DNA from: Fodinicurvata sp. EGI_FJ10296
GTDB taxonomy: Bacteria > Pseudomonadota > Alphaproteobacteria > DSM-16000 > Inquilinaceae
Assembly: GCF_040712075.1 (NCBI RefSeq)
Contig: NZ_JBFCVL010000006.1
Coordinates: 310,001-374,000, forward strand
Length of the DNA stretch: 64,000 nt
Direction: 5' to 3'
The notes beneath the pieces are model-generated. The model was not told where the DNA came from. It worked only from the letters and a program-made list of their open reading frames with translations, and did no database searches. Below, one piece after another: positions 1 through 64,000 of the stretch. Position 1 is the stretch's first letter. Each line of letters starts with the position of its first letter. A program made the position numbers and the translations under genes.

Positions 1-440
1 GCGATACGACCCGTAGCGCCGGGCAATGGGCCTCGATGGGCGTTCGCGATATGAACGGCAATCCGCCGCCGGGCTATGGGTCGGCGTCGATCCTGACGCT
101 GGCCGGCTCGAACGGTCCCGCCTTTATGGTGTTCGATAATTTCGGGGCATTTCTGCGCTATAACAATTCCGAATTCTACGCCGTGGGCGTCGGCCATCTA
201 TCCGACCGGCTCAACGGTGGACCCCCGATCCAGGCCGCGTTCCCACCCGACGAATACGGGATGATGCGCGGCGATCGTCGAGACCTCCAACGACTTTTGA
301 CGGAAGCGGGCTTCGATACTCAGGGCGTTGACGGCGCGATCGGCCCCAACAGCGAAGCGGCGATCCGCGCTTATCAACGGTCTCAAGGCCTGCCAGTGAC
401 CGGCGAGCCGTCGCTTGAGCTGCTCGACCGGTTGCGCTGA
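1..440 (+). CDS. Lytic murein transglycosylase (MltB-like), C-terminal part
   Basis: The reading frame is already open at the window edge (first full codon at base 3), so only about the last 145 residues are seen. The visible part has the end of an MltB-type catalytic domain (NNSEFYAVGVGHLSDRL, then GGPPI) followed by a peptidoglycan-binding domain of the PG_binding_1 type (LQRLL, GVDGAIGP, AIRAYQRSQG). Such proteins cleave the glycan strand of peptidoglycan in the periplasm and form anhydro-muropeptides. The catalytic glutamate and any signal peptide lie upstream of the window. The gene converges on thiE with about 25 bases between the stops. Family assignment is firm; the exact paralogue cannot be decided from this fragment. 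Confidence 0.88.
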   Translation, partial: DTTRSAGQWASMGVRDMNGNPPPGYGSASILTLAGSNGPAFMVFDNFGAFLRYNNSEFYAVGVGHLSDRLNGGPPIQAAFPPDEYGMMRGDRRDLQRLLTEAGFDTQGVDGAIGPNSEAAIRAYQRSQGLPVTGEPSLELLDRLR

Positions 441-465
441 CTGTTTCGGTGCCGATGATACTGCC

Positions 466-1098
466 TTACGACCGGGCCGCGATCCCCCGTCCACGCGTGG
501 CTCTGATCCAGGCCAGGGTGCGGGCGGTGGGGTCGTCGTTGCGCGTGATGTCGGTGACGACGGCGGCGATGTCGGCGCCGGCGTCGAATACCTGATCCAG
601 GCGCTCCACCGACAGGCCGCCGATCGCAACCAGCGGGATATCCCCGATGCGCGATTTCCATTCGGTCAGCCGGGCCGGGGTCTGGGGCGCCCATTTCATC
701 GATTTCAGGATCGTCGGCCAGACCGGGCCAAGGGCGATGTAGTCCGGCTCGGCCTTCAGCGCGGTCTCCAACTCGTCGTCATCATGGGTGCTGATGCCCA
801 GCGACAGCCCGGCGTCCTGGATGGCACCCAGATCGGCCTCGGCCAGATCTTCCTGCCCCAGATGAACGTAATCGCAGCCTTCCTCGATCGCCAGTCGCCA
901 GTGGTCGTTGACGATCAACTGGCAGCCGTGGCTGGCGCAGATATCGCGCGCGCGGCGGATCTCGCGCCGCAGGAAATCCTCATTGTCGCTCTTGGTCCGC
1001 AACTGGATCATCCTGACGCCCAACGGTACCAGCCGTTCAACCCAGGCGGCGGTGTCGACGATCAGGTAGAACGGATCGAGGGGACGTTTCGACTTCAC
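466..1098 (-). CDS. thiE: Thiamine-phosphate synthase ThiE
   Basis: Joins hydroxymethylpyrimidine diphosphate and the thiazole phosphate to make thiamine phosphate in the cytoplasm. The 210-residue product has the normal length for the family. Recognisable motifs in order are the early QLRTK strand, LIVND followed by VHLGQEDL, the LGPVWPT phosphate loop with a nearby lysine, and VAIGGL near the end, all typical of the TIM-barrel ThiE fold. It is the last gene of thiO-thiS-thiG-thiE and overlaps the thiG stop by four bases (ATGA), indicating translational coupling. It is expected to be controlled by the TPP riboswitch upstream of thiO. Confidence 0.95.
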
Positions 1099-1862
1099 AG
1101 GATGGCCCTTCCGAATACAGGGGTGGAGGCAGCGGCCATGTCGCGCGGTTCCATCGCGCCGGCCTCGAAACCCGTGCGCCCGGCTTCGATCGCAAGGGCG
1201 AACGCTTCAGCCATGCGCACCGGATCCTCGGCCTTGGCGACGGCAGTATTCAGCAGCACGCCGTCATAGCCCAGTTCCATGGCGGCGACGGCGTGGGACG
1301 GCCGGCCGATACCGGCGTCGATGATCAATGTCGTGTCCGGGAAGTGCGCGCGCATCGACCGCAGGCCGTGGACGTTGTTCAGGCCCTGTGCCGAGCCGAT
1401 CGGCGCCCCCCACGGCATCAGAACGCGGCAGCCGGCATCCATCAGCCGTTCCGCTGCGACCAGATCCTCCGTCGTATATGGCAGAACCTCGAAACCTTCG
1501 TCGGTCAGGATGCGCGCGGCCTCGACCAGCCCGAAGAGATCGGGCTGCAGGGTATCGGTCTCGCCGATCACTTCCAGCTTGATCAGCGGCGTGTCGAACA
1601 CCTCGCGCGCCATCTGGGCGGTCGTCACGGCCTCCTTCACCGAATGGCACCCGGCGGTGTTGGGCAGCACCTGTACGCCCAACGAGCGGATCAGCGACCA
1701 GAACTCCTGCCCCGCCCGCTGCCCCGCCGCTTCGCGCCGCAACGAGACCGTGACCATTTCCGTGCGCGACGCCCTGACTGCGGATTGCAGCACAGTGGGC
1801 GAGGGGTACTGCGCCGTCCCGAGCAGAAAGCGCGAGCCGAGGGTGCGGCCGTAAACATCCAT
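1095..1862 (-). CDS. thiG: Thiazole synthase ThiG
   Basis: Makes the thiazole phosphate carboxylate from deoxyxylulose 5-phosphate, dehydroglycine and ThiS-thiocarboxylate. The 255-residue length is usual. The substrate-binding lysine is in the IKLEVIG strand; GAPIGS, then IDAGIG followed by [10 protein letters not shown], are the phosphate-binding loops of the family. The start codon lies three bases after the thiS stop, and the gene overlaps thiE by four bases. Glycine oxidase (ThiO) in the same operon supplies dehydroglycine, so the organism uses the aerobic Bacillus-type route rather than ThiH. Confidence 0.96.
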
Positions 1863-1865
1863 CGA

Positions 1866-2063
1866 TCAGCCTCCGCTCATTGGGGCAATCACTTCGATCC
1901 GGTCGCCGTCTTTCAGCGGCGTTGCCGACCGCTGGGGTGCCGGTACGAAACCCTGATTGAGGGCTGTGGCCACGGTCATATCACCGTATTTCAGTTCCAC
2001 CAGTGCCGCCTCAAGGGTTTCGGCACTAACCTCGGCGGGTTCGCCGTTGACGATCACTCTCAT
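1866..2063 (-). CDS. thiS: Sulfur carrier protein ThiS
   Basis: A 65-residue beta-grasp protein beginning MRVIVNGEP and ending in the diagnostic Gly-Gly (PMSGG). The C-terminal glycine is activated and converted to a thiocarboxylate that donates sulfur to ThiG. The start overlaps the thiO stop by four bases and the stop is three bases before thiG. No ThiF adenylyltransferase is present in the window, so activation must use an enzyme encoded elsewhere. Confidence 0.95.
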   Translation of the reverse strand: MRVIVNGEPAEVSAETLEAALVELKYGDMTVATALNQGFVPAPQRSATPLKDGDRIEVIAPMSGG

Positions 2064-3136
2064 GTTGACGGTCCAATGCTGTGTGTTGTGTCGGCGGTAT
2101 CCATGATCATGTCGGCGGCTTTCTCGGCCAAAGATGGTGCCAGCAGGAAGCCGTGACGGTAGAAGCCGTTGATCGACACGAGGCGCCCATGGCGCTCGAC
2201 GCGCGGCAGATTGTCGGCATAGGCCGGCCGCCGTCCTGCGCCCTGTTCCAGGATCGAGGCCTCGGCGAATCCGGGATGGACGGCATAGGCGGCGTTCAGC
2301 AGGTCGACCGCGGATCTCAGCGTCATGGGCCGGCTTGAATCGCTCTCGATCATGGTTGCCCCGATCATGAAAACATGGTCTCCCCTCGGCACGATATACA
2401 AGGGGATGCGGGGATGAAGCAGCCGCACCGCCCGATGCAGGGTGACCTCGGGCGCATGCAAGAGAAACATCTCGCCCCGGACGCTGCGGAGGCCGCGACC
2501 GGCTGGCGTGGTGCCGTCGGCGGCGGCAATGCCGCGGCAGTCGACGATGGTATCGGCGGCGAGGTCGCTCGGATCGGCGGCCGTGCCCAGTCGGATCTCG
2601 CCGCCCAGGTTCACGACCCGGTCGGCCAGTGCGGCGAGCGCGCGGCGCGGGTCGAGCCACGCCTCGCCGGCATAATGGATGCCGCGGCGGAACCGGTCGG
2701 CCAGTTCGGGTTCCAGCGCTGCCACCCCCTCGGCATCCAGTTCGACGCCTGTACGCGTCATCCGCAAGAAGCGTTTAAGGTCGGCTGCATCGCGAGCCGG
2801 CGCGACGACGAGCGTACCGGTCCGGCGCAGCTCCGGCACCCGCTCGGCCCACCAGTCGATCGCTGCCAGTCCCGGCGCAACGATCGAGGCGTCGGCGGAC
2901 TCCATCTCGCACCAGGGGGCCAGCATGCCGCCCGCCAGCCACGATGCCGCCTCGGCGCCCAGAGTAGTCGACCGGTCGTAGACGGTCACCCGGGCACCGC
3001 GCTCGGCCAGCGTGAGCGCGGCGGTAAGGCCGGCGACGCCGGCACCCACCACTTCGGCGTCAGGCCTGCTCATTGCGGTGGGTCGGCGAGCACATAAGGG
3101 CCGCCGCGTAGCCTGGACTTCTGCGCCATCTGTCAT
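2060..3136 (-). CDS. thiO: Glycine oxidase ThiO
   Basis: FAD-dependent amine oxidase of the DAO family that oxidises glycine to the imine used by ThiG. The FAD-binding GAGVAGL motif lies near residue 31, an acidic residue closing that beta-alpha-beta fold lies about 20 residues later, and the C-terminal NGFYRHG segment is typical of ThiO. Two starts are possible. The upstream ATG (MTDGAEV) has a good AGGAG four bases before it. A second ATG 21 codons downstream (MSRPDAEV, base 3073) fits the usual family N-terminus but has no visible ribosome site. The upstream one is given here. It is the first gene after the TPP riboswitch. Confidence 0.93.
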   Translation of the reverse strand: MTDGAEVQATRRPLCARRPTAMSRPDAEVVGAGVAGLTAALTLAERGARVTVYDRSTTLGAEAASWLAGGMLAPWCEMESADASIVAPGLAAIDWWAERVPELRRTGTLVVAPARDAADLKRFLRMTRTGVELDAEGVAALEPELADRFRRGIHYAGEAWLDPRRALAALADRVVNLGGEIRLGTAADPSDLAADTIVDCRGIAAADGTTPAGRGLRSVRGEMFLLHAPEVTLHRAVRLLHPRIPLYIVPRGDHVFMIGATMIESDSSRPMTLRSAVDLLNAAYAVHPGFAEASILEQGAGRRPAYADNLPRVERHGRLVSINGFYRHGFLLAPSLAEKAADMIMDTADTTHSIGPST

Positions 3137-3216
3137 GGGTCTCCTGAACGACGTTGCGTTGGAGATCCAGTTTCAAAGCGGGTGATCGAACAGGCCGCAA
3201 TTTCGGTGCCTTGGGG

Positions 3217-3239
3217 GGCCGGGAGATGCCTGCCCGGCC
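3217..3239 (-). promoter_or_regulatory. Hairpin between TPP aptamer and thiO
   Basis: A perfect 7-bp stem (GGCCGGG with CCCGGCC, nine-base loop) lies between the TPP aptamer and thiO. It has no T-run after it, so it is not a classical terminator. It may be part of the expression platform, for example by sequestering or exposing the leader. Its position is clear; its role is inference. Confidence 0.4.
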
Positions 3240-3258
3240 GTCGAGGCGGCCCCATCCA

Positions 3259-3342
3259 TCCCTACGCCAGCATGAACTGGATCAGGTTCAAAGGGTCGCT
3301 ACGCCGGTAGCCTCTCAGTTCCCTGCCGGAACTCCCCTGGGT
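3259..3342 (-). promoter_or_regulatory. TPP (THI) riboswitch
   Basis: On the minus strand the sequence shows the conserved TPP aptamer elements in order: the CAGGGGAG closing helix start, AACTGAGAGGCT (the CUGAGA pyrimidine-sensing loop), ACCCTTTGAACCTGATC (the pyrophosphate-sensing helix) and GGCGTAGGGA closing the P1 stem. It precedes thiO by about 120 bases and so should repress thiOSGE when thiamine diphosphate is abundant. The match to the family is essentially complete. Confidence 0.96.
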
Positions 3343-3376
3343 ACGAGATCAGACGCTAACAAGTCTAAGGGTTCTG

Positions 3377-3826
3377 TCAAGGGTCGTTGCGCGATCCATC
3401 GTCTCCGGTGGCTGCGCCGGGGGGATCGGCGGGCGCATCCGGGAGTTCGGTCGATTCGATATTCACGGTGACCTCGCCAAGGTCGACGGCTTCTGCCTTC
3501 GCCCAAGGTCGGTACCAGGGCTGGTCGGCGACCGAGAAGGGTACGGCCGCGTCATGATCCCAGGCAGGGATCGCCTGATACTGACCGGCCGGCAAGTTGT
3601 GGATCCGGAATTCGCCATCCTCGTCCGTCACTGAAAATGTCGAAATCTCGTCACCCCGACTGGTCGTCCCGACGATCGTGATCGGCACGTTCGAGAATGG
3701 CTCGCCGTCGATGGTCAACCATTTGCCCGAAACGCCCGCATTGTCACTGTGGGCCGGTCCTGTGAGGAGCGTTATGGCGCAAAGGCATGCGAAAAGCAGT
3801 CTCGGTGTGGATGCTGCCGGCCTCAT
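3377..3826 (-). CDS. Secreted protein with carboxypeptidase-regulatory-like domain
   Basis: The 149-residue product starts with a clear Sec signal peptide (hydrophobic LLFACLCAITLLTG, then a likely cleavage after PAHS). The mature part resembles a small prealbumin-like/CarboxypepD_reg beta-sandwich: an early GEPFSNVPITI strand, then the turn DEDGEFRIHNLPAGQYQ typical of such domains. The last 30 residues are Pro/Asp-rich and probably disordered. The start overlaps the stop of the upstream membrane protein by four bases, so the two are probably made together and may work as a periplasmic pair. No specific function is recognised. Confidence 0.7.
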   Translation of the reverse strand: MRPAASTPRLLFACLCAITLLTGPAHSDNAGVSGKWLTIDGEPFSNVPITIVGTTSRGDEISTFSVTDEDGEFRIHNLPAGQYQAIPAWDHDAAVPFSVADQPWYRPWAKAEAVDLGEVTVNIESTELPDAPADPPGAATGDDGSRNDP

Positions 3827-4374
3827 CTCACCCTCAACACTGATTCGTATTCGCCGGAAACAGTGCCATCGCTATTGCTGATATTGATAGGGCCTGATGC
3901 AAGCCCCTGGTACGCGACACCGTCTTCGGCATCTTTCACCGAACTGCGTACGATCGCGACATAATCCTCGCCGTCATCGACAGAGAGGTCGATGCGCACC
4001 GGCGTGTCGAGTTGGTTGCCGATGACCGATCGGCGGTACCGCTGCGGCACGACACTGAGAAACAGGTCGGACTCGCTGTCGGCGTGAAGGGCGGGATTGG
4101 TCACGGTGACCGTCGCCGTAACGGGGATTTGCGCCGGCTCGTTGCTGATCCAGACGATCGTTCCAAAGCACATCAGCAAGCCGAGCGCAATGGCGCCCAG
4201 AGAGGGATAATTGGTGCTGAAATCGCCGAGGCCGGGAATTGAAATACCGATCACCGCCCTGGTCTCGGAGTCGACCAACACGCGCTGTCGCAGCAACTCT
4301 ATCACACCGCCGATGACGGCGATCGCCGCAATCGCCAATACGCCGGCGATGACCAGAAATGTGTAGAACTCCAT
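3823..4374 (-). CDS. Small membrane protein, function unknown
   Basis: A 183-residue protein with two predicted membrane segments: residues about 5-27 (FLVIAGVLAIAAIAVIGGVI) and about 58-77 (LGAIALGLLMCFGTIVW). They are separated by a short charged loop and followed by a soluble domain of about 100 residues rich in beta-type sequence. I do not recognise a family. It precedes and overlaps by four bases the secreted carboxypeptidase-regulatory-like protein, so a two-gene envelope unit is likely. Confidence 0.65.
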   Translation of the reverse strand: MEFYTFLVIAGVLAIAAIAVIGGVIELLRQRVLVDSETRAVIGISIPGLGDFSTNYPSLGAIALGLLMCFGTIVWISNEPAQIPVTATVTVTNPALHADSESDLFLSVVPQRYRRSVIGNQLDTPVRIDLSVDDGEDYVAIVRSSVKDAEDGVAYQGLASGPINISNSDGTVSGEYESVLRVR

Positions 4375-4483
4375 CGAACTGAGCCCCGATCAACCGCGAA
4401 AGATTAATGGTGCCGAGCTGCTCGTCTGTGATGGATTATAGCATCCGGTCGGCGCTGCAAAGACGCCCAAGTCGTGGTACCCA

Positions 4484-5422
4484 CTATGGTGTAGGCAGCG
4501 GTTCCAGGACTGTGTCGCCCACCCTCAGCGGCGGACCATCGCCGTCGAGTGCGGCCAGTTTGACACTGGCCAGCACCAGATCGCCGGCCGCGCTGCGGAT
4601 GTCGCCGACGACGCTGCCGTCTTTTGTGATCTCGGCGCCTATCTCCGGCGGCGTGCCGTCGGCGAACCGTAGTGGTACCAGCCGGCGTTTGACGAGACCG
4701 CGATAATGCGTGCGGGCGGTCAGTTCCTGGCCCAGATAGCAGCCTTTGTCCCAGGAAATGCCGTTCAGCCGGTCGATATTGCTCTCCAGCAGCGCCGATT
4801 TCTCCACGATCATGTCGCGGCTGGCGTCGGGGACCGCCAGCGCGATGCGGCGGCGGTCATAGTCGCCGCGGCTGCCGACGGCCACGGCGAGATGATCGGC
4901 CAGGGCAGCTGCGATATCGGCCGTGCCTGACTGTTCATTGGCGGCACGAACGACGATGCGTGCGCCCAGACCGGCATGACGCGGGTCGAGCACGGCGAAA
5001 GTATCGCCGATGGCGGCCAGGGTGCCAAGGTGTCGGGTCGCCCCCGGCGCGGCATCGGCGTCGAAACCAAGCGCGGCCGGCGCGCTGTCGCCCACCAGCG
5101 CAAAGACATGGGCCGCCGGATCGCTTTCGCTGACCGTGACCTTGCTCCGCAGCTTGTACAGCCGCAGTTTCTTGCGGAATTCGTCGATACGCTCGCGCTC
5201 GGTATCGAGAATGACCGACGCGCCATCGGTCAGGGCGAAAAATTCGTACAGGAACTTGCCCTGCGGCGTCAGAAAGGTGCCATAGAGCGACGTTGTCGGC
5301 GACAGCTTGGCCATGTCGTTCGAGACCAGGCCGTTCAGGAATGCGATCCGCTCTTCGCCGCCAAGCTCGAACAGGCCGCGATCGGGCAGCGAAACCAGTT
5401 TCGGCGTCGTCATATCGGTCAT
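4484..5422 (-). CDS. ygfZ: Folate-binding protein YgfZ (GcvT-like)
   Basis: Belongs to the YgfZ/COG0354 family related to the GcvT aminomethyltransferase; in other bacteria it uses folate to support maturation or repair of certain iron-sulfur enzymes. The diagnostic motif DKGCYLGQELTARTHYRG is present, with the conserved cysteine in KGCYxGQE. The chosen start (MTDMTTPKL, 312 residues) has a GGGAAGAG ribosome site; an in-frame ATG 25 codons upstream would add an atypical basic tail. It is divergent from the lipoprotein gene at 5552. Confidence 0.9.
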   Translation of the reverse strand: MTDMTTPKLVSLPDRGLFELGGEERIAFLNGLVSNDMAKLSPTTSLYGTFLTPQGKFLYEFFALTDGASVILDTERERIDEFRKKLRLYKLRSKVTVSESDPAAHVFALVGDSAPAALGFDADAAPGATRHLGTLAAIGDTFAVLDPRHAGLGARIVVRAANEQSGTADIAAALADHLAVAVGSRGDYDRRRIALAVPDASRDMIVEKSALLESNIDRLNGISWDKGCYLGQELTARTHYRGLVKRRLVPLRFADGTPPEIGAEITKDGSVVGDIRSAAGDLVLASVKLAALDGDGPPLRVGDTVLEPLPTP

Positions 5423-5551
5423 CTGCTTTCTCTTCCCTGGCAATACCATGTTCAGGTAGGGCGTGAAGCGGTATGGCGCAAGCGCCCGGATCGGCATCGG
5501 CCCGCGGCATGGTTAAGCATTTATCAGCCATTTACCGGTAATGATCCGGCC

Positions 5552-6001
5552 ATGACAAAGGCCATCCTTCTTGCCGCCCGGTCGGCGCCCCTGCTCCTTG
5601 CCGCGACAATCGTCGCCGGTTGTCAGGATTTCAATGCTCAGGTGTTCGAACAGGAACTGCCGCGGGCCGAGACAACGGCGCTTTATTGCTATCGCACGCT
5701 GGCGCGGGCCGACTGCTATGAAACCGAGATCGAAGGCTGGGAAGACCGACTGATCGGGGTTCGCGAAGCCTATACCGCTCCGGTCGAGGATGAGAACGAA
5801 AATGCCGACGGGCAGGCCCCGTCGCGCGGTGAACCGCGTGTCCAGTCCCCGCCGCAACAGCAGCCCCGGCCGGTCGTTCCGACCGCGACATCGGCCAACT
5901 TTACCGGTGCCGAGAGTGAAGTGCAGTCTGGAACCGGCAGGCTGCCGGGCGCTGATATTCCGGTCCGCCGTGACGGCGAGCCGCTCAGCTTGACCCGGTG
6001 A
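5552..6001 (+). CDS. Small lipoprotein, function unknown
   Basis: A 149-residue protein with a lipoprotein signal: basic start, hydrophobic APLLLAATIVAGC and a lipidation cysteine at residue 24. A short region follows with three cysteines and tyrosines in ALYCYRTLARADCYE, then a long Pro/Gln/Glu-rich tail of low complexity. The early pattern of a paired CY...CY segment suggests a small disulfide-bonded module. No family function is recognised. It is divergent from ygfZ and precedes the acyltransferase gene in the same direction. Confidence 0.7.
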   Translation: MTKAILLAARSAPLLLAATIVAGCQDFNAQVFEQELPRAETTALYCYRTLARADCYETEIEGWEDRLIGVREAYTAPVEDENENADGQAPSRGEPRVQSPPQQQPRPVVPTATSANFTGAESEVQSGTGRLPGADIPVRRDGEPLSLTR

Positions 6002-6090
6002 CGCAACGCGACTGACGGGCGCACCCGTCTCACCCTGAGTCACATCGCGGTCGTGCAATCGGTGCTTCCCCCGGACGGTTCGCTCGCCTA

Positions 6091-7608
6091 GTGTCCGAAA
6101 AACGGATCGAGGGTTGCAGCAATCCGAGGCGGTGCGGCGTGACGGGAACGGTCGAAATACCGGTCTGGCTGATTATTCTGGTCGTCGTGCTCGCCCTGCT
6201 GGCGACGCTCGACCGAATTCTGGTGCCGAGTGTGCGGTGGTTCCTGCGGCGCAAGGTGAACCGCGCGATCGACGAGGTGAATGCCCGCCTCAACATCAAG
6301 ATCCAGCAATTCAAACTGACCCGACGACAGACATTGATCGATCTGCTGACCTATGACCACAAGGTCGTTCAGGCGGCGGAAGAGCACGCCAGGGCGACCG
6401 GCACGCCGCGGTCGATCGTCATGGCCCAGGTAGAACGCTATGCGCGGGAGATCGTGCCCAGCTTCAATGCGTATTTCTATTTTCGGATTGGGTACTGGAT
6501 CGCGCGCAGGGTTGCCCGGACATTCTATCGCGTCAGGCTCGGCTACTCAGACGAGGCGGGTCTGTCGAACATTCCGGCCAACGCGACGGTGATCTTCGTC
6601 ATGAATCACCGCAGCAACATGGACTATGTTCTGGTTGCCTTTCTGGCCGCCGACCGGACCGCGCTTTCCTATGCCGTGGGCGAGTGGGCCCGGATCTGGC
6701 CGCTTCAAAGTCTCGTCCGGGCGTCGGGAGCGTTCTTTATCCGGCGCAACTCCAACAGCCACCTGTACCGCCGTGTGCTCGCGCGCTATGTCGAAATGGC
6801 GACGGCCAATGGCGTCAGTCAGGCGGTGTTCCCCGAGGGCGGGCTGAGCCGGGACGGGCGCTTGCGCAAGCCCAAGATGGGGCTGATCGACTATATGGTG
6901 CGCGGCATTGACCAGACGAACGACCGTGATATCTATTTCGTGCCCGTCGGCGTGAACTACGACCGCGTTCTTGAAGACCGGGCGCTCCTGAAGCCGCATG
7001 ACCCGGAGGCCCGGGCGCCCGGCCGCTGGTCGGTAATCCGGACGGTTGTCGGTTTCTTCATTCACAATGTCGGCCTCGCCTTTCGACGGCAGTGGTACCG
7101 TTTCGGCTATGCTTGCGTGAATTTCGGAACTCCGGTTTCGTTCCGCCAGTGGATGACCCGGCAGGGGCATAATCTGACACCGGTATCGCAGCACGAACGG
7201 TTCCGGATCGTCCAGGAACTGACCGATGCCCTGATGAAGGATATCGGCGACCTGATTCCGGTGCTACCGGTATCGGTGGTGGCGTCGGTGCTGGTCCGCG
7301 AAGACGGCCTGACCGAGGCCGAGCTTCGCCGGCGCGTGCGCGAATTGCTGCAGCAGCTCGAAGCAGGGGGCGCGCGTGTCTATATTCCGCGCCGAACCAG
7401 GGACTATGCTGTGACGGTGGGATTGCGGCAGCTGCGCTATCGCGGGATTTTCGACGAGTCCGACGGGCTGATCCGGGTCAATGGCGCGGATCGCTCGCTG
7501 GTGCTGTATTATGCCAATGCCATCGCCCATCTGGTTGAGCGATGCGAAGGCTATGCGCCGGGTGGCGCCTTCTCCGGGAACGCCGCGCCGGCCGTCGGCG
7601 CATTGTGA
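6091..7608 (+). CDS. Glycerol-3-phosphate acyltransferase, PlsB family
   Basis: Transfers an acyl group to glycerol 3-phosphate, the first step in phospholipid synthesis, at the inner membrane. The 505-residue protein has an N-terminal membrane segment (VWLIILVVVLALLATL). Its PlsC/PlsB acyltransferase motifs follow in order: NHRSNMDY (HX4D catalytic box), AFFIRRN, FPEGGLSRDGRLRKPKMG and VPVGVNYDRV. The FIRR and EGGxSRxGR pattern is PlsB-like rather than PlsC-like. It is shorter than enterobacterial PlsB (about 800 residues). The start used is a GTG; a second GTG 16 codons later, just before the membrane segment, is also possible. Confidence 0.86.
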   Translation: MSEKRIEGCSNPRRCGVTGTVEIPVWLIILVVVLALLATLDRILVPSVRWFLRRKVNRAIDEVNARLNIKIQQFKLTRRQTLIDLLTYDHKVVQAAEEHARATGTPRSIVMAQVERYAREIVPSFNAYFYFRIGYWIARRVARTFYRVRLGYSDEAGLSNIPANATVIFVMNHRSNMDYVLVAFLAADRTALSYAVGEWARIWPLQSLVRASGAFFIRRNSNSHLYRRVLARYVEMATANGVSQAVFPEGGLSRDGRLRKPKMGLIDYMVRGIDQTNDRDIYFVPVGVNYDRVLEDRALLKPHDPEARAPGRWSVIRTVVGFFIHNVGLAFRRQWYRFGYACVNFGTPVSFRQWMTRQGHNLTPVSQHERFRIVQELTDALMKDIGDLIPVLPVSVVASVLVREDGLTEAELRRRVRELLQQLEAGGARVYIPRRTRDYAVTVGLRQLRYRGIFDESDGLIRVNGADRSLVLYYANAIAHLVERCEGYAPGGAFSGNAAPAVGAL

Positions 7609-7683
7609 TGCGGGCTGGCAATCAGCTATCGTGATCCGGTGTGGGCACGAAATTTTCGCGGCGCAGGATACGGAAGGCAACGG

Positions 7684-8517
7684 ATGATGTCGGAACGATC
7701 GTCTCCGGCGGAGTCGGACGGGCGCGACATGCCGCGCCACAGTGGCGTGGTGCTCGTTCATGGGTTGGGCCGCACCTTCAGAAGCATGCAACGCCTTGAA
7801 CGGCGGCTGAACCGCGAAGGCTTTGCGACTCACAATTTCGATTATTCCGCCCGAAGCCGGGCCTTTACCGATCTGGTGGCCGATTTCCAGAGCTATCTGG
7901 AATCGCTGCCGATCGGCGGCACACGGATCGATTTCGTCGGTCATTCGCTGGGCGGCCTGCTGATCCGCGGCGTTCTTGCCCAGCCGCAGGAATTTGAGGT
8001 CGGCCGCATCGTCATGATGGCGACCCCCAATCAGGGGGTCGGAATCATCGATCGGCTGGCGCGCACCGGCGTGCCCGAATTGCTGTTCGGCCCGTCGGTC
8101 AAGGACCTGGGTACCACGGCATCGACATTCCGCAGTCTGGCCGTGCCGCAGGCCGAGATCGGCATCATCGCCGGCACCCAGCCGTTTCATCTGCTGAACC
8201 CGGCATCGTGGCTCAACAGCGTGCTGCAGGCGGAGATCCTGCATGACGGGACCGTCGAGGTCGCGTCGACGCGACTGCCGGTCATGGCCGATTATCTTGA
8301 ATTGCCGATAAGCCATACCTTCATGCCGATGGATCTGCGGGTGATCGATCAGGTCGTGGCGTTCCTGCGCACCGGGCAGTTCGATCACGACGCGGACAGC
8401 CGCTCCCAATCCGAACGCTTCCTCGCAGCGTGGGGCGAATTGCTGGATACGCTCAAGGACGGCCTTTCCGACAGCGCCGCTGCGCGGAAAAGCCGATCAC
8501 CCGGCGGTGAGACCTGA
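7684..8517 (+). CDS. Alpha/beta hydrolase (lipase-like)
   Basis: A 277-residue cytoplasmic alpha/beta-hydrolase. The oxyanion loop VLVHGLGR and nucleophile elbow VGHSLGG are clear, and a late histidine in LPISHTFMP is a good candidate for the third catalytic residue. It resembles PGAP1-like or triacylglycerol lipase-type esterases that lack a signal peptide. GGAAGG eight bases before ATGATG supports this start over an upstream in-frame ATG. Its 3' end overlaps the convergent FliK-like gene by about 20 bases. The substrate is unknown. Confidence 0.8.
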   Translation: MMSERSSPAESDGRDMPRHSGVVLVHGLGRTFRSMQRLERRLNREGFATHNFDYSARSRAFTDLVADFQSYLESLPIGGTRIDFVGHSLGGLLIRGVLAQPQEFEVGRIVMMATPNQGVGIIDRLARTGVPELLFGPSVKDLGTTASTFRSLAVPQAEIGIIAGTQPFHLLNPASWLNSVLQAEILHDGTVEVASTRLPVMADYLELPISHTFMPMDLRVIDQVVAFLRTGQFDHDADSRSQSERFLAAWGELLDTLKDGLSDSAAARKSRSPGGET

Positions 8518-10077
8518 CGCGCTGCGGATCGCCAACCGTCCGGCCAGCCCGAAACCATCGGCCGTCGCGGCGATCAGCCGGTTGAGGTCGCGCTTCATCG
8601 GGGCGGCGAGCGGTACTTCCGTCGCCAGGACGATGGCCAGCCGCCGCCGGGCCCGATCGATGCGACTGTCGACCCGTGTTGCGCCGAATGCCGACAGAGT
8701 CAGATCGACGACGAACCGGTCCGTCGGGCCGTCGCCGCCGCCGGAAGGATCGTCGTCGCCATTGGATTCCCGCCGCCAGTATAGATTGATGGCTGCGATG
8801 TCCGTTCCCGTTGCGATCGGCAGCGCCCAGTGCCGCCATTCGCCGCCCGGACGCTCAGCGCCGGCAGGCGCCGTACCGCTGATGGTGCCGGGGGGGCCAT
8901 CGGACAGGCGCGGCCGCGCGCTGTTGAGCGCGCGATCGATCTGGCCGTCGGCGCCGGTCCGTCGAAGCGCCGCCATGCCGTCTTCACCGATTGCCGATCG
9001 TATGCCCGGCGACCGGAAAAGTCCCAGCACGGCGGCCAGGGCTCCGGCGAGGCCCGAGCCCGGTGAGGGCAATGACGCCGTCAGGCCCTGGGCGCTGCCG
9101 GGCGAAGCCATGGTCAAACTGCTCAGGAGATCGGCCATCGCGCTCGCGGGGTTGCCGGGCGCGGCGCCGGATGGCGGCAGGACCGCCGGTCGGCCTGTGG
9201 ACGCCGCCGCCAGCAGACTGACGAGGCCGGGCCCCAGACTGGAGGCCCCCAGACTGGATGACCCGAGACTGGATGACCCGAGACCGGATCCGACAGCGGC
9301 GCGTGCCGACGAGAGACCGGCGCCCGATCCGCCCACAATCGATGCAGGAGGGGCCGATGGACTGGAAGCAGACGGGCCCGACGCTGTTGAACCGGGCGGG
9401 GCGGGTAGCGGTCCGGCCCCGTGCAGTCCGGCGGCTGCTCGCCCGGACATGGTTCCGGGCACCGCCTGTGGCGCCGCCGAACCGCCGGGCGAAGCCGCGG
9501 GAGTGGACCGACCGGCGATCTGTGGGGCAGGGCTCCCGGCCGATTGGCCCGCAGCCGAGCCCGAAGCGGCCGCGGCCGATCCAGCAGTGGCCGGTGTGGG
9601 CAAGGCCGGTATAGGGGAAATCGGTGTGGGACGGACAGTCGCGCCGTCGGCGGGGATCAGCAGCCGGGGGCCAGTCCCCGTCCCCGTCCCCGTCCCCGTC
9701 CCGGTCCCGGTCCCGGTCCCGGTCCCGGCGCCCGTTCCGGCACCGGACGCTGCCGGCAGCATGAGCGTTACCTTCGTTCCTGCTTTCGGGGCGCCGCCAT
9801 CCGGCAGCATCAGCGTGATTGCCCCCAGCGGCGTGCGGATAGTTGCCGTTTGGCCCGTACCGCTCTGGCCCGTTCCCGGTTGACCCGTTCCGGTCCCCGC
9901 CGCCACCTGGACGATGGTTCCCGGGATCGTCAGCGTTTGCGTCGGCGCCCGAGGGAATCCCGGTGGCAGGTTGTCCAGGCGAACGGCGACGGAAAGAGCG
10001 CGGCCCGGGTTTGCCAGTGCACCGTCGGCGCCTGCGATGGCAGCCACGCCGGCAACCGGGCCACCGGGCGCGCTCAT
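8497..10077 (-). CDS. FliK-like flagellar hook-length protein candidate
   Basis: A 526-residue protein dominated by Gly, Pro, Ser, Ala and Thr between residues about 60 and 390, including a Gly-Thr dipeptide run, with compact ends. The last 115 residues (WRHWALPIAT onward, then VDLTLSAFGATRVDSRID) look like a folded domain with the character of the C-terminal FliK/Flg_hook region. Its location as last gene after flhA-flhG supports a flagellar role. FliK sets hook length and switches secretion specificity. The start overlaps the flhG stop by four bases. The name is an inference from position and composition and should be treated as provisional. Confidence 0.55.
   Translation of the reverse strand: MSAPGGPVAGVAAIAGADGALANPGRALSVAVRLDNLPPGFPRAPTQTLTIPGTIVQVAAGTGTGQPGTGQSGTGQTATIRTPLGAITLMLPDGGAPKAGTKVTLMLPAASGAGTGAGTGTGTGTGTGTGTGTGTGPRLLIPADGATVRPTPISPIPALPTPATAGSAAAASGSAAGQSAGSPAPQIAGRSTPAASPGGSAAPQAVPGTMSGRAAAGLHGAGPLPAPPGSTASGPSASSPSAPPASIVGGSGAGLSSARAAVGSGLGSSSLGSSSLGASSLGPGLVSLLAAASTGRPAVLPPSGAAPGNPASAMADLLSSLTMASPGSAQGLTASLPSPGSGLAGALAAVLGLFRSPGIRSAIGEDGMAALRRTGADGQIDRALNSARPRLSDGPPGTISGTAPAGAERPGGEWRHWALPIATGTDIAAINLYWRRESNGDDDPSGGGDGPTDRFVVDLTLSAFGATRVDSRIDRARRRLAIVLATEVPLAAPMKRDLNRLIAATADGFGLAGRLAIRSASGLTAG
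9675..9728 (+). repeat. Hexanucleotide tandem repeat inside FliK-like gene
   Basis: Nine in-frame six-base units on the plus strand: four TCCCCG followed by five TCCCGG. On the coding strand they give an alternating Gly-Thr run. Because units are six bases long, copy-number change would lengthen or shorten the linker without a frameshift. Confidence 0.9.
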
Positions 10078-10961
10078 GTTCCGGCGGTGGTCCGGGCGAG
10101 CGTCTCGGAGGAGGTCTGGCCCGGCTTCTGGTCCGGCGTTGATCCCGGCGACTGATCGGGCGCCGGATCGGCGGCGATGCGGGCCGCGAACTCCTCGATC
10201 GCAAAGGCCGCATCGCTTTGCGGCGCCCGGATCAGAAGGGGAATCTGGTTGCGGACGGCATCGCGCACAGCCCGGTCGGTGCGGATGATGGCCGCCAGAT
10301 CCGGCGTCAGCTTCAGGAAATTCTGACAGGCGCGGAGCAGCGTCTCATAGGTCCGTTCCCCTTCCTTTTGCGAATGAGCCTGATTGATGGCGATGGCCAT
10401 GCCGTTGTGGCGGGCGAGGCGATCCATCATCTTGATGAAGGCATAGGCATCGGTGAGCGCGGTCGGCTCTTCGGTGGTCAGCACGACGACGGACGGGCAA
10501 CGCTGCGCGAGGTCCAGCACGGGGGGCTCAATGCTGCTCGCCAGGTCGATCACGACATGATCATAGCCCTTGGCGACCGCTGCGAGCGAAGCAAACAGCC
10601 GGCCCGACTGTGCCGAAGTCAAGCCGGTCAGCCCGCCGGAACCGGACTGGCCGGCGACGAGGTCGAATCCGCCCTTGGGATAGGTTTGAACGGCACCGGC
10701 CAGATCGACGGTCCCCTGGATGACGTCCGACAGGCTGAACCGCGGCACAAGTCCAAGCTGGATATCGACATTCGCCAGTCCCAGATCGCCGTCGAACAGC
10801 AGTACGCGGCGTCCCCGGCGGGCGAGGGCGTGAGCCAGAGTTACAGCCACGCAGGTCTTGCCGACGCCGCCCTTGCCGCTGGCGATGGCGATCGCGTTGT
10901 CGAACCGGGCGGCGTTGTGGGTTTGATTCCGGGACTCCGGTGATTCAGTCGTCGCGTTCAT
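10074..10961 (-). CDS. flhG: MinD/ParA-type ATPase FlhG (FleN)
   Basis: A 295-residue MinD-family ATPase. It has the deviant Walker A motif SGKGGVGKT, the switch GDLGLANVDIQLGL typical of FlhG/FleN, and VVIDLAS. FlhG proteins limit flagellar number or position, usually with the GTPase FlhF. Its place directly after flhA (25 bases) supports this. No flhF is seen in the window, which is unusual since flhF commonly sits between flhA and flhG. The last 35 residues are Pro/Thr/Ser-rich. The start at MNATTES was chosen because the upstream in-frame extension is arginine-rich and overlaps flhA. Confidence 0.88.
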   Translation of the reverse strand: MNATTESPESRNQTHNAARFDNAIAIASGKGGVGKTCVAVTLAHALARRGRRVLLFDGDLGLANVDIQLGLVPRFSLSDVIQGTVDLAGAVQTYPKGGFDLVAGQSGSGGLTGLTSAQSGRLFASLAAVAKGYDHVVIDLASSIEPPVLDLAQRCPSVVVLTTEEPTALTDAYAFIKMMDRLARHNGMAIAINQAHSQKEGERTYETLLRACQNFLKLTPDLAAIIRTDRAVRDAVRNQIPLLIRAPQSDAAFAIEEFAARIAADPAPDQSPGSTPDQKPGQTSSETLARTTAGT

Positions 10962-10986
10962 TGGCCGTTCCCGTTCTGATGCGCGG

Positions 10987-13116
10987 TCATATCTGGCCGA
11001 GCGTTCTGATACGCGCCTTCGGATGGATCTCGTTCTGCGACATGACGGTCGTCGCGGGTCGGAAGCGTTCGACGATCGACCGGACATAGGCGCGTATGGC
11101 CGGGCTGGTCAAAAGAACGGGGGCCTCGCCCGATTGCGCGTGCCGGTCGAAATTCTGGCGGACGGCGTTGACGAATTCGTGAAGCTTCGAGGGCGCCATG
11201 GCGAGCTGACGCTCGTCGCCTTCGCCGACGAGGCTTTCGGCAAAGGCCTGTTCCCATTCCGGCGACAGCGTTACCAGCGGGATGAAGCCGTCGGGATTGG
11301 TATGGGCATCGGATATCTGCCGGGCCAGACGGGACCGGACATGTTCGGTGATGGCATTGATGTTGCGGGTATAGCCGCACGCTTCGCCGATGCCTTCCAG
11401 GATGGTCGGCAGATCACGAATCGAGACCCGTTCGGCCAGCAGATTTTGCAGTACGCGCTCGGTCCCGCCGACGGTTATGTATTGCGGGATGATGTCGCCG
11501 ATCAGTTTCTGGTGGTCGCGGCCCAGTTCGTCCAGAAGCTTCTGCGTTTCGGCATAGGACAGCAGTTCCGGCATATGGTCCTTGACCGTTTCGGTCAGGT
11601 GGGTCGTGATCACCGTCTGCGCATCGACCACCGTCAGGCCCTTGAACATCGCCTCTTCGCGGCTGGCCATCGGAATCCATTTCGCCGGCAGGCCGAAGGT
11701 CGGCTCGCGCGTGTCCTCGCCGGCGATGCCGATTGAATCACCGCCCGGATCCATGGCCAGCAGCATGTTGGCGCGAATATCGCCACGGCCGGCCTCGACT
11801 TCCTTGATGCGGAGGACATACGTATTCGGCGGCAGTTGCAGGTTATCCTGGATGCGGACCGAGGGCATGACGAAGCCCATTTCCGACGCCAACTGCCGGC
11901 GCAGTCCCCTGATCTGGTCGGTCAGCCGGGCGCCTTCACCGTTGTTGATCAGCGACAGCAGGCCATAGCCCAGTTCGAGGCGGACCTGATCGATCGACAG
12001 TGCCGACGAAATCGGCTCCTCTGCGACCGGGGCGGCTTCCTGTTCGGCCACCTCGGCGGCGGCCTTGTCGTCAACCACCTGCTGACGCTGCCGGGTCAGC
12101 TGCCACGCCACGACGCCCATCACGGTGCCGAGTGCCAGGAACGGCACCATTGGAATGCCGGGGAGCAGCGCCAGCACGATCATCAGGAAGGCCGACATCC
12201 CGATCGCCTTGGGATATCCACCGAGTTGACCGAACACGGCCTTGTCTGCGGTCTGATGCACGCCGGCTTTAGACACCAGCATGCCCGCACCGACGGACAC
12301 CACGAGCGCCGGGATCTGGCTGACGAGGCCGTCACCGACGGTCAGCAGGGTATAGGTCTCTGCCGCTTGCCCCATGGTCAGCCCCATCTGGGCTGTACCG
12401 ATGATGATGCCCCCGATCACATTGATGAATGTGATCAGCAGGCCGGCAATGGCGTCGCCCCGAACGAACTTGGCCGCGCCGTCCATGGCGCCGAAAAAGT
12501 TGCTTTCGTCCTCCAGCTCCTTGCGGCGGTGCTTGGCTTCCTGCTCTTCGATCAGGCCGGCCGACAGGTCGGCATCGATCGCCATCTGCTTGCCGGGCAT
12601 CGAATCGAGCGAGAAGCGCGCCGACACCTCGGCAATTCGGCCGGAACCCTTGGTGATGACGACGAAATTGACGATCACCAGAATGCCGAAAACGATGATG
12701 CCGATGACAAAATTGCCGCCCATGACGAACGAGCCGAACGCCTCGATGACGCTGCCGGCAGCGTCCGGCCCCGTATGCCCCTCGGACAGAATCAGCCGGG
12801 TCGACGCCAGATTCAGCGATAACCGCATCATCGTCGCGATCAGCAGGATGGTCGGAAAACTTGAAAACTCCAGCGGCCGCGAGATAGCCAGCACGGTCAT
12901 CAGGATGACGACGGAAAAGGTGATCGACAGGGCGAGCGCCAGATCGAGCAGCCAGGCCGGCATCGGCAGGATAAGCACGACCAGAATGCCGACAACGCCC
13001 AGCGCCAGGGCCATGTCGCCGCGTTTGGCGATCGCGTCGCCGAGGCTGGCCAGCCGGGCGGACGGATCGAAGCTGTTGCCGGTGCCGGGAAGTTTGCTGC
13101 TGTCTGACATTGTCAC
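10987..13116 (-). CDS. flhA: Flagellar export gate protein FlhA
   Basis: Core membrane component of the flagellar type III export gate. The 709-residue length is normal. The first about 330 residues hold the multi-span membrane part (VVGILVVLILPMP, then further hydrophobic helices). The FHIPEP-family loop is visible as SLDSMPGKQMAIDADLSAG with the following EEQEAKHRRKELEDES segment. The C-terminal cytoplasmic domain (residues about 370-700) docks export chaperones. It lies between flbD and flhG on the minus strand, a Caulobacter-like order. Confidence 0.97.
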   Translation of the reverse strand: MTMSDSSKLPGTGNSFDPSARLASLGDAIAKRGDMALALGVVGILVVLILPMPAWLLDLALALSITFSVVILMTVLAISRPLEFSSFPTILLIATMMRLSLNLASTRLILSEGHTGPDAAGSVIEAFGSFVMGGNFVIGIIVFGILVIVNFVVITKGSGRIAEVSARFSLDSMPGKQMAIDADLSAGLIEEQEAKHRRKELEDESNFFGAMDGAAKFVRGDAIAGLLITFINVIGGIIIGTAQMGLTMGQAAETYTLLTVGDGLVSQIPALVVSVGAGMLVSKAGVHQTADKAVFGQLGGYPKAIGMSAFLMIVLALLPGIPMVPFLALGTVMGVVAWQLTRQRQQVVDDKAAAEVAEQEAAPVAEEPISSALSIDQVRLELGYGLLSLINNGEGARLTDQIRGLRRQLASEMGFVMPSVRIQDNLQLPPNTYVLRIKEVEAGRGDIRANMLLAMDPGGDSIGIAGEDTREPTFGLPAKWIPMASREEAMFKGLTVVDAQTVITTHLTETVKDHMPELLSYAETQKLLDELGRDHQKLIGDIIPQYITVGGTERVLQNLLAERVSIRDLPTILEGIGEACGYTRNINAITEHVRSRLARQISDAHTNPDGFIPLVTLSPEWEQAFAESLVGEGDERQLAMAPSKLHEFVNAVRQNFDRHAQSGEAPVLLTSPAIRAYVRSIVERFRPATTVMSQNEIHPKARIRTLGQI

Positions 13117-13169
13117 TTGTCGGTGATGCGCCTGTGGCGGCGGTCATGAGAAAAAGAACGGGAGGCCGA

Positions 13170-14639
13170 TCAGACGGCCGCGCGCTCGGTATCGTGGGCC
13201 GGCGGAATGGCGACTCCCTCGCGGCTGTAGAGCTTCAGCTTGTTGCGCAGCGTCCGGATCGAGATGCCCAGAATCGTTGCGGCATGGGTGCGGTTGCCCA
13301 ATGTGTGTTCCAGCGTTTCGATGATCAGGTCGCGCTCGACCTCGGCCACGGTGCGCCCGACCATGCCGCTGCCCCGCGTGGCGGGCGTTTGATCCGCTAC
13401 CGCAGTTTCCCCATGACGCCCTGATTGGCCCCCTGCCTGCGCCCCTGATTCCGCCCCTGATTGCGATCGCGCATTGGCGGCGGGCCTGTCGTTGGCGGCA
13501 TCGGCATCGGCATCGGGTGTGCGGCGCGGGCCGGTGGCGATCGCACTGGTCGGGCTGATGGCCTCCGGCTCGATCGTCGCGCCGCTGGACAACAGAACGG
13601 CCCGGTGCATGGTGTTTTCCAGATCGCGCACATTGCCGGGCCAGCTATGCCGGGTCAGCATGTCGCGCGCGGCGTCGGAAAGGGCTTTCGGCCCTGTCGC
13701 GTTGGCCTCGGCATATTTGGCGACGAAATGATCGGCCAGAGGCAGGATGTCGCCCGGCCGGTCTCGCAGCGGCGGGATCGGCAACGAGACGACGTTCAAC
13801 CGATAGTACAGATCCTCACGGAACGTGCCCTTGCGGACTTCGTCCTCCAGGGTCCGGTTCGTCGTCGCCAGCACGCGGATGTCGATTTTTACCGGGGCGG
13901 TGCCGCCGACGCGGTCGATCTCGCGCTCCTGTATTGCCCGCAGCAGCTTGGCCTGCAGCCGGGGATCCATCTCGCTGATCTCGTCGAGCAGCAATGTCCC
14001 GCCATGGGCTTCCTCGAACTTGCCGACGCGCCGGCTGACGGCGCCGGTGAAGGCGCCCTTTTCATGGCCGAACAGTTCGCTTTCCAGCAGATGTTCCGGT
14101 ATCGCGGCGCAGTTGACCGAGATGAATTTCTTGTCGGACCGTCGGCTCTTGCGGTGCAGATAGCGGGCGATCAGTTCCTTGCCGGTACCGCTTTCACCGT
14201 TGATCAGCACCGACGCGTCGCTGCCGGCGACCTGATCGGCCAGCCTCAGGACGGCGGCCATGGCCGGATCGCCGGTGACGATCGAATGACTTTCCGCCGC
14301 GACGGCTTCGAGCACGGCGGCGATCAGATCGGCATCGGGCGGCAGCGGGATATATTCCTTTGCGCCGGCCTGGATCGATTTGACGGCCGATCGGGCGTCC
14401 GATCCGATGCCGCAGGCGACGACGGGCACATGAAACCGTTCGGCCTTGAGCTGGTCGATCAGACTTGCGACGTCGAGCGCGACGTCCACCATCAGCAGAT
14501 CCGCGCCGTCGCCGTTTCGCAGCGCCGTCATTGCCTGACTCACCGTATCGGTGAAGGCAACGCGTGCGCCGCGGGCCTTGGCGATCTTGCCCGCCGTCGA
14601 GATGTGTCCTGAAAGTGTGCCGACGATCAAAAGGCGCAT
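13170..14639 (-). CDS. flbD: Sigma-54 activator FlbD, flagellar transcription regulator
   Basis: A 489-residue bacterial enhancer-binding protein. Residues about 1-120 form a receiver-like domain. Residues about 135-370 form the AAA+ domain with Walker A GESGTGKE, the sigma-54 contact loop GAFTGA and Walker B GGTLLLDEI. A Pro/Ala/Gly/Gln-rich linker follows, then a Fis-type helix-turn-helix (HAATILGISIRTLRNKLKLY) near the end. Orthologues in Caulobacter activate class III/IV flagellar genes and repress the fliF promoter. The position between fliN and flhA matches that system. A sigma-54-like element occurs upstream of sciP in this window. Confidence 0.95.
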   Translation of the reverse strand: MRLLIVGTLSGHISTAGKIAKARGARVAFTDTVSQAMTALRNGDGADLLMVDVALDVASLIDQLKAERFHVPVVACGIGSDARSAVKSIQAGAKEYIPLPPDADLIAAVLEAVAAESHSIVTGDPAMAAVLRLADQVAGSDASVLINGESGTGKELIARYLHRKSRRSDKKFISVNCAAIPEHLLESELFGHEKGAFTGAVSRRVGKFEEAHGGTLLLDEISEMDPRLQAKLLRAIQEREIDRVGGTAPVKIDIRVLATTNRTLEDEVRKGTFREDLYYRLNVVSLPIPPLRDRPGDILPLADHFVAKYAEANATGPKALSDAARDMLTRHSWPGNVRDLENTMHRAVLLSSGATIEPEAISPTSAIATGPRRTPDADADAANDRPAANARSQSGAESGAQAGGQSGRHGETAVADQTPATRGSGMVGRTVAEVERDLIIETLEHTLGNRTHAATILGISIRTLRNKLKLYSREGVAIPPAHDTERAAV

Positions 14640-14680
14640 GATGGTCTCCTCGTCCCCTCCCAGCCGGTTGAACTGCCGGT

Positions 14681-15013
14681 TCAGCTACGGTCGGATTTGA
14701 TGATTTCCGTCATGGTGACGCCGAGGCGGTCCTCGACCACGACGACTTCGCCGCGCGCCACCAGCCGGTTGTTCACATAGATGTCGATGGCCTCGCCCAC
14801 CTTGCGGTCGAGTTCCACGACCGCGCCGCGTCCCAGTTTCAGCAACTGGTTGACCTGCATCGTCGATTTTCCGAGCACCGCGGAAATCTGCACCGGGATG
14901 TCGTAGATCGCTTCCAGGTCCTTGGTCGCGATGGTTGTCGTCGCCGAATCGTCGCGGCTCGGTTGCTTGGCATCGGGGTCCAGGTCGTCCAGATCGAAAT
15001 TCTCGCTGCTCAT
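14681..15013 (-). CDS. fliN: Flagellar motor switch protein FliN
   Basis: C-ring protein that, with FliG, sets rotation direction and helps dock export cargo. The 110-residue product starts MSSENFDLDDLD (AGGAG nine bases before) and has the SpoA fold: YDIPVQISAVLGK, LLKLGRGAVVELD, then VNNRLVARGEVVVVEDRLGVTMTEI read in order. FliM is not in the window. It sits between fliH and flbD as in Caulobacter. Confidence 0.95.
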   Translation of the reverse strand: MSSENFDLDDLDPDAKQPSRDDSATTTIATKDLEAIYDIPVQISAVLGKSTMQVNQLLKLGRGAVVELDRKVGEAIDIYVNNRLVARGEVVVVEDRLGVTMTEIIKSDRS

Positions 15014-15092
15014 CTCTACTTGCTCCTGGTTCGGCATTCCGCCTGCCGGCACCGGCCGGCCATGGCGGTGGTTGCACTCAAAATCGCTGCAC

Positions 15093-15896
15093 TCAGGCGG
15101 TGTCGCTCTGTTCGTTCCCGTCTCCGCCCGCCAGGTCTTCAGTCGCCGCCGGTTCCGCCTCGACGGCGGTGTCGGCCGCCGCCGATGTCGTCAGGTTGCC
15201 GGCCTGCACCCGGGCGATGGCCTGTTCAACGTCCCGCCACACATGGCTGCCGAGCCGTTCGGCCCCGCCATCGGCCCATTCGACGCGGCTGTCGCCAGGC
15301 GCCAGATCCCCGTCGGCAAGCAGCACGAAGGTTCCCGGATAGCCGGTCTCGGTCTTGATGCGGCTCGTCCGGTCGCGGATGTCGTCCAGCATGCCGTCGG
15401 CGACGCGCACGACGATGCGCGGTTCTTCCATCAGGTCGGCCAGGCAGTGCCGGACCAGGTCCTCGATCTCGTCGCCGCCGTGCCGGGCGATCAACTGCGG
15501 CAGCATCCGCGCGCTCACGGCCAACGCCACCTGAACGGCCGTATCCGCCAGCTCTGCGTTGGCCTTTTGCTGTCGCTGCGCGATTTCGGCCGTTTCCGCG
15601 CCCAGGTCTTTCAGCAACGCCAGGATCGCTTCCTCGCGGCTTTCCAGCGCCGCCGTTTCGCCGGCCTGCCGCCCTTCCTCGAACGATTGGCGACGGGCCT
15701 CTGCCAACTCTTCCTCGGTGAAGGTCGGCGCCGGCGGTTCCGGCTCCGGCTCTGGCTCCGGTTCGTGTCCGCCAAGGGCCGCTTCGTCCGCCTCGCGCTG
15801 CCGACGCTCTTCCTCCAGGCGCTCAAGGCGTTCCGCCTCTAGCACTTCGGGATCGAACGATCGTTCGAAGAGGTACTTCTGCATCCGGGCTGTCAT
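15093..15896 (-). CDS. fliH: Flagellar assembly protein FliH-like (FlbE)
   Basis: A 267-residue protein at the position of fliH/flbE. FliH binds and regulates the export ATPase FliI. The first 60 residues are highly charged (Glu/Arg-rich, then an EPEPEPEPEP stretch), followed by a likely coiled coil (about 65-115) and an alpha/beta C-terminal region (LADTAVQVALAVSARMLPQ onward) resembling FliH/HrpE. The end is acidic and Ala-rich. FliI is not in this window. Family call rests on context plus overall architecture. Confidence 0.8.
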   Translation of the reverse strand: MTARMQKYLFERSFDPEVLEAERLERLEEERRQREADEAALGGHEPEPEPEPEPPAPTFTEEELAEARRQSFEEGRQAGETAALESREEAILALLKDLGAETAEIAQRQQKANAELADTAVQVALAVSARMLPQLIARHGGDEIEDLVRHCLADLMEEPRIVVRVADGMLDDIRDRTSRIKTETGYPGTFVLLADGDLAPGDSRVEWADGGAERLGSHVWRDVEQAIARVQAGNLTTSAAADTAVEAEPAATEDLAGGDGNEQSDTA

Positions 15897-15930
15897 TCAG
15901 GTCGTGCCGGAAAAGATGCGGTGCCGGAAA

Positions 15931-16956
15931 TCAGTAGACGAGTTCATCTTCGCCTTTGCCTTCCGAAATGATGATTTCGCCCTTGGCCGCCAGATCCTTG
16001 GCGATCTGGACCATATGCATTTGCGATTCGTCGACATCCTTGAGCCGAACGGGGCCCATGGCCGACATTTCCTCGCGCATGATCTTGCCGGCGCGCTCCG
16101 ACATGTTGGAGAAGAACAGATCCCGCAGGCTTTCCGACGCGCCTTTCAGCGCGACGGCGAGCTTGTCCTTTTCCACCGACCGCAGCAGCGTTTGAATGGC
16201 GGTCGGGTCCAGGCGGCCCAGATCCTCGAAGGTGAACATCAGCGCCTTGATGCGCTCCGCCGATTCACGGTTGCGTTCTTCAAGAGCGGCGAGGAACTTG
16301 TTCTCCGTCTGCCGGTCCAGATTGTTGAAGATGTCGGCCATCATCTCGTGGGCGTCTCGGCGGTTGGTGCGCGCCAGATTCGACATGAATTCGGTCCGCA
16401 GCGTGCGCTCCACGTCGTCGAGAACGTCCTTCTGCACCGCCTCCATGCGCAGCATCCGCATGACGACTTCCATGGCGAAGCTCTCGGGCAGCAGACCAAG
16501 AACCCGCGCGGCGTGATCCGGCTTGATCTTGGACAGCACGACCGCGACCGTCTGCGGGTATTCGTTCTTGAGATAGTTGGCCAGGACCATCTCGTTGACG
16601 TTGGCCAGCTTCTCCCACATCGTCCGGCCGGCGGGACCACGGATTTCCTCCATGATCGAGTCGACCTTGTCGCGGTCCATGACCTTGAGCAGCAGCCGCT
16701 CGGTGCTTTCGTAACTGCCGACCAGCGACCCGGTCGACGAAAGCTGCTCGGCGAATTCCACGCACAGGCGTTCGACCAGATTGGCCGAAATCGTGCCCAG
16801 ATTCGCCATGGTCTGGCTGAGTTCCTTGATCTCCTCCTCGTCCATGAAGACGAACAGGCGCGATGCATGCTCCTCCCCGAGGGCAAGCATCAGGATCGCC
16901 GCCTTTTCCGGGCCCGTCAGTCCCCGGTAATCTTCGCGAACCCTCAACTGGCTCAT
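15931..16956 (-). CDS. fliG: Flagellar motor switch protein FliG
   Basis: Rotor protein that couples torque from the stator to the C-ring. The 341-residue length is typical. The early [19 protein letters not shown] motif, the middle EHPQT-like [14 protein letters not shown] segment and the C-terminal torque helix ([21 protein letters not shown], beginning about residue 285 with FSNMSERA) are all present. It lies 34 bases before fliH and 60 bases after fliF. Confidence 0.97.
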
Positions 16957-17016
16957 GACATCATCCTTCGTTGCGGCTTGCCGCGGGCCGGGTCACGCCG
17001 ACCACCTGCCGCATGA

Positions 17017-18705
17017 TCAGGTTTCCTGATAGAGCCAGTTCCGAATGATCGAAACGGCCTCTTCGGGGTGTTTTTCCACAATATCGCCGACCTTCTTCAG
17101 CGATGACGCCCTGACGCGGCCCGACACCTGATTGATGTCGATCATGGCGTCGAGGTCGTCGTTTTCCTCGTCGTCGCCGGATTCGCCGCCATGCAGATCG
17201 GCGGGCGTCAGCGCGCCCATGCCGCTCTGCGGTCCGGCCAGTGCCGTGCGCTGCATCGTGCCGTCGGGAAGAAACCCGTCGAAGGCATCGCCGGCGGCGG
17301 CTTCCTGCGTGCCTTCCAGCACCCGCATCAGCAGGGGACGCACGACCAGCAGAATGACCAGCACGGCGACGATACCCAGCACGGCGATCTCGGCAATGCG
17401 GAACCAGTCGTCGCGCGTCATGCCCATCAGCGTGCCGGTGTCGTCGGTGAACATCGCCTCCTCGGCAGAGACGAAGGGCATGTTCACAACCTCGACCGAG
17501 TCGCCGCGCTCGGCGTCATAACCGACGGCCGACCGAACCAGTGCCTGTATCTGCTCCAGTTCCGCGTCGCCCCGCGCCACGTATTCGCGGGTACCGTCGG
17601 CGCCGGTTTCATAGGTGCCGTCGACCAGCACCGCGACCGACAGCCGGTCGACCGTTCCGGTATCGCGCACGGTGTTCTGCACGATGCGGTTGATCTCGTA
17701 GTTGATCGTCTCGTCGCTCCGCGACTCGGTATCGGTCGAGGAACCACCGGCATCCAGGCCGGGCACGTCGGCTTCGGGCAGGTTTTCGGCGATGGTAACG
17801 GGATCGACGCCGTCATCCGCGCTCGACTCGCGCTCTTCTTCGGTGAACTGCTGCGACCGCGCGACCTGGCTGTCGGGATCGAACCGTTCCTCGGTGGTGT
17901 TGACACGGTCGAAATCCATCTCGGCGGAAACGCGTGCCCGAACCCGGCCATAGCCCAGCGTTCGCGACAGCAGTTCTTCCAGCTCGGTCGTCAGCTGGCG
18001 TTCCAGCGTCTGGCGGATTTGCGCGGTCGTTTCCAGACGCAGTTCTTCCGGCGATCCGCCGGGCCCGCGGGCGAGCAGGGTGCCGCGCTCATCGACGACC
18101 GAAATGTTCGACGGTTCCAGTCCAGGAACCCCGGCGCCGACCATATGCTGAATGGCCGAAACCTGCTGATCGCTGGGCCGTCCGCCGGAAAGTCGCAGAA
18201 AGACGCTGGCGCTGGGGTCCTGGCGATCGCGGGAGAACAGCTCGCGCTCAGGCAGCACCAGATGGACGCGCGCCTGACTGATTCCGGACATCGACGCAAT
18301 GGTGCGGGCGAGTTCCCCTTCCATCGCGCGCAGGCGGTTGATGTTCTGGACGAAATTGGTCGTGCCGAGACCGCTGCTTTCGTCGAAGATCTCGTAGCCG
18401 ATCGATCCGCCGCGCGGCAACCCGTCAGCGGCCATGGCCATGCGCATGGCGTCGATCCGGTCGCCGGGAACATAGATCGAGGAACCGCCGTTGCCGATCT
18501 CGAACGGGACGTCCTGCGCCGCCAGCCGCTCGGTGATCTGGCCGGCGTCCTGAGTATCGAGGTCGGAATAGAGCAGCGCCATGTCGTGGGTCGAAAAACG
18601 GGTCATCAGAAAGATGAAGAACCCGAAGACGATGATCGCCACGCCTGCGATCGCGGCGAGCCTCGCCGGTCCCAGGTTGCGCAATGTTGCCGTCAGCGCA
18701 TTCAC
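17017..18705 (-). CDS. fliF: Flagellar MS-ring protein FliF
   Basis: Forms the inner-membrane MS-ring on which the flagellum is built. The 562-residue product has an N-terminal membrane helix (IAGVAIIVFGFFIFLM), ring-building motifs RINRLRAMEGELARTI-like (here NRLRAMEGELARTIASM) and RVHLVLPERELF, and a second membrane helix near residue 445 (AVLGIVAVLVILLVV). The C-terminal tail that binds FliG is acidic, ending IIRNWLYQE. It is the first structural gene of the minus-strand operon. Confidence 0.97.
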   Translation of the reverse strand: MNALTATLRNLGPARLAAIAGVAIIVFGFFIFLMTRFSTHDMALLYSDLDTQDAGQITERLAAQDVPFEIGNGGSSIYVPGDRIDAMRMAMAADGLPRGGSIGYEIFDESSGLGTTNFVQNINRLRAMEGELARTIASMSGISQARVHLVLPERELFSRDRQDPSASVFLRLSGGRPSDQQVSAIQHMVGAGVPGLEPSNISVVDERGTLLARGPGGSPEELRLETTAQIRQTLERQLTTELEELLSRTLGYGRVRARVSAEMDFDRVNTTEERFDPDSQVARSQQFTEEERESSADDGVDPVTIAENLPEADVPGLDAGGSSTDTESRSDETINYEINRIVQNTVRDTGTVDRLSVAVLVDGTYETGADGTREYVARGDAELEQIQALVRSAVGYDAERGDSVEVVNMPFVSAEEAMFTDDTGTLMGMTRDDWFRIAEIAVLGIVAVLVILLVVRPLLMRVLEGTQEAAAGDAFDGFLPDGTMQRTALAGPQSGMGALTPADLHGGESGDDEENDDLDAMIDINQVSGRVRASSLKKVGDIVEKHPEEAVSIIRNWLYQET

Positions 18706-18768
18706 GATTTACCGTCCCCACGCGTTGATCCGATGCTGCGTGGCAACATGGCGCCCGCCGTATGAAAA

Positions 18769-18781
18769 GACTCTTAACGAT
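18769..18781 (+). promoter_or_regulatory. GANTC next to CtrA-like half-site upstream of fliF
   Basis: GACTC (a GANTC methylation site) is followed directly by TTAACGAT, one base away from the CtrA half-site TTAACCAT. The pair lies about 65 bases upstream of the fliF start. A similar pair is found upstream of the flagellin gene. Direct observation of the motif; function in CtrA/CcrM control is inferred. Confidence 0.45.
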
Positions 18782-18882
18782 GCGGCAAAAATTGCCCAGT
18801 AGGCCGCATTTTAGGAATTTTCCGGGGCGACTTCCCGGCTTCCGGGAAAGATGCCGGTGCCACCTGGCGCACGGAAGGGGTG

Positions 18883-19236
18883 TCAGTCCTCGCTGACGGG
18901 CGTCAGGACATCGTTGGGCATCAGGCCGTCCTCCAGGCCGAGTTCGTCTTCGGCCGGCGCGCGGTAATCCTGCAGCCGCGTCGCCCGCAAGCCGGGCACG
19001 CCGTGGCGATCGATCAGCCGCTGCCAGGAAAGAAATTCTTCCATCGACAGATTATAGCGCCGGCAGGCGTCCTCCAGGGTCAACAGACCCTGGCGGACGG
19101 CGGCAACGACCTTGGCCTTGCGACGGCTGACCCAGCGCTTGGTGTCGGGCGGAGGCAGGTCCTCCAGCGTAATCGGCTGTTCGATCGGGGCCTGATCCGG
19201 CGGCCGCCGCTCGCCTCGGGGCGATGACATTCTCAT
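18883..19236 (-). CDS. sciP: CtrA inhibitor SciP (DUF1153)
   Basis: A 117-residue protein whose core (residues about 30-100) carries the family pattern: LPPPDTKRWVSRRKAKVVAA, LLTLEDACRRYNLS and FLSWQRLIDRHG, then LRATRLQDYR. In Caulobacter SciP binds CtrA and blocks transcription from CtrA-dependent promoters, including flagellar ones. The start MRMSSPRG was chosen for AAGGA four bases upstream; an ATG two codons later also fits. A longer open frame upstream is not supported. It lies directly upstream of fliF in the same direction and divergent from the flagellin gene, behind a sigma-54-like promoter. Confidence 0.9.
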   Translation of the reverse strand: MRMSSPRGERRPPDQAPIEQPITLEDLPPPDTKRWVSRRKAKVVAAVRQGLLTLEDACRRYNLSMEEFLSWQRLIDRHGVPGLRATRLQDYRAPAEDELGLEDGLMPNDVLTPVSED

Positions 19237-19276
19237 GAAGTCCTTAAGCTCAGGGCCTTGTTCATCGTCGTTCGTT

Positions 19277-19292
19277 GGCAACAAGATTGCCC
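19277..19292 (-). promoter_or_regulatory. Sigma-54-type promoter for sciP
   Basis: On the minus strand GGGCAATCTTGTTGCC matches the sigma-54 consensus: GG, ten bases, then GC, with the CA after GG and TT before GC conserved. Transcription would begin near base 19266, leaving a leader of about 30 bases with a good ribosome site before sciP. FlbD, a sigma-54 activator, is encoded in the same cluster. Confidence 0.6.
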
Positions 19293-19447
19293 ATCGCATT
19301 TTAAAAATTCCTAAATGAACCGGATCGCGGGAGATCGCCACGCACTCCCGCTCCCTGATCGTTCCTGCCGCCGTTTCGCCCGCCGACAGCCGTCCACGAT
19401 TTCCCCTTCCGGATGCGACCCCACCCATCGCTACCAAAAGATGTTTT

Positions 19448-19461
19448 TTAACGATTGAGTC
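19448..19461 (+). promoter_or_regulatory. CtrA-like half-site with adjoining GANTC upstream of flagellin
   Basis: TTAACGAT followed one base later by GAGTC (GANTC), about 125 bases before the flagellin start. It mirrors the arrangement before fliF, where GANTC precedes the same octamer. No clear sigma-28 or sigma-54 promoter was found between this site and the gene. Confidence 0.42.
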
Positions 19462-19583
19462 ACAATTTTTCGGCCATCATCGACTTACGGTTGTCGAGAG
19501 GCCGGAAAAAACGCTCTTTCGGAAAAACAGCCGCTGATGCCGAAAACGGCAGCGATTTCTAACACCAGAACGGGAAGAATATC

Positions 19584-21053
19584 ATGAGCAACTCCATCCT
19601 TACCAATGTCGGCGCCCAGGCTGCTCTCCAGAACCTGCGCTCGGTCGGCAACAATCTCGGTCAGGTGCAGGAACGCATCTCCACCGGTCTCAAGGTCGGC
19701 AACGCCAAGGACAACGCTTCGGCCTATTCGGTCGCCCAGACCATGCGTGCCGACGTCGCCAGTTTCAAATCGATCGGCGAAGGGCTGTCCGTGTCGCAAA
19801 GCACGGTATCGGTTGCCCGGTCGTCGTCGGAACAGGTTTCGGATGTCGTCAAGGAGATCCGCACGCTGATCACCGATGCCGAGAACCCGGCGGTCAGCAA
19901 CGAAAAGGTTCAAGCCGATATTGATCAGCGCGTCAGCCAGATCGAAAGCATTGTCGGCGGCGCGCAGTTCAACGGCGTGAACCTGCTGAATGGCGGTGGT
20001 ACGGAACAGCTTCTGTCGTCCGTCGACCGGGCTGGCAACGACGTTTCCGCCAGCTACATCGACGCGACCCGCGCCGACCTTCGGACCAATGGCGGCCTTG
20101 GCATGCTGGACAATCTGCGTGTGGCCGACAGCCGTGGCGCCGAGCTCGTCGACCGCGCCCCGTCGAGCGAAGCGCAGGACGAGCGGGTTGTCTTCGATCT
20201 CGGCGGGCTCGACGGTTCCACAACGGGTGAAATCAATGCAGAAATCGATGGTACCACTGTCACATATACCGTCGCCGCCGGGGATACGGCCGATGATGTC
20301 CTACAAGGTATGGCATCTGCTATAGCCGGCGAGGTCGACACGGCGACGGTGCAGAGCGGCCGGATCATCGCCGAGCACTCTAGCGCCATCAACGTCTCGG
20401 AACTGACCACCCCGTCGGCCTTCACGGGCGCAACCAGCTTCGAGCACCAGAATCTGGCGCTGGGCGCGGACGAATCCGGCGCGCTGCTGAAAACGGGCGA
20501 ACAGCCGGAAGATGGCTCGGTCATTCGGTTTTCCGCCAACGGGGAAGATTACAAGATTACGGTGGACGGAGGCGGAACGAATTCGGATTTCCAACAGGAT
20601 TCCGGCGTGTTCGAAGCCGTTGCCGAGGATATGACTGGGATTGTCGATGCCATAAACACCGTCACCGGACTGTCGGGAACCGCGGCCGACGCCGACAATA
20701 GCGGCATGCTGCGAATCGTCGCCGACGCGGACACCAGCCTTGGTGGTGTCAATTTGACAAGCGGCACCGGCGAAGATTTCCAGACTCTGCTCGGCAAGGT
20801 CGAATCGGCTCTCCAGGTTTCGACGAATGCGGCGGCCGAGTTCGGCTCCGTCCAGCAGCGCCTCGACCTGCAGGAGGACTTCGTCAGCAACCTGACCGAC
20901 GCCCTTAATGAAGGTATCGGATCGCTGGTCGATGCCGATATGGCGGAAGAATCCGCCCGACTGCAGGCGCTGCAGGTTCAGCAGCAGTTGTCGTCTCAGG
21001 CGCTGTCGATTGCCAACAGCCAGCCGCAGAGCATTCTGTCCCTCTTCGGTTAA
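19584..21053 (+). CDS. fliC: Flagellin
   Basis: Filament subunit exported through the flagellum. The conserved D0/D1 N-terminus (NVGAQAALQNLRSVG, RISTGLKVGNAKDNAS) and C-terminus (ALQVQQQLSSQALSIANSQP and ILSLFG) are clear. The central part (about residues 165-400) is variable and Asp/Gly/Thr-rich. Length is 489 residues. GGGAAGAA lies just before the ATG. It is transcribed away from sciP and followed by a strong intrinsic terminator, so it is a single-gene unit. Confidence 0.97.
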   Translation: MSNSILTNVGAQAALQNLRSVGNNLGQVQERISTGLKVGNAKDNASAYSVAQTMRADVASFKSIGEGLSVSQSTVSVARSSSEQVSDVVKEIRTLITDAENPAVSNEKVQADIDQRVSQIESIVGGAQFNGVNLLNGGGTEQLLSSVDRAGNDVSASYIDATRADLRTNGGLGMLDNLRVADSRGAELVDRAPSSEAQDERVVFDLGGLDGSTTGEINAEIDGTTVTYTVAAGDTADDVLQGMASAIAGEVDTATVQSGRIIAEHSSAINVSELTTPSAFTGATSFEHQNLALGADESGALLKTGEQPEDGSVIRFSANGEDYKITVDGGGTNSDFQQDSGVFEAVAEDMTGIVDAINTVTGLSGTAADADNSGMLRIVADADTSLGGVNLTSGTGEDFQTLLGKVESALQVSTNAAAEFGSVQQRLDLQEDFVSNLTDALNEGIGSLVDADMAEESARLQALQVQQQLSSQALSIANSQPQSILSLFG

Positions 21054-21100
21054 GCGGCGCGGTCTCATCGATACCCGGCACGGCATTGCCGGCCGGTTCC

Positions 21101-21132
21101 GGGGCGCCTCGAAAGCGGGGCGCCCCTTTTTT
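21101..21132 (+). terminator. Intrinsic terminator after flagellin
   Basis: GGGGCGCC pairs with GGCGCCCC across a ten-base loop, followed at once by six Ts. It lies 48 bases after the flagellin stop. Confidence 0.95.
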
Positions 21133-21161
21133 GTAACCAGGGATATCGGGAAAGGGGAACC

Positions 21162-21653
21162 ATGATCGAGAATTCAGGCGGGCGGTATCTGCCAGTGTTG
21201 GGGGTTGTTCTTGTATTCGGGATCGCCGGTTCGGCCTTTGCCGATGTCGGCCGCGATACATTGCGCGAAACGGCCGATGCCGCCATCGACCTGATCGAGC
21301 GGGATGGCGTGGCGGCGTCCATGCCAACACTGGAAGAGCCGCCTTTTTTCGATCGTGGTTCCGGCCTTCACGTCTGGGCCATGGATGGCGATGCGATCGT
21401 GGTTCTGGATGCGTCGGAGCAGACATCGCCGGGCGACGATCTGTCGACCTTTTCGCTTGATGGCGACACGCCGGTTTCCGTTGAAATCCGCGAGGCCATT
21501 GCCGCCGGCGAGGTCATCGTCTGGCACGATCTGGTGCCTCATGCGGTAACCGGTGAACTGTCGACATCACAGGTCTGGTGCGTCGAAAGCACGGATGTCG
21601 ATGGGTATGAAGAGGTTGTGCTCTGTGCCATGGCCTGGTTCGACGAGGAGTAG
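21162..21653 (+). CDS. Secreted protein, possible single Cache-type sensor domain
   Basis: A 163-residue protein with a Sec signal peptide (VLGVVLVFGIAGSAFA, cleaved about residue 27). The mature part has an amphipathic helix with RETADAAIDLIERDG, then strands with GLHVWAMDGDAIVVLD and a SPGDDLSTF turn. That order resembles small extracellular Cache domains of chemoreceptors, but here there is no transmembrane or signalling domain. Two late cysteines (WCVES and VVLCA) may pair. It lies just after the flagellin terminator and may be a periplasmic binding protein. The Cache suggestion is tentative. Confidence 0.6.
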   Translation: MIENSGGRYLPVLGVVLVFGIAGSAFADVGRDTLRETADAAIDLIERDGVAASMPTLEEPPFFDRGSGLHVWAMDGDAIVVLDASEQTSPGDDLSTFSLDGDTPVSVEIREAIAAGEVIVWHDLVPHAVTGELSTSQVWCVESTDVDGYEEVVLCAMAWFDEE

Positions 21654-21701
21654 GGATTTCTGCCTTTTCCGATCTTAGCGGTGCCTGGCACCCATCGGGC
21701 T

Positions 21702-22560
21702 TCACACGTTCCACGAGAGCGTTGATAGTGTGGGCCCCGGCTCTGCAAAGCAGCATTTCATGCTGCATTGCGTCCGGGGCAGGGGAATTTTTGCGGCGTC
21801 GCCGCTCTATCACCTCCCCGGAGGTGCGAAGCGCCATCCGGCAACTGTGTTTATTGCCTCAGCTTCCGCCCTCTATTTCAACCCCGGAAGCACGAAGTGC
21901 TGTCCGGGGTCTACACGTTCCGCGAGAATGTTGATAGTGTGGGTCCCGGCTCTGCGAAGCGTCACTTTGTGCCGCATCGCGTCCGGGGCAGGGGAATTTT
22001 TGCGGCGTCACCGCTCGATCACATCCCCGGAGGTGCGAAGCACCGTCCGGCAACTGTGTTTATTGCCTCAGCTTCCGCCCCCTATCTCATCCCCGGAAGC
22101 ACGAAGTGCTGTCCGGGGTCCACACGTTCCGCGAGAATGTTGATAGTGTGGGTCCCGGCTCTGCGAAGCGTCACTTTGTGCCGCATCGCGTCCGGGGCAG
22201 GGAATTTTTGCGGCGTCGCCCCTGTATCCCGTCCCCGGAGGGGCGAAGCACCGTCCGGCAACTGTGTTTATTGCCTCAGCTTCCGCCCCCTATCTCATCC
22301 CCGGAGGTGCGAAGCACCGTCCGGCAACTGTGTTTATTGCCTCAGCTTCCGCCCCCTATCTCATCCCCGGAGGTGCGCAGCACCATCCGGGGTCCACACG
22401 TTTCGCGAGAACGTTGACAGTGTGGGCCCCGGCTCTGCGAAGCGTCACTTTGTGCCGCATCGCGTCCGGGGCAGGGGAATTTTTGCGGCGTAGCCCCTCT
22501 ATCACTTCCCCGGAGGTGCGCAGCACCATCCGGGATCCACTACTAACGCGAGAATTTACC
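21702..22560 (+). repeat. Tandem array of palindromic repeats (about 209-bp unit)
   Basis: Four copies of a unit begin at about 21702, 21911, 22120 and 22394 (spacings 209, 209 and 274), and a degenerate fifth start is at 22537. Each full unit contains a short lead ending GTTGATAGTGTGG, a large imperfect hairpin (CCCGG...CCGGG; 21735-21779, 21945-21987, 22154-22196, 22427-22471), and small hairpins with GAA or GCA loops (21816-21841, 21882-21909, 22025-22050, 22091-22118, 22233-22258, 22299-22324, 22365-22392, 22508-22534). Hairpin arms differ between copies in ways that keep pairing. The array runs into the GIY-YIG gene. No convincing protein is encoded in it although reading frames stay open. 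Confidence 0.93.
22249..22380 (+). repeat. 66-bp direct duplication inside the repeat array
   Basis: Two adjacent 66-base copies (22249-22314 and 22315-22380) that differ at a single position. This explains why the third-to-fourth unit spacing is longer than 209 bases. It looks like a recent slippage or unequal exchange event. Confidence 0.92.
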
Positions 22561-22881
22561 GTGCAGCCCTGCGTCTACATCATGACCAATCGTCGCTGCG
22601 GTACCCTTTATGTCGGATCGACCAGCGACATAGTCCGCCGGGTGTGGGAGCATCGGCATGCCGAGGTCGCGAGCTTCACGAAGCGGTACGGGATCCGGCT
22701 CCTCGTCTATCTGGAATACTACGAACTGTTGCTGGAAGCCCGCCGTCGCGAAGCACTGATCAAGCGATGGCAGCGGCCATGGAAGATCCGGCTTATCGAG
22801 TCGTTCAATCCGCAATGGTGCGACCTGTCGGCCGAACTCCCCGGCCCTCCACAGAAAACAATCCCATCATCAGGAATATAA
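22561..22881 (+). CDS. GIY-YIG nuclease family protein
   Basis: A 106-residue stand-alone GIY-YIG domain of the UPF0213/URI1 type. The VYI...LYVG core is visible (CVYIMTNRRCGTLYVGSTSD), followed by the catalytic-type arginine in VRRVWEHR and the later EARRREALIKRWQRPWK helix, ending with NPQWCDL. The domain cuts DNA phosphodiesters in characterised relatives. The start is a GTG, matching the usual N-terminus (xxxVYIM); the first ATG lies seven codons later. The GTG is 24 bases into the degenerate fifth copy of the repeat, so its leader is made of repeat sequence. A promoter-like element and terminator follow it. Confidence 0.88.
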   Translation: MQPCVYIMTNRRCGTLYVGSTSDIVRRVWEHRHAEVASFTKRYGIRLLVYLEYYELLLEARRREALIKRWQRPWKIRLIESFNPQWCDLSAELPGPPQKTIPSSGI

Positions 22882-22884
22882 TCC

Positions 22885-22914
22885 TTGACCCGAAGCGGCA
22901 ACTTTAAGTAGAAT
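22885..22914 (+). promoter_or_regulatory. Sigma-70-type promoter
   Basis: TTGACC and TAGAAT are separated by 18 bases, close to the consensus. Transcription would start near 22921. It begins four bases after the GIY-YIG stop and is followed within 60 bases by an intrinsic terminator. Confidence 0.55.
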
Positions 22915-22920
22915 AACCGC

Positions 22921-22980
22921 AGCAGGGCGATAGCTGTATCCGATCACAGCGCGCGAACCATCCGGTTCGCGCGCTTTTTT
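22921..22980 (+). ncRNA. Possible short terminated RNA or leader attenuator
   Basis: The stretch from the predicted start of the promoter at 22885-22914 to the end of the terminator T-run is about 60 bases. It would give either a very short RNA or the attenuated leader of the downstream phage-like genes. It does not match a family I know. This is an inference from promoter and terminator placement only. Confidence 0.3.
22948..22980 (+). terminator. Strong intrinsic terminator
   Basis: A 12-bp perfect stem (AGCGCGCGAACC with GGTTCGCGCGCT, four-base loop) followed by six Ts. It ends any transcript from the GIY-YIG gene or from the promoter at 22885. A second GC-rich hairpin without a T-run follows at 22995-23022. 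Confidence 0.93.
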
Positions 22981-23079
22981 GCGTTCAGCGTCTGGGCGCC
23001 GCCGGTGAACTCCGGTGGTGCCAGCGGTGCAGGCATATCGTCCTGGCTTTTGCTCACACATCAAAGGGAGAGCCAAACC

Positions 23080-23439
23080 ATGGCTTTGACCACCGAAGGT
23101 TACAACATCGCCGCCGCAGCCATTGCCGCCGCCATTGCCGAGGTGTCCCTGCACGGCGACACCCCCGGCGCCGAGGGCGCGGCCGAAATCGAAGGCGGCG
23201 ACTATCAACGCCTGCCGGTTTCGTGGTCGGACCCCTTGGCGGGGTCGGTCGGCGCGACCGAGGCAGCGGCCGGCACGCTGATCTTTGCCGTGCCCGCGAA
23301 TGCGACCGTCGCCCATATCGGCCTTTGGTCCGCGGACGGCGTCTTCCTGGGCGCCGCGCCGGTTCCCGAGCGCAGCTATACCGAGGCTGGCGAGTACCGC
23401 ATCAGCGCCCTGACCGCCCTGGTTCATGCGTGCCATTGA
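23080..23439 (+). CDS. Phage tail-like small protein
   Basis: A 119-residue protein starting MALTTEGYNIAAAAIAAAI after AAAGGGAG. The pattern 'LHGDTPG', 'GGDYQRLPVSW', 'FAVPANATVAHIGLWS' and 'FLGAAPV' is common in small virion/tail-associated proteins encoded near tail fibres of tailed phages. There is no signal peptide and no other structural phage gene nearby (no terminase, capsid or portal). It may be a domesticated or orphan phage gene. The function is unknown; the phage link is from recollection of the motif and is not certain. Confidence 0.6.
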   Translation: MALTTEGYNIAAAAIAAAIAEVSLHGDTPGAEGAAEIEGGDYQRLPVSWSDPLAGSVGATEAAAGTLIFAVPANATVAHIGLWSADGVFLGAAPVPERSYTEAGEYRISALTALVHACH

Positions 23440-23495
23440 GGCCGACATGAAAGTTTCGAAAACCCTTCACCGCTGATGAATGGGAGATGACGAGA

Positions 23496-25187
23496 ATGAT
23501 TGAATATTTGGCCGGCGTGGCTGGTCGGTATGGTGGCTCCAAGGCTCTGCGCGCTGATGGTAGCGAAATTTGGTATCAGGATGAATATCGGCATGTCACC
23601 GCAGTCGCGTTGGCACCTGATGGATCGGCCTTTCAGGTCAATGAAGACCGAAATCAGGGTGCGACCGTCCTGCGGCTCGCGTCAGATGGTACCGTTCTTT
23701 GGGCCCGAAATACCGGGTCCAATGCCAACGCGCTCGCGTTGGTCGCCGATGGTGGCGTCGTAGTCGGAACGGATTCCGACTCATCGGGCAGCCTATGGCG
23801 CTTCAGCGCCAATGGCGATTTGGTATGGACCGCCAATACGGGGCTGAGGGTCCTCGCCGTTGCCGTTACCACCGACGGCCGGATCGTCGTCGGTGGTGCG
23901 GGCAGCCAGGTCCCGAGATTGCAGCTTTACAGCCCGGCGGGCGACCGCATCTGGTCCGCCGACCACGGTGGGCACGTCCGCGCAATCGCGTCCACGGCCG
24001 ATGGTGGTTGGGTTGTCGGCGGCGACCGGACGGCCGGTATGACGGTTCGCCGCTATCGCGATGACGGGCTGCAGATCTGGCTGGCCGACGTCAGCGATGA
24101 AGTGCGTGGACTGGCGGCAATGCCGGACGGCGAAGTCGTCGCCGTCGGGGATCCCCCCAGGTCGGGCCGGCCGAACATCTTCCGTCTGTCTGTCGACGGG
24201 ATGCTACAATGGTCCTCGGTCGTGACGACCGGTTACCTGCAAGGTGTGGCGGTCGATAGTACGGGTATGATCTGGGTCACCGGCTATTGGGATGACGAAT
24301 ACAATACCGTCTTCAAACTCAATGCTGGCGGCGGATTGATTTGGTCCGGCCCGCCGATCCGCGGTAACAGTGCATCCAATGGTTCCGGTATCGCCGTCCC
24401 TGGACCGAACTTCGCCTTCCAGCCAGCAGCACAGGACCTGGTTTCGCCGCCGCTGACGCTGGATATCGGCGTGGCGCTGGGGGTTATCACGCCCTATGGC
24501 ACGGTTACCGGCGATCCATTGGATGGCGATTCTTCCGGCGATGATCAGTCAGGCGGTGATCAGTCAGGCGGTGATCAGTCAGGCGGTGATCAGTCAGGCG
24601 ACGACCAACCCGGCGATGATCAGTCGGGCGATGACCAGTCCGGCGACGATCAGTCCGGCGGCGACCAGTCGGGCGATGACCAGTCCGGCGGCGACCAGTC
24701 GGGTGACGACCAGTCGGGTGACGACCAGTCCGGCGACGACCAGTCCGGCGATGACCAGTCGGGGGACGATCAGTCTGGCGATGATCAGTCCGGCGACGAC
24801 CAATCCGGCGATGACCAGTCGGGTGACGACCAGTCGGGTGACGATCAGTCGGGCGACGACCAGTCCGGCGGTGATCAGTCCGGTGACGACCAGTCCGGCG
24901 ACGACCAGTCGGGCGATGACCAGTCGGGAGATGACCAGTCTGGCGACGACCAGTCTGGCGACGACCAGTCCGGCGATGATCAGTCGGGTGACGACCAGTC
25001 GGGCGACGACCAGTCCGATGGCGATGGGTCGGGCCGGTCCTGCAGTTGCGTTCCATGCGGACCGGCAGTGCACCCGGATGCCGTGCGGGCGATCGACCAG
25101 TGCGGCGGCCGGGCCGGTGCGCATCCGGCGCTTCGCCCCCTCAAGCTGCGCAAGGTCGTGACCACGACGCAGTTCGAATGGGCCTGA
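23496..25187 (+). CDS. Beta-propeller protein with SGDDQ pentapeptide repeat region
   Basis: A 563-residue protein in three parts. Residues about 1-320 hold seven repeats of about 40 residues, each with a DG-x-x-x-W turn (for example DGSEIWYQ, DGTVLWAR, NGDLVWTAN, AGDRIWSA, DGLQIWLA, DGMLQWSS, GGGLIWSG), fitting a seven-bladed propeller of the WD40/PQQ-like class. Then come 32 pentapeptides, mostly SGDDQ. The last about 55 residues contain CSCVPCGP and one more cysteine. No signal peptide is seen. GGGAG nine bases before the second ATG supports this start over an ATG three codons upstream. It sits between two phage-like small genes. Its role is unknown; a tail-fibre or surface-binding role is possible. 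Confidence 0.75.
   Translation: MIEYLAGVAGRYGGSKALRADGSEIWYQDEYRHVTAVALAPDGSAFQVNEDRNQGATVLRLASDGTVLWARNTGSNANALALVADGGVVVGTDSDSSGSLWRFSANGDLVWTANTGLRVLAVAVTTDGRIVVGGAGSQVPRLQLYSPAGDRIWSADHGGHVRAIASTADGGWVVGGDRTAGMTVRRYRDDGLQIWLADVSDEVRGLAAMPDGEVVAVGDPPRSGRPNIFRLSVDGMLQWSSVVTTGYLQGVAVDSTGMIWVTGYWDDEYNTVFKLNAGGGLIWSGPPIRGNSASNGSGIAVPGPNFAFQPAAQDLVSPPLTLDIGVALGVITPYGTVTGDPLDGDSSGDDQSGGDQSGGDQSGGDQSGDDQPGDDQSGDDQSGDDQSGGDQSGDDQSGGDQSGDDQSGDDQSGDDQSGDDQSGDDQSGDDQSGDDQSGDDQSGDDQSGDDQSGDDQSGGDQSGDDQSGDDQSGDDQSGDDQSGDDQSGDDQSGDDQSGDDQSGDDQSDGDGSGRSCSCVPCGPAVHPDAVRAIDQCGGRAGAHPALRPLKLRKVVTTTQFEWA
24534..25013 (+). repeat. 15-bp tandem repeat, 32 units, encoding SGDDQ
   Basis: Thirty-two in-frame 15-base units. 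The amino-acid unit is Ser-Gly-Asp-Asp-Gln in most, Ser-Gly-Gly-Asp-Gln in six and Pro-Gly-Asp-Asp-Gln in one. Synonymous changes are scattered (GAT/GAC, TCG/TCC/TCA), but units 2-4 are nearly identical at the DNA level, suggesting recent expansion there. The result is a strongly acidic, probably extended linker. Confidence 0.97.
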
Positions 25188-25292
25188 TCTGACAGCCTGA
25201 TCGACGGCCTGATCGAAGGGCTGGGGCGGCGCGTCTGGATACCGGCGCGCCGACGATCTTCACACCTATTTCAATTTTCCGAGGTTATGACC

Positions 25293-25517
25293 ATGACAGC
25301 CATTCTGTTCTTCGGCGAGGTCGCCGATGACGGCTACGCCCCCGTGACCGGCGTCAATCTGCGCCCCGACACGCTGACGGCCGACGCCAGGGCCAAGGGT
25401 GTCGCCATTCCGGCCTGGCCGCCCGCCGAAATGCCGGAAGACGCCGGCGGCTCGGCCTTTGTCGACCCCGAGACGGCGGAGATCGTCTGGCGCGAGAGCA
25501 CGCCGGCCGCGGAATAG
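25293..25517 (+). CDS. Small protein, function unknown, phage-like neighbourhood
   Basis: A 74-residue acidic protein (MTAILFFGEVADDGYAP at the start). GAGG eight bases before this ATG favours it over the ATG two codons upstream. No family is recognised. It follows the propeller/pentapeptide gene by about 100 bases in the same direction and could be an accessory or chaperone for it. It converges on the decarboxylase gene with 16 bases between the stops. Confidence 0.5.
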   Translation: MTAILFFGEVADDGYAPVTGVNLRPDTLTADARAKGVAIPAWPPAEMPEDAGGSAFVDPETAEIVWRESTPAAE

Positions 25518-25533
25518 CACCGCCGATCCAAGT

Positions 25534-27900
25534 TTAACCCGTCCCGACCCGGTCGCGATAGATGCCGGCGATCTCGGCGATGGTCGATTCCATTTCGACG
25601 AATGCCGACTCGAGAATCGACTCGCCGCTGTCGGGTTCACCGCTGTCGTTTTCCGGGCTACTGCTGCCCAGGAACGGATTCATGATCGAGCAGCGCAGGC
25701 AGAATATCGCGTCGGGCGGGGTGGTGTCGGGGCCGATCAAACCCAGCCGGCGGGCAAAGGTGTCGATGAACACATCGCCATAGGTCGCGCGCTGGAAGAT
25801 GGTCTTGGTCATCATGAAACGGTGACTGCCGACCGGCTCCATCGGCGCGACACCGACATGAAAGGCGTCGTAGATTCGACCGTTGAAGCGGCTGAACAGG
25901 TCGAGCGACGATTGCGGCCGGCCGTCTTCATCGATCAGGTTGAAGGCGAAATCGACCACGTTCTGGTCGGGGCCCATGGCCTTGAGCAGGGCCATTGCCT
26001 CGGGATCGCGGCGGATGGCCGCAATCGGCTGCCCGATCACGCGGCGGCGCAGGATCTCGATCTCATCTTCATTAGCCGGGCAGGCACCCTCGGCCTCCCG
26101 CCCGCGCTCTGACGGCAACCGGGACAGCGGCACCGCAATGAACGGCAGGCCCCGCCCGTTCATCGACCACAGGCGGGCGGTGAAGTCGCGAGCGTTCAGC
26201 ATCGATCGCTCGATTAGCTGGCCATGGCCCGAAACGCTGGGGCGGATGCACCGGTGGCTCAGAAACACCGATGCCGCGGCCGCGCCGGGCCGCGATCCCT
26301 CCAGCCCGAATATCCCGACCGTCGGCTCGCCCGGCTTTACCGAGGCTGCGCCGCCGATATAGGCGCCGGTAAAGGTGGTCAGACGCCGGATTTCCCCATT
26401 GCGATAGCTGATCGACCCGGCAGGATACTGGATATAGCCCCATTTGTGCGGGTCGATGGTGATGCTGTCGACATCGCGCAGCCGCGTCATGGATTCGATG
26501 ACCGAATCGCTGATGGGTACGGTTTCGGTGTCGGTGACGAACGGCTCGACATTCTTGTGAAGCTGGGTCTCGGGGTCCTTGTCGGCCCGATCCGGGGCGC
26601 TGGCAAAGGTAAAATCCCGGCGCACCCGGGTCAGCATGTAGCCGCCCCAGGCGGCGTCGGCATGAACGGCGAAGTCCAGACCCTTCAGACGGTATTCCTC
26701 GCGCACGGCCAGCAGATCGGAAAGCGGGTCGACCGCGCCTTCCTGTGTGCTGCCGATGACCGCGACGACAGTCTGTACCGGAATCCGGCGCAGCAGGCAC
26801 CTGTCCAGCTTTTCCCGCAGTCGGCCGATATCCATGCGGCCGTCGGCGTCGACGAAGACGTCGATCAGTCGGTCGCCGCCGATGCCCATGGCGGCGGCCG
26901 CTTTCGGCCAGGAATAGTGCTTGCTCGACGGCACCATGATCACCGGTGGTCCGCCCAGTTCGTCGCCGCCCCGGCATTCCTGAACCCGCGCGATCGAGGC
27001 CGGCCAGCCGATGCTGTTCAGGCAGAACGGCAGCATGGCGTTCCAGGCGTCGTAGCGCGAGGCGAGTCCGGCGGTCTGCGCCATCCGCTGGGGAAGGGTC
27101 AGCGCCTCGTCCAGTGTGACATTGGCCAGATCCCAGGCGGTCGCGCCCAGCAGGCGTACCGGCTGGCCGTCGCAGGTGGTAACGGTCAGGTCACGCGCCT
27201 TTGCCAGCGGCGCGCCGTCGCGGTCGGCCCGCAACAGCGCCAGACGGGCCGAGAACGGCAGGAACCGTGCCTCGCGGTGGGCCCACAGCGACTCCAGATT
27301 GGCGATGGTGCCGTTTGACGTCAGATGCGACCACGGCAGGATTCCCATATCGCCGCGATAGCCGATCATGTTGCAGATATCCCAGCCGACCAGCATCGCC
27401 AGCGGCGTGGCCGCCGTCGACGCCTGCATGGTGGCGGTGTTGCCGTTCTGCAGCATTCCCGCCATGTATCCGGCCAGTCCCGGCAGCGTGGTGTCGGACA
27501 GCATATGGCCGTTATAGCGCGGGCTGGAAAAGGGCGTCTCGTAGGCGGTCAGGAATTTCATCAGCTCGTCGACGGCGGCGCGCATCGTATCGACCGTCTG
27601 CCGGAAATCGTCCCGGCCGCGCATTTCGTCGGTGATGGCCACCGGATCGTCGGCATAGGCCCCACGCCGGGCCCCGACGATGCCGTCGACGATGGTGGTG
27701 ACCAGTTCGCGCAGGATCCCCTCGTTCTCGCCCTTGGGCCCCAGGAACCAGGCTTCCGCCGTTCCGACGACGCCGTTGGGTGCGTCCTGGTGCGTTATGT
27801 CCGGCACGTCAGTGAAGCCACCGACGGTGAGGGCCCCGTCCTTGTTCAGTCCGATATCGGAATATTCGAACGCTTTGGCGATGCGGTCGCGATGGTTCAT
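25534..27900 (-). CDS. PLP-dependent amino-acid decarboxylase, group II type
   Basis: A 788-residue fold-type I PLP enzyme related to glutamate, tyrosine and aromatic amino-acid decarboxylases. HADAAWGGYM (about residue 415) holds the PLP-contacting aspartate, and ITIDPHKWGY (about residue 483) holds the lysine that binds PLP. It is longer than most members (about 450-620), with about 100 extra residues at the N-terminus and a long C-terminal part. The substrate cannot be read from sequence; tyrosine-type or glutamate-type decarboxylation are both possible. AGGAATG precedes the start. A 7-bp inverted repeat sits 49 bases upstream and may be its operator. Confidence 0.85.
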   Translation of the reverse strand: MNHRDRIAKAFEYSDIGLNKDGALTVGGFTDVPDITHQDAPNGVVGTAEAWFLGPKGENEGILRELVTTIVDGIVGARRGAYADDPVAITDEMRGRDDFRQTVDTMRAAVDELMKFLTAYETPFSSPRYNGHMLSDTTLPGLAGYMAGMLQNGNTATMQASTAATPLAMLVGWDICNMIGYRGDMGILPWSHLTSNGTIANLESLWAHREARFLPFSARLALLRADRDGAPLAKARDLTVTTCDGQPVRLLGATAWDLANVTLDEALTLPQRMAQTAGLASRYDAWNAMLPFCLNSIGWPASIARVQECRGGDELGGPPVIMVPSSKHYSWPKAAAAMGIGGDRLIDVFVDADGRMDIGRLREKLDRCLLRRIPVQTVVAVIGSTQEGAVDPLSDLLAVREEYRLKGLDFAVHADAAWGGYMLTRVRRDFTFASAPDRADKDPETQLHKNVEPFVTDTETVPISDSVIESMTRLRDVDSITIDPHKWGYIQYPAGSISYRNGEIRRLTTFTGAYIGGAASVKPGEPTVGIFGLEGSRPGAAAASVFLSHRCIRPSVSGHGQLIERSMLNARDFTARLWSMNGRGLPFIAVPLSRLPSERGREAEGACPANEDEIEILRRRVIGQPIAAIRRDPEAMALLKAMGPDQNVVDFAFNLIDEDGRPQSSLDLFSRFNGRIYDAFHVGVAPMEPVGSHRFMMTKTIFQRATYGDVFIDTFARRLGLIGPDTTPPDAIFCLRCSIMNPFLGSSSPENDSGEPDSGESILESAFVEMESTIAEIAGIYRDRVGTG

Positions 27901-27948
27901 CTGGCATTCCTATGAGCGGTGGTGCCGTTCACGGCCATGCCTACACTG

Positions 27949-27972
27949 TATACGTATCAAAATGCACGTATA
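27949..27972 (-). promoter_or_regulatory. Inverted repeat, possible operator of decarboxylase gene
   Basis: TATACGT and ACGTATA, perfect inverted arms separated by ten bases, about 49 bases upstream of the decarboxylase start. Arm centres are 17 bases apart, about one and a half helical turns. The size fits a dimeric regulator. No regulator gene lies alongside. Confidence 0.5.
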
Positions 27973-28017
27973 GGATGTGTTTTTCGATAACTGTCGCGAT
28001 AATGGCTGCGTCAGCGC

Positions 28018-29181
28018 TTACGCGGAGCGGGGGATCCGGCCTTCAGACCAGTGCAGGCGCAGGGTGCCGAGCGGCACCTTGGCTTCTGCCCGGCTTCGGT
28101 ACCGGTTGGCCAGGGCTTCCGCGGATTGCGGATCCGCAGGGCGCGCCCGGATCGGCAGCAGTATGTCGGTATCGATATGGCCATCTATGTAATGCAGGGT
28201 GATGGACTCGATCTCCGTCGCGCCGGGCAGATCGGCCCAGGCACGCTGCAGTGCCGGCAAGGCGACCGACCGGGGCGGCAGCGCGTCGAGACGTCCCTGC
28301 GGCGTCGATTCGTCCGGTTCAACGTGGATGGAGACATCGGCCAGTTCGTGGACCTCGCGCGTTACCCGTTCGCGCACGGCCTCGCTGATTCGGTGCGCTT
28401 CGGAAACGCTGAGCATCGGGTCGACCAGCACTTCGAGATCGGCATAGGCGTCGGCCCCCATCCGGCGCGTCCTCAGCATTCCGATTTCACGGACCTCGGG
28501 CACCGACAGCACGACGTCGCGGATCGTCTGGGTGCGGGCGCGCGACAGACCGGTATCGACCAGTTCCTGAATGCTGGGCCATATGCAGTCCCAGCCGATC
28601 TTGATCAGCATACTGGCGATCAGAATGGCCGCCAGCGCATCGAGCAGTGGCAGCCCCGCCATCGCACCGGCGATGCCGATCAGCGCCACGCCGGATGACA
28701 AGGCGTCGCTGCGGTGATGCCAGGCGTTGGCCTTGAGCAACTCCGAGCGCAGCCGGCGCCCGGCGGCGATGGTATATCGATAAAGCCATTCCTTGACGAC
28801 GATCGATACCGCGGCGGCGGCAAGGGTAAGGGCACTGGGCGTGACGGCGGCGCTGTCGGAAGCAATGCGTATGGCCGCCCCATAGGCCATGCCGGCGGCG
28901 ACCGCGATCAGCAGCAGCCCGACCCCGACCGTCGCCAGTGTTTCGAAACGGGCATGGCCATAGGGATGGTTTTCGTCCGCGTCCTGGCTGCCGGCCCTGA
29001 CGGCCAGCAGGATCGCACCGTCGCCGATCAGATCGCTGAGGGAATGAATGCCGTCGGCGACCAGCGCCTGCGAGTTGCCCAGAAACCCCAGAGCGACCTT
29101 GCCCACGGCGAGCGGCAGGTTGACAGCGATGCCGACCAGTGTGACGCGCCGCTTTTCGGCGAATGGTTCCTGTCCGCTCAT
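28018..29181 (-). CDS. Cation diffusion facilitator family metal exporter
   Basis: A 387-residue membrane transporter of the CDF family, which exports zinc, iron, cadmium, cobalt or manganese in exchange for protons. The metal-site motifs HSLSDLIGD (helix 2) and HHRSDALSS (helix 5) are present, with conserved NHPYGHARFETLA between. The C-terminal cytoplasmic domain (about 210-300) contains the usual HELADVSIHVE strand, and there is an extra about 90-residue tail. The start MSGQEPF is used because no other in-frame start is close. A perfect 16-bp palindrome lies 48 bases upstream. Confidence 0.92.
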   Translation of the reverse strand: MSGQEPFAEKRRVTLVGIAVNLPLAVGKVALGFLGNSQALVADGIHSLSDLIGDGAILLAVRAGSQDADENHPYGHARFETLATVGVGLLLIAVAAGMAYGAAIRIASDSAAVTPSALTLAAAAVSIVVKEWLYRYTIAAGRRLRSELLKANAWHHRSDALSSGVALIGIAGAMAGLPLLDALAAILIASMLIKIGWDCIWPSIQELVDTGLSRARTQTIRDVVLSVPEVREIGMLRTRRMGADAYADLEVLVDPMLSVSEAHRISEAVRERVTREVHELADVSIHVEPDESTPQGRLDALPPRSVALPALQRAWADLPGATEIESITLHYIDGHIDTDILLPIRARPADPQSAEALANRYRSRAEAKVPLGTLRLHWSEGRIPRSA

Positions 29182-29228
29182 CGTCGTGCAAAACCCTTGA
29201 GACTGGTCAGGAAATTTAGTGCCAAAGA

Positions 29229-29244
29229 TTGAACAGCTGTTCAA
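29229..29244 (-). promoter_or_regulatory. 16-bp palindrome upstream of CDF exporter
   Basis: TTGAACAGCTGTTCAA is a perfect palindrome in the gap between the CDF exporter (minus) and the PAS gene (plus). Its TGAACA-N2-TGTTCA form resembles the inverted repeats bound by ArsR/SmtB-type metal sensors. It is a good operator candidate for the exporter. The regulator itself is not in the window. Confidence 0.6.
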
Positions 29245-29373
29245 CTGTTTTCGGTTGGGCGTCGCCGCATCGATAACGGTCGCCCGCCATCGGTCGCAAG
29301 GAAGGTTGACAGCGGCCATCGTCCGGAGCGACCAACACCGTTGGCGGCGTTCTTTTGCAATCGGGGTCTTCCC

Positions 29374-29850
29374 ATGTCCAGTCTTGTTCTCGTGGTCCGG
29401 CATCGCAACCTCAAGGCGGTGTACGGCGTTTGGATCGAAAAATGCGAAGGCGAGACACTTCCCACGGCGGCATCGTTCGAGCCGGGGGATCTGAGACCAT
29501 GGCTGGATCACACCGTCCTGATCGATATCGGTGACGCCGACGGCGCCGATATGCGATACAGTTTTTATGGTGACGGTCTGATCGAGGCTTTCGGCGTCGA
29601 TATGACCGGCCGGACGATCGCGCCGATGGACGATGGCCGGACCGATCTTCTGGCCGAGGATTATCGCCAGGTCGTCCGCACCCGTCTGCCGATCGCCCGC
29701 ATCGTCACCGACACGTTTCAGAATGGTACGGGTCAGGGTGGTGCTGGCCAAAACGGTCCTGGCGCGTGGGAAGGGCTGATGCTGCCCCTGTTCGACGATG
29801 CCGGGACGGTCGTGAAAATTCTCGCGGCGATGTATCCGCTGGATCGGTGA
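29374..29850 (+). CDS. PAS-type domain protein (PAS_5-like)
   Basis: A 158-residue cytoplasmic protein that resembles the alphaproteobacterial PAS_5 family. The VYGVWIEKCEGETLPTAASF start, the MRYSFYGDGLIEAFGVDMTGR core and the later LMLPLFDDAGTVVKILAAMYPL strand pair fit the family. No signalling output domain is attached. A Gly/Gln/Asn-rich insert lies about residues 124-136. It is divergent from the CDF exporter and lies about 50 bases before the FtsK-like gene. The ligand is unknown. Confidence 0.7.
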   Translation: MSSLVLVVRHRNLKAVYGVWIEKCEGETLPTAASFEPGDLRPWLDHTVLIDIGDADGADMRYSFYGDGLIEAFGVDMTGRTIAPMDDGRTDLLAEDYRQVVRTRLPIARIVTDTFQNGTGQGGAGQNGPGAWEGLMLPLFDDAGTVVKILAAMYPLDR

Positions 29851-29901
29851 CAAATCAGCGTATCGGTTGAGGCTCTGCGGCAAAGCGGGAAGAATTCGAG
29901 C

Positions 29902-32289
29902 ATGACCATGAAAGACGAACAGCCAGGCCGTGGCGATATGGCCAGCAGCGCGGAATTCAACTTCTGGTGCGCGTTGAACGACCTGCCCTTCCGTCTGTCG
30001 CTGAACGAGTGGCCCGACGGTGGCCGTGAATGGGATGTTGAGGTTCTCGGCGCGCCCGGCGCGGAGGCGGCGACCGCCTATGGCACGGGCCAAACCGACG
30101 AGAGCGACGCGATCATGCTGGCCCAGGCGTTCATTGCCGGTGTCGAATGGACCGGTGTTGAATGGACCGGTGGCGAGTGGGCGTTCCTGGACGAGAGCGC
30201 CACCGCCGACGAGAATCCCGCCGAGGGCGAAGCCGAAGCTGAGTCCGGGTCAGAGGCCGGGGTCGGTGCCGGGTTCCGGGATGGGCCGCCCGAAAGCCGA
30301 GATGAACACCCGGACCAGCACCGGGACGAAGAGCAGGACGATGAAACCGGCGATCGCGACGCGGAACTTGGCGCCGCTTCGCCCGATCTCGACACCAATA
30401 CGGCCCCGGAGCCGGCCCCTGATACGGATAGCCCCGAACCGCTGGAAGTTCCGAACCCCGGCGCCCCCCTCTCGGCAGATGCCGACGAAGACGAAGCAGT
30501 GTCATACGATATTGTGTCAGAGTGGGGCGGCAGTTTGCCGCCGGACGACGAGATCGAAGATGACGATGAAATCGCCGACGGTGATCCGTTGGATGATGAA
30601 CGCGGTCGGGACGAAGGGGTCGATGACGACGGCGAATTCGACGCCGATAGCGGCCATGGCGTCGTTATTCATCGTCCGGCCCCGACTCCGATTCCGTCTC
30701 CGACTCCGGCCCCGTCGCCCGACGGTGGGGCCGACGAATGGCGCGCCGTAGAGGCGGGTGCGGCACAGGGCTATGCCCGCCCCGATGCGGCGCTGTTGCA
30801 GGCGCCCGGCGGGTCCGACCTGCCGGCGGTCGATGAACCCACGCTGGCCCGCAATGCGCGCAGTCTGGAAACGGTGCTGAGCAATTTCCGGGTCCGCGGA
30901 GAGATCATGGACGTGCGGCCCGGCCCGGTGATCACGCTGTATGAATTCGAACCCCGGCCGGGCACGAAATCCAGCACCATCATCAATCTCGCCGACGATA
31001 TCGCCCGCTCGATGAGCGCGGTCACAGCACGCATCGCCGTGGTTCCGGGGCGCAGCGTTATCGGGGTGGAACTTCCCAACCCGGTGCGCGAAACGGTATA
31101 TCTGGCCGAGATTGTCGGATCCGATTCATATCGCCATTCAAAGGCACGGCTGCCGCTGGCGCTGGGCAAGGATATCGGCGGTCAGCCGGTCGTGATGGAT
31201 CTGGCGACGATGCCGCACCTGCTGATTGCCGGCACGACCGGTTCCGGCAAATCCGTCGGCATCAACACCATGATCCTGTCACTGCTGTTCCGGCACACGC
31301 CCGACCAGTGCCGGTTGATCATGATCGACCCCAAGATGCTGGAACTGTCGATCTATGATGGCATTCCGCATCTGCTGACGCCGGTGGTCACCGATCCGAA
31401 AAAGGCGGTGGTCGCGCTGCGCTGGGCCGTGCGCGAGATGGAAAGCCGATACAAGATGATGTCGGCCCTGGGCGTGCGCAACATCGACACCTATAACCGC
31501 AAGGTCGCCGATCTCAAGGCACGCGGCGAAATGATCCACCGTCAGGTCCAGGTCGGTTTCGACAAGGAAAGTCGCCAGCCGATCATGGAGGATCACGAGG
31601 TCGACCCCGTCGAACTGCCCTTTATCGTCATCGTCGTCGACGAAATGGCCGATTTGATGCTGATGGCCGGCAAGGATATCGAGGCCGTCATCCAGCGGCT
31701 GGCGCAGATGGCGCGGGCGGCCGGCATCCATCTGATCATGGCGACGCAGCGGCCGTCCGTCGATGTGATCACCGGTACGATCAAGGCGAATTTCCCGACC
31801 CGGATCAGTTTCCAGGTGACGTCCAAAATCGACAGCCGGACAATTTTGGGCGAGGCCGGGGCCGAACAGTTGCTGGGGCAGGGCGATATGCTGTCGCTGG
31901 CACCGGGCGGCCGGATCACCCGCGTGCACGGCGCGTTCGTGGCCGATGCCGAGGTCGAGCGGATCGCCGACTATCTGCGCGCGCAGGGCGAGCCCGACTA
32001 TATGCACACGATCACCGAGGAAGACGGTGAAGACGTGTGGGAATCCACCGCCGCCGGTATGGATATGGGCGACGGTGGCGACGGCTCCAGCGGCGACGAT
32101 CTTTTCGACCGCGCCGTGGCGGTGGTCCGCCGGGAGAACAAGGTCTCGGTCAGCTTCATCCAGCGCCACCTCCAGATCGGTTACAATCGGGCGGCGACGC
32201 TGGTCGAGAAGATGGAGGCCGACGGCCTGATCGGCCCGGCGAACCATGTGGGCAAGCGCGAGATCCTGCTGAACCGCGCCGATCACTAG
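29902..32289 (+). CDS. FtsK/SpoIIIE-type DNA translocase lacking membrane segments
   Basis: A 795-residue protein with the FtsK motor: Walker A AGTTGSGKSVGIN (about residue 445), Walker B IVIVVDEMADLM (about 578), TQRPSVDVITG and the arginine-finger region. The C-terminal winged-helix gamma domain (VSVSFIQRHLQIGYNRAATL) normally reads the polar KOPS sequences. The usual N-terminal four-helix membrane domain is absent. Instead there is a short folded-looking stretch (FNFWCALNDLPFRLSLNEWPD) with three GVEW/GGEW units, then about 200 acidic Asp/Glu/Pro residues. It could be the sole FtsK or a second, soluble paralogue; the window cannot tell. Confidence 0.9.
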   Translation: MTMKDEQPGRGDMASSAEFNFWCALNDLPFRLSLNEWPDGGREWDVEVLGAPGAEAATAYGTGQTDESDAIMLAQAFIAGVEWTGVEWTGGEWAFLDESATADENPAEGEAEAESGSEAGVGAGFRDGPPESRDEHPDQHRDEEQDDETGDRDAELGAASPDLDTNTAPEPAPDTDSPEPLEVPNPGAPLSADADEDEAVSYDIVSEWGGSLPPDDEIEDDDEIADGDPLDDERGRDEGVDDDGEFDADSGHGVVIHRPAPTPIPSPTPAPSPDGGADEWRAVEAGAAQGYARPDAALLQAPGGSDLPAVDEPTLARNARSLETVLSNFRVRGEIMDVRPGPVITLYEFEPRPGTKSSTIINLADDIARSMSAVTARIAVVPGRSVIGVELPNPVRETVYLAEIVGSDSYRHSKARLPLALGKDIGGQPVVMDLATMPHLLIAGTTGSGKSVGINTMILSLLFRHTPDQCRLIMIDPKMLELSIYDGIPHLLTPVVTDPKKAVVALRWAVREMESRYKMMSALGVRNIDTYNRKVADLKARGEMIHRQVQVGFDKESRQPIMEDHEVDPVELPFIVIVVDEMADLMLMAGKDIEAVIQRLAQMARAAGIHLIMATQRPSVDVITGTIKANFPTRISFQVTSKIDSRTILGEAGAEQLLGQGDMLSLAPGGRITRVHGAFVADAEVERIADYLRAQGEPDYMHTITEEDGEDVWESTAAGMDMGDGGDGSSGDDLFDRAVAVVRRENKVSVSFIQRHLQIGYNRAATLVEKMEADGLIGPANHVGKREILLNRADH

Positions 32290-32307
32290 CGGCGGCGGCC
32301 GGCGGAT

Positions 32308-32991
32308 CTATGCGAGTCGTGCCGACATGCGGTCGGTGACCGTCGCCTGGCGCGCCGTGCCGGTGGCCGCCAGATGCGCCCTCGACCGCTCGTAATCGGC
32401 CTTGGCGCCGGGGTCCTTGAGACCGCGCGTGTTGATATCGACATTGAGCAGTACGGCATGAAGCGCGCCGTGCAGCAGGTTGGCGCCGGCCCCGACATCC
32501 GAGACGATCATGTCGCCGACCATGCCCTCCGCCCTGATGGCCAGATCGAGCCCCTCCAGGCAGGCGGCGGCGGCATTCAACGGCACTTCGGTTGCGACCA
32601 CGGTGGCGCCGGCGATCGCCTCTTTGCGGGCCGCTTTTTCGTCATCGGTTGCCTTCGGCAGGCGCAGCGCCTCCATGAAGCCCTCGAAGGCTTCGATATC
32701 GGTGTCCGCGAACTCCGAAACCCGGGCCATCAGGTCCTCAGCCGAGCTGATGAGAGTTTCGAGATCGGCGATTTCCGCATCGGATCGCGCCTTGTCCCGT
32801 GTGACGCGCAGTGCCATCACGATCAGGGCAACGCCGATGGCAGCCGATGCCATGGCGGCCGATCCGCCGCCGGGAGCCGGATTCGGCTCGGCTGTCCGGT
32901 CGCGGAATTCGGCCAGTCCCCAGGTCCAGACGCTGTCGGCCCTGTTCCCGGTGTCGGGAGCGTTCGTTGTCGTCTTGTTGTCGCCTGTCAT
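32308..32991 (-). CDS. fchA: Methenyltetrahydrofolate cyclohydrolase FchA
   Basis: A 227-residue member of the formiminotransferase-cyclodeaminase (FTCD_C/FchA) family, which hydrolyses 5,10-methenyl-THF. The family signature TAEPNPAPGGGSAAMASAA is seen near residue 33, followed by the four-helix-type sequence with FADTDIEAFEGFMEALRLPK. The last part (ADYERSRAHLAA) is typical. The gene follows folD by 35 bases on the minus strand, so both act on the same folate intermediates. The longer open frame upstream overlaps folD and is not supported. Confidence 0.9.
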   Translation of the reverse strand: MTGDNKTTTNAPDTGNRADSVWTWGLAEFRDRTAEPNPAPGGGSAAMASAAIGVALIVMALRVTRDKARSDAEIADLETLISSAEDLMARVSEFADTDIEAFEGFMEALRLPKATDDEKAARKEAIAGATVVATEVPLNAAAACLEGLDLAIRAEGMVGDMIVSDVGAGANLLHGALHAVLLNVDINTRGLKDPGAKADYERSRAHLAATGTARQATVTDRMSARLA

Positions 32992-33026
32992 ATCGACCTG
33001 TTCCTGCTTGCGTTCGGTTCCGGTGG

Positions 33027-33914
33027 CTACGATTGTTGCTGCAGGGCGATCGCCTGCATCAGATTGCTGAAGATCAGTGTCGAGGTCAGTGGCCCGACCC
33101 CGCCGGGAACGGGCGACAGCGCGGCGACGATCGGCGACACCGCAGCGTGATCGACATCGCCGCAGAGGACGCCGTCGACGACATTGATACCGGCATCGAC
33201 CACCACCTGGCCCGGGCGCACATGATTGGCCCCGATCAGGCCCGCCCGGCCCGCGGCGACGAAGATCAGATCGCACGGCGCCAGAGCCGCTGCCAGATCG
33301 GGCGTCTTCGTGTGGCAGATCGTCACCGTGACGTCGCGGTTGACGAGCATCGGCGCCAGCGCCCGGCCGACCGAACGGCCGCGCCCGACGACGGCGGCGC
33401 GTTTTCCGGCAAGGGGGCCGACCAGTTCCGCCAGCCGGATGCACGCGGCCGGCGTCGCGGGCGCGATGGCATTGGCTTCCCAGCCGGCGGCGACGAGGCC
33501 CAGATTGGTCGTGGTCAGGCCGTCGACGTCCTTTGCCGGCGTGATCCGGGCGATCGCTTCCTCGGCGTCCAGCCCGGGGCCGAGCGGCAGTTCCAGGATC
33601 ACGCCATGAACATTCCTGTCGGCGCACAGAGCGTCGATTGCCTGGTTGAGCGCCTGCTGGCCGCGTGTTGGCTCAATCGTTGTCACCGACAGGCCGATGC
33701 CCAGTTTTTCGGCCATTCGCCCCTTGGCGCCGGCATATTTGGCCACGGCCGGATCGTCGCTGCCGACGACCACCGCGAGATGCGGCGTCGTGCCGTTCTC
33801 GACCAGTCTGGCGACCCGCGCCGCCAGTTCGGTGCGGATGCCGGCAGCTACCGGCGATCCCCTCAACTCCGTGGCGCCGTCTTTGCGCTGTGGTTCGTCG
33901 GTCATGGCCGGCAT
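33027..33914 (-). CDS. folD: Methylenetetrahydrofolate dehydrogenase, FolD family
   Basis: Oxidises 5,10-methylene-THF with NADP and, in canonical FolD, hydrolyses methenyl-THF. Length 295 is usual. KYAGAKGR holds the active Tyr and Lys; KDVDGL holds the conserved Asp; GRGRSVGRA is the NADP loop; PVPGGVGPLTS is the family signature. In the loop read VQLPLP in E. coli this protein has LELPLG, with Glu in place of the catalytic Gln (Gln98). Human and bacterial work ties that Gln to cyclohydrolase activity. With fchA just downstream, the protein may be a dehydrogenase only. A second ATG three codons in is also possible as start. Confidence 0.93.
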   Translation of the reverse strand: MPAMTDEPQRKDGATELRGSPVAAGIRTELAARVARLVENGTTPHLAVVVGSDDPAVAKYAGAKGRMAEKLGIGLSVTTIEPTRGQQALNQAIDALCADRNVHGVILELPLGPGLDAEEAIARITPAKDVDGLTTTNLGLVAAGWEANAIAPATPAACIRLAELVGPLAGKRAAVVGRGRSVGRALAPMLVNRDVTVTICHTKTPDLAAALAPCDLIFVAAGRAGLIGANHVRPGQVVVDAGINVVDGVLCGDVDHAAVSPIVAALSPVPGGVGPLTSTLIFSNLMQAIALQQQS

Positions 33915-34280
33915 GTTCTCCTGTTCTCGTTGAAAAGTGGGCGCGGGCCATCCGCCAGTTTCACGCTCCCGGGGGCCTCCGGGGGTCGCTCGGCGTCCAG
34001 CGTGCCCGATTCCCGATCGTAGAGCCTCGACATTCTTTGCTTACAAGTCCATAACACGGCCCGATTTGCTGGTAACGACATGTCCTGGCGCAAATTGTAC
34101 AGCGGCCCCGGCTCTGCTGCCGCATGGTTGGCATCGGGCTCGCCATTCCGGCCGGACAACGACGGGCTGATGAGCCGCCACGACAGGGGCCCAGACAAGA
34201 TGGGCCCAAAACAGTTGGGGCCGCGAACCTGATGGCGCATGGTATGGCCCAGCGCCCTGCGGCGGAAGGAGCTTTTCCGA
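33915..34280. other. Intergenic region between folD and folK
   Basis: About 366 bases between the divergent folD and folK genes. It should hold promoters for both, but no convincing -35/-10 pair stood out. There is a cluster of GGGCCC-type short palindromes at about 34188-34222. The reading frames here look like chance openings. The folK ribosome site (AAGGAG, nine bases before ATG) lies at its end. Confidence 0.5.
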
Positions 34281-34790
34281 ATGACACCCGTTCTCCTGGG
34301 ACTTGGTGCGAATATCGGCGACCGCCGTCAGACGATTCGGGCCGCACTGGACGGCCTTGCACCATTTGCCCGTATTTCCGCCGTTTCGGCGCTCTACGAA
34401 ACCGCCCCCATGTATGTGACGGACCAGGAGTCCTTCATCAATATCTGCGCCGTTGTCGAAACCGATCTTGCGCCGCGTGAACTGCTGCATGCGGTCAAGG
34501 CGCTGGAGCGCGCGCTGGGGCGCATGCCTTCACGCCGTTTCGGGCCGCGCCAGATCGATATCGATATCATCATGTACGGCGACGCCGAGATTGCGGAGGA
34601 CGATCTCCAGATCCCGCACCCGCGCGTGCTGGAGCGCGCCTTCGTCCTCGTGCCCGCCGTCGATGTTGCGGCCGATTGGATCCACCCGGTTGCCGGCCGC
34701 ACGATACGGGGTCTGGCGGCCGATCTGGGCGAGAGCCCCGATGTCGTGTGCGTCGGCGATGCGGCGTCGCTGCTGACCGTCCCGGTCTGA
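34281..34790 (+). CDS. folK: Hydroxymethyldihydropterin pyrophosphokinase FolK
   Basis: Transfers pyrophosphate from ATP to 6-hydroxymethyl-dihydropterin in folate synthesis. The 169-residue product has the family order: LGLGANIGDR at the start, SALYETAPMYVTDQESFINICAV read over residues about 35-57, then FGPRQIDIDIIMYG with the metal-binding Asp pair, and IPHPRVLERAFVLVP. The start was set at MTPVLLG by the AGGAG nine bases upstream; a longer frame begins 14 codons earlier. Confidence 0.95.
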   Translation: MTPVLLGLGANIGDRRQTIRAALDGLAPFARISAVSALYETAPMYVTDQESFINICAVVETDLAPRELLHAVKALERALGRMPSRRFGPRQIDIDIIMYGDAEIAEDDLQIPHPRVLERAFVLVPAVDVAADWIHPVAGRTIRGLAADLGESPDVVCVGDAASLLTVPV

Positions 34791-34961
34791 GATGTGATAG
34801 TCCTTGTGTTGGCCGCCCCTTGATTCGGCCGCCGGTCGCAGAATCTGGGCACTGGTCTTGTTTGTGTGCGGTGCAGTAGAATACTTCTGGGCGGCGTCAG
34901 CTGCCAAAGGATTGCCGTGCCGCTTGCGGACGCCCGCTCTGTAACCGACCAGGAGGGTCAA

Positions 34962-35420
34962 TTGGACGACGTCGCCACCTTTCAGCCGCCGACCGGGTAC
35001 TACATCGAGGACCTGTCCGTCGGTATGTCGGATCGCTTCGGCAAGACGGTGACCGAAGCCGACATCGTTCTCTTTTCCGGAGTTTCGGGCGATACCAATC
35101 CGGTCCATCTGGACGAGGAATATGCCGCCAGAACCCGGTTCAAGGGGCGCATAACCCATGGCATGCTGAACGCCGGCTTCATATCGGCGGTGCTGGGCAC
35201 CCGACTGCCGGGGCCGGGCTCGATCTATGTGTCTCAGAACCTCAAATTTCGCGCGCCGGTCCGGCCCGGCGATACCGTCGAGGCCGTCTGCACCGTCAAG
35301 GCAATCGACATCGGGCGGATGCGCGTGACCATGGACACCGTGTGCCGGGTCCGGGGTACCAATGTCATCACGGGCGAAGCCGTGCTGCTCGTGCCGAGCC
35401 GCGATACCGTCGCTGTCTGA
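34962..35420 (+). CDS. MaoC-type enoyl-CoA hydratase (PhaJ-like)
   Basis: A 152-residue hot-dog-fold protein of the MaoC family. The catalytic signature is SGDTNPVHLDEEYA, with Asp and His separated by four residues, then KGRITHGML. PhaJ-type enzymes hydrate enoyl-CoA to (R)-3-hydroxyacyl-CoA and can feed PHA synthesis; phaZ lies later in the window. I place the start at a TTG five bases after AGGAGGG, which gives the usual MaoC length; an upstream in-frame ATG would add 32 unusual residues with no ribosome site. Confidence 0.85.
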   Translation: MDDVATFQPPTGYYIEDLSVGMSDRFGKTVTEADIVLFSGVSGDTNPVHLDEEYAARTRFKGRITHGMLNAGFISAVLGTRLPGPGSIYVSQNLKFRAPVRPGDTVEAVCTVKAIDIGRMRVTMDTVCRVRGTNVITGEAVLLVPSRDTVAV

Positions 35421-35484
35421 CTCATTCCCTTCATTCCCGCCGCGGGATCCCCGCCGGCTCGAAAGGCAAAAAGCGCGTTCTGGT

Positions 35485-36444
35485 ATGCATCTTTCCTGCA
35501 CCTACACTGATATTCCCGATCGGCTGCGCGGCGCCGTCGTCGTCGTGGGAAATTTCGACGGTGTTCATCGCGGTCACCGCATCGTCATCGACGAGGCCCG
35601 CGCCGTGGCCCGCGCCTCGAACGCGCCTTTGGCGGTCCTGTCCTTCGAGCCGCATCCCCGGTCGCTCTTCCGTCCCGACGATCCGCCGTTCCGGCTGACG
35701 CCGTTCGCGGTTCGGGCGCGCGAAATCGCCGCGCTGGGTGTCGATCTGCACGTCGTCCTGACCTTCGACCGCGCCTTCAGTGAACACTCGGCCGAATGGT
35801 TCGTTTCCGAAGTCCTCTCTGCCGGTCTGGGGGCGAGCCATGTCGCCATCGGCTATGATTTCTGTTTCGGCCACCGGCGTCAGGGTAACGCGGAAACGCT
35901 GGTGGAATTCGGCCGCCGATACGGTTTTGGCGTCACAATCGTGACCCAGGCATCGGACGAAAGCGGCGGCGCCTATTCCTCCAGCCGGGTGCGCCAGTTC
36001 CTGCGCGACGGTTCGCCCGGAGAGGCTGCGTCGATTCTCGGCCGCCCGTTCGAGATCGAGGGTGAGGTGTGCCGGGGCGACCAGCGTGGGCGCGATCTCG
36101 GTTATCCCACCGCCAATATCGCGATGGACGACTATATCCGCCCGGCTTTTGGCATCTATGCCGTCAGATGCGGGATCGTGGACGCCCCGGGCGGCCCGGA
36201 GGCCCCCGACCCTCGTTGGCACTACGGTGTCGCCAATCTCGGGATAAGGCCCATGTTCGAGACGCCGGAGCCGGTGCTAGAGGCGCATCTTTTCGATTTT
36301 GCCGGCGATCTGTACGGCCGGACCCTCAGGGTTCAACTGATAGAATTTCTGCGTGGCGAGCAGCGCTTCGATGATGTCGGGGGGTTGGTGGCGCAGATGA
36401 ACGAGGATGCCGCGGCGGCACGGCGAATTCTGGCGGGCGGTTAG
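35485..36444 (+). CDS. ribF: Bifunctional riboflavin kinase/FAD synthetase RibF
   Basis: Makes FMN from riboflavin and FAD from FMN. The 319-residue product has both domains: the adenylyltransferase half with VVGNFDGVHRGH and IGYDFCFGHRRQGN, and the flavokinase half with GDQRGRDLGYPTANI and later YGVANLGIRPMFE, then EAHLFDF. It precedes ileS in the usual ribF-ileS-lspA order. The start MHLSCTY was chosen over a longer frame overlapping the maoC gene. Confidence 0.95.
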   Translation: MHLSCTYTDIPDRLRGAVVVVGNFDGVHRGHRIVIDEARAVARASNAPLAVLSFEPHPRSLFRPDDPPFRLTPFAVRAREIAALGVDLHVVLTFDRAFSEHSAEWFVSEVLSAGLGASHVAIGYDFCFGHRRQGNAETLVEFGRRYGFGVTIVTQASDESGGAYSSSRVRQFLRDGSPGEAASILGRPFEIEGEVCRGDQRGRDLGYPTANIAMDDYIRPAFGIYAVRCGIVDAPGGPEAPDPRWHYGVANLGIRPMFETPEPVLEAHLFDFAGDLYGRTLRVQLIEFLRGEQRFDDVGGLVAQMNEDAAAARRILAGG

Positions 36445-36597
36445 CGTCGGGGGTTGGATGGCGCGACACGCTTGACCGCCTCGCGTGTTCCGCTACGATC
36501 CGCCCGGTTTTCATGCAGGGACGACGGGGGCCGGATTCTCTTGCGCCGGGCGACATCGATCGCCTGGAGGCGCCAGGGCAGGCCGACAGGGGAAGTG

Positions 36598-39459
36598 ATG
36601 AGCGAGCGTTCAGGATCGAATGGCGGCGACTACAAATCGACGGTGTTTCTGCCGAAGACGGAGTTTCCGATGCGGGCGGGTCTGCCGGCGAAGGAGCCGG
36701 GCATCCTGAAGTCGTGGGAAGACGGCGATCTCTACGGCCGGCTGCGGGCGCAATCGAAGGGCCGGCTACGCTGGGTCCTGCATGACGGGCCCCCCTATGC
36801 CAATGGCAATATCCATATCGGCACGGGGATGAACAAGATCCTCAAGGATATCGTGGTCCGGACGCATCAGATGTCGGGTTATGATGCCGTCTATGTGCCG
36901 GGTTGGGATTGTCATGGCCTTCCGATCGAATGGAAGGTCGAGGAAGGCTATCGCGCCAAGGGCCTGGACAAGGATGCCGTGCCGATCGTCGACTTTCGCC
37001 AGGAGTGCCGGGATTTTGCGCAAAGCTGGATCGGCGTCCAGGCGGAAGAATTCCGGTCGCTGGGCGTGATCGGCGACTGGTCGGCGCCCTATACGACAAT
37101 GACCCGGCCGGCCGAAGCCCAGATCGTTCGCGAGATTCACAAGTTCACGCTGTCCGGCGACCTTTATCGCGGGCTGAGGCCGGTGATGTGGTCGGTGGTC
37201 GAAAAAACCGCCCTGGCCGAGGCCGAGGTCGAATACCACGACCATAAATCCCCGACGATCTGGGTTCGGTTCCCGATCACGGCGCCGTCTGTTCCGGCAC
37301 TGGACGGCGCGAGTGTGGTCATCTGGACCACGACGCCCTGGACGATCCCGTGCAACCGGGCTGTGGCCGCGTCGCCGGAGATCGATTATAGCGTAGTCGA
37401 GGTGACGGCCGTCGAAGACGGCGCCCGCGCCACCGTGGGTGAGCGTCTTGTCCTGGCCGACGAGCTGATCGAAGACGTTGCTGCGGCGGCCGGCATCACA
37501 GGCTGGGAGCGCCGGGCGTCGCTTGGCGGGTCGGACCTCGTCAGCACCGTGTGCGCTCATCCTTTCGCTGATCTCGGATTCGACTTCGAGGTTCCGGTTC
37601 TGGCGGGCGATTTCGTCACGACGGAGCAGGGAACCGGGCTGGTTCATATCGCTCCTGCCCACGGCGCCGACGACTTCGAACTCGGTCGCCGTCACGGTCT
37701 GCCGCTGATCGAGACCATGACCGAGGACGGCGTCTACACCGACCGGATTCCCTATTTTGCCGGTAAACGGGTGCTGATGCCCGACGGCAAACCGGGCGAC
37801 GCCAACGGCGCCGTGATCGGGGCGCTCAACGAGGGTGGCGGCCTGCTGGCCAAGGGGTCGCTGCGGCACAATTACCCCCATTCCTGGCGTTCCAAGGCGC
37901 CGCTGATCTTTCGGGCGACCGCGCAGTGGTTCATCCCGATGGATCGCAGCGGCCTGCGGGACACGGCGCTGAAGGCGCTGTCGAACACGCGGTTCGTGCC
38001 GGAAGGCGGCCGGACGCGCCTGACCTCGATGGTCGAAAGCCGCCCCGACTGGTGCATCAGCCGCCAGCGCGCCTGGGGTGTGCCGATCGCCATTTTCGTG
38101 GAACGCAGCACCGGAGAGCCGCTGCGCGATGACGCGGTCTGCGAGCGCATCGCCGACGCATTCGAACAGGAAGGTTCCGATGCATGGTTCACGTCGCCGC
38201 CGGAACGGTTTCTGGGCGATGGCCATGATCCCGCGGCCTACGATCAGGTTTTCGACATCGTCGATGTGTGGTTCGAAAGCGGCTCGACCCATTCCTTTGT
38301 GCTGGAAGCGCGCGACGATCTGAAATGGCCGGCCGACCTCTATCTCGAAGGATCCGACCAACATCGCGGCTGGTTTCAGTCATCGCTGCTGGAAAGTTGC
38401 GGCACCCGGGGCCGGGCGCCCTACGACGCCGTGCTGACCCATGGGTTCGTCCTGGACGAGCATGGCCGCAAGATGTCGAAGTCGCTTGGCAATGTCGTGG
38501 CACCCCAGGAAGTCCAGAAGAAATACGGCGCCGATATCCTGCGCCTGTGGGTGGTCTCGTCCGACTTCTCCGAAGACGTCAAGATCGGCGACGAAATCCT
38601 GAAAGGCCAGACCGACGCCTATCGCCGGTTCCGGAACACGCTGCGCTATCTGTTGGGCGCCGTGAACGGTTTCGACGCCGCTGCGGAAGCCGTTGCCCCC
38701 GCCGATATGCCGGAGCTGGAGCGCTGGGTGTTGCATCGGCTGCATGAAATGGATCGGCTGATCCGCGATGCCGTCGATGCCTTCGACTTTCATGCGATGG
38801 CATCGGCGCTGCATAATTTCTGTGCCAACGACCTGTCCGCCTTTTATCTCGATATACGCAAGGACAGCCTCTATTGCGATGGGGCCACGGACATCACGCG
38901 GCGATCGGCGCGCACGGTCATGGATCTCGTATTGACCCATCTGACGACGTGGCTTGCGCCGATTCTGTGCTTCACGGCTGAGGAAGTCTGGCGCACCCGG
39001 CACGGCGCCGATGCCGACAGTGTTCACCTGCAGCTCTATCCCGAGGTTCGCGCGGATTGGCGGGACGATGCGCTGGCGGAGAAATGGGCGCTGGTGCGGC
39101 GTGTGCGCCGGGTCGTAACCGGTGCGCTGGAAGTCGAACGCGTCGAAAAGCGTATCGGTTCATCGCTGCAGGCCCATCCGACGGTGCATGTCAGCGACGA
39201 TCTGCGCCGCAATGTCGAGGGCATGAATCTGGGTGATATCTGCATCACGTCGAATCTGACCCTGACGACCGTACCGGCGCCCGCCGACGCCTACCGGCTG
39301 GACGACGTGCCCGATGTCGCCGTCGTGCCCACGGTGGCCGACGGCGAGAAATGCGCCCGATGCTGGAAAGTGTTGCCGGAAGTGACGGCCGGGCCTCATA
39401 CCGACCTTTGCAATCGTTGTGCCGATGTCGTCGACCAACAGGCCAGAGAGGCCGTATAG
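36598..39459 (+). CDS. ileS: Isoleucyl-tRNA synthetase
   Basis: Charges tRNA-Ile. The 953-residue length and type-1 architecture fit bacterial IleS. The N-terminal PPYANGNIHIG motif, the CP1 editing region with TTPWTIPCNRAV, the KMSKS loop (GRKMSKSLGN) and a C-terminal zinc finger (EKCARCWKVLP, LCNRCADV) are all there. The fourth residue of the HIGH box is Thr (HIGT), a departure from the consensus. AGGGGAAG precedes the ATG at the chosen start. The stop is four bases before the lspA start. Confidence 0.97.
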   Translation: MSERSGSNGGDYKSTVFLPKTEFPMRAGLPAKEPGILKSWEDGDLYGRLRAQSKGRLRWVLHDGPPYANGNIHIGTGMNKILKDIVVRTHQMSGYDAVYVPGWDCHGLPIEWKVEEGYRAKGLDKDAVPIVDFRQECRDFAQSWIGVQAEEFRSLGVIGDWSAPYTTMTRPAEAQIVREIHKFTLSGDLYRGLRPVMWSVVEKTALAEAEVEYHDHKSPTIWVRFPITAPSVPALDGASVVIWTTTPWTIPCNRAVAASPEIDYSVVEVTAVEDGARATVGERLVLADELIEDVAAAAGITGWERRASLGGSDLVSTVCAHPFADLGFDFEVPVLAGDFVTTEQGTGLVHIAPAHGADDFELGRRHGLPLIETMTEDGVYTDRIPYFAGKRVLMPDGKPGDANGAVIGALNEGGGLLAKGSLRHNYPHSWRSKAPLIFRATAQWFIPMDRSGLRDTALKALSNTRFVPEGGRTRLTSMVESRPDWCISRQRAWGVPIAIFVERSTGEPLRDDAVCERIADAFEQEGSDAWFTSPPERFLGDGHDPAAYDQVFDIVDVWFESGSTHSFVLEARDDLKWPADLYLEGSDQHRGWFQSSLLESCGTRGRAPYDAVLTHGFVLDEHGRKMSKSLGNVVAPQEVQKKYGADILRLWVVSSDFSEDVKIGDEILKGQTDAYRRFRNTLRYLLGAVNGFDAAAEAVAPADMPELERWVLHRLHEMDRLIRDAVDAFDFHAMASALHNFCANDLSAFYLDIRKDSLYCDGATDITRRSARTVMDLVLTHLTTWLAPILCFTAEEVWRTRHGADADSVHLQLYPEVRADWRDDALAEKWALVRRVRRVVTGALEVERVEKRIGSSLQAHPTVHVSDDLRRNVEGMNLGDICITSNLTLTTVPAPADAYRLDDVPDVAVVPTVADGEKCARCWKVLPEVTAGPHTDLCNRCADVVDQQAREAV

Positions 39460-39463
39460 CCCC

Positions 39464-39997
39464 ATGATGCGGTTCGGGCTGGGCATCTCACTCGTCGTCA
39501 TCGTGATCGATCAGGTGACGAAAAGCCTGATGCTCTATGGGGTCTTCGGCTTCGATTTCCCGGCGGGGATCAGTTCGTGGCATCCGGCGATTGCCGTTAC
39601 GGGTTTTTTCAATCTCGTCACGGTCTGGAACATGGGCGTCAGTTTCGGAATGTTCTCGGCGGGCAGTCCGGTCGTCCGCTGGCTGCTGATCGCCGTGGCC
39701 GTTGGCATCAGCGTCGGCATGCTCGTATGGCTGTCGCGGGCCGGATCGCGGTTGGTTGCGGCGGCGCTGGGCTTGATCGTCGGCGGCGCGATGGGCAATG
39801 TGATCGATCGAATCCTCTATGGCGCTGTAGCGGACTTCCTGGATTTCCATATCTGGGGTTATCATTGGCCGGCGTTCAACGTCGCCGACAGCGCCATCAT
39901 GATTGGCGTTGCGTTGCTATTGTACGACAGTATCGTCGGTCAGACCGACCACACGAACGGCGGGCCGGCATCGGGTCGGCATCGGGGGGATATGTGA
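39464..39997 (+). CDS. lspA: Lipoprotein signal peptidase LspA
   Basis: Removes signal peptides from lipoproteins at the inner membrane. The 177-residue protein has four hydrophobic segments. The two catalytic aspartates are in GNVIDR and FNVADSA, and NMGVSFGMF is the family loop. ATGATG starts four bases after ileS; the ribosome site is in the ileS end. The DUF3035 lipoprotein gene follows and is likely a substrate. Confidence 0.96.
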   Translation: MMRFGLGISLVVIVIDQVTKSLMLYGVFGFDFPAGISSWHPAIAVTGFFNLVTVWNMGVSFGMFSAGSPVVRWLLIAVAVGISVGMLVWLSRAGSRLVAAALGLIVGGAMGNVIDRILYGAVADFLDFHIWGYHWPAFNVADSAIMIGVALLLYDSIVGQTDHTNGGPASGRHRGDM

Positions 39998-40017
39998 AAG
40001 GGCAGGGGACGACGACT

Positions 40018-40581
40018 ATGACCAGATTGTCCAGATTTGCGCGATTCGGCTTACTGATCGGCATGGGATCGGGGCTCGCGGCGTGCAGCGCGGCCGAGAA
40101 CGTCTTCTCGTTCGGCCAGAGTTCGCCCGACGAGTTCGCCGTTGTTTCGCGCGCACCGCTGGCAGTACCGCCCAGTTATTCGCTGGCGCCTCCGCGCCCG
40201 GGGGCACCGCGCCCGCAGGAAGGCACGGCGTCGGATCGGGCTCGTGCAGCCATGTCCGGGAGTGACGCCGGGGCCGGCGCCGTCGCCTCGACATCCGGTT
40301 CCGCAGCGGAGGACATGCTGCTGTCTCGAACAGGTGCAGCGGGTGTGGACGATTCCGTGCGCGATACGGTCGACCGCGCCGCCGGTTCGGTCGATGCGGA
40401 CGAGAACTTCGTTCAGCGCCTGCTCTTCTGGCAGGGCGGCGGCAGCAGCGAACGCGTGGTCGACCCCGAGGAAGAGAGCGCACGTCTCGACCAGGCCCGG
40501 CGTGCGGGACGGCCGCTCGGCGACGGCGACGTGCCCACGATCGAACGCCGAGAGGGCGGAATCCTTTCCGGCTTCTTTTAA
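40018..40581 (+). CDS. DUF3035 lipoprotein
   Basis: A 187-residue lipoprotein with signal FGLLIGMGSGLAAC (lipidation Cys at residue 23). After it come the DUF3035-typical DEFAVVSRAPLAVPPSY and Pro-rich region, a variable Ala/Gly/Ser linker, and the end motif FVQRLLFWQ. It is found after lspA in many alphaproteobacteria. An outer-membrane role is likely but unproven. AGGGGA lies 11 bases before ATG. Confidence 0.85.
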   Translation: MTRLSRFARFGLLIGMGSGLAACSAAENVFSFGQSSPDEFAVVSRAPLAVPPSYSLAPPRPGAPRPQEGTASDRARAAMSGSDAGAGAVASTSGSAAEDMLLSRTGAAGVDDSVRDTVDRAAGSVDADENFVQRLLFWQGGGSSERVVDPEEESARLDQARRAGRPLGDGDVPTIERREGGILSGFF

Positions 40582-40763
40582 CCTCCCGTCGGGATCCTCG
40601 TTCACAGGCCCGTTTTTCGGGGCTGCCGATTCCCGACTTCCGCCGATCCGCGAATAGCCGGTCGGTGCCATTGTTTTGCCGTCTGAATTCTGCACAACGT
40701 CTTGTCGTCCGAATGGTCTTGTCGTCCGGACGGGTGGCGAGTTGCGGAATGGGAGGTTAGATC

Positions 40764-42191
40764 GTGACGATTAAACGCGCGAATGCGGCGGCAACGGCCC
40801 TGTTGGCAGTAGCCACCGGCGCCGGCCTCGCGCCGTCTGCCGGTGCCGAAGTTTTCAGGCCTGATGTATTCGAACTCGACAATGGTCTGACGGTCGTCGT
40901 CGTAACCAACCGCACGGCGCCGGTCGTGAGCCATATGCTGTGGTACAAGGTCGGCGCGGCGGACGAGGAGCCCGGCGTCAGCGGGATCGCCCATTTCCTT
41001 GAGCATTTGATGTTCCGGGGTACCGAGACGGTGCCCGATGGCGAATTCAGCCGCATCGTTCAGCGTGAGGGTGCCCGCTCGAATGCCATGACGAGCTGGG
41101 ACTATACCGCCTATTTCCAGAACGTGGCGTCCGATCGGCTCGGCCGGATGATGGAACTCGAGGCCGACCGGATGGCCAATCTTGCCATCACGGATGAGGT
41201 CGTCGCGCCCGAACGCAACGTCATTCTGGAAGAGCGCGGGCAAGTGGTCGAGAGCCGCCCGTCGTCGCGGCTGAACGAACAGATGTATGCGACGCTGTTT
41301 CAGAACCACCCTTACGGCATACCGATCATTGGCTGGCGCCACGAGATCGAGGATCTGTCGATCAACGACGCGCGCGCCTTCTACGATCGTTGGTATGCAC
41401 CGAACAATGCGGTGCTGGTGCTCGCGGGGGATATTGACGTCGAGGCGGCACGGCCACTGGTCGAGGAAACCTATGGCCGCATACCCGCCCGCGACGTGCC
41501 GGAGCGCACGCGTCTGGAAGAACCGGACAGCGGTGCCGAGTTCTCCGTCACCCTGACCTCCGATCAGGTTCAGCTTCCGAACTGGCGGCGGTTCTATCTG
41601 GCGCCGACCTATACCGACGATCCAAACGGACATGCCTATGCGCTTCAGGTGCTCGACGAACTTCTCGGCACCGGAACGACGAGCCGCCTATACCGGTCTC
41701 TGGTCGTGGAGCAGGAGATCGCCGTTGCGGCCGGCACCAGCTATCGGCCGGCCGGCGTCGACCAGGGGCCGCTGGTCGCCTATATGACACCGCGCGGCGA
41801 CACCGGAATGGCCGCGCTGGAAGAGGCTTTCGAGGCCGAGATAGAAAGGTTGCTGACAGAGGGACTGACCGAAGAAGAGGTCGCCACCGCCAAGGATCGG
41901 CTGACAATCAGCAGCACCTTCGCCAGAGACAGCCTCATGGCGCCGGTTTATGCATTCGGACAGGCGTTGGCAACCGGCGGAACGATCGACGACGTGGAGC
42001 GTTGGCCCAGTCGCATCGACGCGATCTCGGCCGACGATGTGATGGCTGCGGCCGAGGCCGTGTTCGGCGCCAATGGCCGCCACGTCACCGGCTATCTGCT
42101 GCCGGAAGATCCCGACGCTGCGATCAGATTGGACGAACCGGTCGATCCTGACGCGGTGTCGCCGGACATGGACACGGAGATCGTGCAATGA
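40764..42191 (+). CDS. M16 family zinc protease, catalytic type
   Basis: A 475-residue periplasmic pitrilysin-type protease. A signal peptide (residues about 1-28, ending PSAGA) is followed by the inverted zinc motif HFLEH in IAHFLEHLMFRG and the distal glutamate in ERNVILEERG. The GTG start has GGGAGG seven bases before. It overlaps the second M16 gene by four bases; such pairs often form a heterodimer in which this subunit carries the active site. Its natural substrate is unknown. Confidence 0.92.
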   Translation: MTIKRANAAATALLAVATGAGLAPSAGAEVFRPDVFELDNGLTVVVVTNRTAPVVSHMLWYKVGAADEEPGVSGIAHFLEHLMFRGTETVPDGEFSRIVQREGARSNAMTSWDYTAYFQNVASDRLGRMMELEADRMANLAITDEVVAPERNVILEERGQVVESRPSSRLNEQMYATLFQNHPYGIPIIGWRHEIEDLSINDARAFYDRWYAPNNAVLVLAGDIDVEAARPLVEETYGRIPARDVPERTRLEEPDSGAEFSVTLTSDQVQLPNWRRFYLAPTYTDDPNGHAYALQVLDELLGTGTTSRLYRSLVVEQEIAVAAGTSYRPAGVDQGPLVAYMTPRGDTGMAALEEAFEAEIERLLTEGLTEEEVATAKDRLTISSTFARDSLMAPVYAFGQALATGGTIDDVERWPSRIDAISADDVMAAAEAVFGANGRHVTGYLLPEDPDAAIRLDEPVDPDAVSPDMDTEIVQ

Positions 42192-43627
42192 TCAGGGCTA
42201 TGGGGACCCGGCCAACAGGACTGAGCTCTGCCGCTTTCACGCTGACGGTCCTGGGGGCCATAATGACAACTGCGTTTCTGAGTCCGTCCGGCACCGCACT
42301 CGGCCAGGACGCCGATAGCGGCAATGGGTTCTCTCATGTCGAAACGGTGGTGTCCGATCAGGGAGTCCAGGCCTATCTGGCTTCGAGCGATTTCGTGCCG
42401 GTTGTGTCGATCAACTTTGCCTTCGACGGCGGCATCGAGACCGATCCCGCCGGCAAGGAGGGCCGGGCCAATCTGGTGACGACCCTGCTGGACGAGGGCG
42501 CGGGCGATATCCGCAGTCAGGAATTCCAGCGGCGGCTTGCGGATCTGTCGATATCGATGCGGTTCTCCGCCGGCATCGAGGAGATCAACGGCACGCTCTA
42601 TACGACGAAGGAGCATCTCGACGAGGCGCTCGACCTTCTGGCCCTGGCCTTGACGGAGCCCCGATTCGACCCCGAGCCGGTCGAGCGCATGCGCGATTCC
42701 GTGGCCGGGGCGATCCGGTCGAATACCGGCGACCCCGGTTGGATCGGCCGGCGGGCTTTCCTGGAACGCGTTTTGGGCGATCATCCCTTTGCCCGCCCAT
42801 CGCGCGGTACCATGGAGTCGCTGATGGCGCTCGAAGTGGATGATCTTCGTCAGTTCATCGAGGAGCGCTTCACCCGCGACGCCCTGACCGTCGCGGTTGC
42901 CGGTGATATCACCGCCGACGAACTGGGCCCGGCACTGGACCGGGCATTCGGCGATCTGCCGGCGTCGGGCGAACCCGCCGAGGTGCCCGACTGGGAACCG
43001 CCGGAACCTTTCAGCACGGTGGTCGAGTGGCAGGGCCCGCAAAGCATCCTGATGCTGGCCCAGGCCGGTATTTCGCGCGACCACCCCGACTACTACGCCG
43101 CCCTGGTGATGAACCACATACTTGGGGGCGGCGGCTTCGGCTCGCGCCTGACCGAAGAAGTGCGCGAGCGCCGCGGACTCACCTACGGCATCGGCAGCGG
43201 CTTCTATAATACGGATGTCGCCAACCTGCTGATGGTCAACAGTTCGCTCGCCCATGGCAATGTCGTCCCGGCACTCGATCTGATCAGACAGGAATGGGCG
43301 ACCATGCGCGAAGACGGGGTCACCCAGAGCGAGCTGGATGACGCGAAGCGCTATATAACTGGATCCTTTCCCCTGCAGCTGACATCGACGCGCGATCTTT
43401 CCTCAATGCTGCTCAGCATGCAGTTGCAGAATCTCGGTGAAGATTATATCAGGGAGCGCAATGCCCTGATCCAGGCGGTGACGGTTGAGGACGTCAACTG
43501 GATAGCGAATTCGCTTCTCGACCCCGAGGCGCTCAGTGTTCTCGTCGTCGGGCAGCCGCCAGAGGAATTCTCCGCCGACGAAACGATTTCGGCGCGTGAG
43601 ATCGTCGACAGGGAATTGGGGCGCTAG
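42188..43627 (+). CDS. M16 family protein, non-catalytic partner
   Basis: A 479-residue M16-family protein with a signal-like N-terminus ([19 protein letters not shown]). The zinc motif is missing: where HxxEH should be, the sequence reads [12 protein letters not shown]. The C-terminal substrate-binding motif survives ([21 protein letters not shown], read in two parts: [12 protein letters not shown] and [11 protein letters not shown]). This is the normal pattern for the non-catalytic partner of an M16B pair. The start overlaps the upstream protease by four bases. Confidence 0.92.
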
Positions 43628-43674
43628 ACCGGAATCTGCCGTTTCGAGACCTTGACGGCCATGGAGACGAATCA

Positions 43675-45333
43675 ATGACCGATGTAACGGCTCTGGCTGC
43701 CTGGAAAGATCTGCAACGCCATCTGCAGGCGCAGGGCGACCTGGATCTCCGCGATCTGTTCAGCGGGGATGCTGACCGGTTCAAGCGATTCTCGGTCGAG
43801 TTCGAAGGCATATTCGTCGACTATTCCAAGCACCTGGTCACATCTGAAACCATGGCGTTGCTGGTGGAACTCGCACGTCAGACCGACGTCGAGGGTCATC
43901 GCGACGCCATGTTTGCGGGAGCGGCGATCAATCGAACCGAAGGCCGACCGGTTCTCCACACGGCGCTGCGCAATCGATCGGACGCGCCGGTGATGGTGGA
44001 CGGCCGTGACGTCATGCCCGACATCCGGGGCGTGCTTTCCCGTATGGCGGACTTTGCCGAGCGTGTTCGTTCGGGTGCCTGGACGGGGCACACCGGGAAG
44101 CCGATCCGGTCGGTCGTCAATATCGGCATCGGCGGGTCCGACCTCGGTCCGAATATGGTCTGCGAGGCGCTGGCGCCCTATGTCCAAAAGGGTCTCCGCT
44201 GTCATTTCGTGTCGAATGTGGACGGGGCCCATATTGCCCGCACACTGGAAGACGTCGACCCCGAGACGACGCTGTTCATCATCGCGTCCAAGACCTTTAC
44301 GACGCAGGAGACCTTGACCAATGCCCGAACCGCGCGGGCCTGGTTCCTCGAGTCGGGGGCAGCGGAATCCGATATCGCCAAACATTTCGTCGCCCTGTCC
44401 ACCAACCGGCAGGCCGTCGAAGCGTTCGGTATCGATGCCAACCAGATGTTCGAATTCTGGGACTGGGTCGGCGGACGCTATTCGGTGTGGTCGGCCATCG
44501 GTCTGCCGGTCATGCTGGCCATTGGACCGGCGCGTTTTGGAGAATTCCTGGATGGCGCCCATGCCATGGACACCCACTTCCGGACAGCGGCACTTGAATC
44601 GAACCTGCCGCTGATCCTGGGATTGCTCGGCATCTGGTACAACAATTTCCACGGCTGTCAGACCCATGCCGTGCTTCCCTACGATCAACTGCTTCACCGC
44701 TTCCCGGCTTATCTTCAGCAGGCCGATATGGAGAGCAACGGCAAGCGCGTCGACCGCGACGGCCAGCCGGTCACCTGGCAGACGGGCCCGATCATCTTCG
44801 GCGAACCCGGAACCAACGGCCAGCACGCCTTTTACCAGTTGATCCATCAGGGCACGAAGCTGATCCCGTCGGATTTTATCGCCCCGATTGAAAGCCAGTA
44901 TCCGGTTGGCGACCACCACCGGATACTGCTGTCGAATTTCCTGGCGCAGACCGAGGCGCTGGCCTTTGGCAAGACAGAGTCCGAAGCCCGGGCGGAACTG
45001 GAAGAAAGCGGCCTTGTCGGCGATGCCCTGGAAGCCCTGGTGCCGCACAAGATCTTCCCCGGCAACAGGCCATCGACGTCGATTCTTCTGGATCGGCTTG
45101 ATCCCCGGACGCTGGGCATGCTCATCGCGCTTTATGAGCATAAGATCTTCGTTCAGGGAATGGTTTGGGACATCTTCAGTTTCGACCAATGGGGTGTGGA
45201 ACTGGGCAAGCAGTTGGCAAAGATCATTCTTCCCGAACTGGCCGACCCGGACGGGGAGGGTGGGGCGCCCAAGGCGCAGGATGCCTCGACCAGCGGCCTG
45301 ATCGCCCGGATCAAGGGGCACCGACCCGGCTGA
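43675..45333 (+). CDS. pgi: Glucose-6-phosphate isomerase
   Basis: Interconverts glucose 6-phosphate and fructose 6-phosphate. The 552-residue length is typical. Motifs include [14 protein letters not shown], the phosphate-binding [28 protein letters not shown] (two conserved stretches joined) and the C-terminal [14 protein letters not shown] signature. It follows the M16 pair by 47 bases but is probably not functionally tied to it. Confidence 0.98.
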
Positions 45334-45487
45334 CCGCCGCCGCGCCCCGGCCGGTTCGCACCAGAGACCGCATTTTCGCCCCGTTATCCGCCTAGTGCTT
45401 CGTGTGCTTAGCGTAAGGTAGGTTTTCGGGGCTCAGGGATTCTGACCCTTGGTTCGTGCGGGGCCCGGCATAAGGAGAAATGGCCAC

Positions 45488-46366
45488 ATGTGTAACCGGT
45501 TCGATTGCGCCCACCCACATCACGAAACTCTGAACGGCCCATCGACGGACGAAAAGATCGACTGGTCCACGGCCATTCAAGTGCCCTCGGCAACCCGGTC
45601 CGCCATGGGGCGCCGTGCCGTCCTGGTCGGAATGGTCGGCGTATCGGGAACGGCGTTGATCGCCTGTCAGCCGACGGATATCGCCCGGATGGCGCCAGCG
45701 GCGCCGCGGTCGCAAACCGTGCAGCTGGGCGAGGAGACCTGGGCCCGGATACGCAGCGAAACATCCGTGAGCCGCAATAGCAGCATGCAGAACGCACTGA
45801 ACTCCGTCGGTCGGCGAATCGTGCAATCCAACGGCATCGGCGGGCAGTGGGAGTTCCTGGTGTTTCAGGGCGACTCCGCGAACGCCTTTGCCTTGCCGGG
45901 CGGTAAGGTTGGCTTCTACGAAGGCATATTCCGGCATATGGAGAATGATGCGCAACTGGCCACCGTCGTCGGGCACGAGATCGCCCACAACACCCAGGAG
46001 CACGCAGCGCAGCGGCTGGGCGCGTCGCAGATGTCGCAACTCGGCGTGGCCGCGATCTCGGCGGCCTTCGGCGCCGGCAATCCCGGCTATGCCGATCAGA
46101 TTGCGGCATTGATGGGCGCAGGCGTGCAGTACGGAATGATCATGCCGTTCGGCCGGGATCAGGAACTCGAAGCCGACCGCGTCGGTTTGTTCTACATGGC
46201 ACGCGGCGGTTACGATCCCCGCGAATCCATGGATTTCTGGCAGACAATGCAAGCCCAGGCCGGCGGCCGGGGGCCGGAGTGGCTGTCGACCCACCCCGCC
46301 GGCACCAGCCGCCTGCAACAACTCGATGCCCTGATGCCCGACGCGCTGAATGTCTATCGCGCCTGA
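45488..46366 (+). CDS. M48 family metalloprotease, lipoprotein
   Basis: A 292-residue zinc protease. The HEXXH motif (VGHEIAHNTQEH) and the third ligand in ELEADRVGL are clear, and STHPAG follows, as in periplasmic M48 proteases of the BepA/LoiP type. Before it, GRRAVLVGMVGVSGTALIAC looks like a twin-arginine lipoprotein signal. The ATG with AAGGAG ten bases upstream places 39 extra residues before this signal, including MCNRFDC and a His pair; an internal ATG (base 45605) would give a normal-length signal but lacks a ribosome site. Confidence 0.88.
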   Translation: MCNRFDCAHPHHETLNGPSTDEKIDWSTAIQVPSATRSAMGRRAVLVGMVGVSGTALIACQPTDIARMAPAAPRSQTVQLGEETWARIRSETSVSRNSSMQNALNSVGRRIVQSNGIGGQWEFLVFQGDSANAFALPGGKVGFYEGIFRHMENDAQLATVVGHEIAHNTQEHAAQRLGASQMSQLGVAAISAAFGAGNPGYADQIAALMGAGVQYGMIMPFGRDQELEADRVGLFYMARGGYDPRESMDFWQTMQAQAGGRGPEWLSTHPAGTSRLQQLDALMPDALNVYRA

Positions 46367-46382
46367 CGCGGCGTCAGGAATA

Positions 46383-46410
46383 TCCCGGCCGAACCGCGAC
46401 TCGGCCGGGA
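46383..46410. terminator. Stem-loop between convergent genes
   Basis: A 10-bp perfect stem (TCCCGGCCGA with TCGGCCGGGA, eight-base loop) lies between the ends of the M48 and hypothetical genes. There is no T-run on either strand, so termination efficiency is uncertain; it may serve as a bidirectional barrier. Confidence 0.5.
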
Positions 46411-46426
46411 CCGCTGTCGGCAAGGG

Positions 46427-47119
46427 TTACTGGGACGACATGACGAACGGACGGCGCTCGACGACAGTCATCCCGCGCGCGCTGCCACGAAACTCCTGAA
46501 ATCCATAAATCATGTCCAGATCGACGACCAGCAGACGCAGCACGAATTCGGCTGCCACGCCTTGCATCGTCGTCGTTCCGGTGCCGACGAGCCGAGGGAT
46601 GCTGTTGGTCGGGCAGTCGGTCAGCACCGCCAGTTCGTCGTCGGTGACGGCGAGAGACGGAAGCGGCTGCGAGCCCGGCGCCAGCCTCGCGCCGTCGGGC
46701 AGGCTCGGTTCGGAGTCGAAACTCCACAATTCGTCATCGACCCAGTCGAACGTGACTTCCATGGCCCCGTTCGGATCCCGGGGAATGAGTCGCAACGCGC
46801 CATCGGCGGTCACTTCGAAGCTGCCTTGTTCGACCTGGCTGGAGGCGGGATGTGCCATCGCCATGCCCTGTGCGACGACATATCCGGCCTGATAACTGAT
46901 TTGCCAGGGAGATTCCGATAGCGCCATGGCCAGTTCGAAGCGGGCATCGGCAGATGTGTTACCGCAAAGTCCGAGGCTCTGGATCGTTTCTGCGTGGGCT
47001 GCACTATCCGGCAGCATTGAGATCGCTGCACCGACGGCGACGGCGGCTGCACCGGCAATGAATGACCCGGTGTGCCGGTTGCGGTCAGGGGCGGGCTCGT
47101 TCGTGTTTTTGAATGGCAA
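46427..47119 (-). CDS. Secreted protein of unknown function
   Basis: A 230-residue protein with a signal peptide that starts after a charged 16-residue N-region (hydrophobic FIAGAAAVAVGAAISML, likely cleavage after SAAHA). The mature part has an early cysteine in GLCGNTS and a second in LTDCPTNSIP, which may pair. It is rich in beta-type sequence and Trp-containing turns (TFDWVDDELWSF). No family is recognised. It converges on the M48 protease and is divergent from mutL. Confidence 0.6.
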   Translation of the reverse strand: MPFKNTNEPAPDRNRHTGSFIAGAAAVAVGAAISMLPDSAAHAETIQSLGLCGNTSADARFELAMALSESPWQISYQAGYVVAQGMAMAHPASSQVEQGSFEVTADGALRLIPRDPNGAMEVTFDWVDDELWSFDSEPSLPDGARLAPGSQPLPSLAVTDDELAVLTDCPTNSIPRLVGTGTTTMQGVAAEFVLRLLVVDLDMIYGFQEFRGSARGMTVVERRPFVMSSQ

Positions 47120-47416
47120 GTCGTTCTCCCTGTGCGCTTGTTGATCAAGCCCCGGCTGTTGCGTTCAGCGGGTACCCGATTGTGCTTGTTTCCAGGCAAA
47201 TGAGCGAGATTCACCCGACCATTGTCTCCTGAAGAGAGACACTACGGCATCGGCCAGCGCCGTTCAAGCTGCGGTGGTAGCCGGCAAGATTTGTGCAAAT
47301 CCTGCTTGAGTCATGGGGAACAGGGAGCGAAGGCGCTTTGCAGGTCGGGACCAAAGACCGTAGTCTGTCACCGTCGCCCCCCAAACGATCCCCTCACGGG
47401 CCGCCGAGCGCACTGC

Positions 47417-49354
47417 ATGTCCATCCGACGCCTGCCATCCGTCCTCGTCAATCAGATCGCCGCCGGCGAGGTCGTCGAACGCCCGGCGGCCGTGGTGAAG
47501 GAACTGGCGGAAAATGCCGTCGACGCCGGGGCGTCGCGGATCGATATCACGATCGGCGACGGAGGCCGGGCGCTCATTGTCGTCGCCGATGACGGTGACG
47601 GAATGGGGCCGGAGGATCTCGTGGTTGCGGTGGAGCGCCACGCGACGTCGAAGCTGGACGGCGACGATCTGCTGGCGATCGGCACGCTTGGGTTTCGGGG
47701 CGAGGCATTGCCGTCGATCGGCTCGGTGAGCCGGATGACGATCACCAGCCGAACCCGCACCGCGGATCAGGCGTGGTCGCTGTCGGTTGATGCCGGGCAG
47801 GTGAGTGAACCCGTTCCCGCGGCCGGCAATGGTGGCACCCGGGTCGAAGTGCGCGACCTGTTTCATGCCACGCCCGCCCGGCTGAAATTCCTCAAATCCG
47901 GTCGCGCCGAACAGGCGGCCATAACCGATGTCGTCTCGCGGCTGGCCATGGCGTGCCCTGCGGTCGGCTTCACGCTCCGCGACGAGAAGCGGGCGATCCT
48001 CAAGCTTGATCCGGCGCCGGCTCTGCGGTCAGGAGAGTGTCCGGAGCAGGCCGGCAACGATCGCCGGCTCACGAGACTGGGGGCCATTCTCGGCCGTGCC
48101 TTTGCCGACAACGCCGTTCCGGTGGCGGCCGAGCGCGAAGAAATGGTGCTGTCGGGTTTCGTTGGCCTGCCTACCTTTCACCGGGGCAATGGGCTGCATC
48201 AGTTCCTGTTCGTCAACGAACGTCCCGTGCGCGACAAGCTGCTTATCGGTGCCGTCAAAGGCGCGTATGGCGATCTGCTGCCCCGCGACCGCCACCCGGT
48301 GCTTGCGCTCTTTCTCGGTCTGCCGGGGTCGCAGGTTGACGTGAACGTACACCCGGCCAAGGCCGAGGTGCGGTTCCGGGATGCGGGCATGGTCCGGGGG
48401 CTGGTCGTGTCGGCGATCAAAAAGGCACTGGCCGATGCCGGTCATCGATCGGCGACAACCGGCGGAACCGGTGCGCTGGGTGCTTTTCGCCCGGAACCCG
48501 CCGGAGCGTCAGACCCCACCGGCCGCCGGCCGATGGTCCCGCATGGGGGTTGGGGGCAGGGTTCGGCCGCGCGGCCGTCTTCGGCGGCGCTCGACGCATC
48601 GGGCCGGTTTCAGGCGCCGGTCGGCGGGACTTCGGGTATGAATGCGCAGCTGTCCGCGCCCTGGATGCCGCCGCCCTCAGCGCGCGGTGTGGAGGATCCC
48701 GGTCCGTCCTCCGACCATGTCAGAGAGCACGCGGCCGCTGACGATGCGCCAGCGGCCCCGGACGATCGACCGGATCATCCACTCGGTGCCGCGCGCGCCC
48801 AGCTCCACGAGAACTACATCATCGCCCAGACCGGCGACGGCCTGGTGATCGTCGACCAGCATGCCGCCCATGAACGTCTGGTGTACGAGGATATGAAGGC
48901 GGATCTGCTGTCCGGCCCGGTCAGGGCACAACGGCTGCTGATCCCCGAAGTGGTCGAGTTGCCGATGGCCGCCCGCGACCGGATCGTGGATCGGGCCGAG
49001 GAACTGTCGCGGCTGGGGCTGGAGGTGGACGGTTTCGGTGACGGCGCCGTTGCGGTGCGGTCAATTCCGGCCATGCTGGGGCAGGCCGACGCCGGTGCGC
49101 TGGTCCGCGATCTGGCCGACCGGCTGGAGGATATCGACGACACCTCGGCCCTGACCGAGCGGCTGGAGGCCGTCTGCTCGACCATGGCCTGTCACGGCAG
49201 CGTGCGCTCCGGTCGCCGGCTGACGACGGCTGAAATGGATGCCCTGCTGCGCCGGATGGAGGCGACGCCCCATAGCGGTCAATGCAACCACGGCCGGCCG
49301 ACCTATATCTCCCTCGGCCTCAAGGACATCGAGAAGCTGTTCGGACGCCGTTGA
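47417..49354 (+). CDS. mutL: DNA mismatch repair protein MutL
   Basis: Coordinates mismatch repair after MutS. The 645-residue product has GHKL ATPase motifs in order: ELAENAVDAGASRI, DDGDGMG, TLGFRGEALPSIGSV, then NERPVRDKL. A Pro/Ala/Gly linker spans about residues 345-455. The C-terminal domain carries the metal-binding endonuclease motif DQHAAHERLVYED, plus ACHGS- and CNHGRPT-type motifs (here MACHGSVRSG and QCNHGRPTY), so it is probably a nicking MutL that works without MutH. The start MSIRRLP was chosen by family fit. Confidence 0.96.
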   Translation: MSIRRLPSVLVNQIAAGEVVERPAAVVKELAENAVDAGASRIDITIGDGGRALIVVADDGDGMGPEDLVVAVERHATSKLDGDDLLAIGTLGFRGEALPSIGSVSRMTITSRTRTADQAWSLSVDAGQVSEPVPAAGNGGTRVEVRDLFHATPARLKFLKSGRAEQAAITDVVSRLAMACPAVGFTLRDEKRAILKLDPAPALRSGECPEQAGNDRRLTRLGAILGRAFADNAVPVAAEREEMVLSGFVGLPTFHRGNGLHQFLFVNERPVRDKLLIGAVKGAYGDLLPRDRHPVLALFLGLPGSQVDVNVHPAKAEVRFRDAGMVRGLVVSAIKKALADAGHRSATTGGTGALGAFRPEPAGASDPTGRRPMVPHGGWGQGSAARPSSAALDASGRFQAPVGGTSGMNAQLSAPWMPPPSARGVEDPGPSSDHVREHAAADDAPAAPDDRPDHPLGAARAQLHENYIIAQTGDGLVIVDQHAAHERLVYEDMKADLLSGPVRAQRLLIPEVVELPMAARDRIVDRAEELSRLGLEVDGFGDGAVAVRSIPAMLGQADAGALVRDLADRLEDIDDTSALTERLEAVCSTMACHGSVRSGRRLTTAEMDALLRRMEATPHSGQCNHGRPTYISLGLKDIEKLFGRR

Positions 49355-49473
49355 CGGATGTCGGTCCGGCCTGGTGGTTTGCCCCCGAAGTGTTGGTTCG
49401 TGGTTTGCATTGACATTCGACGGTGCGGTGGCCAAGCCTGACGGGCGACCCCGTCCTGCCGCGAGCTCCCGAC

Positions 49474-51063
49474 ATGCGCTATATTCCGTTTCTTGCGATC
49501 GTATTTCTGACGCTTCTGTTTCTCGGCCTTGGGCTTGCCGCCTCGGCGCTGTGGCTGCTGCCCTTGATCGTGTTGGCGCCTCTGGCGTTCCTGGGTGTTT
49601 GGGATCTTTGCCAGGAATCCCATTCGTTGAAGCGCGTTTATCCGGTTAGCGCCCATTTCCGCTGGTTTTTCGAATGGCTGCGCCCTTATCTGCGCGAGTA
49701 CCTGCTCGACAGCGATCATCAGGGCCGGCCCTATAGTCATGACCAACGGGCGCTGGTCTACAAGCGCGCCAAGAATGTCGAAAGCGTTCAGGCGTTCGGA
49801 ACCGATCGGGACCCGTATTCACCGGGCTACGAGTGGATCAACCACGCCATGCAGGGCCGCAAACAGGATGCCGAGGCTTATCGCATCACCATCGGCGATG
49901 CTGACTGCGCAAAGCCCTATAGCGCGTCCGTCTTCAACATTTCGGCGATGAGTTTCGGCTCGTTGAGCGGGCGGGCGGTCGAGGCGCTGAACCAGGGCGC
50001 CAAAATGGGCAACTTTTATCACGATACCGGCGAGGGTGGGATTTCCAGCCATCATCGGATTCATGGCGGCGATCTGGTGTGGGAGATCGGTACCGGATAT
50101 TTCGGATGCCGCACCCCGGACGGCCGATTCGATCCGAAAGCGTTTGCCGACCGCGCGTCATCGGATCAGGTCAGGATGATCGAAATCAAACTGAGCCAGG
50201 GCGCCAAGCCGGGCAAGGGCGGGCTCTTGCCGGGGGCGAAGGTGACACAGGAAATCGCCGATGCGCGCGGTGTTCCGATCGGCCTGGACGTTCTTTCCCC
50301 GCCGGGCCACAGCGCCTTTTCCGATCCGGTCGGCCTGATGACCTGGATCGCAGAGTTGCGCGAGTTGTCGGGCGGCAAGCCGGTCGGATTCAAGCTGTGT
50401 GTCGGTCACCGGTGGGAATTCCTGGCGCTGGTCAAGGCCATGCTGAAAACCGGCATTACGCCCGACTTCATCGTGGTCGACGGAGCCGAAGGCGGCACCG
50501 GGGCGGCACCGGCCGAATTGTCCAATCATGTCGGCACACCGCTGAGAGAAGGGCTGATCTTCGTCGTGAACGCCCTGACCGGCGCTAATCTGCGCCACCG
50601 GATCAAGATCGCCGCCGCCGGCAAGGTGGTCGATGGCCATGACATGGCCGCCAACATTGCGCTTGGCGCCGACTGGTGCAACGCGGCCCGGCCGTTCATG
50701 TTCTCGCTGGGATGCGTGCAGACGAAGCAGTGCCATACCGGCCATTGCCCGGTGGGCGTGGCCACTCAGGACCGATGGCGCGAGGCCGGCCTGGTGGTCG
50801 AGGACAAGGCGCCAAGGGTCTACCACTTTCACAGAAACACCGTGGCGGCGTTATCGGAATATGTCGGGGCTGCAGGGCTGAGCCATCCGTGGGACCTTCG
50901 CCCCTATCATCTGCGGATTCGTATGGCCGGAAACGAAGTGCATTCGGCCGATTCAATCTATGATTTCCTGACGCCGGGCATCCTGCTCGACGCGCCCGAC
51001 GATACCATTTACGGCCGTTGGTGGGCGATGGCCGCTGCCGATCGGTTCGCGGCAGCGGTGTGA
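49474..51063 (+). CDS. FMN-binding glutamate synthase-like protein
   Basis: A 529-residue protein related to the synthase domain of GltB. Two membrane segments occupy the first 45 residues (FLAIVFLTLLFLGLGLA and LLPLIVLAPLAFLGVW). FMN-binding motifs include MSFGSLSGRAVEALN, GAKPGKGG and GAEGGTGAAP. The 3Fe-4S cysteines are in GCVQTKQCHTGHCPVG. Free-standing proteins of this kind lack the amidotransferase domain; their role may be ammonia-dependent glutamate synthesis or another FMN oxidoreductase reaction. It lies 120 bases after mutL. Confidence 0.88.
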   Translation: MRYIPFLAIVFLTLLFLGLGLAASALWLLPLIVLAPLAFLGVWDLCQESHSLKRVYPVSAHFRWFFEWLRPYLREYLLDSDHQGRPYSHDQRALVYKRAKNVESVQAFGTDRDPYSPGYEWINHAMQGRKQDAEAYRITIGDADCAKPYSASVFNISAMSFGSLSGRAVEALNQGAKMGNFYHDTGEGGISSHHRIHGGDLVWEIGTGYFGCRTPDGRFDPKAFADRASSDQVRMIEIKLSQGAKPGKGGLLPGAKVTQEIADARGVPIGLDVLSPPGHSAFSDPVGLMTWIAELRELSGGKPVGFKLCVGHRWEFLALVKAMLKTGITPDFIVVDGAEGGTGAAPAELSNHVGTPLREGLIFVVNALTGANLRHRIKIAAAGKVVDGHDMAANIALGADWCNAARPFMFSLGCVQTKQCHTGHCPVGVATQDRWREAGLVVEDKAPRVYHFHRNTVAALSEYVGAAGLSHPWDLRPYHLRIRMAGNEVHSADSIYDFLTPGILLDAPDDTIYGRWWAMAAADRFAAAV

Positions 51064-51098
51064 CCGGCCGCCGCCGAGGCAGCATTCCGGTTCGAGGA

Positions 51099-52013
51099 TC
51101 AGCGGCCCGGAAGCGGCAATGCTTCATCATCGCCCGGCACGGCGGCGAAACGGCCGGCCGCCCAATCGGCCTTGGCGGCCTCGATGCGTTCTTTCGAGGA
51201 TGAGACGAAGTTCCACCAGATATGCCGCGGTCCGTCCAGCGGCTCCCCGCCCATCAGAATCATCCGGGCCGGGGCCGACGTCGCCAGCGTGATGATCGCC
51301 CCCGGTTTAAGCACGATCAGCTGTCCGGCGGCAAAGCTCTGCCCCTCGATGGCGATTTCGCCCGACACCAGATAGAGCGCCCGATCGGGCACCGTCGCGG
51401 GGATATCGAGGCGCGCGCCCGGCGCCATGGCGATATCGGCATAGACCGCGTCGTTGGATGCCGACAGCGGTGAGGAGCGGCCGAAAATCGTGCCGGCCAC
51501 GACGCGGGCAGTGACACCTTCGCCGGATTCCTCCGGCAATTTGTCGGCGCCATGATGCAGGAACGAAGGTTCGCCTTCCTCTTTTGCCTTCGGCAGCGCG
51601 ACCCATGCCTGCAAGCCGAACAACGTCTGTCCGGACGGTGTGTCGAGCGGCGATGTGCGTTCGGAATGCGCGATCCCGCGACCGGCCGTCATCCAGTTGA
51701 CGGCACCGGGTTCGATGGTGCTGACCGTGCCCAGGCTGTCGCGATGGACGATGGAACCGCTGAGCAGATAGGTCAGCGTGGAAAGCCCGATATGGGGATG
51801 CGGGCGCACGTCGAGGCTGCTCCCGGTCATGACCTCCGTCGGGCCCATCTGGTCGAGAAAAACGAACGGGCCGACCGTCTTGCGTTTCACCGACGGCAGC
51901 GCGCGGCGCACCTCGAACCCGCCGATGTCGCGGACGCGGGGCACAACCAGCAGGTCGACGCCCTCGGGCATGACACCGGTTTCGGCGGGATCTTTCGACG
52001 GCAACCAGCTCAT
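51099..52013 (-). CDS. Pirin family protein
   Basis: A 304-residue bicupin of the pirin family. The metal-binding set is visible: RPHPHIGLSTLTY with two histidines, a third in IVHRDSLG, and HSE in GIAHSERTS. Some bacterial pirins show quercetinase activity; others bind partner enzymes. The start MSWLPSKD was chosen for its AGGAG seven bases before; a longer frame 11 codons upstream lacks a ribosome site. Confidence 0.92.
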   Translation of the reverse strand: MSWLPSKDPAETGVMPEGVDLLVVPRVRDIGGFEVRRALPSVKRKTVGPFVFLDQMGPTEVMTGSSLDVRPHPHIGLSTLTYLLSGSIVHRDSLGTVSTIEPGAVNWMTAGRGIAHSERTSPLDTPSGQTLFGLQAWVALPKAKEEGEPSFLHHGADKLPEESGEGVTARVVAGTIFGRSSPLSASNDAVYADIAMAPGARLDIPATVPDRALYLVSGEIAIEGQSFAAGQLIVLKPGAIITLATSAPARMILMGGEPLDGPRHIWWNFVSSSKERIEAAKADWAAGRFAAVPGDDEALPLPGR

Positions 52014-52097
52014 GCCGGGCTCCTGATTGAATGCGTCGGTCCGCATGGACCAGTGTAGTCCGGAACAGGCGTCTTCTGCACCGAACTAATCTCGTTG

Positions 52098-52721
52098 CTA
52101 TTGGCTCTGATCTGATCCTGGCACGAAATGCCCCGGGTTTCTGCCGGCGATGACGACGCGGGTCTTGCCCAGGCGCCGATCGTCGAGCACCTCGAATTGC
52201 GGCGGCAGGTCGATCGGGTCAAGTGCGTCAGCTTCCAGGATGCAGATCGCGCCCGGTGCTATCCATCCCCTGGCATCGAGCGCGGATAGCGCCGGCAGCA
52301 ACAGGCCCTGACGATAGGGCGGGTCCAGGAAACACAGGCCGGCGGCGTCGGACGAGTACGGCGGCCGGGTCGCGTCGCATTTTACAAACCGGCACCGATC
52401 TTCGACGCCCAGTGTGGCGGCGTTGTCGCGCGCGGTGGCGAGGGTCGGGGCATGGCGATCCATCAGCAGGGCCCGGTCGACGCCGCGCGACAGGGCCTCC
52501 AGCGCCAGCGCGCCCGTGCCGCAAAAGGCGTCGAGCACGACCGATGGCCCGCCCTGCGTTGTTTCCGCATCGCCAGACACCGGGTCGTTCACCGGCAGCC
52601 AGCCGTGATGCTGCAGGATGTTGAACAGGCTTTCCCGCAGTCGGTCGGATGTCGGGCGGACCCCCTTGTCTGGAACCGGGGCGAGTCTGCGCCCCCGCAG
52701 GCTACCGCCGACGATCCGCAT
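52098..52721 (-). CDS. rsmD: 16S rRNA (guanine966-N2)-methyltransferase RsmD
   Basis: Methylates G966 of 16S rRNA. The 207-residue product begins MRIVGGSLRGRRL. RPTSDRLRESLFNIL, the SAM-binding DAFCGTGALALEALSRG and the catalytic FLDPPY are all present. It overlaps the end of rluB by 20 bases in the same direction, so the two rRNA-modification genes are coupled. A modest insertion (SGDAETTQGG) precedes the SAM motif. Confidence 0.95.
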   Translation of the reverse strand: MRIVGGSLRGRRLAPVPDKGVRPTSDRLRESLFNILQHHGWLPVNDPVSGDAETTQGGPSVVLDAFCGTGALALEALSRGVDRALLMDRHAPTLATARDNAATLGVEDRCRFVKCDATRPPYSSDAAGLCFLDPPYRQGLLLPALSALDARGWIAPGAICILEADALDPIDLPPQFEVLDDRRLGKTRVVIAGRNPGHFVPGSDQSQ

Positions 52722-53895
52722 GGCGATGTGCCTTGCCGCTGCTGTTTGCGCCGGACGAACCCGAGCGACCACGGTGAGAGTCGCGGTCGGCGGAGGCGCG
52801 CTCCTCCATCGGCTGTGGCGCCGGTTTCGGGCGCGGCTTGCGGTTGGGCTGCCCCGGCCGGTCGGCGGCCTTGCCGGCCCCCGTGGGTGACTTGGGTGCG
52901 GCCCCGGCCGCTGCCTTGCTGTGCGGCGGGAGCGAACGCGGCGGTCGTCCTGTGCCGGCCTTTGTGTATGTCTTCGCGGGCTCTGCCTTGCCGCCCGTCC
53001 CTCCAGTTTCCGGCCCAGGAGTCCCCGACCCCGTCCAGGTGCCGGTGCGTTTGGTCAGGGTCGCCAGAATGGCGCCAAGCTGGTCGCGCAACACACTGGC
53101 GCGGAGCTCTTCGACCTCGCCTTCGCGCAGGTTGCCAAGCTGGAACGGCCCGTACGACACCCGGATCAGCCGGCTGACGGAATAGCCCAGAGCTTCCATC
53201 ACCTTGCGGACTTCGCGGTTCTTGCCTTCCTTGAGCCCGACGGTCAGCCACGCGTTCGCGCCCTGCTGGCGATCGAGCGCAGCTTCGATGCCCTGATAGC
53301 GAACGCCCTCGATCGTGATCCCGCCAGCCAGGGTCGCAAGCTGTTTCTCGTCCACCCGGCCGTGAACCCTGACACGGTAACGGCGGATCCAGCCCGTGCT
53401 CGGCATTTCCAGATGGCGTGCCAACTCACCGTCATTGGTCAGCAGCAGCAGGCCTTCACTGGTCAGATCGAGACGTCCGACGCTCATGACGCGGGGTATC
53501 TCGGTTGGAAGGGCTTCGAATACCGTGGGCCGTCCGGCTTCGTCCTTGCTGGTCGTGACCAGCCCGACGGGCTTGTAGTACCGCCAGACACGCGGTGGTT
53601 CCCGCGCCGGCAGTGGGCGGCCGTCGACCAGAACCCGGTCCCGGGGGCCGACGGCAATGGCCGGGCTGGTCAGCACCTCGCCATTCACGGCCACGCGCCC
53701 CCCGGTGATCCAGGTCTCCGCTTCGCGGCGCGAGCAGAGTCCGGCACGGGCCATGACCTTCGCGATCCGTTCCCGGCCGTCATCGCCGGAGGTGCCAGGG
53801 GCGTCCCCAGGGGCGTCCCCAGGGGCGTCCCCAGGGGCGTCCGGAGGGACGGCTTTGTCTTTTGGCTTCTGGTCGCGGTTCTCGGCCATACTCAT
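52702..53895 (-). CDS. rRNA pseudouridine synthase, RsuA/RluB family
   Basis: A 397-residue protein. After a disordered start with four DAPG units comes an S4 RNA-binding domain (RIAKVMARAGLCSRREAE) and a pseudouridine synthase domain with the catalytic aspartate in GRLDLTSEGLLLLTNDG, then KEGKNREVRKVMEALG. The last about 115 residues are basic and Pro/Gly/Lys/Arg-rich, likely an RNA-binding tail. RluB acts on 23S rRNA U2605 in E. coli; the exact target here is inferred only from family. Divergent from tadA. Confidence 0.9.
   Translation of the reverse strand: MSMAENRDQKPKDKAVPPDAPGDAPGDAPGDAPGTSGDDGRERIAKVMARAGLCSRREAETWITGGRVAVNGEVLTSPAIAVGPRDRVLVDGRPLPAREPPRVWRYYKPVGLVTTSKDEAGRPTVFEALPTEIPRVMSVGRLDLTSEGLLLLTNDGELARHLEMPSTGWIRRYRVRVHGRVDEKQLATLAGGITIEGVRYQGIEAALDRQQGANAWLTVGLKEGKNREVRKVMEALGYSVSRLIRVSYGPFQLGNLREGEVEELRASVLRDQLGAILATLTKRTGTWTGSGTPGPETGGTGGKAEPAKTYTKAGTGRPPRSLPPHSKAAAGAAPKSPTGAGKAADRPGQPNRKPRPKPAPQPMEERASADRDSHRGRSGSSGANSSGKAHRHADRRR
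53797..53844 (+). repeat. 12-bp tandem repeat in the pseudouridine synthase gene
   Basis: Four 12-base units, three perfect AGGGGCGTCCCC and one with two changes at its end, in frame and encoding repeated Asp-Ala-Pro-Gly on the minus strand. Each unit is itself a short inverted repeat. Confidence 0.93.
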
Positions 53896-53933
53896 CGATC
53901 CTTCGTTCCGGCGGTTATGATATCATATCGCCC

Positions 53934-54524
53934 ATGTCACTTAACCACCCGTCCGACACCCGAACGTCCGCCCGGCTCATGGCCGCCGCGATCGATGAAG
54001 CCGAACGCGCCGCCGGCCGGGGCGAAGTCCCCATCGGCGCCGTGCTGGCGGATGCCGACGGCGTCATCCTGGCCCGGGCCGGAAACGCGGTTGAAGGCTA
54101 TTGCACCGATTCTCCGGACCCGGAAGCATGTGCGCCCGATCCGGCGGGCCATGCCGAAATCCTGGTCCTGCGTGCGGCCGCCCGACACACGGGCCGGCCG
54201 CGGCTGCCCGGCACCGTTCTTTATGTCACTCTGGAGCCGTGCGCAATGTGCGCGGCGGCGATCAGCTTTGCCAGGGTCGCTCGCGTGGTGTTCGCCGCCG
54301 AGGATCCCAAGGGCGGCGCGGTCGTCAACGGGCCCCGGTTCTTCGGCCAACCGACCTGCCATCACCGCCCGGAGGTCGAGCAGTTCGATGATGGCGGGCG
54401 GTCGGCGGCGCTGCTGCGGTCGTTCTTCCGCTCGCGGCGGGGTGCCCGGCGCCGCAGCACCGCCGGCGGCGACGGACGCAAGGCCGAGACCTGGCGCGAC
54501 CGCATGTCCACACCCGGATCCTGA
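53934..54524 (+). CDS. tadA: tRNA adenosine-34 deaminase TadA
   Basis: Deaminates A34 to inosine in tRNA-Arg. The 196-residue product has the zinc and proton-shuttle motifs HAE (GHAEILVLRAAA) and PCAMC (LEPCAMCAAAIS). An insert of about ten residues with two cysteines (YCTDSPDPEACAPD) stands just before HAE, and a basic tail of about 30 residues extends the C-terminus. Related CMP/guanine deaminases share the motifs, but size and the single-copy genome context favour TadA. Confidence 0.88.
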   Translation: MSLNHPSDTRTSARLMAAAIDEAERAAGRGEVPIGAVLADADGVILARAGNAVEGYCTDSPDPEACAPDPAGHAEILVLRAAARHTGRPRLPGTVLYVTLEPCAMCAAAISFARVARVVFAAEDPKGGAVVNGPRFFGQPTCHHRPEVEQFDDGGRSAALLRSFFRSRRGARRRSTAGGDGRKAETWRDRMSTPGS

Positions 54525-54528
54525 CGCC

Positions 54529-55830
54529 TCAGCCGGGTGGGGGATCATCCGGCTGCGCGATATCCGTTCGATAGAACCCCTCGGGCCAGTCGATCGCGCT
54601 GACGGCGGCATAGGCTCGATCCCGCGCTGCAGCGACACTGTCGCCGAGTGCGGTGATGCCCAGTACCCGTCCGCCTGCGGCGATCAGCGCGCCGTCGGGC
54701 GCAGTGGCGGTGCCGGCATGGAAGATGGTGACGCCGGGCATCGCCGTCGCAGCGTCCAGCCCGGCGATGCGCGTTCCCCTTGCATAGGCGCCCGGATAGC
54801 CCCGACTGGCCATGACGACGCAGACCGCCGCTTCGCGCCGCCATTCGGGACGGACGGTGCCAAGCGACCCCGTTGCCGCCGCGCGCAGCAGGGTCGCCGC
54901 GTCGCTTTGCAGCCGGGGCATCAGCACCTGGCATTCCGGGTCGCCGAATCGGACATTGTATTCGACCAGCTTCGGCCCCTCCGGCGTCAGCATCAAGCCG
55001 GCATAGAGCACGCCGACGAACGGTGCGCCGTCGGCCTTCATGCCGGCGACGGTCGGGCGGATGACCTCGGCCATCACCCGTTCCTCCAGCGCCGGGGTCA
55101 GACGCGGCGTCGGCGAAACCGATCCCATGCCGCCCGTGTTTGCGCCGGTATCGCCGTCACCGACGCGCTTGTAGTCATGAGCCGTGGCCAGCATGATCGC
55201 GTCGTTGCCGTCGCACAGGGCAAAAACACTGACTTCGCGGCCCGTCATGAATTCCTCGATCACGACCGTGGCCCCGGCATCGCCGAAGGCGCCATCGACC
55301 ATTGCAGCGTCGACTGCGGCCAGAGCTTCGGCTTCGGTCGCGGCGACGACCACGCCCTTGCCGGCGGCCAGCCCGTCGGCCTTGACGACGATCGGCGCGC
55401 CGCCGGAGCGGGCATGGCGGTCGCGGATATGGGCGCGGGCGGCATGGGGGTCGGTGAAGGTCGCATAGGCTGCTGTCGGAATGGCGTGCCGGTCGCAGAA
55501 GTCCTTGGTAAAGGCCTTGGAGCCCTCAAGCCGGGCGGCTGCGGCATCCGGCCCGCAAACGGGAATGCCGGCGGCGCGCAGCCGGTCGGCCAGACCCAGC
55601 ATCAGCGGTGCCTCGGGTCCGATGACCACCAGATCGGCGCCCATCGATCGGGCAAGATCGGACAAGGCGTCGATGTCGTCCGCCGCGATCGGCTTGCAGG
55701 TGGCGATCTCCGCGATGCCGGGATTGCCGGGGGCGCAGACGATCGTTGGCCGGCTCGGCGCCGCGGCCAGCGCTGCGATCAGGGCATGCTCCCGGCCGCC
55801 GCCGCCGACGACGAGAATGTTCATGGACAT
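54529..55830 (-). CDS. purD: Phosphoribosylamine-glycine ligase PurD
   Basis: Second step of purine synthesis, ligating glycine to phosphoribosylamine. The 433-residue ATP-grasp enzyme shows VVGGGGREHAL, IGPEAPLMLGLAD, KADGLAAGKGVVVA, NTGGMGS, and VRFGDPECQ in order. Starts at MSMNILV or two codons later (MNILV); GGAG is 11 bases before the first. It converges on tadA with four bases between stops and is divergent from xseA. Confidence 0.96.
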   Translation of the reverse strand: MSMNILVVGGGGREHALIAALAAAPSRPTIVCAPGNPGIAEIATCKPIAADDIDALSDLARSMGADLVVIGPEAPLMLGLADRLRAAGIPVCGPDAAAARLEGSKAFTKDFCDRHAIPTAAYATFTDPHAARAHIRDRHARSGGAPIVVKADGLAAGKGVVVAATEAEALAAVDAAMVDGAFGDAGATVVIEEFMTGREVSVFALCDGNDAIMLATAHDYKRVGDGDTGANTGGMGSVSPTPRLTPALEERVMAEVIRPTVAGMKADGAPFVGVLYAGLMLTPEGPKLVEYNVRFGDPECQVLMPRLQSDAATLLRAAATGSLGTVRPEWRREAAVCVVMASRGYPGAYARGTRIAGLDAATAMPGVTIFHAGTATAPDGALIAAGGRVLGITALGDSVAAARDRAYAAVSAIDWPEGFYRTDIAQPDDPPPG

Positions 55831-55949
55831 GACGTAATTGTCTCCGTAGCCCCGCATGGTCCACCCACAGGACCTGGTCGGGGGAAATATGATGCCGGCC
55901 TCGGCGCGGGGCTTGTTCGACGCCATGTGGTTTGTATCATCTGGGGATC

Positions 55950-57647
55950 ATGACACAAGACTTGCCCTTTACCGGCTCCGCCTCGGCGCCAGCCGGCCGA
56001 CCCGCCTCGAACGTGGCTGAATATTCGGTCAGCGAGATATCCGCCGCGCTGAAGCAGACGGTCGAGGCCGGATTTGGCCATATTCGCGTCCGTGGCGAGA
56101 TTTCCAGGCCAAAAATCCCCGGCTCGGGCCATCTCTATATGACGCTGAAGGACGACCGCGCGGTCCTCGACGCGGTCTGCTGGCGAACGACGCTCGCGCG
56201 GCTGTCGATTCGCCCCGAAGAGGGGATGGAGGTCGTCTGCACGGGGCGGCTGACGACCTATGCCGGTCAGTCGAAATACCAGATCGTCATCGAGTCGATG
56301 GAGCTTGCCGGCGAAGGGGCGCTGCTGAAGCTTCTCGAAGACCGCAAGCGGCGGCTGGCGGCAGAGGGTCTGTTCGACGCTGCACGCAAACGGCCGCTGC
56401 CGTTCCTGCCGACCGTCATTGGCGTCGTGACGTCGCCGACGGGTGCCGTGATCCGCGATATCCTGCACCGGCTGGCAGAGCGATTCCCCCGACATGTCCT
56501 GATCTGGCCGGTGCCGGTGCAAGGCGAAGGCGCGGCTGCAAGGATCGCTGCCGCCATCGAAGGGTTCAACAGGCTGGACGCCGATGCCGGTTCCGGAACC
56601 AGGCGGCACGTCCCGCGGCCGGACCTCCTGATCGTGGCGCGCGGCGGTGGCAGCCTGGAAGATCTGATGGCCTTCAACGAGGAATCGGTGGTGCGCGCAG
56701 CGGCCGCCAGCATCATTCCGGTTATTTCCGCCGTCGGGCACGAGACAGACACGACGCTGATCGATCTGGCCGCCGATCGCCGTGCACCGACCCCGAGCGC
56801 GGCGGCCGAGATGGCGGTTCCGGTGCGGTCGGAATTGCTGGCCGACGTTCTGGACCGGGCCGGACGGCTGGAGGGGGCGACCGCCCGGCTGCTGGATGAC
56901 CGCCGGTTTCGGATCGAGAGTGCCGGCAAGGCACTGGGCGATCCGGCCCGGCTGTGGGAAGCGATGGCCCAGCGCCTTGACGATCGGGCCGAACGGCTCG
57001 ACAGAGCCTTGCCGGTCCTGATCGACCGTTACCGCGCCCGCGTCGCGCAATCTGTCGCGGCGATCCCTCATCCCCGGCAGTCCCTGCGCGAGGCGGCGCG
57101 CCGCGTGCGCGAGACCGGAGCCAGACAGGATGCGGCGCGCGCCGTTTTGCTGCGGCGTTTGCAGGGTGATCTGGGCCGTGTTGGCGCCAGACTGGTGACG
57201 GCGCCGCTGGTCAGATCGATGCAGGACCGTCGGCAACGACTGGCCGATCTCGACGGCCGGCTGACGCGGGCCGGGCAGGGCACGTTCGCCACGACGGCAC
57301 AAAGGCTGGAGGCGCAGGGCAAGCTGCTGGAAAGCTATAGCTACAAGAAGACGCTGGATCGCGGATTTGCGGTGGTGCGCGGCCCGGACGGCGTCGCTGT
57401 CACCGATCCCGCCGCCTTGACGGCCGGCGACCGGATTCGCCTGGAGTTCAGTGAAGGACAATACCGGGACGCGGAAATCCTGCCGACCGCTTCCGGTGGC
57501 AGCGAAAGTGCTATCGAGGCGGATGAACGGCAGGGGCAAAACCAGGGGCAGAATCCGGGGCAACACCAGGCACCGCGGAAGACGGCGGCGGCGGTGCGCA
57601 AGTCGTCTGCCGGCAACGGCGAAACCGGGCAGGGGCGTTTGTTCTGA
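55950..57647 (+). CDS. xseA: Exonuclease VII large subunit
   Basis: Catalytic subunit of exonuclease VII, which degrades single-stranded DNA from both ends. The 565-residue product has an N-terminal OB fold ([20 protein letters not shown]), and the nuclease motifs [31 protein letters not shown] and [22 protein letters not shown] coiled-coil region (about 290-430) follows. The end is Gln/Gly-rich ([12 protein letters not shown]). The small subunit xseB is not in this window. Confidence 0.95.
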
Positions 57648-57658
57648 GTTCGGAACGC

Positions 57659-57687
57659 TTGACGCGGTGATGCGGATTTCGTATATC
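57659..57687 (+). promoter_or_regulatory. Sigma-70-type promoter of rpmB
   Basis: TTGACG and TATATC separated by 17 bases, with predicted transcription start near 57694, about 125 bases before rpmB. It overlaps nothing coding, beginning 12 bases after the xseA stop. Confidence 0.7.
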
Positions 57688-57819
57688 CGCGCGGCACGCT
57701 GGGTATCCCGGCGTAATTTTTTCTGCGGGCGAAAGGCAGACCAACGGTCGCTTTCCCTTCGCGCGTGGGCCGGCTGTTCGGCACGCGATAATCGGTTTGT
57801 TTGGTTTCAGGAGAGTAAA

Positions 57820-58122
57820 ATGGCAAGACGGTGCGGTTTGACCGGAAAAGGCGTGCAGTCGGGCAACAACGTCAGCCACGCGAACAACAAGACCCGGCGT
57901 CGCTTCCTGCCGAACCTTCAGCCCGTTACGCTGCTGTCGGATTCGCTCAAGGAAAGCTTCCGGATGCGCTTGTCGGCCAACGCCATTCGCACGGTGGAAC
58001 ATCGCGGCGGCATCGACGGCTTCTTGCTGGCAGCGCGCCCATCGGAGCTGAGCACTGATATGCGTCGGCTTCGCGGCCGAGTTGCCAAAGCCGTCGAAGC
58101 GCGGAATTCTGCTTCGGCATAA
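57820..58122 (+). CDS. rpmB: Ribosomal protein bL28
   Basis: A 100-residue L28. [20 protein letters not shown] is the classic start, followed by [13 protein letters not shown] and a C-terminal helix. Only one zinc-type cysteine remains in this class of L28. CAGGAGAG precedes the ATG. It is a single-gene unit with its own promoter and terminator. Confidence 0.97.
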
Positions 58123-58152
58123 AGTCCGGCCTGACGCGACACGATCCAATCT

Positions 58153-58182
58153 CCCGGTGAGGCCATGCTTCACCGGGTTTTT
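58153..58182 (+). terminator. Intrinsic terminator after rpmB
   Basis: CCCGGTGA pairs with TCACCGGG around a nine-base loop and is followed by five Ts, 30 bases after the rpmB stop. Confidence 0.93.
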
Positions 58183-58297
58183 GCGTGTGCGCACTGGTTC
58201 AGTGTGGCAACTCCAGTATGTCGATCTGCCGACGCTTGGCGGGCAACGCCCCCCAATCAAGCCGGCCCGCCAATTGCACCGAGTCAAGTCCAGTTCG

Positions 58298-61200
58298 TCA
58301 GGGATTGATGCTGCGCCCGATTGCGTCGGCTGTCTGCTGCGCGACAAACGCCTGGAGCGCGCCGGTCTGCAACTGCCGGGTTGGCGATTCCGGCGACCCG
58401 GCGATCCGGATCGAAAGCGGTGGGGCACCGGGTCGATCGGAAAATACGAAATCAGTCGTCAGGTCGAGATGCCAGCGCGACAGGTCGAATGTTCCTCGCA
58501 TGGTTGCGTGGGCTGCTGGCGACTCAAGTTCTACATCGTCGAATGTCAGAACGCCATTGGTCATGCCGATGGTCAGGGTGGCATCCTCGAATGACGTGCT
58601 CCCTCGGTCGGTCGCGCTCTGGAGGCGTTCGAGAAAGGCAACCGGCCCGACCCGGTCGGCCAATGCGGCATCGATTGCCGCGATGTTCATGCCCCTGATA
58701 CCACCGTCGCGCCATCTGACCGTCGCGGAACCGTCGAAACTTTCGGGGCTGAAGCTCTGGCGGCTCTGGCCGTCCCGGTTGCCGTGGACCGAGAGCGCGA
58801 GATCTGCCTCGCCCTCAAGCGCTCTCACGCCCAGGAGGGGGCGTAGCGCCGATCCGACGGATATTCCGGTCAGCGATCCCTCCATCCAAGCCTGTCGAGC
58901 GTCTTCCGGGGCGCCCTCGGCTGTCGCCCCACTCGGGCCGATGCCAGCGGCCAGCGAAAGGTCACCGCCGAAGACCGAGCCGGTCAACCGGTCGACGGTC
59001 ACCGCCCCTTGTGCGAATTCCAGACGCGCGGCCGGAGCCGTAACCGAAATATCGGCGGCTTCCGATGCCCAGCGGCTGGATTCGATTTCGACGGTCGCCG
59101 ACCAGGGGAGATTTCTACCATCGACTGTGCGTCGGGTGACGGCGGCAATGATCGGCAGATAGATGTCGGCGTCGATGTCGGATGTCGCCAGCGCGATTTC
59201 GATTTGCGGCGCCTGGCCTGATGCGATCGACAGGCGACCGTCGCCATTGACCGCCAAGCCCGCCAGATCGGCCTGAATGTCGGCAATCTCGACTTCGTGG
59301 GGCGTGCCGATCACATCGGCATACACAACAGCCTCCCGCCCGTCGGCAATGAACTCCGCTGCTCCGTCTTGTCCCAGCAAACGCAGCAGAGCCGCGTAGT
59401 CCTGATGGTCGGCACGCAGCGAAAGGTCGAACGATGTCGGCGACGAACCCTCGGCGACGTCTGTCGGTGACAGTTTCAGCGCCAGCGGATCGGAGATCAG
59501 CCCCCGAAGGGAAGCGGAGACCTCGGCGAGACGGGCGTCGAGGGCGATCTCCATGGCCGATGCGTCGCCGCGGACATGGCCGGCAAGGACACCGTCTGTC
59601 GTCAGGCGGCGGGCAAGGTCCGGCTCTGCATCGAACAGGGCAATGGCGGCGTCGGTCCAGAACGGGCCCGGCGCCCCGGTTTCCAGATTGAACAATACGT
59701 CAAGACCGGCAAGCGGGCGCAGTTCATCCACCGAACCCGAGATAGCGACCGATCCATCGTTGATCTCGTCGATGACGGCTCGCCGAACCGTCATCCCGCC
59801 GTCGGCAATGGAGGCATCGATTTCGACACCGCCCATCTGGTGCCCACCGAGCACGATGTGATCGGCTGACAACAGGACGGAGACATTGCTTGCGCCAAGT
59901 CCGTTCGACAGCTCGGCAACGATCTGGTTGCCGATGTCGCCGTCCCAGTCCACGGCAATTCGTTCCTGAAGGATACGCGCCGCCATCGAGGTCAGGCCAT
60001 AGGCGTCCAGATCGAGCCGGTCGACGAACAGGTCTGCCGTCAACATGGGCATCGTTGCCCCTTCGTTCCCTGGCAAGTTGTCGGGTCCGGGGTCGGCTCC
60101 GGGCCCGGAGGCGCCGGAGGAGGGAGCCCGAATGTCCAGCGATCCGCGTACGGTGCTGGTGTCGACGGTGACGTCGATATCGGTCAGTGTGATGTGGTCC
60201 CGCCAGCCCCTGAGCGTCATGGATCCGGCGGTCCGGCGCAGCCTGTCGGAGGGAAGGTCGCCGAGGTCGACCTCAAGCCACGAAAGGAGCCGGCGCAGAT
60301 CGATGGAGCGGCCGTCGAGCGTGAGATCGGCAAAGGGCCTCTCGTTCTCTTCCCGCAGGGTGCCGACGAGAGATATGTCCGTTGTGCCAGGCAAATCCGT
60401 TCGCAGACTGTTGATCGCCAGCACGCCGTCCGCCGCCACACCATCGAAGCGGAACTGGCGTATCAGGGCGTCACGGTAGGTGACGGCTTCGGCGGAGAGA
60501 TCGAGTGTAACCATGGGTGCGTTGCGCCCGGTGTCGGATCCCAGCGCCGCCACTGCGTCGATCAGACGTGAAATCGTCTGCGCACGGGGCGCGATGTCCA
60601 GAGCATCCAGATTGATCCGGCTGGTTGCCAATGCAACATCGATTCGGGGATCGATCGCGGTGTCATAGGTCACCGACCCCCTGATCCGCGTATCGTCGAT
60701 CGTGAATGATGCGTCCTGAAGCCCGACACCATCGGGTGAACCCTGCAGGCGGCCCGTGAGCGAGAACGGCCGGTCCGGCATGACGCCGTCCGGAATGGAA
60801 CCGGCGTCATCGGAAGACCAGTTGCCCCCCTCCACGACGCGTCGGATCAGGGTGGAAAAGTCGCCGCCGGTGGCGGTGAACTCCAGATCGACCCGCGGCT
60901 GGCGCCAATGGACGAGGCCGTTCAGAGTTGCATCGATCGAGGCGCCGTCGAGGCCCAGACCAGCGTCGAGCGATGCCGTCCCGTCTGCGCCGATCCGCCC
61001 CATCCTGCTGTCGAGGGCGATCGACAGGCCACCGGCATCGAGACTGCCGATGGCGGTGAACGGGCCATTCAGGCTTTCTGCCGAAATCTGGCCGAATATC
61101 GACCCGAATGAGCCTCCGGCTCCGTCGATATGGTCCCGCCAGTGCAAGGTGCCGTTCTCGATCGTCACCCGGTCAAGGGATACGGCGTCACGCAACCCCT

Positions 61201-61594
61201 GTCCGGCCGCGAGTACCGACCAGTTGAATGTCTCGTCCGGCATGCGTTCGAAGGCGATGACGGGTTCGACGAGGATCATCCGATCGATCTGCACGTTGCC
61301 CCGTAATATCGGCATCAGTGACATGCGGATATCCATGTCCCGCATCGAAAGCATGTTCCGGTATTCGCCATCGCGGTCGTTTGCGACCGACACGTCACCG
61401 ACCGACAATGTAGGAAAGGGAAGAATGCGGAATTCCAGATCGCCACCGATTGTGACCTCGCGATTCAGCATTGCCGAAGCTTGTGTTGCCAGACGATCGC
61501 GATAGGTGTTCCAATTCACGAAACTCGGCGCGACGAGGGCGGCGATCACCACACCGACGATGAACAGCCCCAGGATGAGAAGCGCTTTTTTCAC
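58298..61594 (-). CDS. AsmA family protein
   Basis: A 1098-residue inner-membrane-anchored periplasmic protein. The GTG start is followed by a single membrane helix (LLILGLFIVGVVIAALV) and the AsmA N-terminal signature (FVNWNTYRDRLA, LEFRILPFPTLSVGDVSVAN). The rest is repeated beta strands, ending in the AsmA C-terminal domain (GIRGMNIAAIDAAL, then LELESPAAHATMRGTFDL-like strands). AsmA proteins are thought to act as bridge-like lipid carriers to the outer membrane. It stands alone on the minus strand between rpmB and the DUF4169 gene. Confidence 0.9.
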   Translation of the reverse strand: MKKALLILGLFIVGVVIAALVAPSFVNWNTYRDRLATQASAMLNREVTIGGDLEFRILPFPTLSVGDVSVANDRDGEYRNMLSMRDMDIRMSLMPILRGNVQIDRMILVEPVIAFERMPDETFNWSVLAAGQGLRDAVSLDRVTIENGTLHWRDHIDGAGGSFGSIFGQISAESLNGPFTAIGSLDAGGLSIALDSRMGRIGADGTASLDAGLGLDGASIDATLNGLVHWRQPRVDLEFTATGGDFSTLIRRVVEGGNWSSDDAGSIPDGVMPDRPFSLTGRLQGSPDGVGLQDASFTIDDTRIRGSVTYDTAIDPRIDVALATSRINLDALDIAPRAQTISRLIDAVAALGSDTGRNAPMVTLDLSAEAVTYRDALIRQFRFDGVAADGVLAINSLRTDLPGTTDISLVGTLREENERPFADLTLDGRSIDLRRLLSWLEVDLGDLPSDRLRRTAGSMTLRGWRDHITLTDIDVTVDTSTVRGSLDIRAPSSGASGPGADPGPDNLPGNEGATMPMLTADLFVDRLDLDAYGLTSMAARILQERIAVDWDGDIGNQIVAELSNGLGASNVSVLLSADHIVLGGHQMGGVEIDASIADGGMTVRRAVIDEINDGSVAISGSVDELRPLAGLDVLFNLETGAPGPFWTDAAIALFDAEPDLARRLTTDGVLAGHVRGDASAMEIALDARLAEVSASLRGLISDPLALKLSPTDVAEGSSPTSFDLSLRADHQDYAALLRLLGQDGAAEFIADGREAVVYADVIGTPHEVEIADIQADLAGLAVNGDGRLSIASGQAPQIEIALATSDIDADIYLPIIAAVTRRTVDGRNLPWSATVEIESSRWASEAADISVTAPAARLEFAQGAVTVDRLTGSVFGGDLSLAAGIGPSGATAEGAPEDARQAWMEGSLTGISVGSALRPLLGVRALEGEADLALSVHGNRDGQSRQSFSPESFDGSATVRWRDGGIRGMNIAAIDAALADRVGPVAFLERLQSATDRGSTSFEDATLTIGMTNGVLTFDDVELESPAAHATMRGTFDLSRWHLDLTTDFVFSDRPGAPPLSIRIAGSPESPTRQLQTGALQAFVAQQTADAIGRSINP

Positions 61595-61799
61595 TGGCGA
61601 TCGATCCGCGTGCGTTCGCCGATGTCCGGCATTGGAGTTGCATGCTGCCCGATTACCGGGCCGACGCGGCCCGGACTGTGACTGAAAGGTGCAGACTGAT
61701 GGTTAACGAAACGTGCAAGAATGCTGTTTCTCCGCCGGGTTTCCATTGCAGCACCGTTTCGAGCGTCCGGACGCTTTACGCCAACAACGGGTACACGCC

Positions 61800-62051
61800 A
61801 TGACGTCGGTTATCAATCTTCGACAGGCGCGCAAGGAGCGCAAACGACGGGACAAGGACGATCGCGCGCAACAAAACCGGATTATTCACGGCCGGACCAG
61901 GGCCGAAAAAGAAACAGTCGAAAAGGGACGGGGACTCGACAACCGCCGATTGGACGGCCATCGGCTGGACGGGCGGCTGGACGGGCGGCTGGACGGGCAC
62001 GCCAGGACCGGGGCGGATGTCGATGACAACGAACCGGCATCCGGGGCATGA
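61800..62051 (+). CDS. DUF4169 protein
   Basis: An 83-residue basic protein starting MTSVINLRQARKERKRRDKDD, the DUF4169 pattern, then NRIIHGRTRAEKE. The following part has repeated LDGR/LDGH units (12-bp DNA repeat at 61962-61997). It overlaps the DUF1491 gene by four bases, a common alphaproteobacterial pair. Function unknown. Confidence 0.85.
   Translation: MTSVINLRQARKERKRRDKDDRAQQNRIIHGRTRAEKETVEKGRGLDNRRLDGHRLDGRLDGRLDGHARTGADVDDNEPASGA
61962..61997 (+). repeat. 12-bp tandem repeat in DUF4169 gene
   Basis: Three perfect units of CGGCTGGACGGG, in frame and encoding Arg-Leu-Asp-Gly, preceded by a diverged copy near 61949. Confidence 0.9.
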
Positions 62052-62428
62052 GTGACGATCGGCTACCGACTCATTTGTTTGTCATGGCCCATGTACGCCG
62101 GTTCATGGCCGAAGGGATCGATGTCGCCGTTGTTCGCAAGGGTGACCCCGGCGGCGGCCTCGTGGTTCTGAAGCTGACCAAGTTCGATCGGCAAGCGGGT
62201 TTTGGCCCCGGAACAGAAACAGGACCCGGTCCGGAATGCCGGGTTTTCACCCAGACGCGCGATCCGGACGGCCGGATGGCCTGGTTCGGTGCCCAACAGG
62301 GGGCGTTCATGCCGGAATCGGAAGCTGACAGCTATATCGAACGGGCAGTCAATCGTGATCCGGATCTCTGGGTCGTTGAAATCGAGACGGCTGACGGAAC
62401 GAATCCATTCGAGGGGAATATAATATAA
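62048..62428 (+). CDS. DUF1491 protein
   Basis: A 126-residue protein with the DUF1491 pattern: RLPTHLFVMAHVRRFMAEGI near the start, VVRKGDPGGGLVVLKL, then PESEADSYIERAVNRDPDLWVVEIE near the end. It overlaps the DUF4169 stop by four bases. Function unknown; conserved across alphaproteobacteria. Confidence 0.88.
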   Translation: MSDDRLPTHLFVMAHVRRFMAEGIDVAVVRKGDPGGGLVVLKLTKFDRQAGFGPGTETGPGPECRVFTQTRDPDGRMAWFGAQQGAFMPESEADSYIERAVNRDPDLWVVEIETADGTNPFEGNII

Positions 62429-62870
62429 TAGCGAAAAATGAGGGTATTGAGACTTTTGCGTTCAGTATTCCGGTGCGCAGCAGAGTGTTTGTTGAAAATG
62501 TCTTGAGATTCGGCCTCACGAACCCAAAATTAACGCCGCGGGACATGCGGCACCGCGAATAAGCGCGAAGCCGCAGCCGATTGCGGGCGGCGGTCGCGCA
62601 AGGCGCTTTCCTGCCGCCGGACGCACATTAATGCGGTCCACGAACAGATTCGGCCTCCTTTATGTCCTGTCCGGGCGTGCTGTGTCCGAAGAAGACATTT
62701 CACTGGGTTCGGCCCATTCCCGGGATGGCGGTTTTTCCGAATTTTGCGTTTCGTTTACGAGGTCTTGACGAAAAGAGGAAAGAATTTTCGATCCCCCGAT
62801 GGTATTGGGGGAGGGGTATCGCGTCGGTTGGACGTTCGGAACTGCGTGATCGTCTTAACGAGAGGGGCAT
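62429..62870. other. Intergenic region before phaZ
   Basis: About 440 bases with no gene I can support. The start is AT-rich (ATATAATATAATA at the DUF1491 end). Short GC hairpins occur, for example GCCGC...GCGGC near 62538 and CCCCC...GGGGG near 62792-62811. A TTGACG at 62765 lacks a good -10. The phaZ ribosome site (GAGAGGGG) is at its end. A regulator of PHA turnover may bind here, but no operator is clear. Confidence 0.45.
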
Positions 62871-64000
62871 ATGCTTTACGATTTCCACGACGCCAATCAT
62901 GCGTTTTTTACACCTGTACGTATGATGGCCCATGCGACGAAGAATGTCCTGAACAACCCCTTCGTGCCGGCCTCCTACACATGGCCCGGCCAGGCAATGG
63001 CTGCGGGCGCGGATGTCCTTACCCACATTACCGAGCGGCGCGAAAAGCCGGTTTGGGGGATCGACTCCGTCGAGGTTCGGGGCCGGAAACTCGCGGTCAC
63101 TCAGGATATCGTTCGCACACGTGAATTCTGCGATCTGGTGCATTTCCGAACCGACCGGACGGATGCGGTGCCGACGATCCTCGTCGTCGCGCCCATGTCG
63201 GGTCACTTCGCGACTCTGCTGCGCGGAACGGTAACGAAGTTGCTGGAAGATCACGACGTCTATGTGACGGACTGGAAGGATGCCCGCGACGTACCGTTGG
63301 AAAGCGGCCGCTTCGGCCTCGAAGTTTATATCGACTATGTCATGGATTATATGCGGACGCTGGGCTCGGGAACGCATGTCCTCGCGGTATGCCAGCCGGC
63401 CCCGCTGGTTCTGGCAGCGACGGCGCTGATGGCCGCGCGGGGTGAAAGCGCACAGCCACGGACCATGACCTTGATGGGGGGGCCGGTCGACCCTCGCGCA
63501 GCGCCGACTGGCGTCACCGATCTGGCGCAGAGTCATACCCTGGACTGGTTCGAGCGCGCCGCGGTATACGACGTACCCCGGCATTACGAGGGACGGCGCC
63601 GTCGGGTCTATCCGGGATTCCTTCAGTTGAGCGCCTTCATCTCGATGAATGCGTCCCGGCATGTCAACGCGCATCTCAAGATGTACGAGAATCTGATCAA
63701 AGGTGACGGCGACAGCGTCGAGGCCCACCGGGCGTTCTACGACGAATATCTTGCCGTCATGGATATCCCGGCCGAATTCTATCTTGAGACCCTGTCCGAG
63801 ATTTTCCAGGAATACAAATTGCCCAGGGGGACGATGACGTGGCGTGGCGAGCCGGTTGTACCTTCGGTGATCACCGACACGGCGCTGTGCACCATCGAGG
63901 GTGAATTCGACGACATCAGCGCGCCGGGCCAGACCCTGGCAGCTCACGACATGTGCAGCGGACTGTCATCGGACCAGCGCGAGAACATACTTCAGGAAGG
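62871..64000 (+). CDS. phaZ: Intracellular polyhydroxyalkanoate depolymerase PhaZ, N-terminal part
   Basis: About 376 residues are visible before the window ends; the family is about 400-430 long, so most of it is here. It breaks down PHB stored in granules. The start is MLYDFHDANHAFFTPVR after GAGAGGGG. The lipase-box position reads VCQPAPLV, with cysteine as the nucleophile, as in PhaZ of the intracellular type (no signal peptide). VYVTDWKDARDVPL and LMGGPVDPR are further family motifs. The 3' end is missing. With the MaoC-type hydratase gene it points to PHA storage. Confidence 0.93.
   Translation, partial: MLYDFHDANHAFFTPVRMMAHATKNVLNNPFVPASYTWPGQAMAAGADVLTHITERREKPVWGIDSVEVRGRKLAVTQDIVRTREFCDLVHFRTDRTDAVPTILVVAPMSGHFATLLRGTVTKLLEDHDVYVTDWKDARDVPLESGRFGLEVYIDYVMDYMRTLGSGTHVLAVCQPAPLVLAATALMAARGESAQPRTMTLMGGPVDPRAAPTGVTDLAQSHTLDWFERAAVYDVPRHYEGRRRRVYPGFLQLSAFISMNASRHVNAHLKMYENLIKGDGDSVEAHRAFYDEYLAVMDIPAEFYLETLSEIFQEYKLPRGTMTWRGEPVVPSVITDTALCTIEGEFDDISAPGQTLAAHDMCSGLSSDQRENILQE

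Follow-up and report, generated by a model that had tools for sequence, protein, structure and literature searches.

The comparisons reported here indicate that stand-alone GIY-YIG nucleases of ~90-106 residues are probably each paired with a palindromic repeat family of their own, and that the gene and repeat array in the window (the whole 64,000-nucleotide stretch analysed, C6:310001-374000 of a 4.83-Mb assembly) are one member of this widespread system. On the best reading of the sequences, the GIY-YIG family would be the dedicated enzyme of the CGTC REPs, RAYT-like in its working and non-homologous to RAYT. The family's repeats form REP-like hairpins in which the stem is mostly preceded by a YGTC-like tag and followed by a CCA tail; scattered solo repeats and gene-less inverted pairs are taken to be the non-autonomous members. 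The case rests on the GIY-YIG family, not on the copy in the window.

Palindromic repeats beside GIY-YIG genes

CGTC REPs were defined by Di Nocera et al. in 2013, mainly in Alphaproteobacteria. They were reported to be unassociated with transposase genes and were concluded to have no dedicated transposase; the repeats bearing this tag include dRS3 of Neisseria and RPE-4/6 of Rickettsia (PMC3733652). To survey the GIY-YIG family, the 106-aa protein of the window was searched against 387 genomes of the class (one BLAST query, E 1e-5). A homologue was present in 139 of these, some having several, up to ten. A first sample of 93 loci was picked solely by protein match, mostly one per genome, and read with flanks; a second, of 45 loci, included paralogues and records from Neisseria, Aeromonas, Novosphingobium and Sinorhizobium. 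The combined 138 loci come from 97 genomes or records, which are not independent of one another and whose named relatives are mostly alphaproteobacterial.

CGTC REPs are visible in the upstream flanks even as read-through peptides, such as VIPAKAGI. When defined strictly, as a [CT]GTC tag followed by a perfect stem starting AT and then CCA, they occur at 3.5 per kb within 100 bp of the GIY-YIG gene and at ~0.01 per kb beyond 2 kb, and a reversed-tag control returned 0. Strict members lie within 300 bp of 57/138 GIY-YIG genes, compared with 22/1071 (2%) of the other ORFs (p 4e-41). Bracketing was scored independently of any defined sequence, as the best inverted match between the 300 bp upstream and the 300 bp downstream, with a score of at least 14 counting as a bracket. 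By this measure 70 of the 93 loci in the first sample are bracketed, as against 14/1065 shifted positions and 3/806 (0.4%) other ORFs; in the second sample the count is 33 of 45. The expectation that palindromic repeats would be enriched beside GIY-YIG genes in other genomes is thus borne out, with a CGTC-type REP within 300 bp or a bracket at 116 of the 138 loci (84%). Across about a hundred, mostly alphaproteobacterial, genomes, the matching-repeat brackets suggest that GIY-YIG proteins are the missing partner of CGTC REPs.

One could attribute this proximity to coincidence, with REPs gathering in intergenic space in a terminator or structural role, and with small dispensable genes lying among them. 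REPs are mostly intergenic (PMC3733652), but the low values for other ORFs in the same loci contradict such an origin for the GIY-YIG family, and it would leave the co-variation of repeat and protein described below unexplained. Coincidence could apply to the single window locus only, and as a general explanation it is highly improbable.

At the level of whole genomes, REP-rich genomes (at least 40 matches to the CGTC-AT pattern) more often have the gene (27/39 vs 112/348, p 1e-5, uncorrected for genome size or phylogeny and based on per-genome pattern counts that are noisy). The other 12 of the 39 are without a homologue detectable by the one BLAST query at E 1e-5.

Two records illustrate the range of settings. 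In Neisseria gonorrhoeae, a GIY-YIG homologue (L202, 3001-3267) lies between dRS3-type palindromes (CGTCATTCCCGC...GCGGGAAT), which would link this well-known repeat to the GIY-YIG protein family. On Planktothrix plasmid p1 (L204, 2986-3270), a GIY-YIG gene lies among GTCATTCTGAG-type palindromic arrays, with an MmeI-type restriction gene on one side and drmA of a DISARM locus on the other.

Co-variation of repeat and protein, and filled and gene-less sites

Different GIY-YIG genes have different repeats, also inside one genome. Across genomes, the more similar two proteins are, the more similar are their repeats (Mantel r 0.35, p 0.001), and among same-genome paralogues, in which the host is held fixed, the correlation is r 0.58 (permutation p 0.0006). 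The cross-genome correlation falls when repeats are exchanged between paralogues (p 0.0003). A forward prediction was made with a rare repeat, GTCATCCTGAT-N4-ATCAGGAT, read off the flanks of the orthologues L214 and L228: it is present in only 2/387 genomes, both of them the hosts, at 21 and 8 copies. As these hosts belong to one genus, shared descent contributes to this result.

Typically, one copy of the repeat lies on each side of the gene, the two in inverted orientation. Among close REP pairs without a gene between them, 31/32 are inverted, as are 27/36 of the pairs that span a gene. The clearest comparison of filled and gene-less sites is provided by the interval between fnrL and a response regulator on Sphingobium megaplasmids. 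Here, four plasmids have CGTCACCCCGGG-CTTGA-CCCGGGGTCCCGC, the gene, and GCGGGACCCCGGG-TCAAG-CCCGGGGTGACG. In TYG64 (L298) the same interval has no gene and holds a single palindrome, CGTCACCCCGGG-TCAAG-CCCGGGGTGACG, an apparent fusion to which the left REP contributes its left half and the right REP its right half. The gene-less site of TYG74 (L299) resembles that of TYG64, and in both the palindrome has a CGTC tag at either end; TYG72 and TYG65 have neither gene nor palindrome at the interval. A hybrid palindrome of this kind could originate from nuclease action at the hairpins or from slippage between them.

Other sites differ in their history. At the L115 site, the element is present in one species, a left REP remnant in its sister and nothing in others, reflecting gain or loss; in L250 (G398), at this site, the left REP is retained and an unrelated ORF stands in place of the GIY-YIG gene. 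L173 and L176 represent one site in two species, in which the flanks are 84-85% identical, the GIY-YIG genes are only 66% identical and the repeats differ, as if one allele had been replaced. The empty-site query for L221 found no syntenic site in relatives. GIY-YIG paralogues are without signs of recent duplication, so that the element as a whole moves rarely or did so long ago.

These layouts bear on an alternative in which the gene is a homing-type passenger: the nuclease would cut REP pairs and its gene would be copied into the break, with the repeats not spread by the nuclease. If the gene were purely a passenger, the commonest repeat should hold many GIY-YIG copies, rather than there being one per repeat type. 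Instead, each same-genome paralogue has a different repeat that tracks the protein, and the rare repeat is abundant in no genomes other than the two that carry its GIY-YIG orthologue. Several observations nonetheless speak for a passenger: the noncoding REP pairs are inverted like the gene-spanning ones, as if the gene had come to lie inside a pair; TYG64 is readable as an unoccupied target; the flanks and genes of L173/L176 resemble an allele replacement; the fold relatives include the homing endonuclease I-TevI; and the 106-aa protein has a weak NCBIfam match to group I intron endonucleases. On balance, passenger status is unlikely, and a nuclease paired with its own repeat family is preferred.

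The presence or absence of the gene at single sites between close relatives, the patchy presence across the class (139/387 genomes) and the many paralogues in some genomes argue against a further alternative, in which a Slx1-like enzyme of the host, with a housekeeping function, would trim or resolve the hairpins or cruciforms of REPs, be kept adjacent to them by selection and have no role in mobility. The structural model does resemble Slx1, which is active on branched DNA, and the genes show no recent self-duplication, as would be anticipated for such an enzyme; we nevertheless regard it as very unlikely, and retain the paired nuclease and repeat as the working explanation.

The array and gene in the window

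Upstream of the GIY-YIG gene, Tandem Repeats Finder and repeat searches identify a forward-strand tandem array of a 209-bp unit (21696-22305; 2.9 copies, 92% matches), whose units bear hairpins, and a nested sub-array of a 66-bp subunit (22217-22390; 2.6 copies, Tandem Repeats Finder), with one small hairpin per copy. A partial unit follows the sub-array. The original prediction of four copies of a ~209-bp unit therefore stands for the array itself, with the count being closer to three full units plus a sub-array and a partial unit. In total the array contains four large (B) and eight small (A) hairpins, all annotated on the forward strand, and Rfam returned no known RNA family over 21000-23500.

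The B hairpins lie at 21731-21780 (GGGYCCCGGCTCTGC...GCGTCCGGGGCA, read from the sequence and from the fold of 21740-21785), 21941-21989 (sequence, fold and comparison with L183, whose GIY-YIG gene is bracketed by repeats of this family), 22150-22198 (sequence) and 22424-22472 (sequence and fold). As single strands they have folding z values of about -2.4 to -3.4, and the A hairpins of about -3.7 to -5.7. The A pattern, CCGGA-N4-CGNA-N6-TCCGG, has 8 exact matches in the window, and 9 with one mismatch against 0.54 expected. These matches place A hairpins at 21818-21841, 21884-21907, 22027-22050 (also by fold), 22093-22116, 22235-22258 (with CGTC directly before), 22301-22324, 22367-22390 (also by fold) and 22510-22533 (also by fold, and nearest to the gene). 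The A stems vary with pairing kept (GGTGCGAAGCACC, AAGCACGAAGTGCT, GACGCGAAGCGTC), and the second hairpin, AAGCACGAAGTGCT, is changed on both sides of its stem.

A fifth, degenerate copy had been proposed at the gene start, and it proves real but weak. On the forward strand, the degenerate start of a further unit (22534-22577), TCCAC...CGCGAGAAT, overlaps the start of the gene; when it was aligned with three units, its score was reached by 1, 5 and 42 of 1000 shuffles. The gene thus appears to start within a degenerate copy that resembles the post-hairpin part of the unit. Downstream of the gene, alignment to the units found no repeat copy or remnant above shuffles. The sole clear terminator-like stem for the gene, at 22948-22975 downstream, is not a repeat copy, and a terminator role for the REPs here was rejected. 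Further downstream, ORF 23487-25187 contains a 15-bp tandem repeat (24534-25017, ~32 copies) encoding (DQSGD)n.

The gene itself (22561-22881, forward strand) has the predicted GTG start and encodes 106 residues, and its assignment as a stand-alone GIY-YIG nuclease is confirmed by PF01541 (E 6.6e-12; 46 bits against a cut-off of 22.6), by invariant columns and by AlphaFold. The protein start, MQPCVYIM, agrees with relatives that start ATGCAGCC. Nine columns are invariant across 75 homologues and all are kept in the 106-aa protein; they include Y6, G19, R27, H31, E64 and N83, among which are the Tyr, Arg, His and Glu residues expected to serve GIY-YIG catalysis. AlphaFold models the protein confidently as a single domain (pLDDT 88), whose nearest neighbours by fold are UPF0213 NMR structures, Slx1, UvrC-N and I-TevI. 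UPF0213 (YhbQ-type) proteins are the nearest PDB chains (E 7e-4), and no UPF0213 NCBIfam model matched at E 1e-3. An anti-phage defence family was considered and set aside, as PADLOC gave no significant match.

Unlike most of the family, this locus (L186) is one-sided: the array lies upstream, no partner was found downstream, and the inverted-repeat score is 8, so that the gene is not bracketed. It is a diverged member, the tree placing the 106-aa protein on a long branch and not with the L183 protein. Because it is one-sided and its protein sits on a long branch, the window locus may be a decaying member of the GIY-YIG/REP family.

The repeat also occurs beyond the array, as a check on the complete genome had been expected to reveal. 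There are 51 exact copies of the A hairpin in the 4.83-Mb genome (reversed-pattern control, 0), and BLAST of the array unit against the same genome gives 85 pieces; the window array is the largest A-hairpin cluster (8/51). The consensus of 45 copies is C[CA]TC-CCCGGA-stem-CGAAG-stem-R-TCCGGGG-TCCACACG. Of the genome's four GIY-YIG matches, two are stand-alone homologues: the gene in the window and a second on C11. Downstream of the C11 gene lies its own palindrome, CGTCCCCGCCTTGAGCGGGGACCTCG, with 17 copies at 11 sites genome-wide, three of them within ~360 bp of the gene, so that both stand-alone genes adjoin different dispersed families. No Y1_Tnp (Y1/RAYT transposase) match was obtained in this genome, and RAYT involvement there is ruled out on that basis.

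In 16 other genomes of the order the A-hairpin pattern is not enriched, indicating that the window's repeat family is not common to the order. Among other genomes of the class, the B-hairpin pattern is positive only in G317, with 17 copies, and there the B-type family brackets the GIY-YIG gene L183. This class-wide pattern required a gap of at least 22, and the window copies, with a gap of 21, fall one short of it; its zero in the window's own genome is consequently an artefact.

Relation to known systems and a possible mechanism

The window repeats resemble CGTC REPs in their CCA-like tail, with GGTCCA after the stem in most copies (C in 45/45, C in 32/45 and A in 36/45 at +4 to +6). The tag is C[CA]TC (CCTC or CATC) in most of the 45 copies, and CGTC precedes one window copy; in CGTC REPs the tag 5' of the stem is CGTC, or TGTC/CCTC. 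The stem begins CCCGGA, whereas that of CGTC REPs begins AT (8-9 bp stem), and the array is a direct tandem, not the inverted (head-to-head) pairs in which CGTC REPs mostly occur. With its CC-starting stem and direct tandem array, the window family falls outside the strict CGTC definition. GTAG REPs also differ, since the tags here are CGTC-like and the stem of the window consensus is preceded by C[CA]TC and followed by TCCA.

The closest parallel in organisation is with REP/REPIN-RAYT systems (REPtrons). In both, inverted copies of a dispersed palindrome stand on either side of a small nuclease gene, cognate repeat and protein co-vary, several paralogues may occur in one genome, each with its own repeat, and inverted repeat pairs are the likely mobile unit (PMC3116915, PMC8266576). 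Inverted REP pairs with and without a gene reproduce the layout of REPINs and RAYT genes (PMC3116915). As with RAYTs, family members are flanked by their repeat, the repeat is dispersed and its type tracks the enzyme, the window locus itself being one-sided. The enzyme is of GIY-YIG type and not the Y1 HUH (IS200-type) of RAYTs; the genome has no Y1_Tnp match.

GIY-YIG homing endonucleases (I-TevI type) and Slx1, UvrC and UPF0213 have the same catalytic fold and residues. The present family differs from all of these in consisting of one minimal domain, with neither an intron nor a recognition domain, and in having a multicopy palindrome of its own on its flanks. In eukaryotes, Penelope-like retroelements use a GIY-YIG domain for element mobility and need a reverse transcriptase; no reverse transcriptase was seen adjoining the GIY-YIG gene here. 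A literature search for a link between GIY-YIG proteins and REPs found none, preprints and subscription papers being outside its scope.

If the nuclease acts on its repeat, the process would likely involve: recognition of the folded or cruciform cognate repeat; cleavage at or near the hairpin; and strand transfer, or repair that copies or fuses repeat halves, resulting in movement or loss of the element and in new, lost or hybrid copies. The GIY-YIG protein would in this way have the role ascribed to RAYT (Y1 HUH) transposases at GTAG REPs. The original prediction, of a REP-like system with a different nuclease that may bind, cut or spread its palindromes, is supported in part: in the family, repeats are enriched beside the genes and repeat type tracks the protein. 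At the window locus the association lies on one side, and that the protein binds and cuts the hairpins, and the way in which they spread, are what we infer. Held more tentatively, as a possibility just short of an even chance, is the broader proposal of a separate class of prokaryotic mobile element: one that has a minimal single-domain GIY-YIG protein as its sole enzyme, is bounded by inverted CGTC-type REPs, made and still maintains the CGTC REPs of Alphaproteobacteria and others, and is independent of RAYTs.

REPs rank among the commonest bacterial repeats, and to our knowledge an enzyme is known for the GTAG type only. The data single out a ~90-residue protein as the candidate for this role in CGTC REPs, making the question directly testable. 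If the assignment is correct, REP-like repeats would have two or more origins involving unrelated nucleases, and nothing beyond a GIY-YIG domain would be needed to sustain a mobile repeat family. A GIY-YIG partner may likewise account for dRS3 of Neisseria and similar repeats, the gonococcal homologue lying among dRS3-type palindromes.
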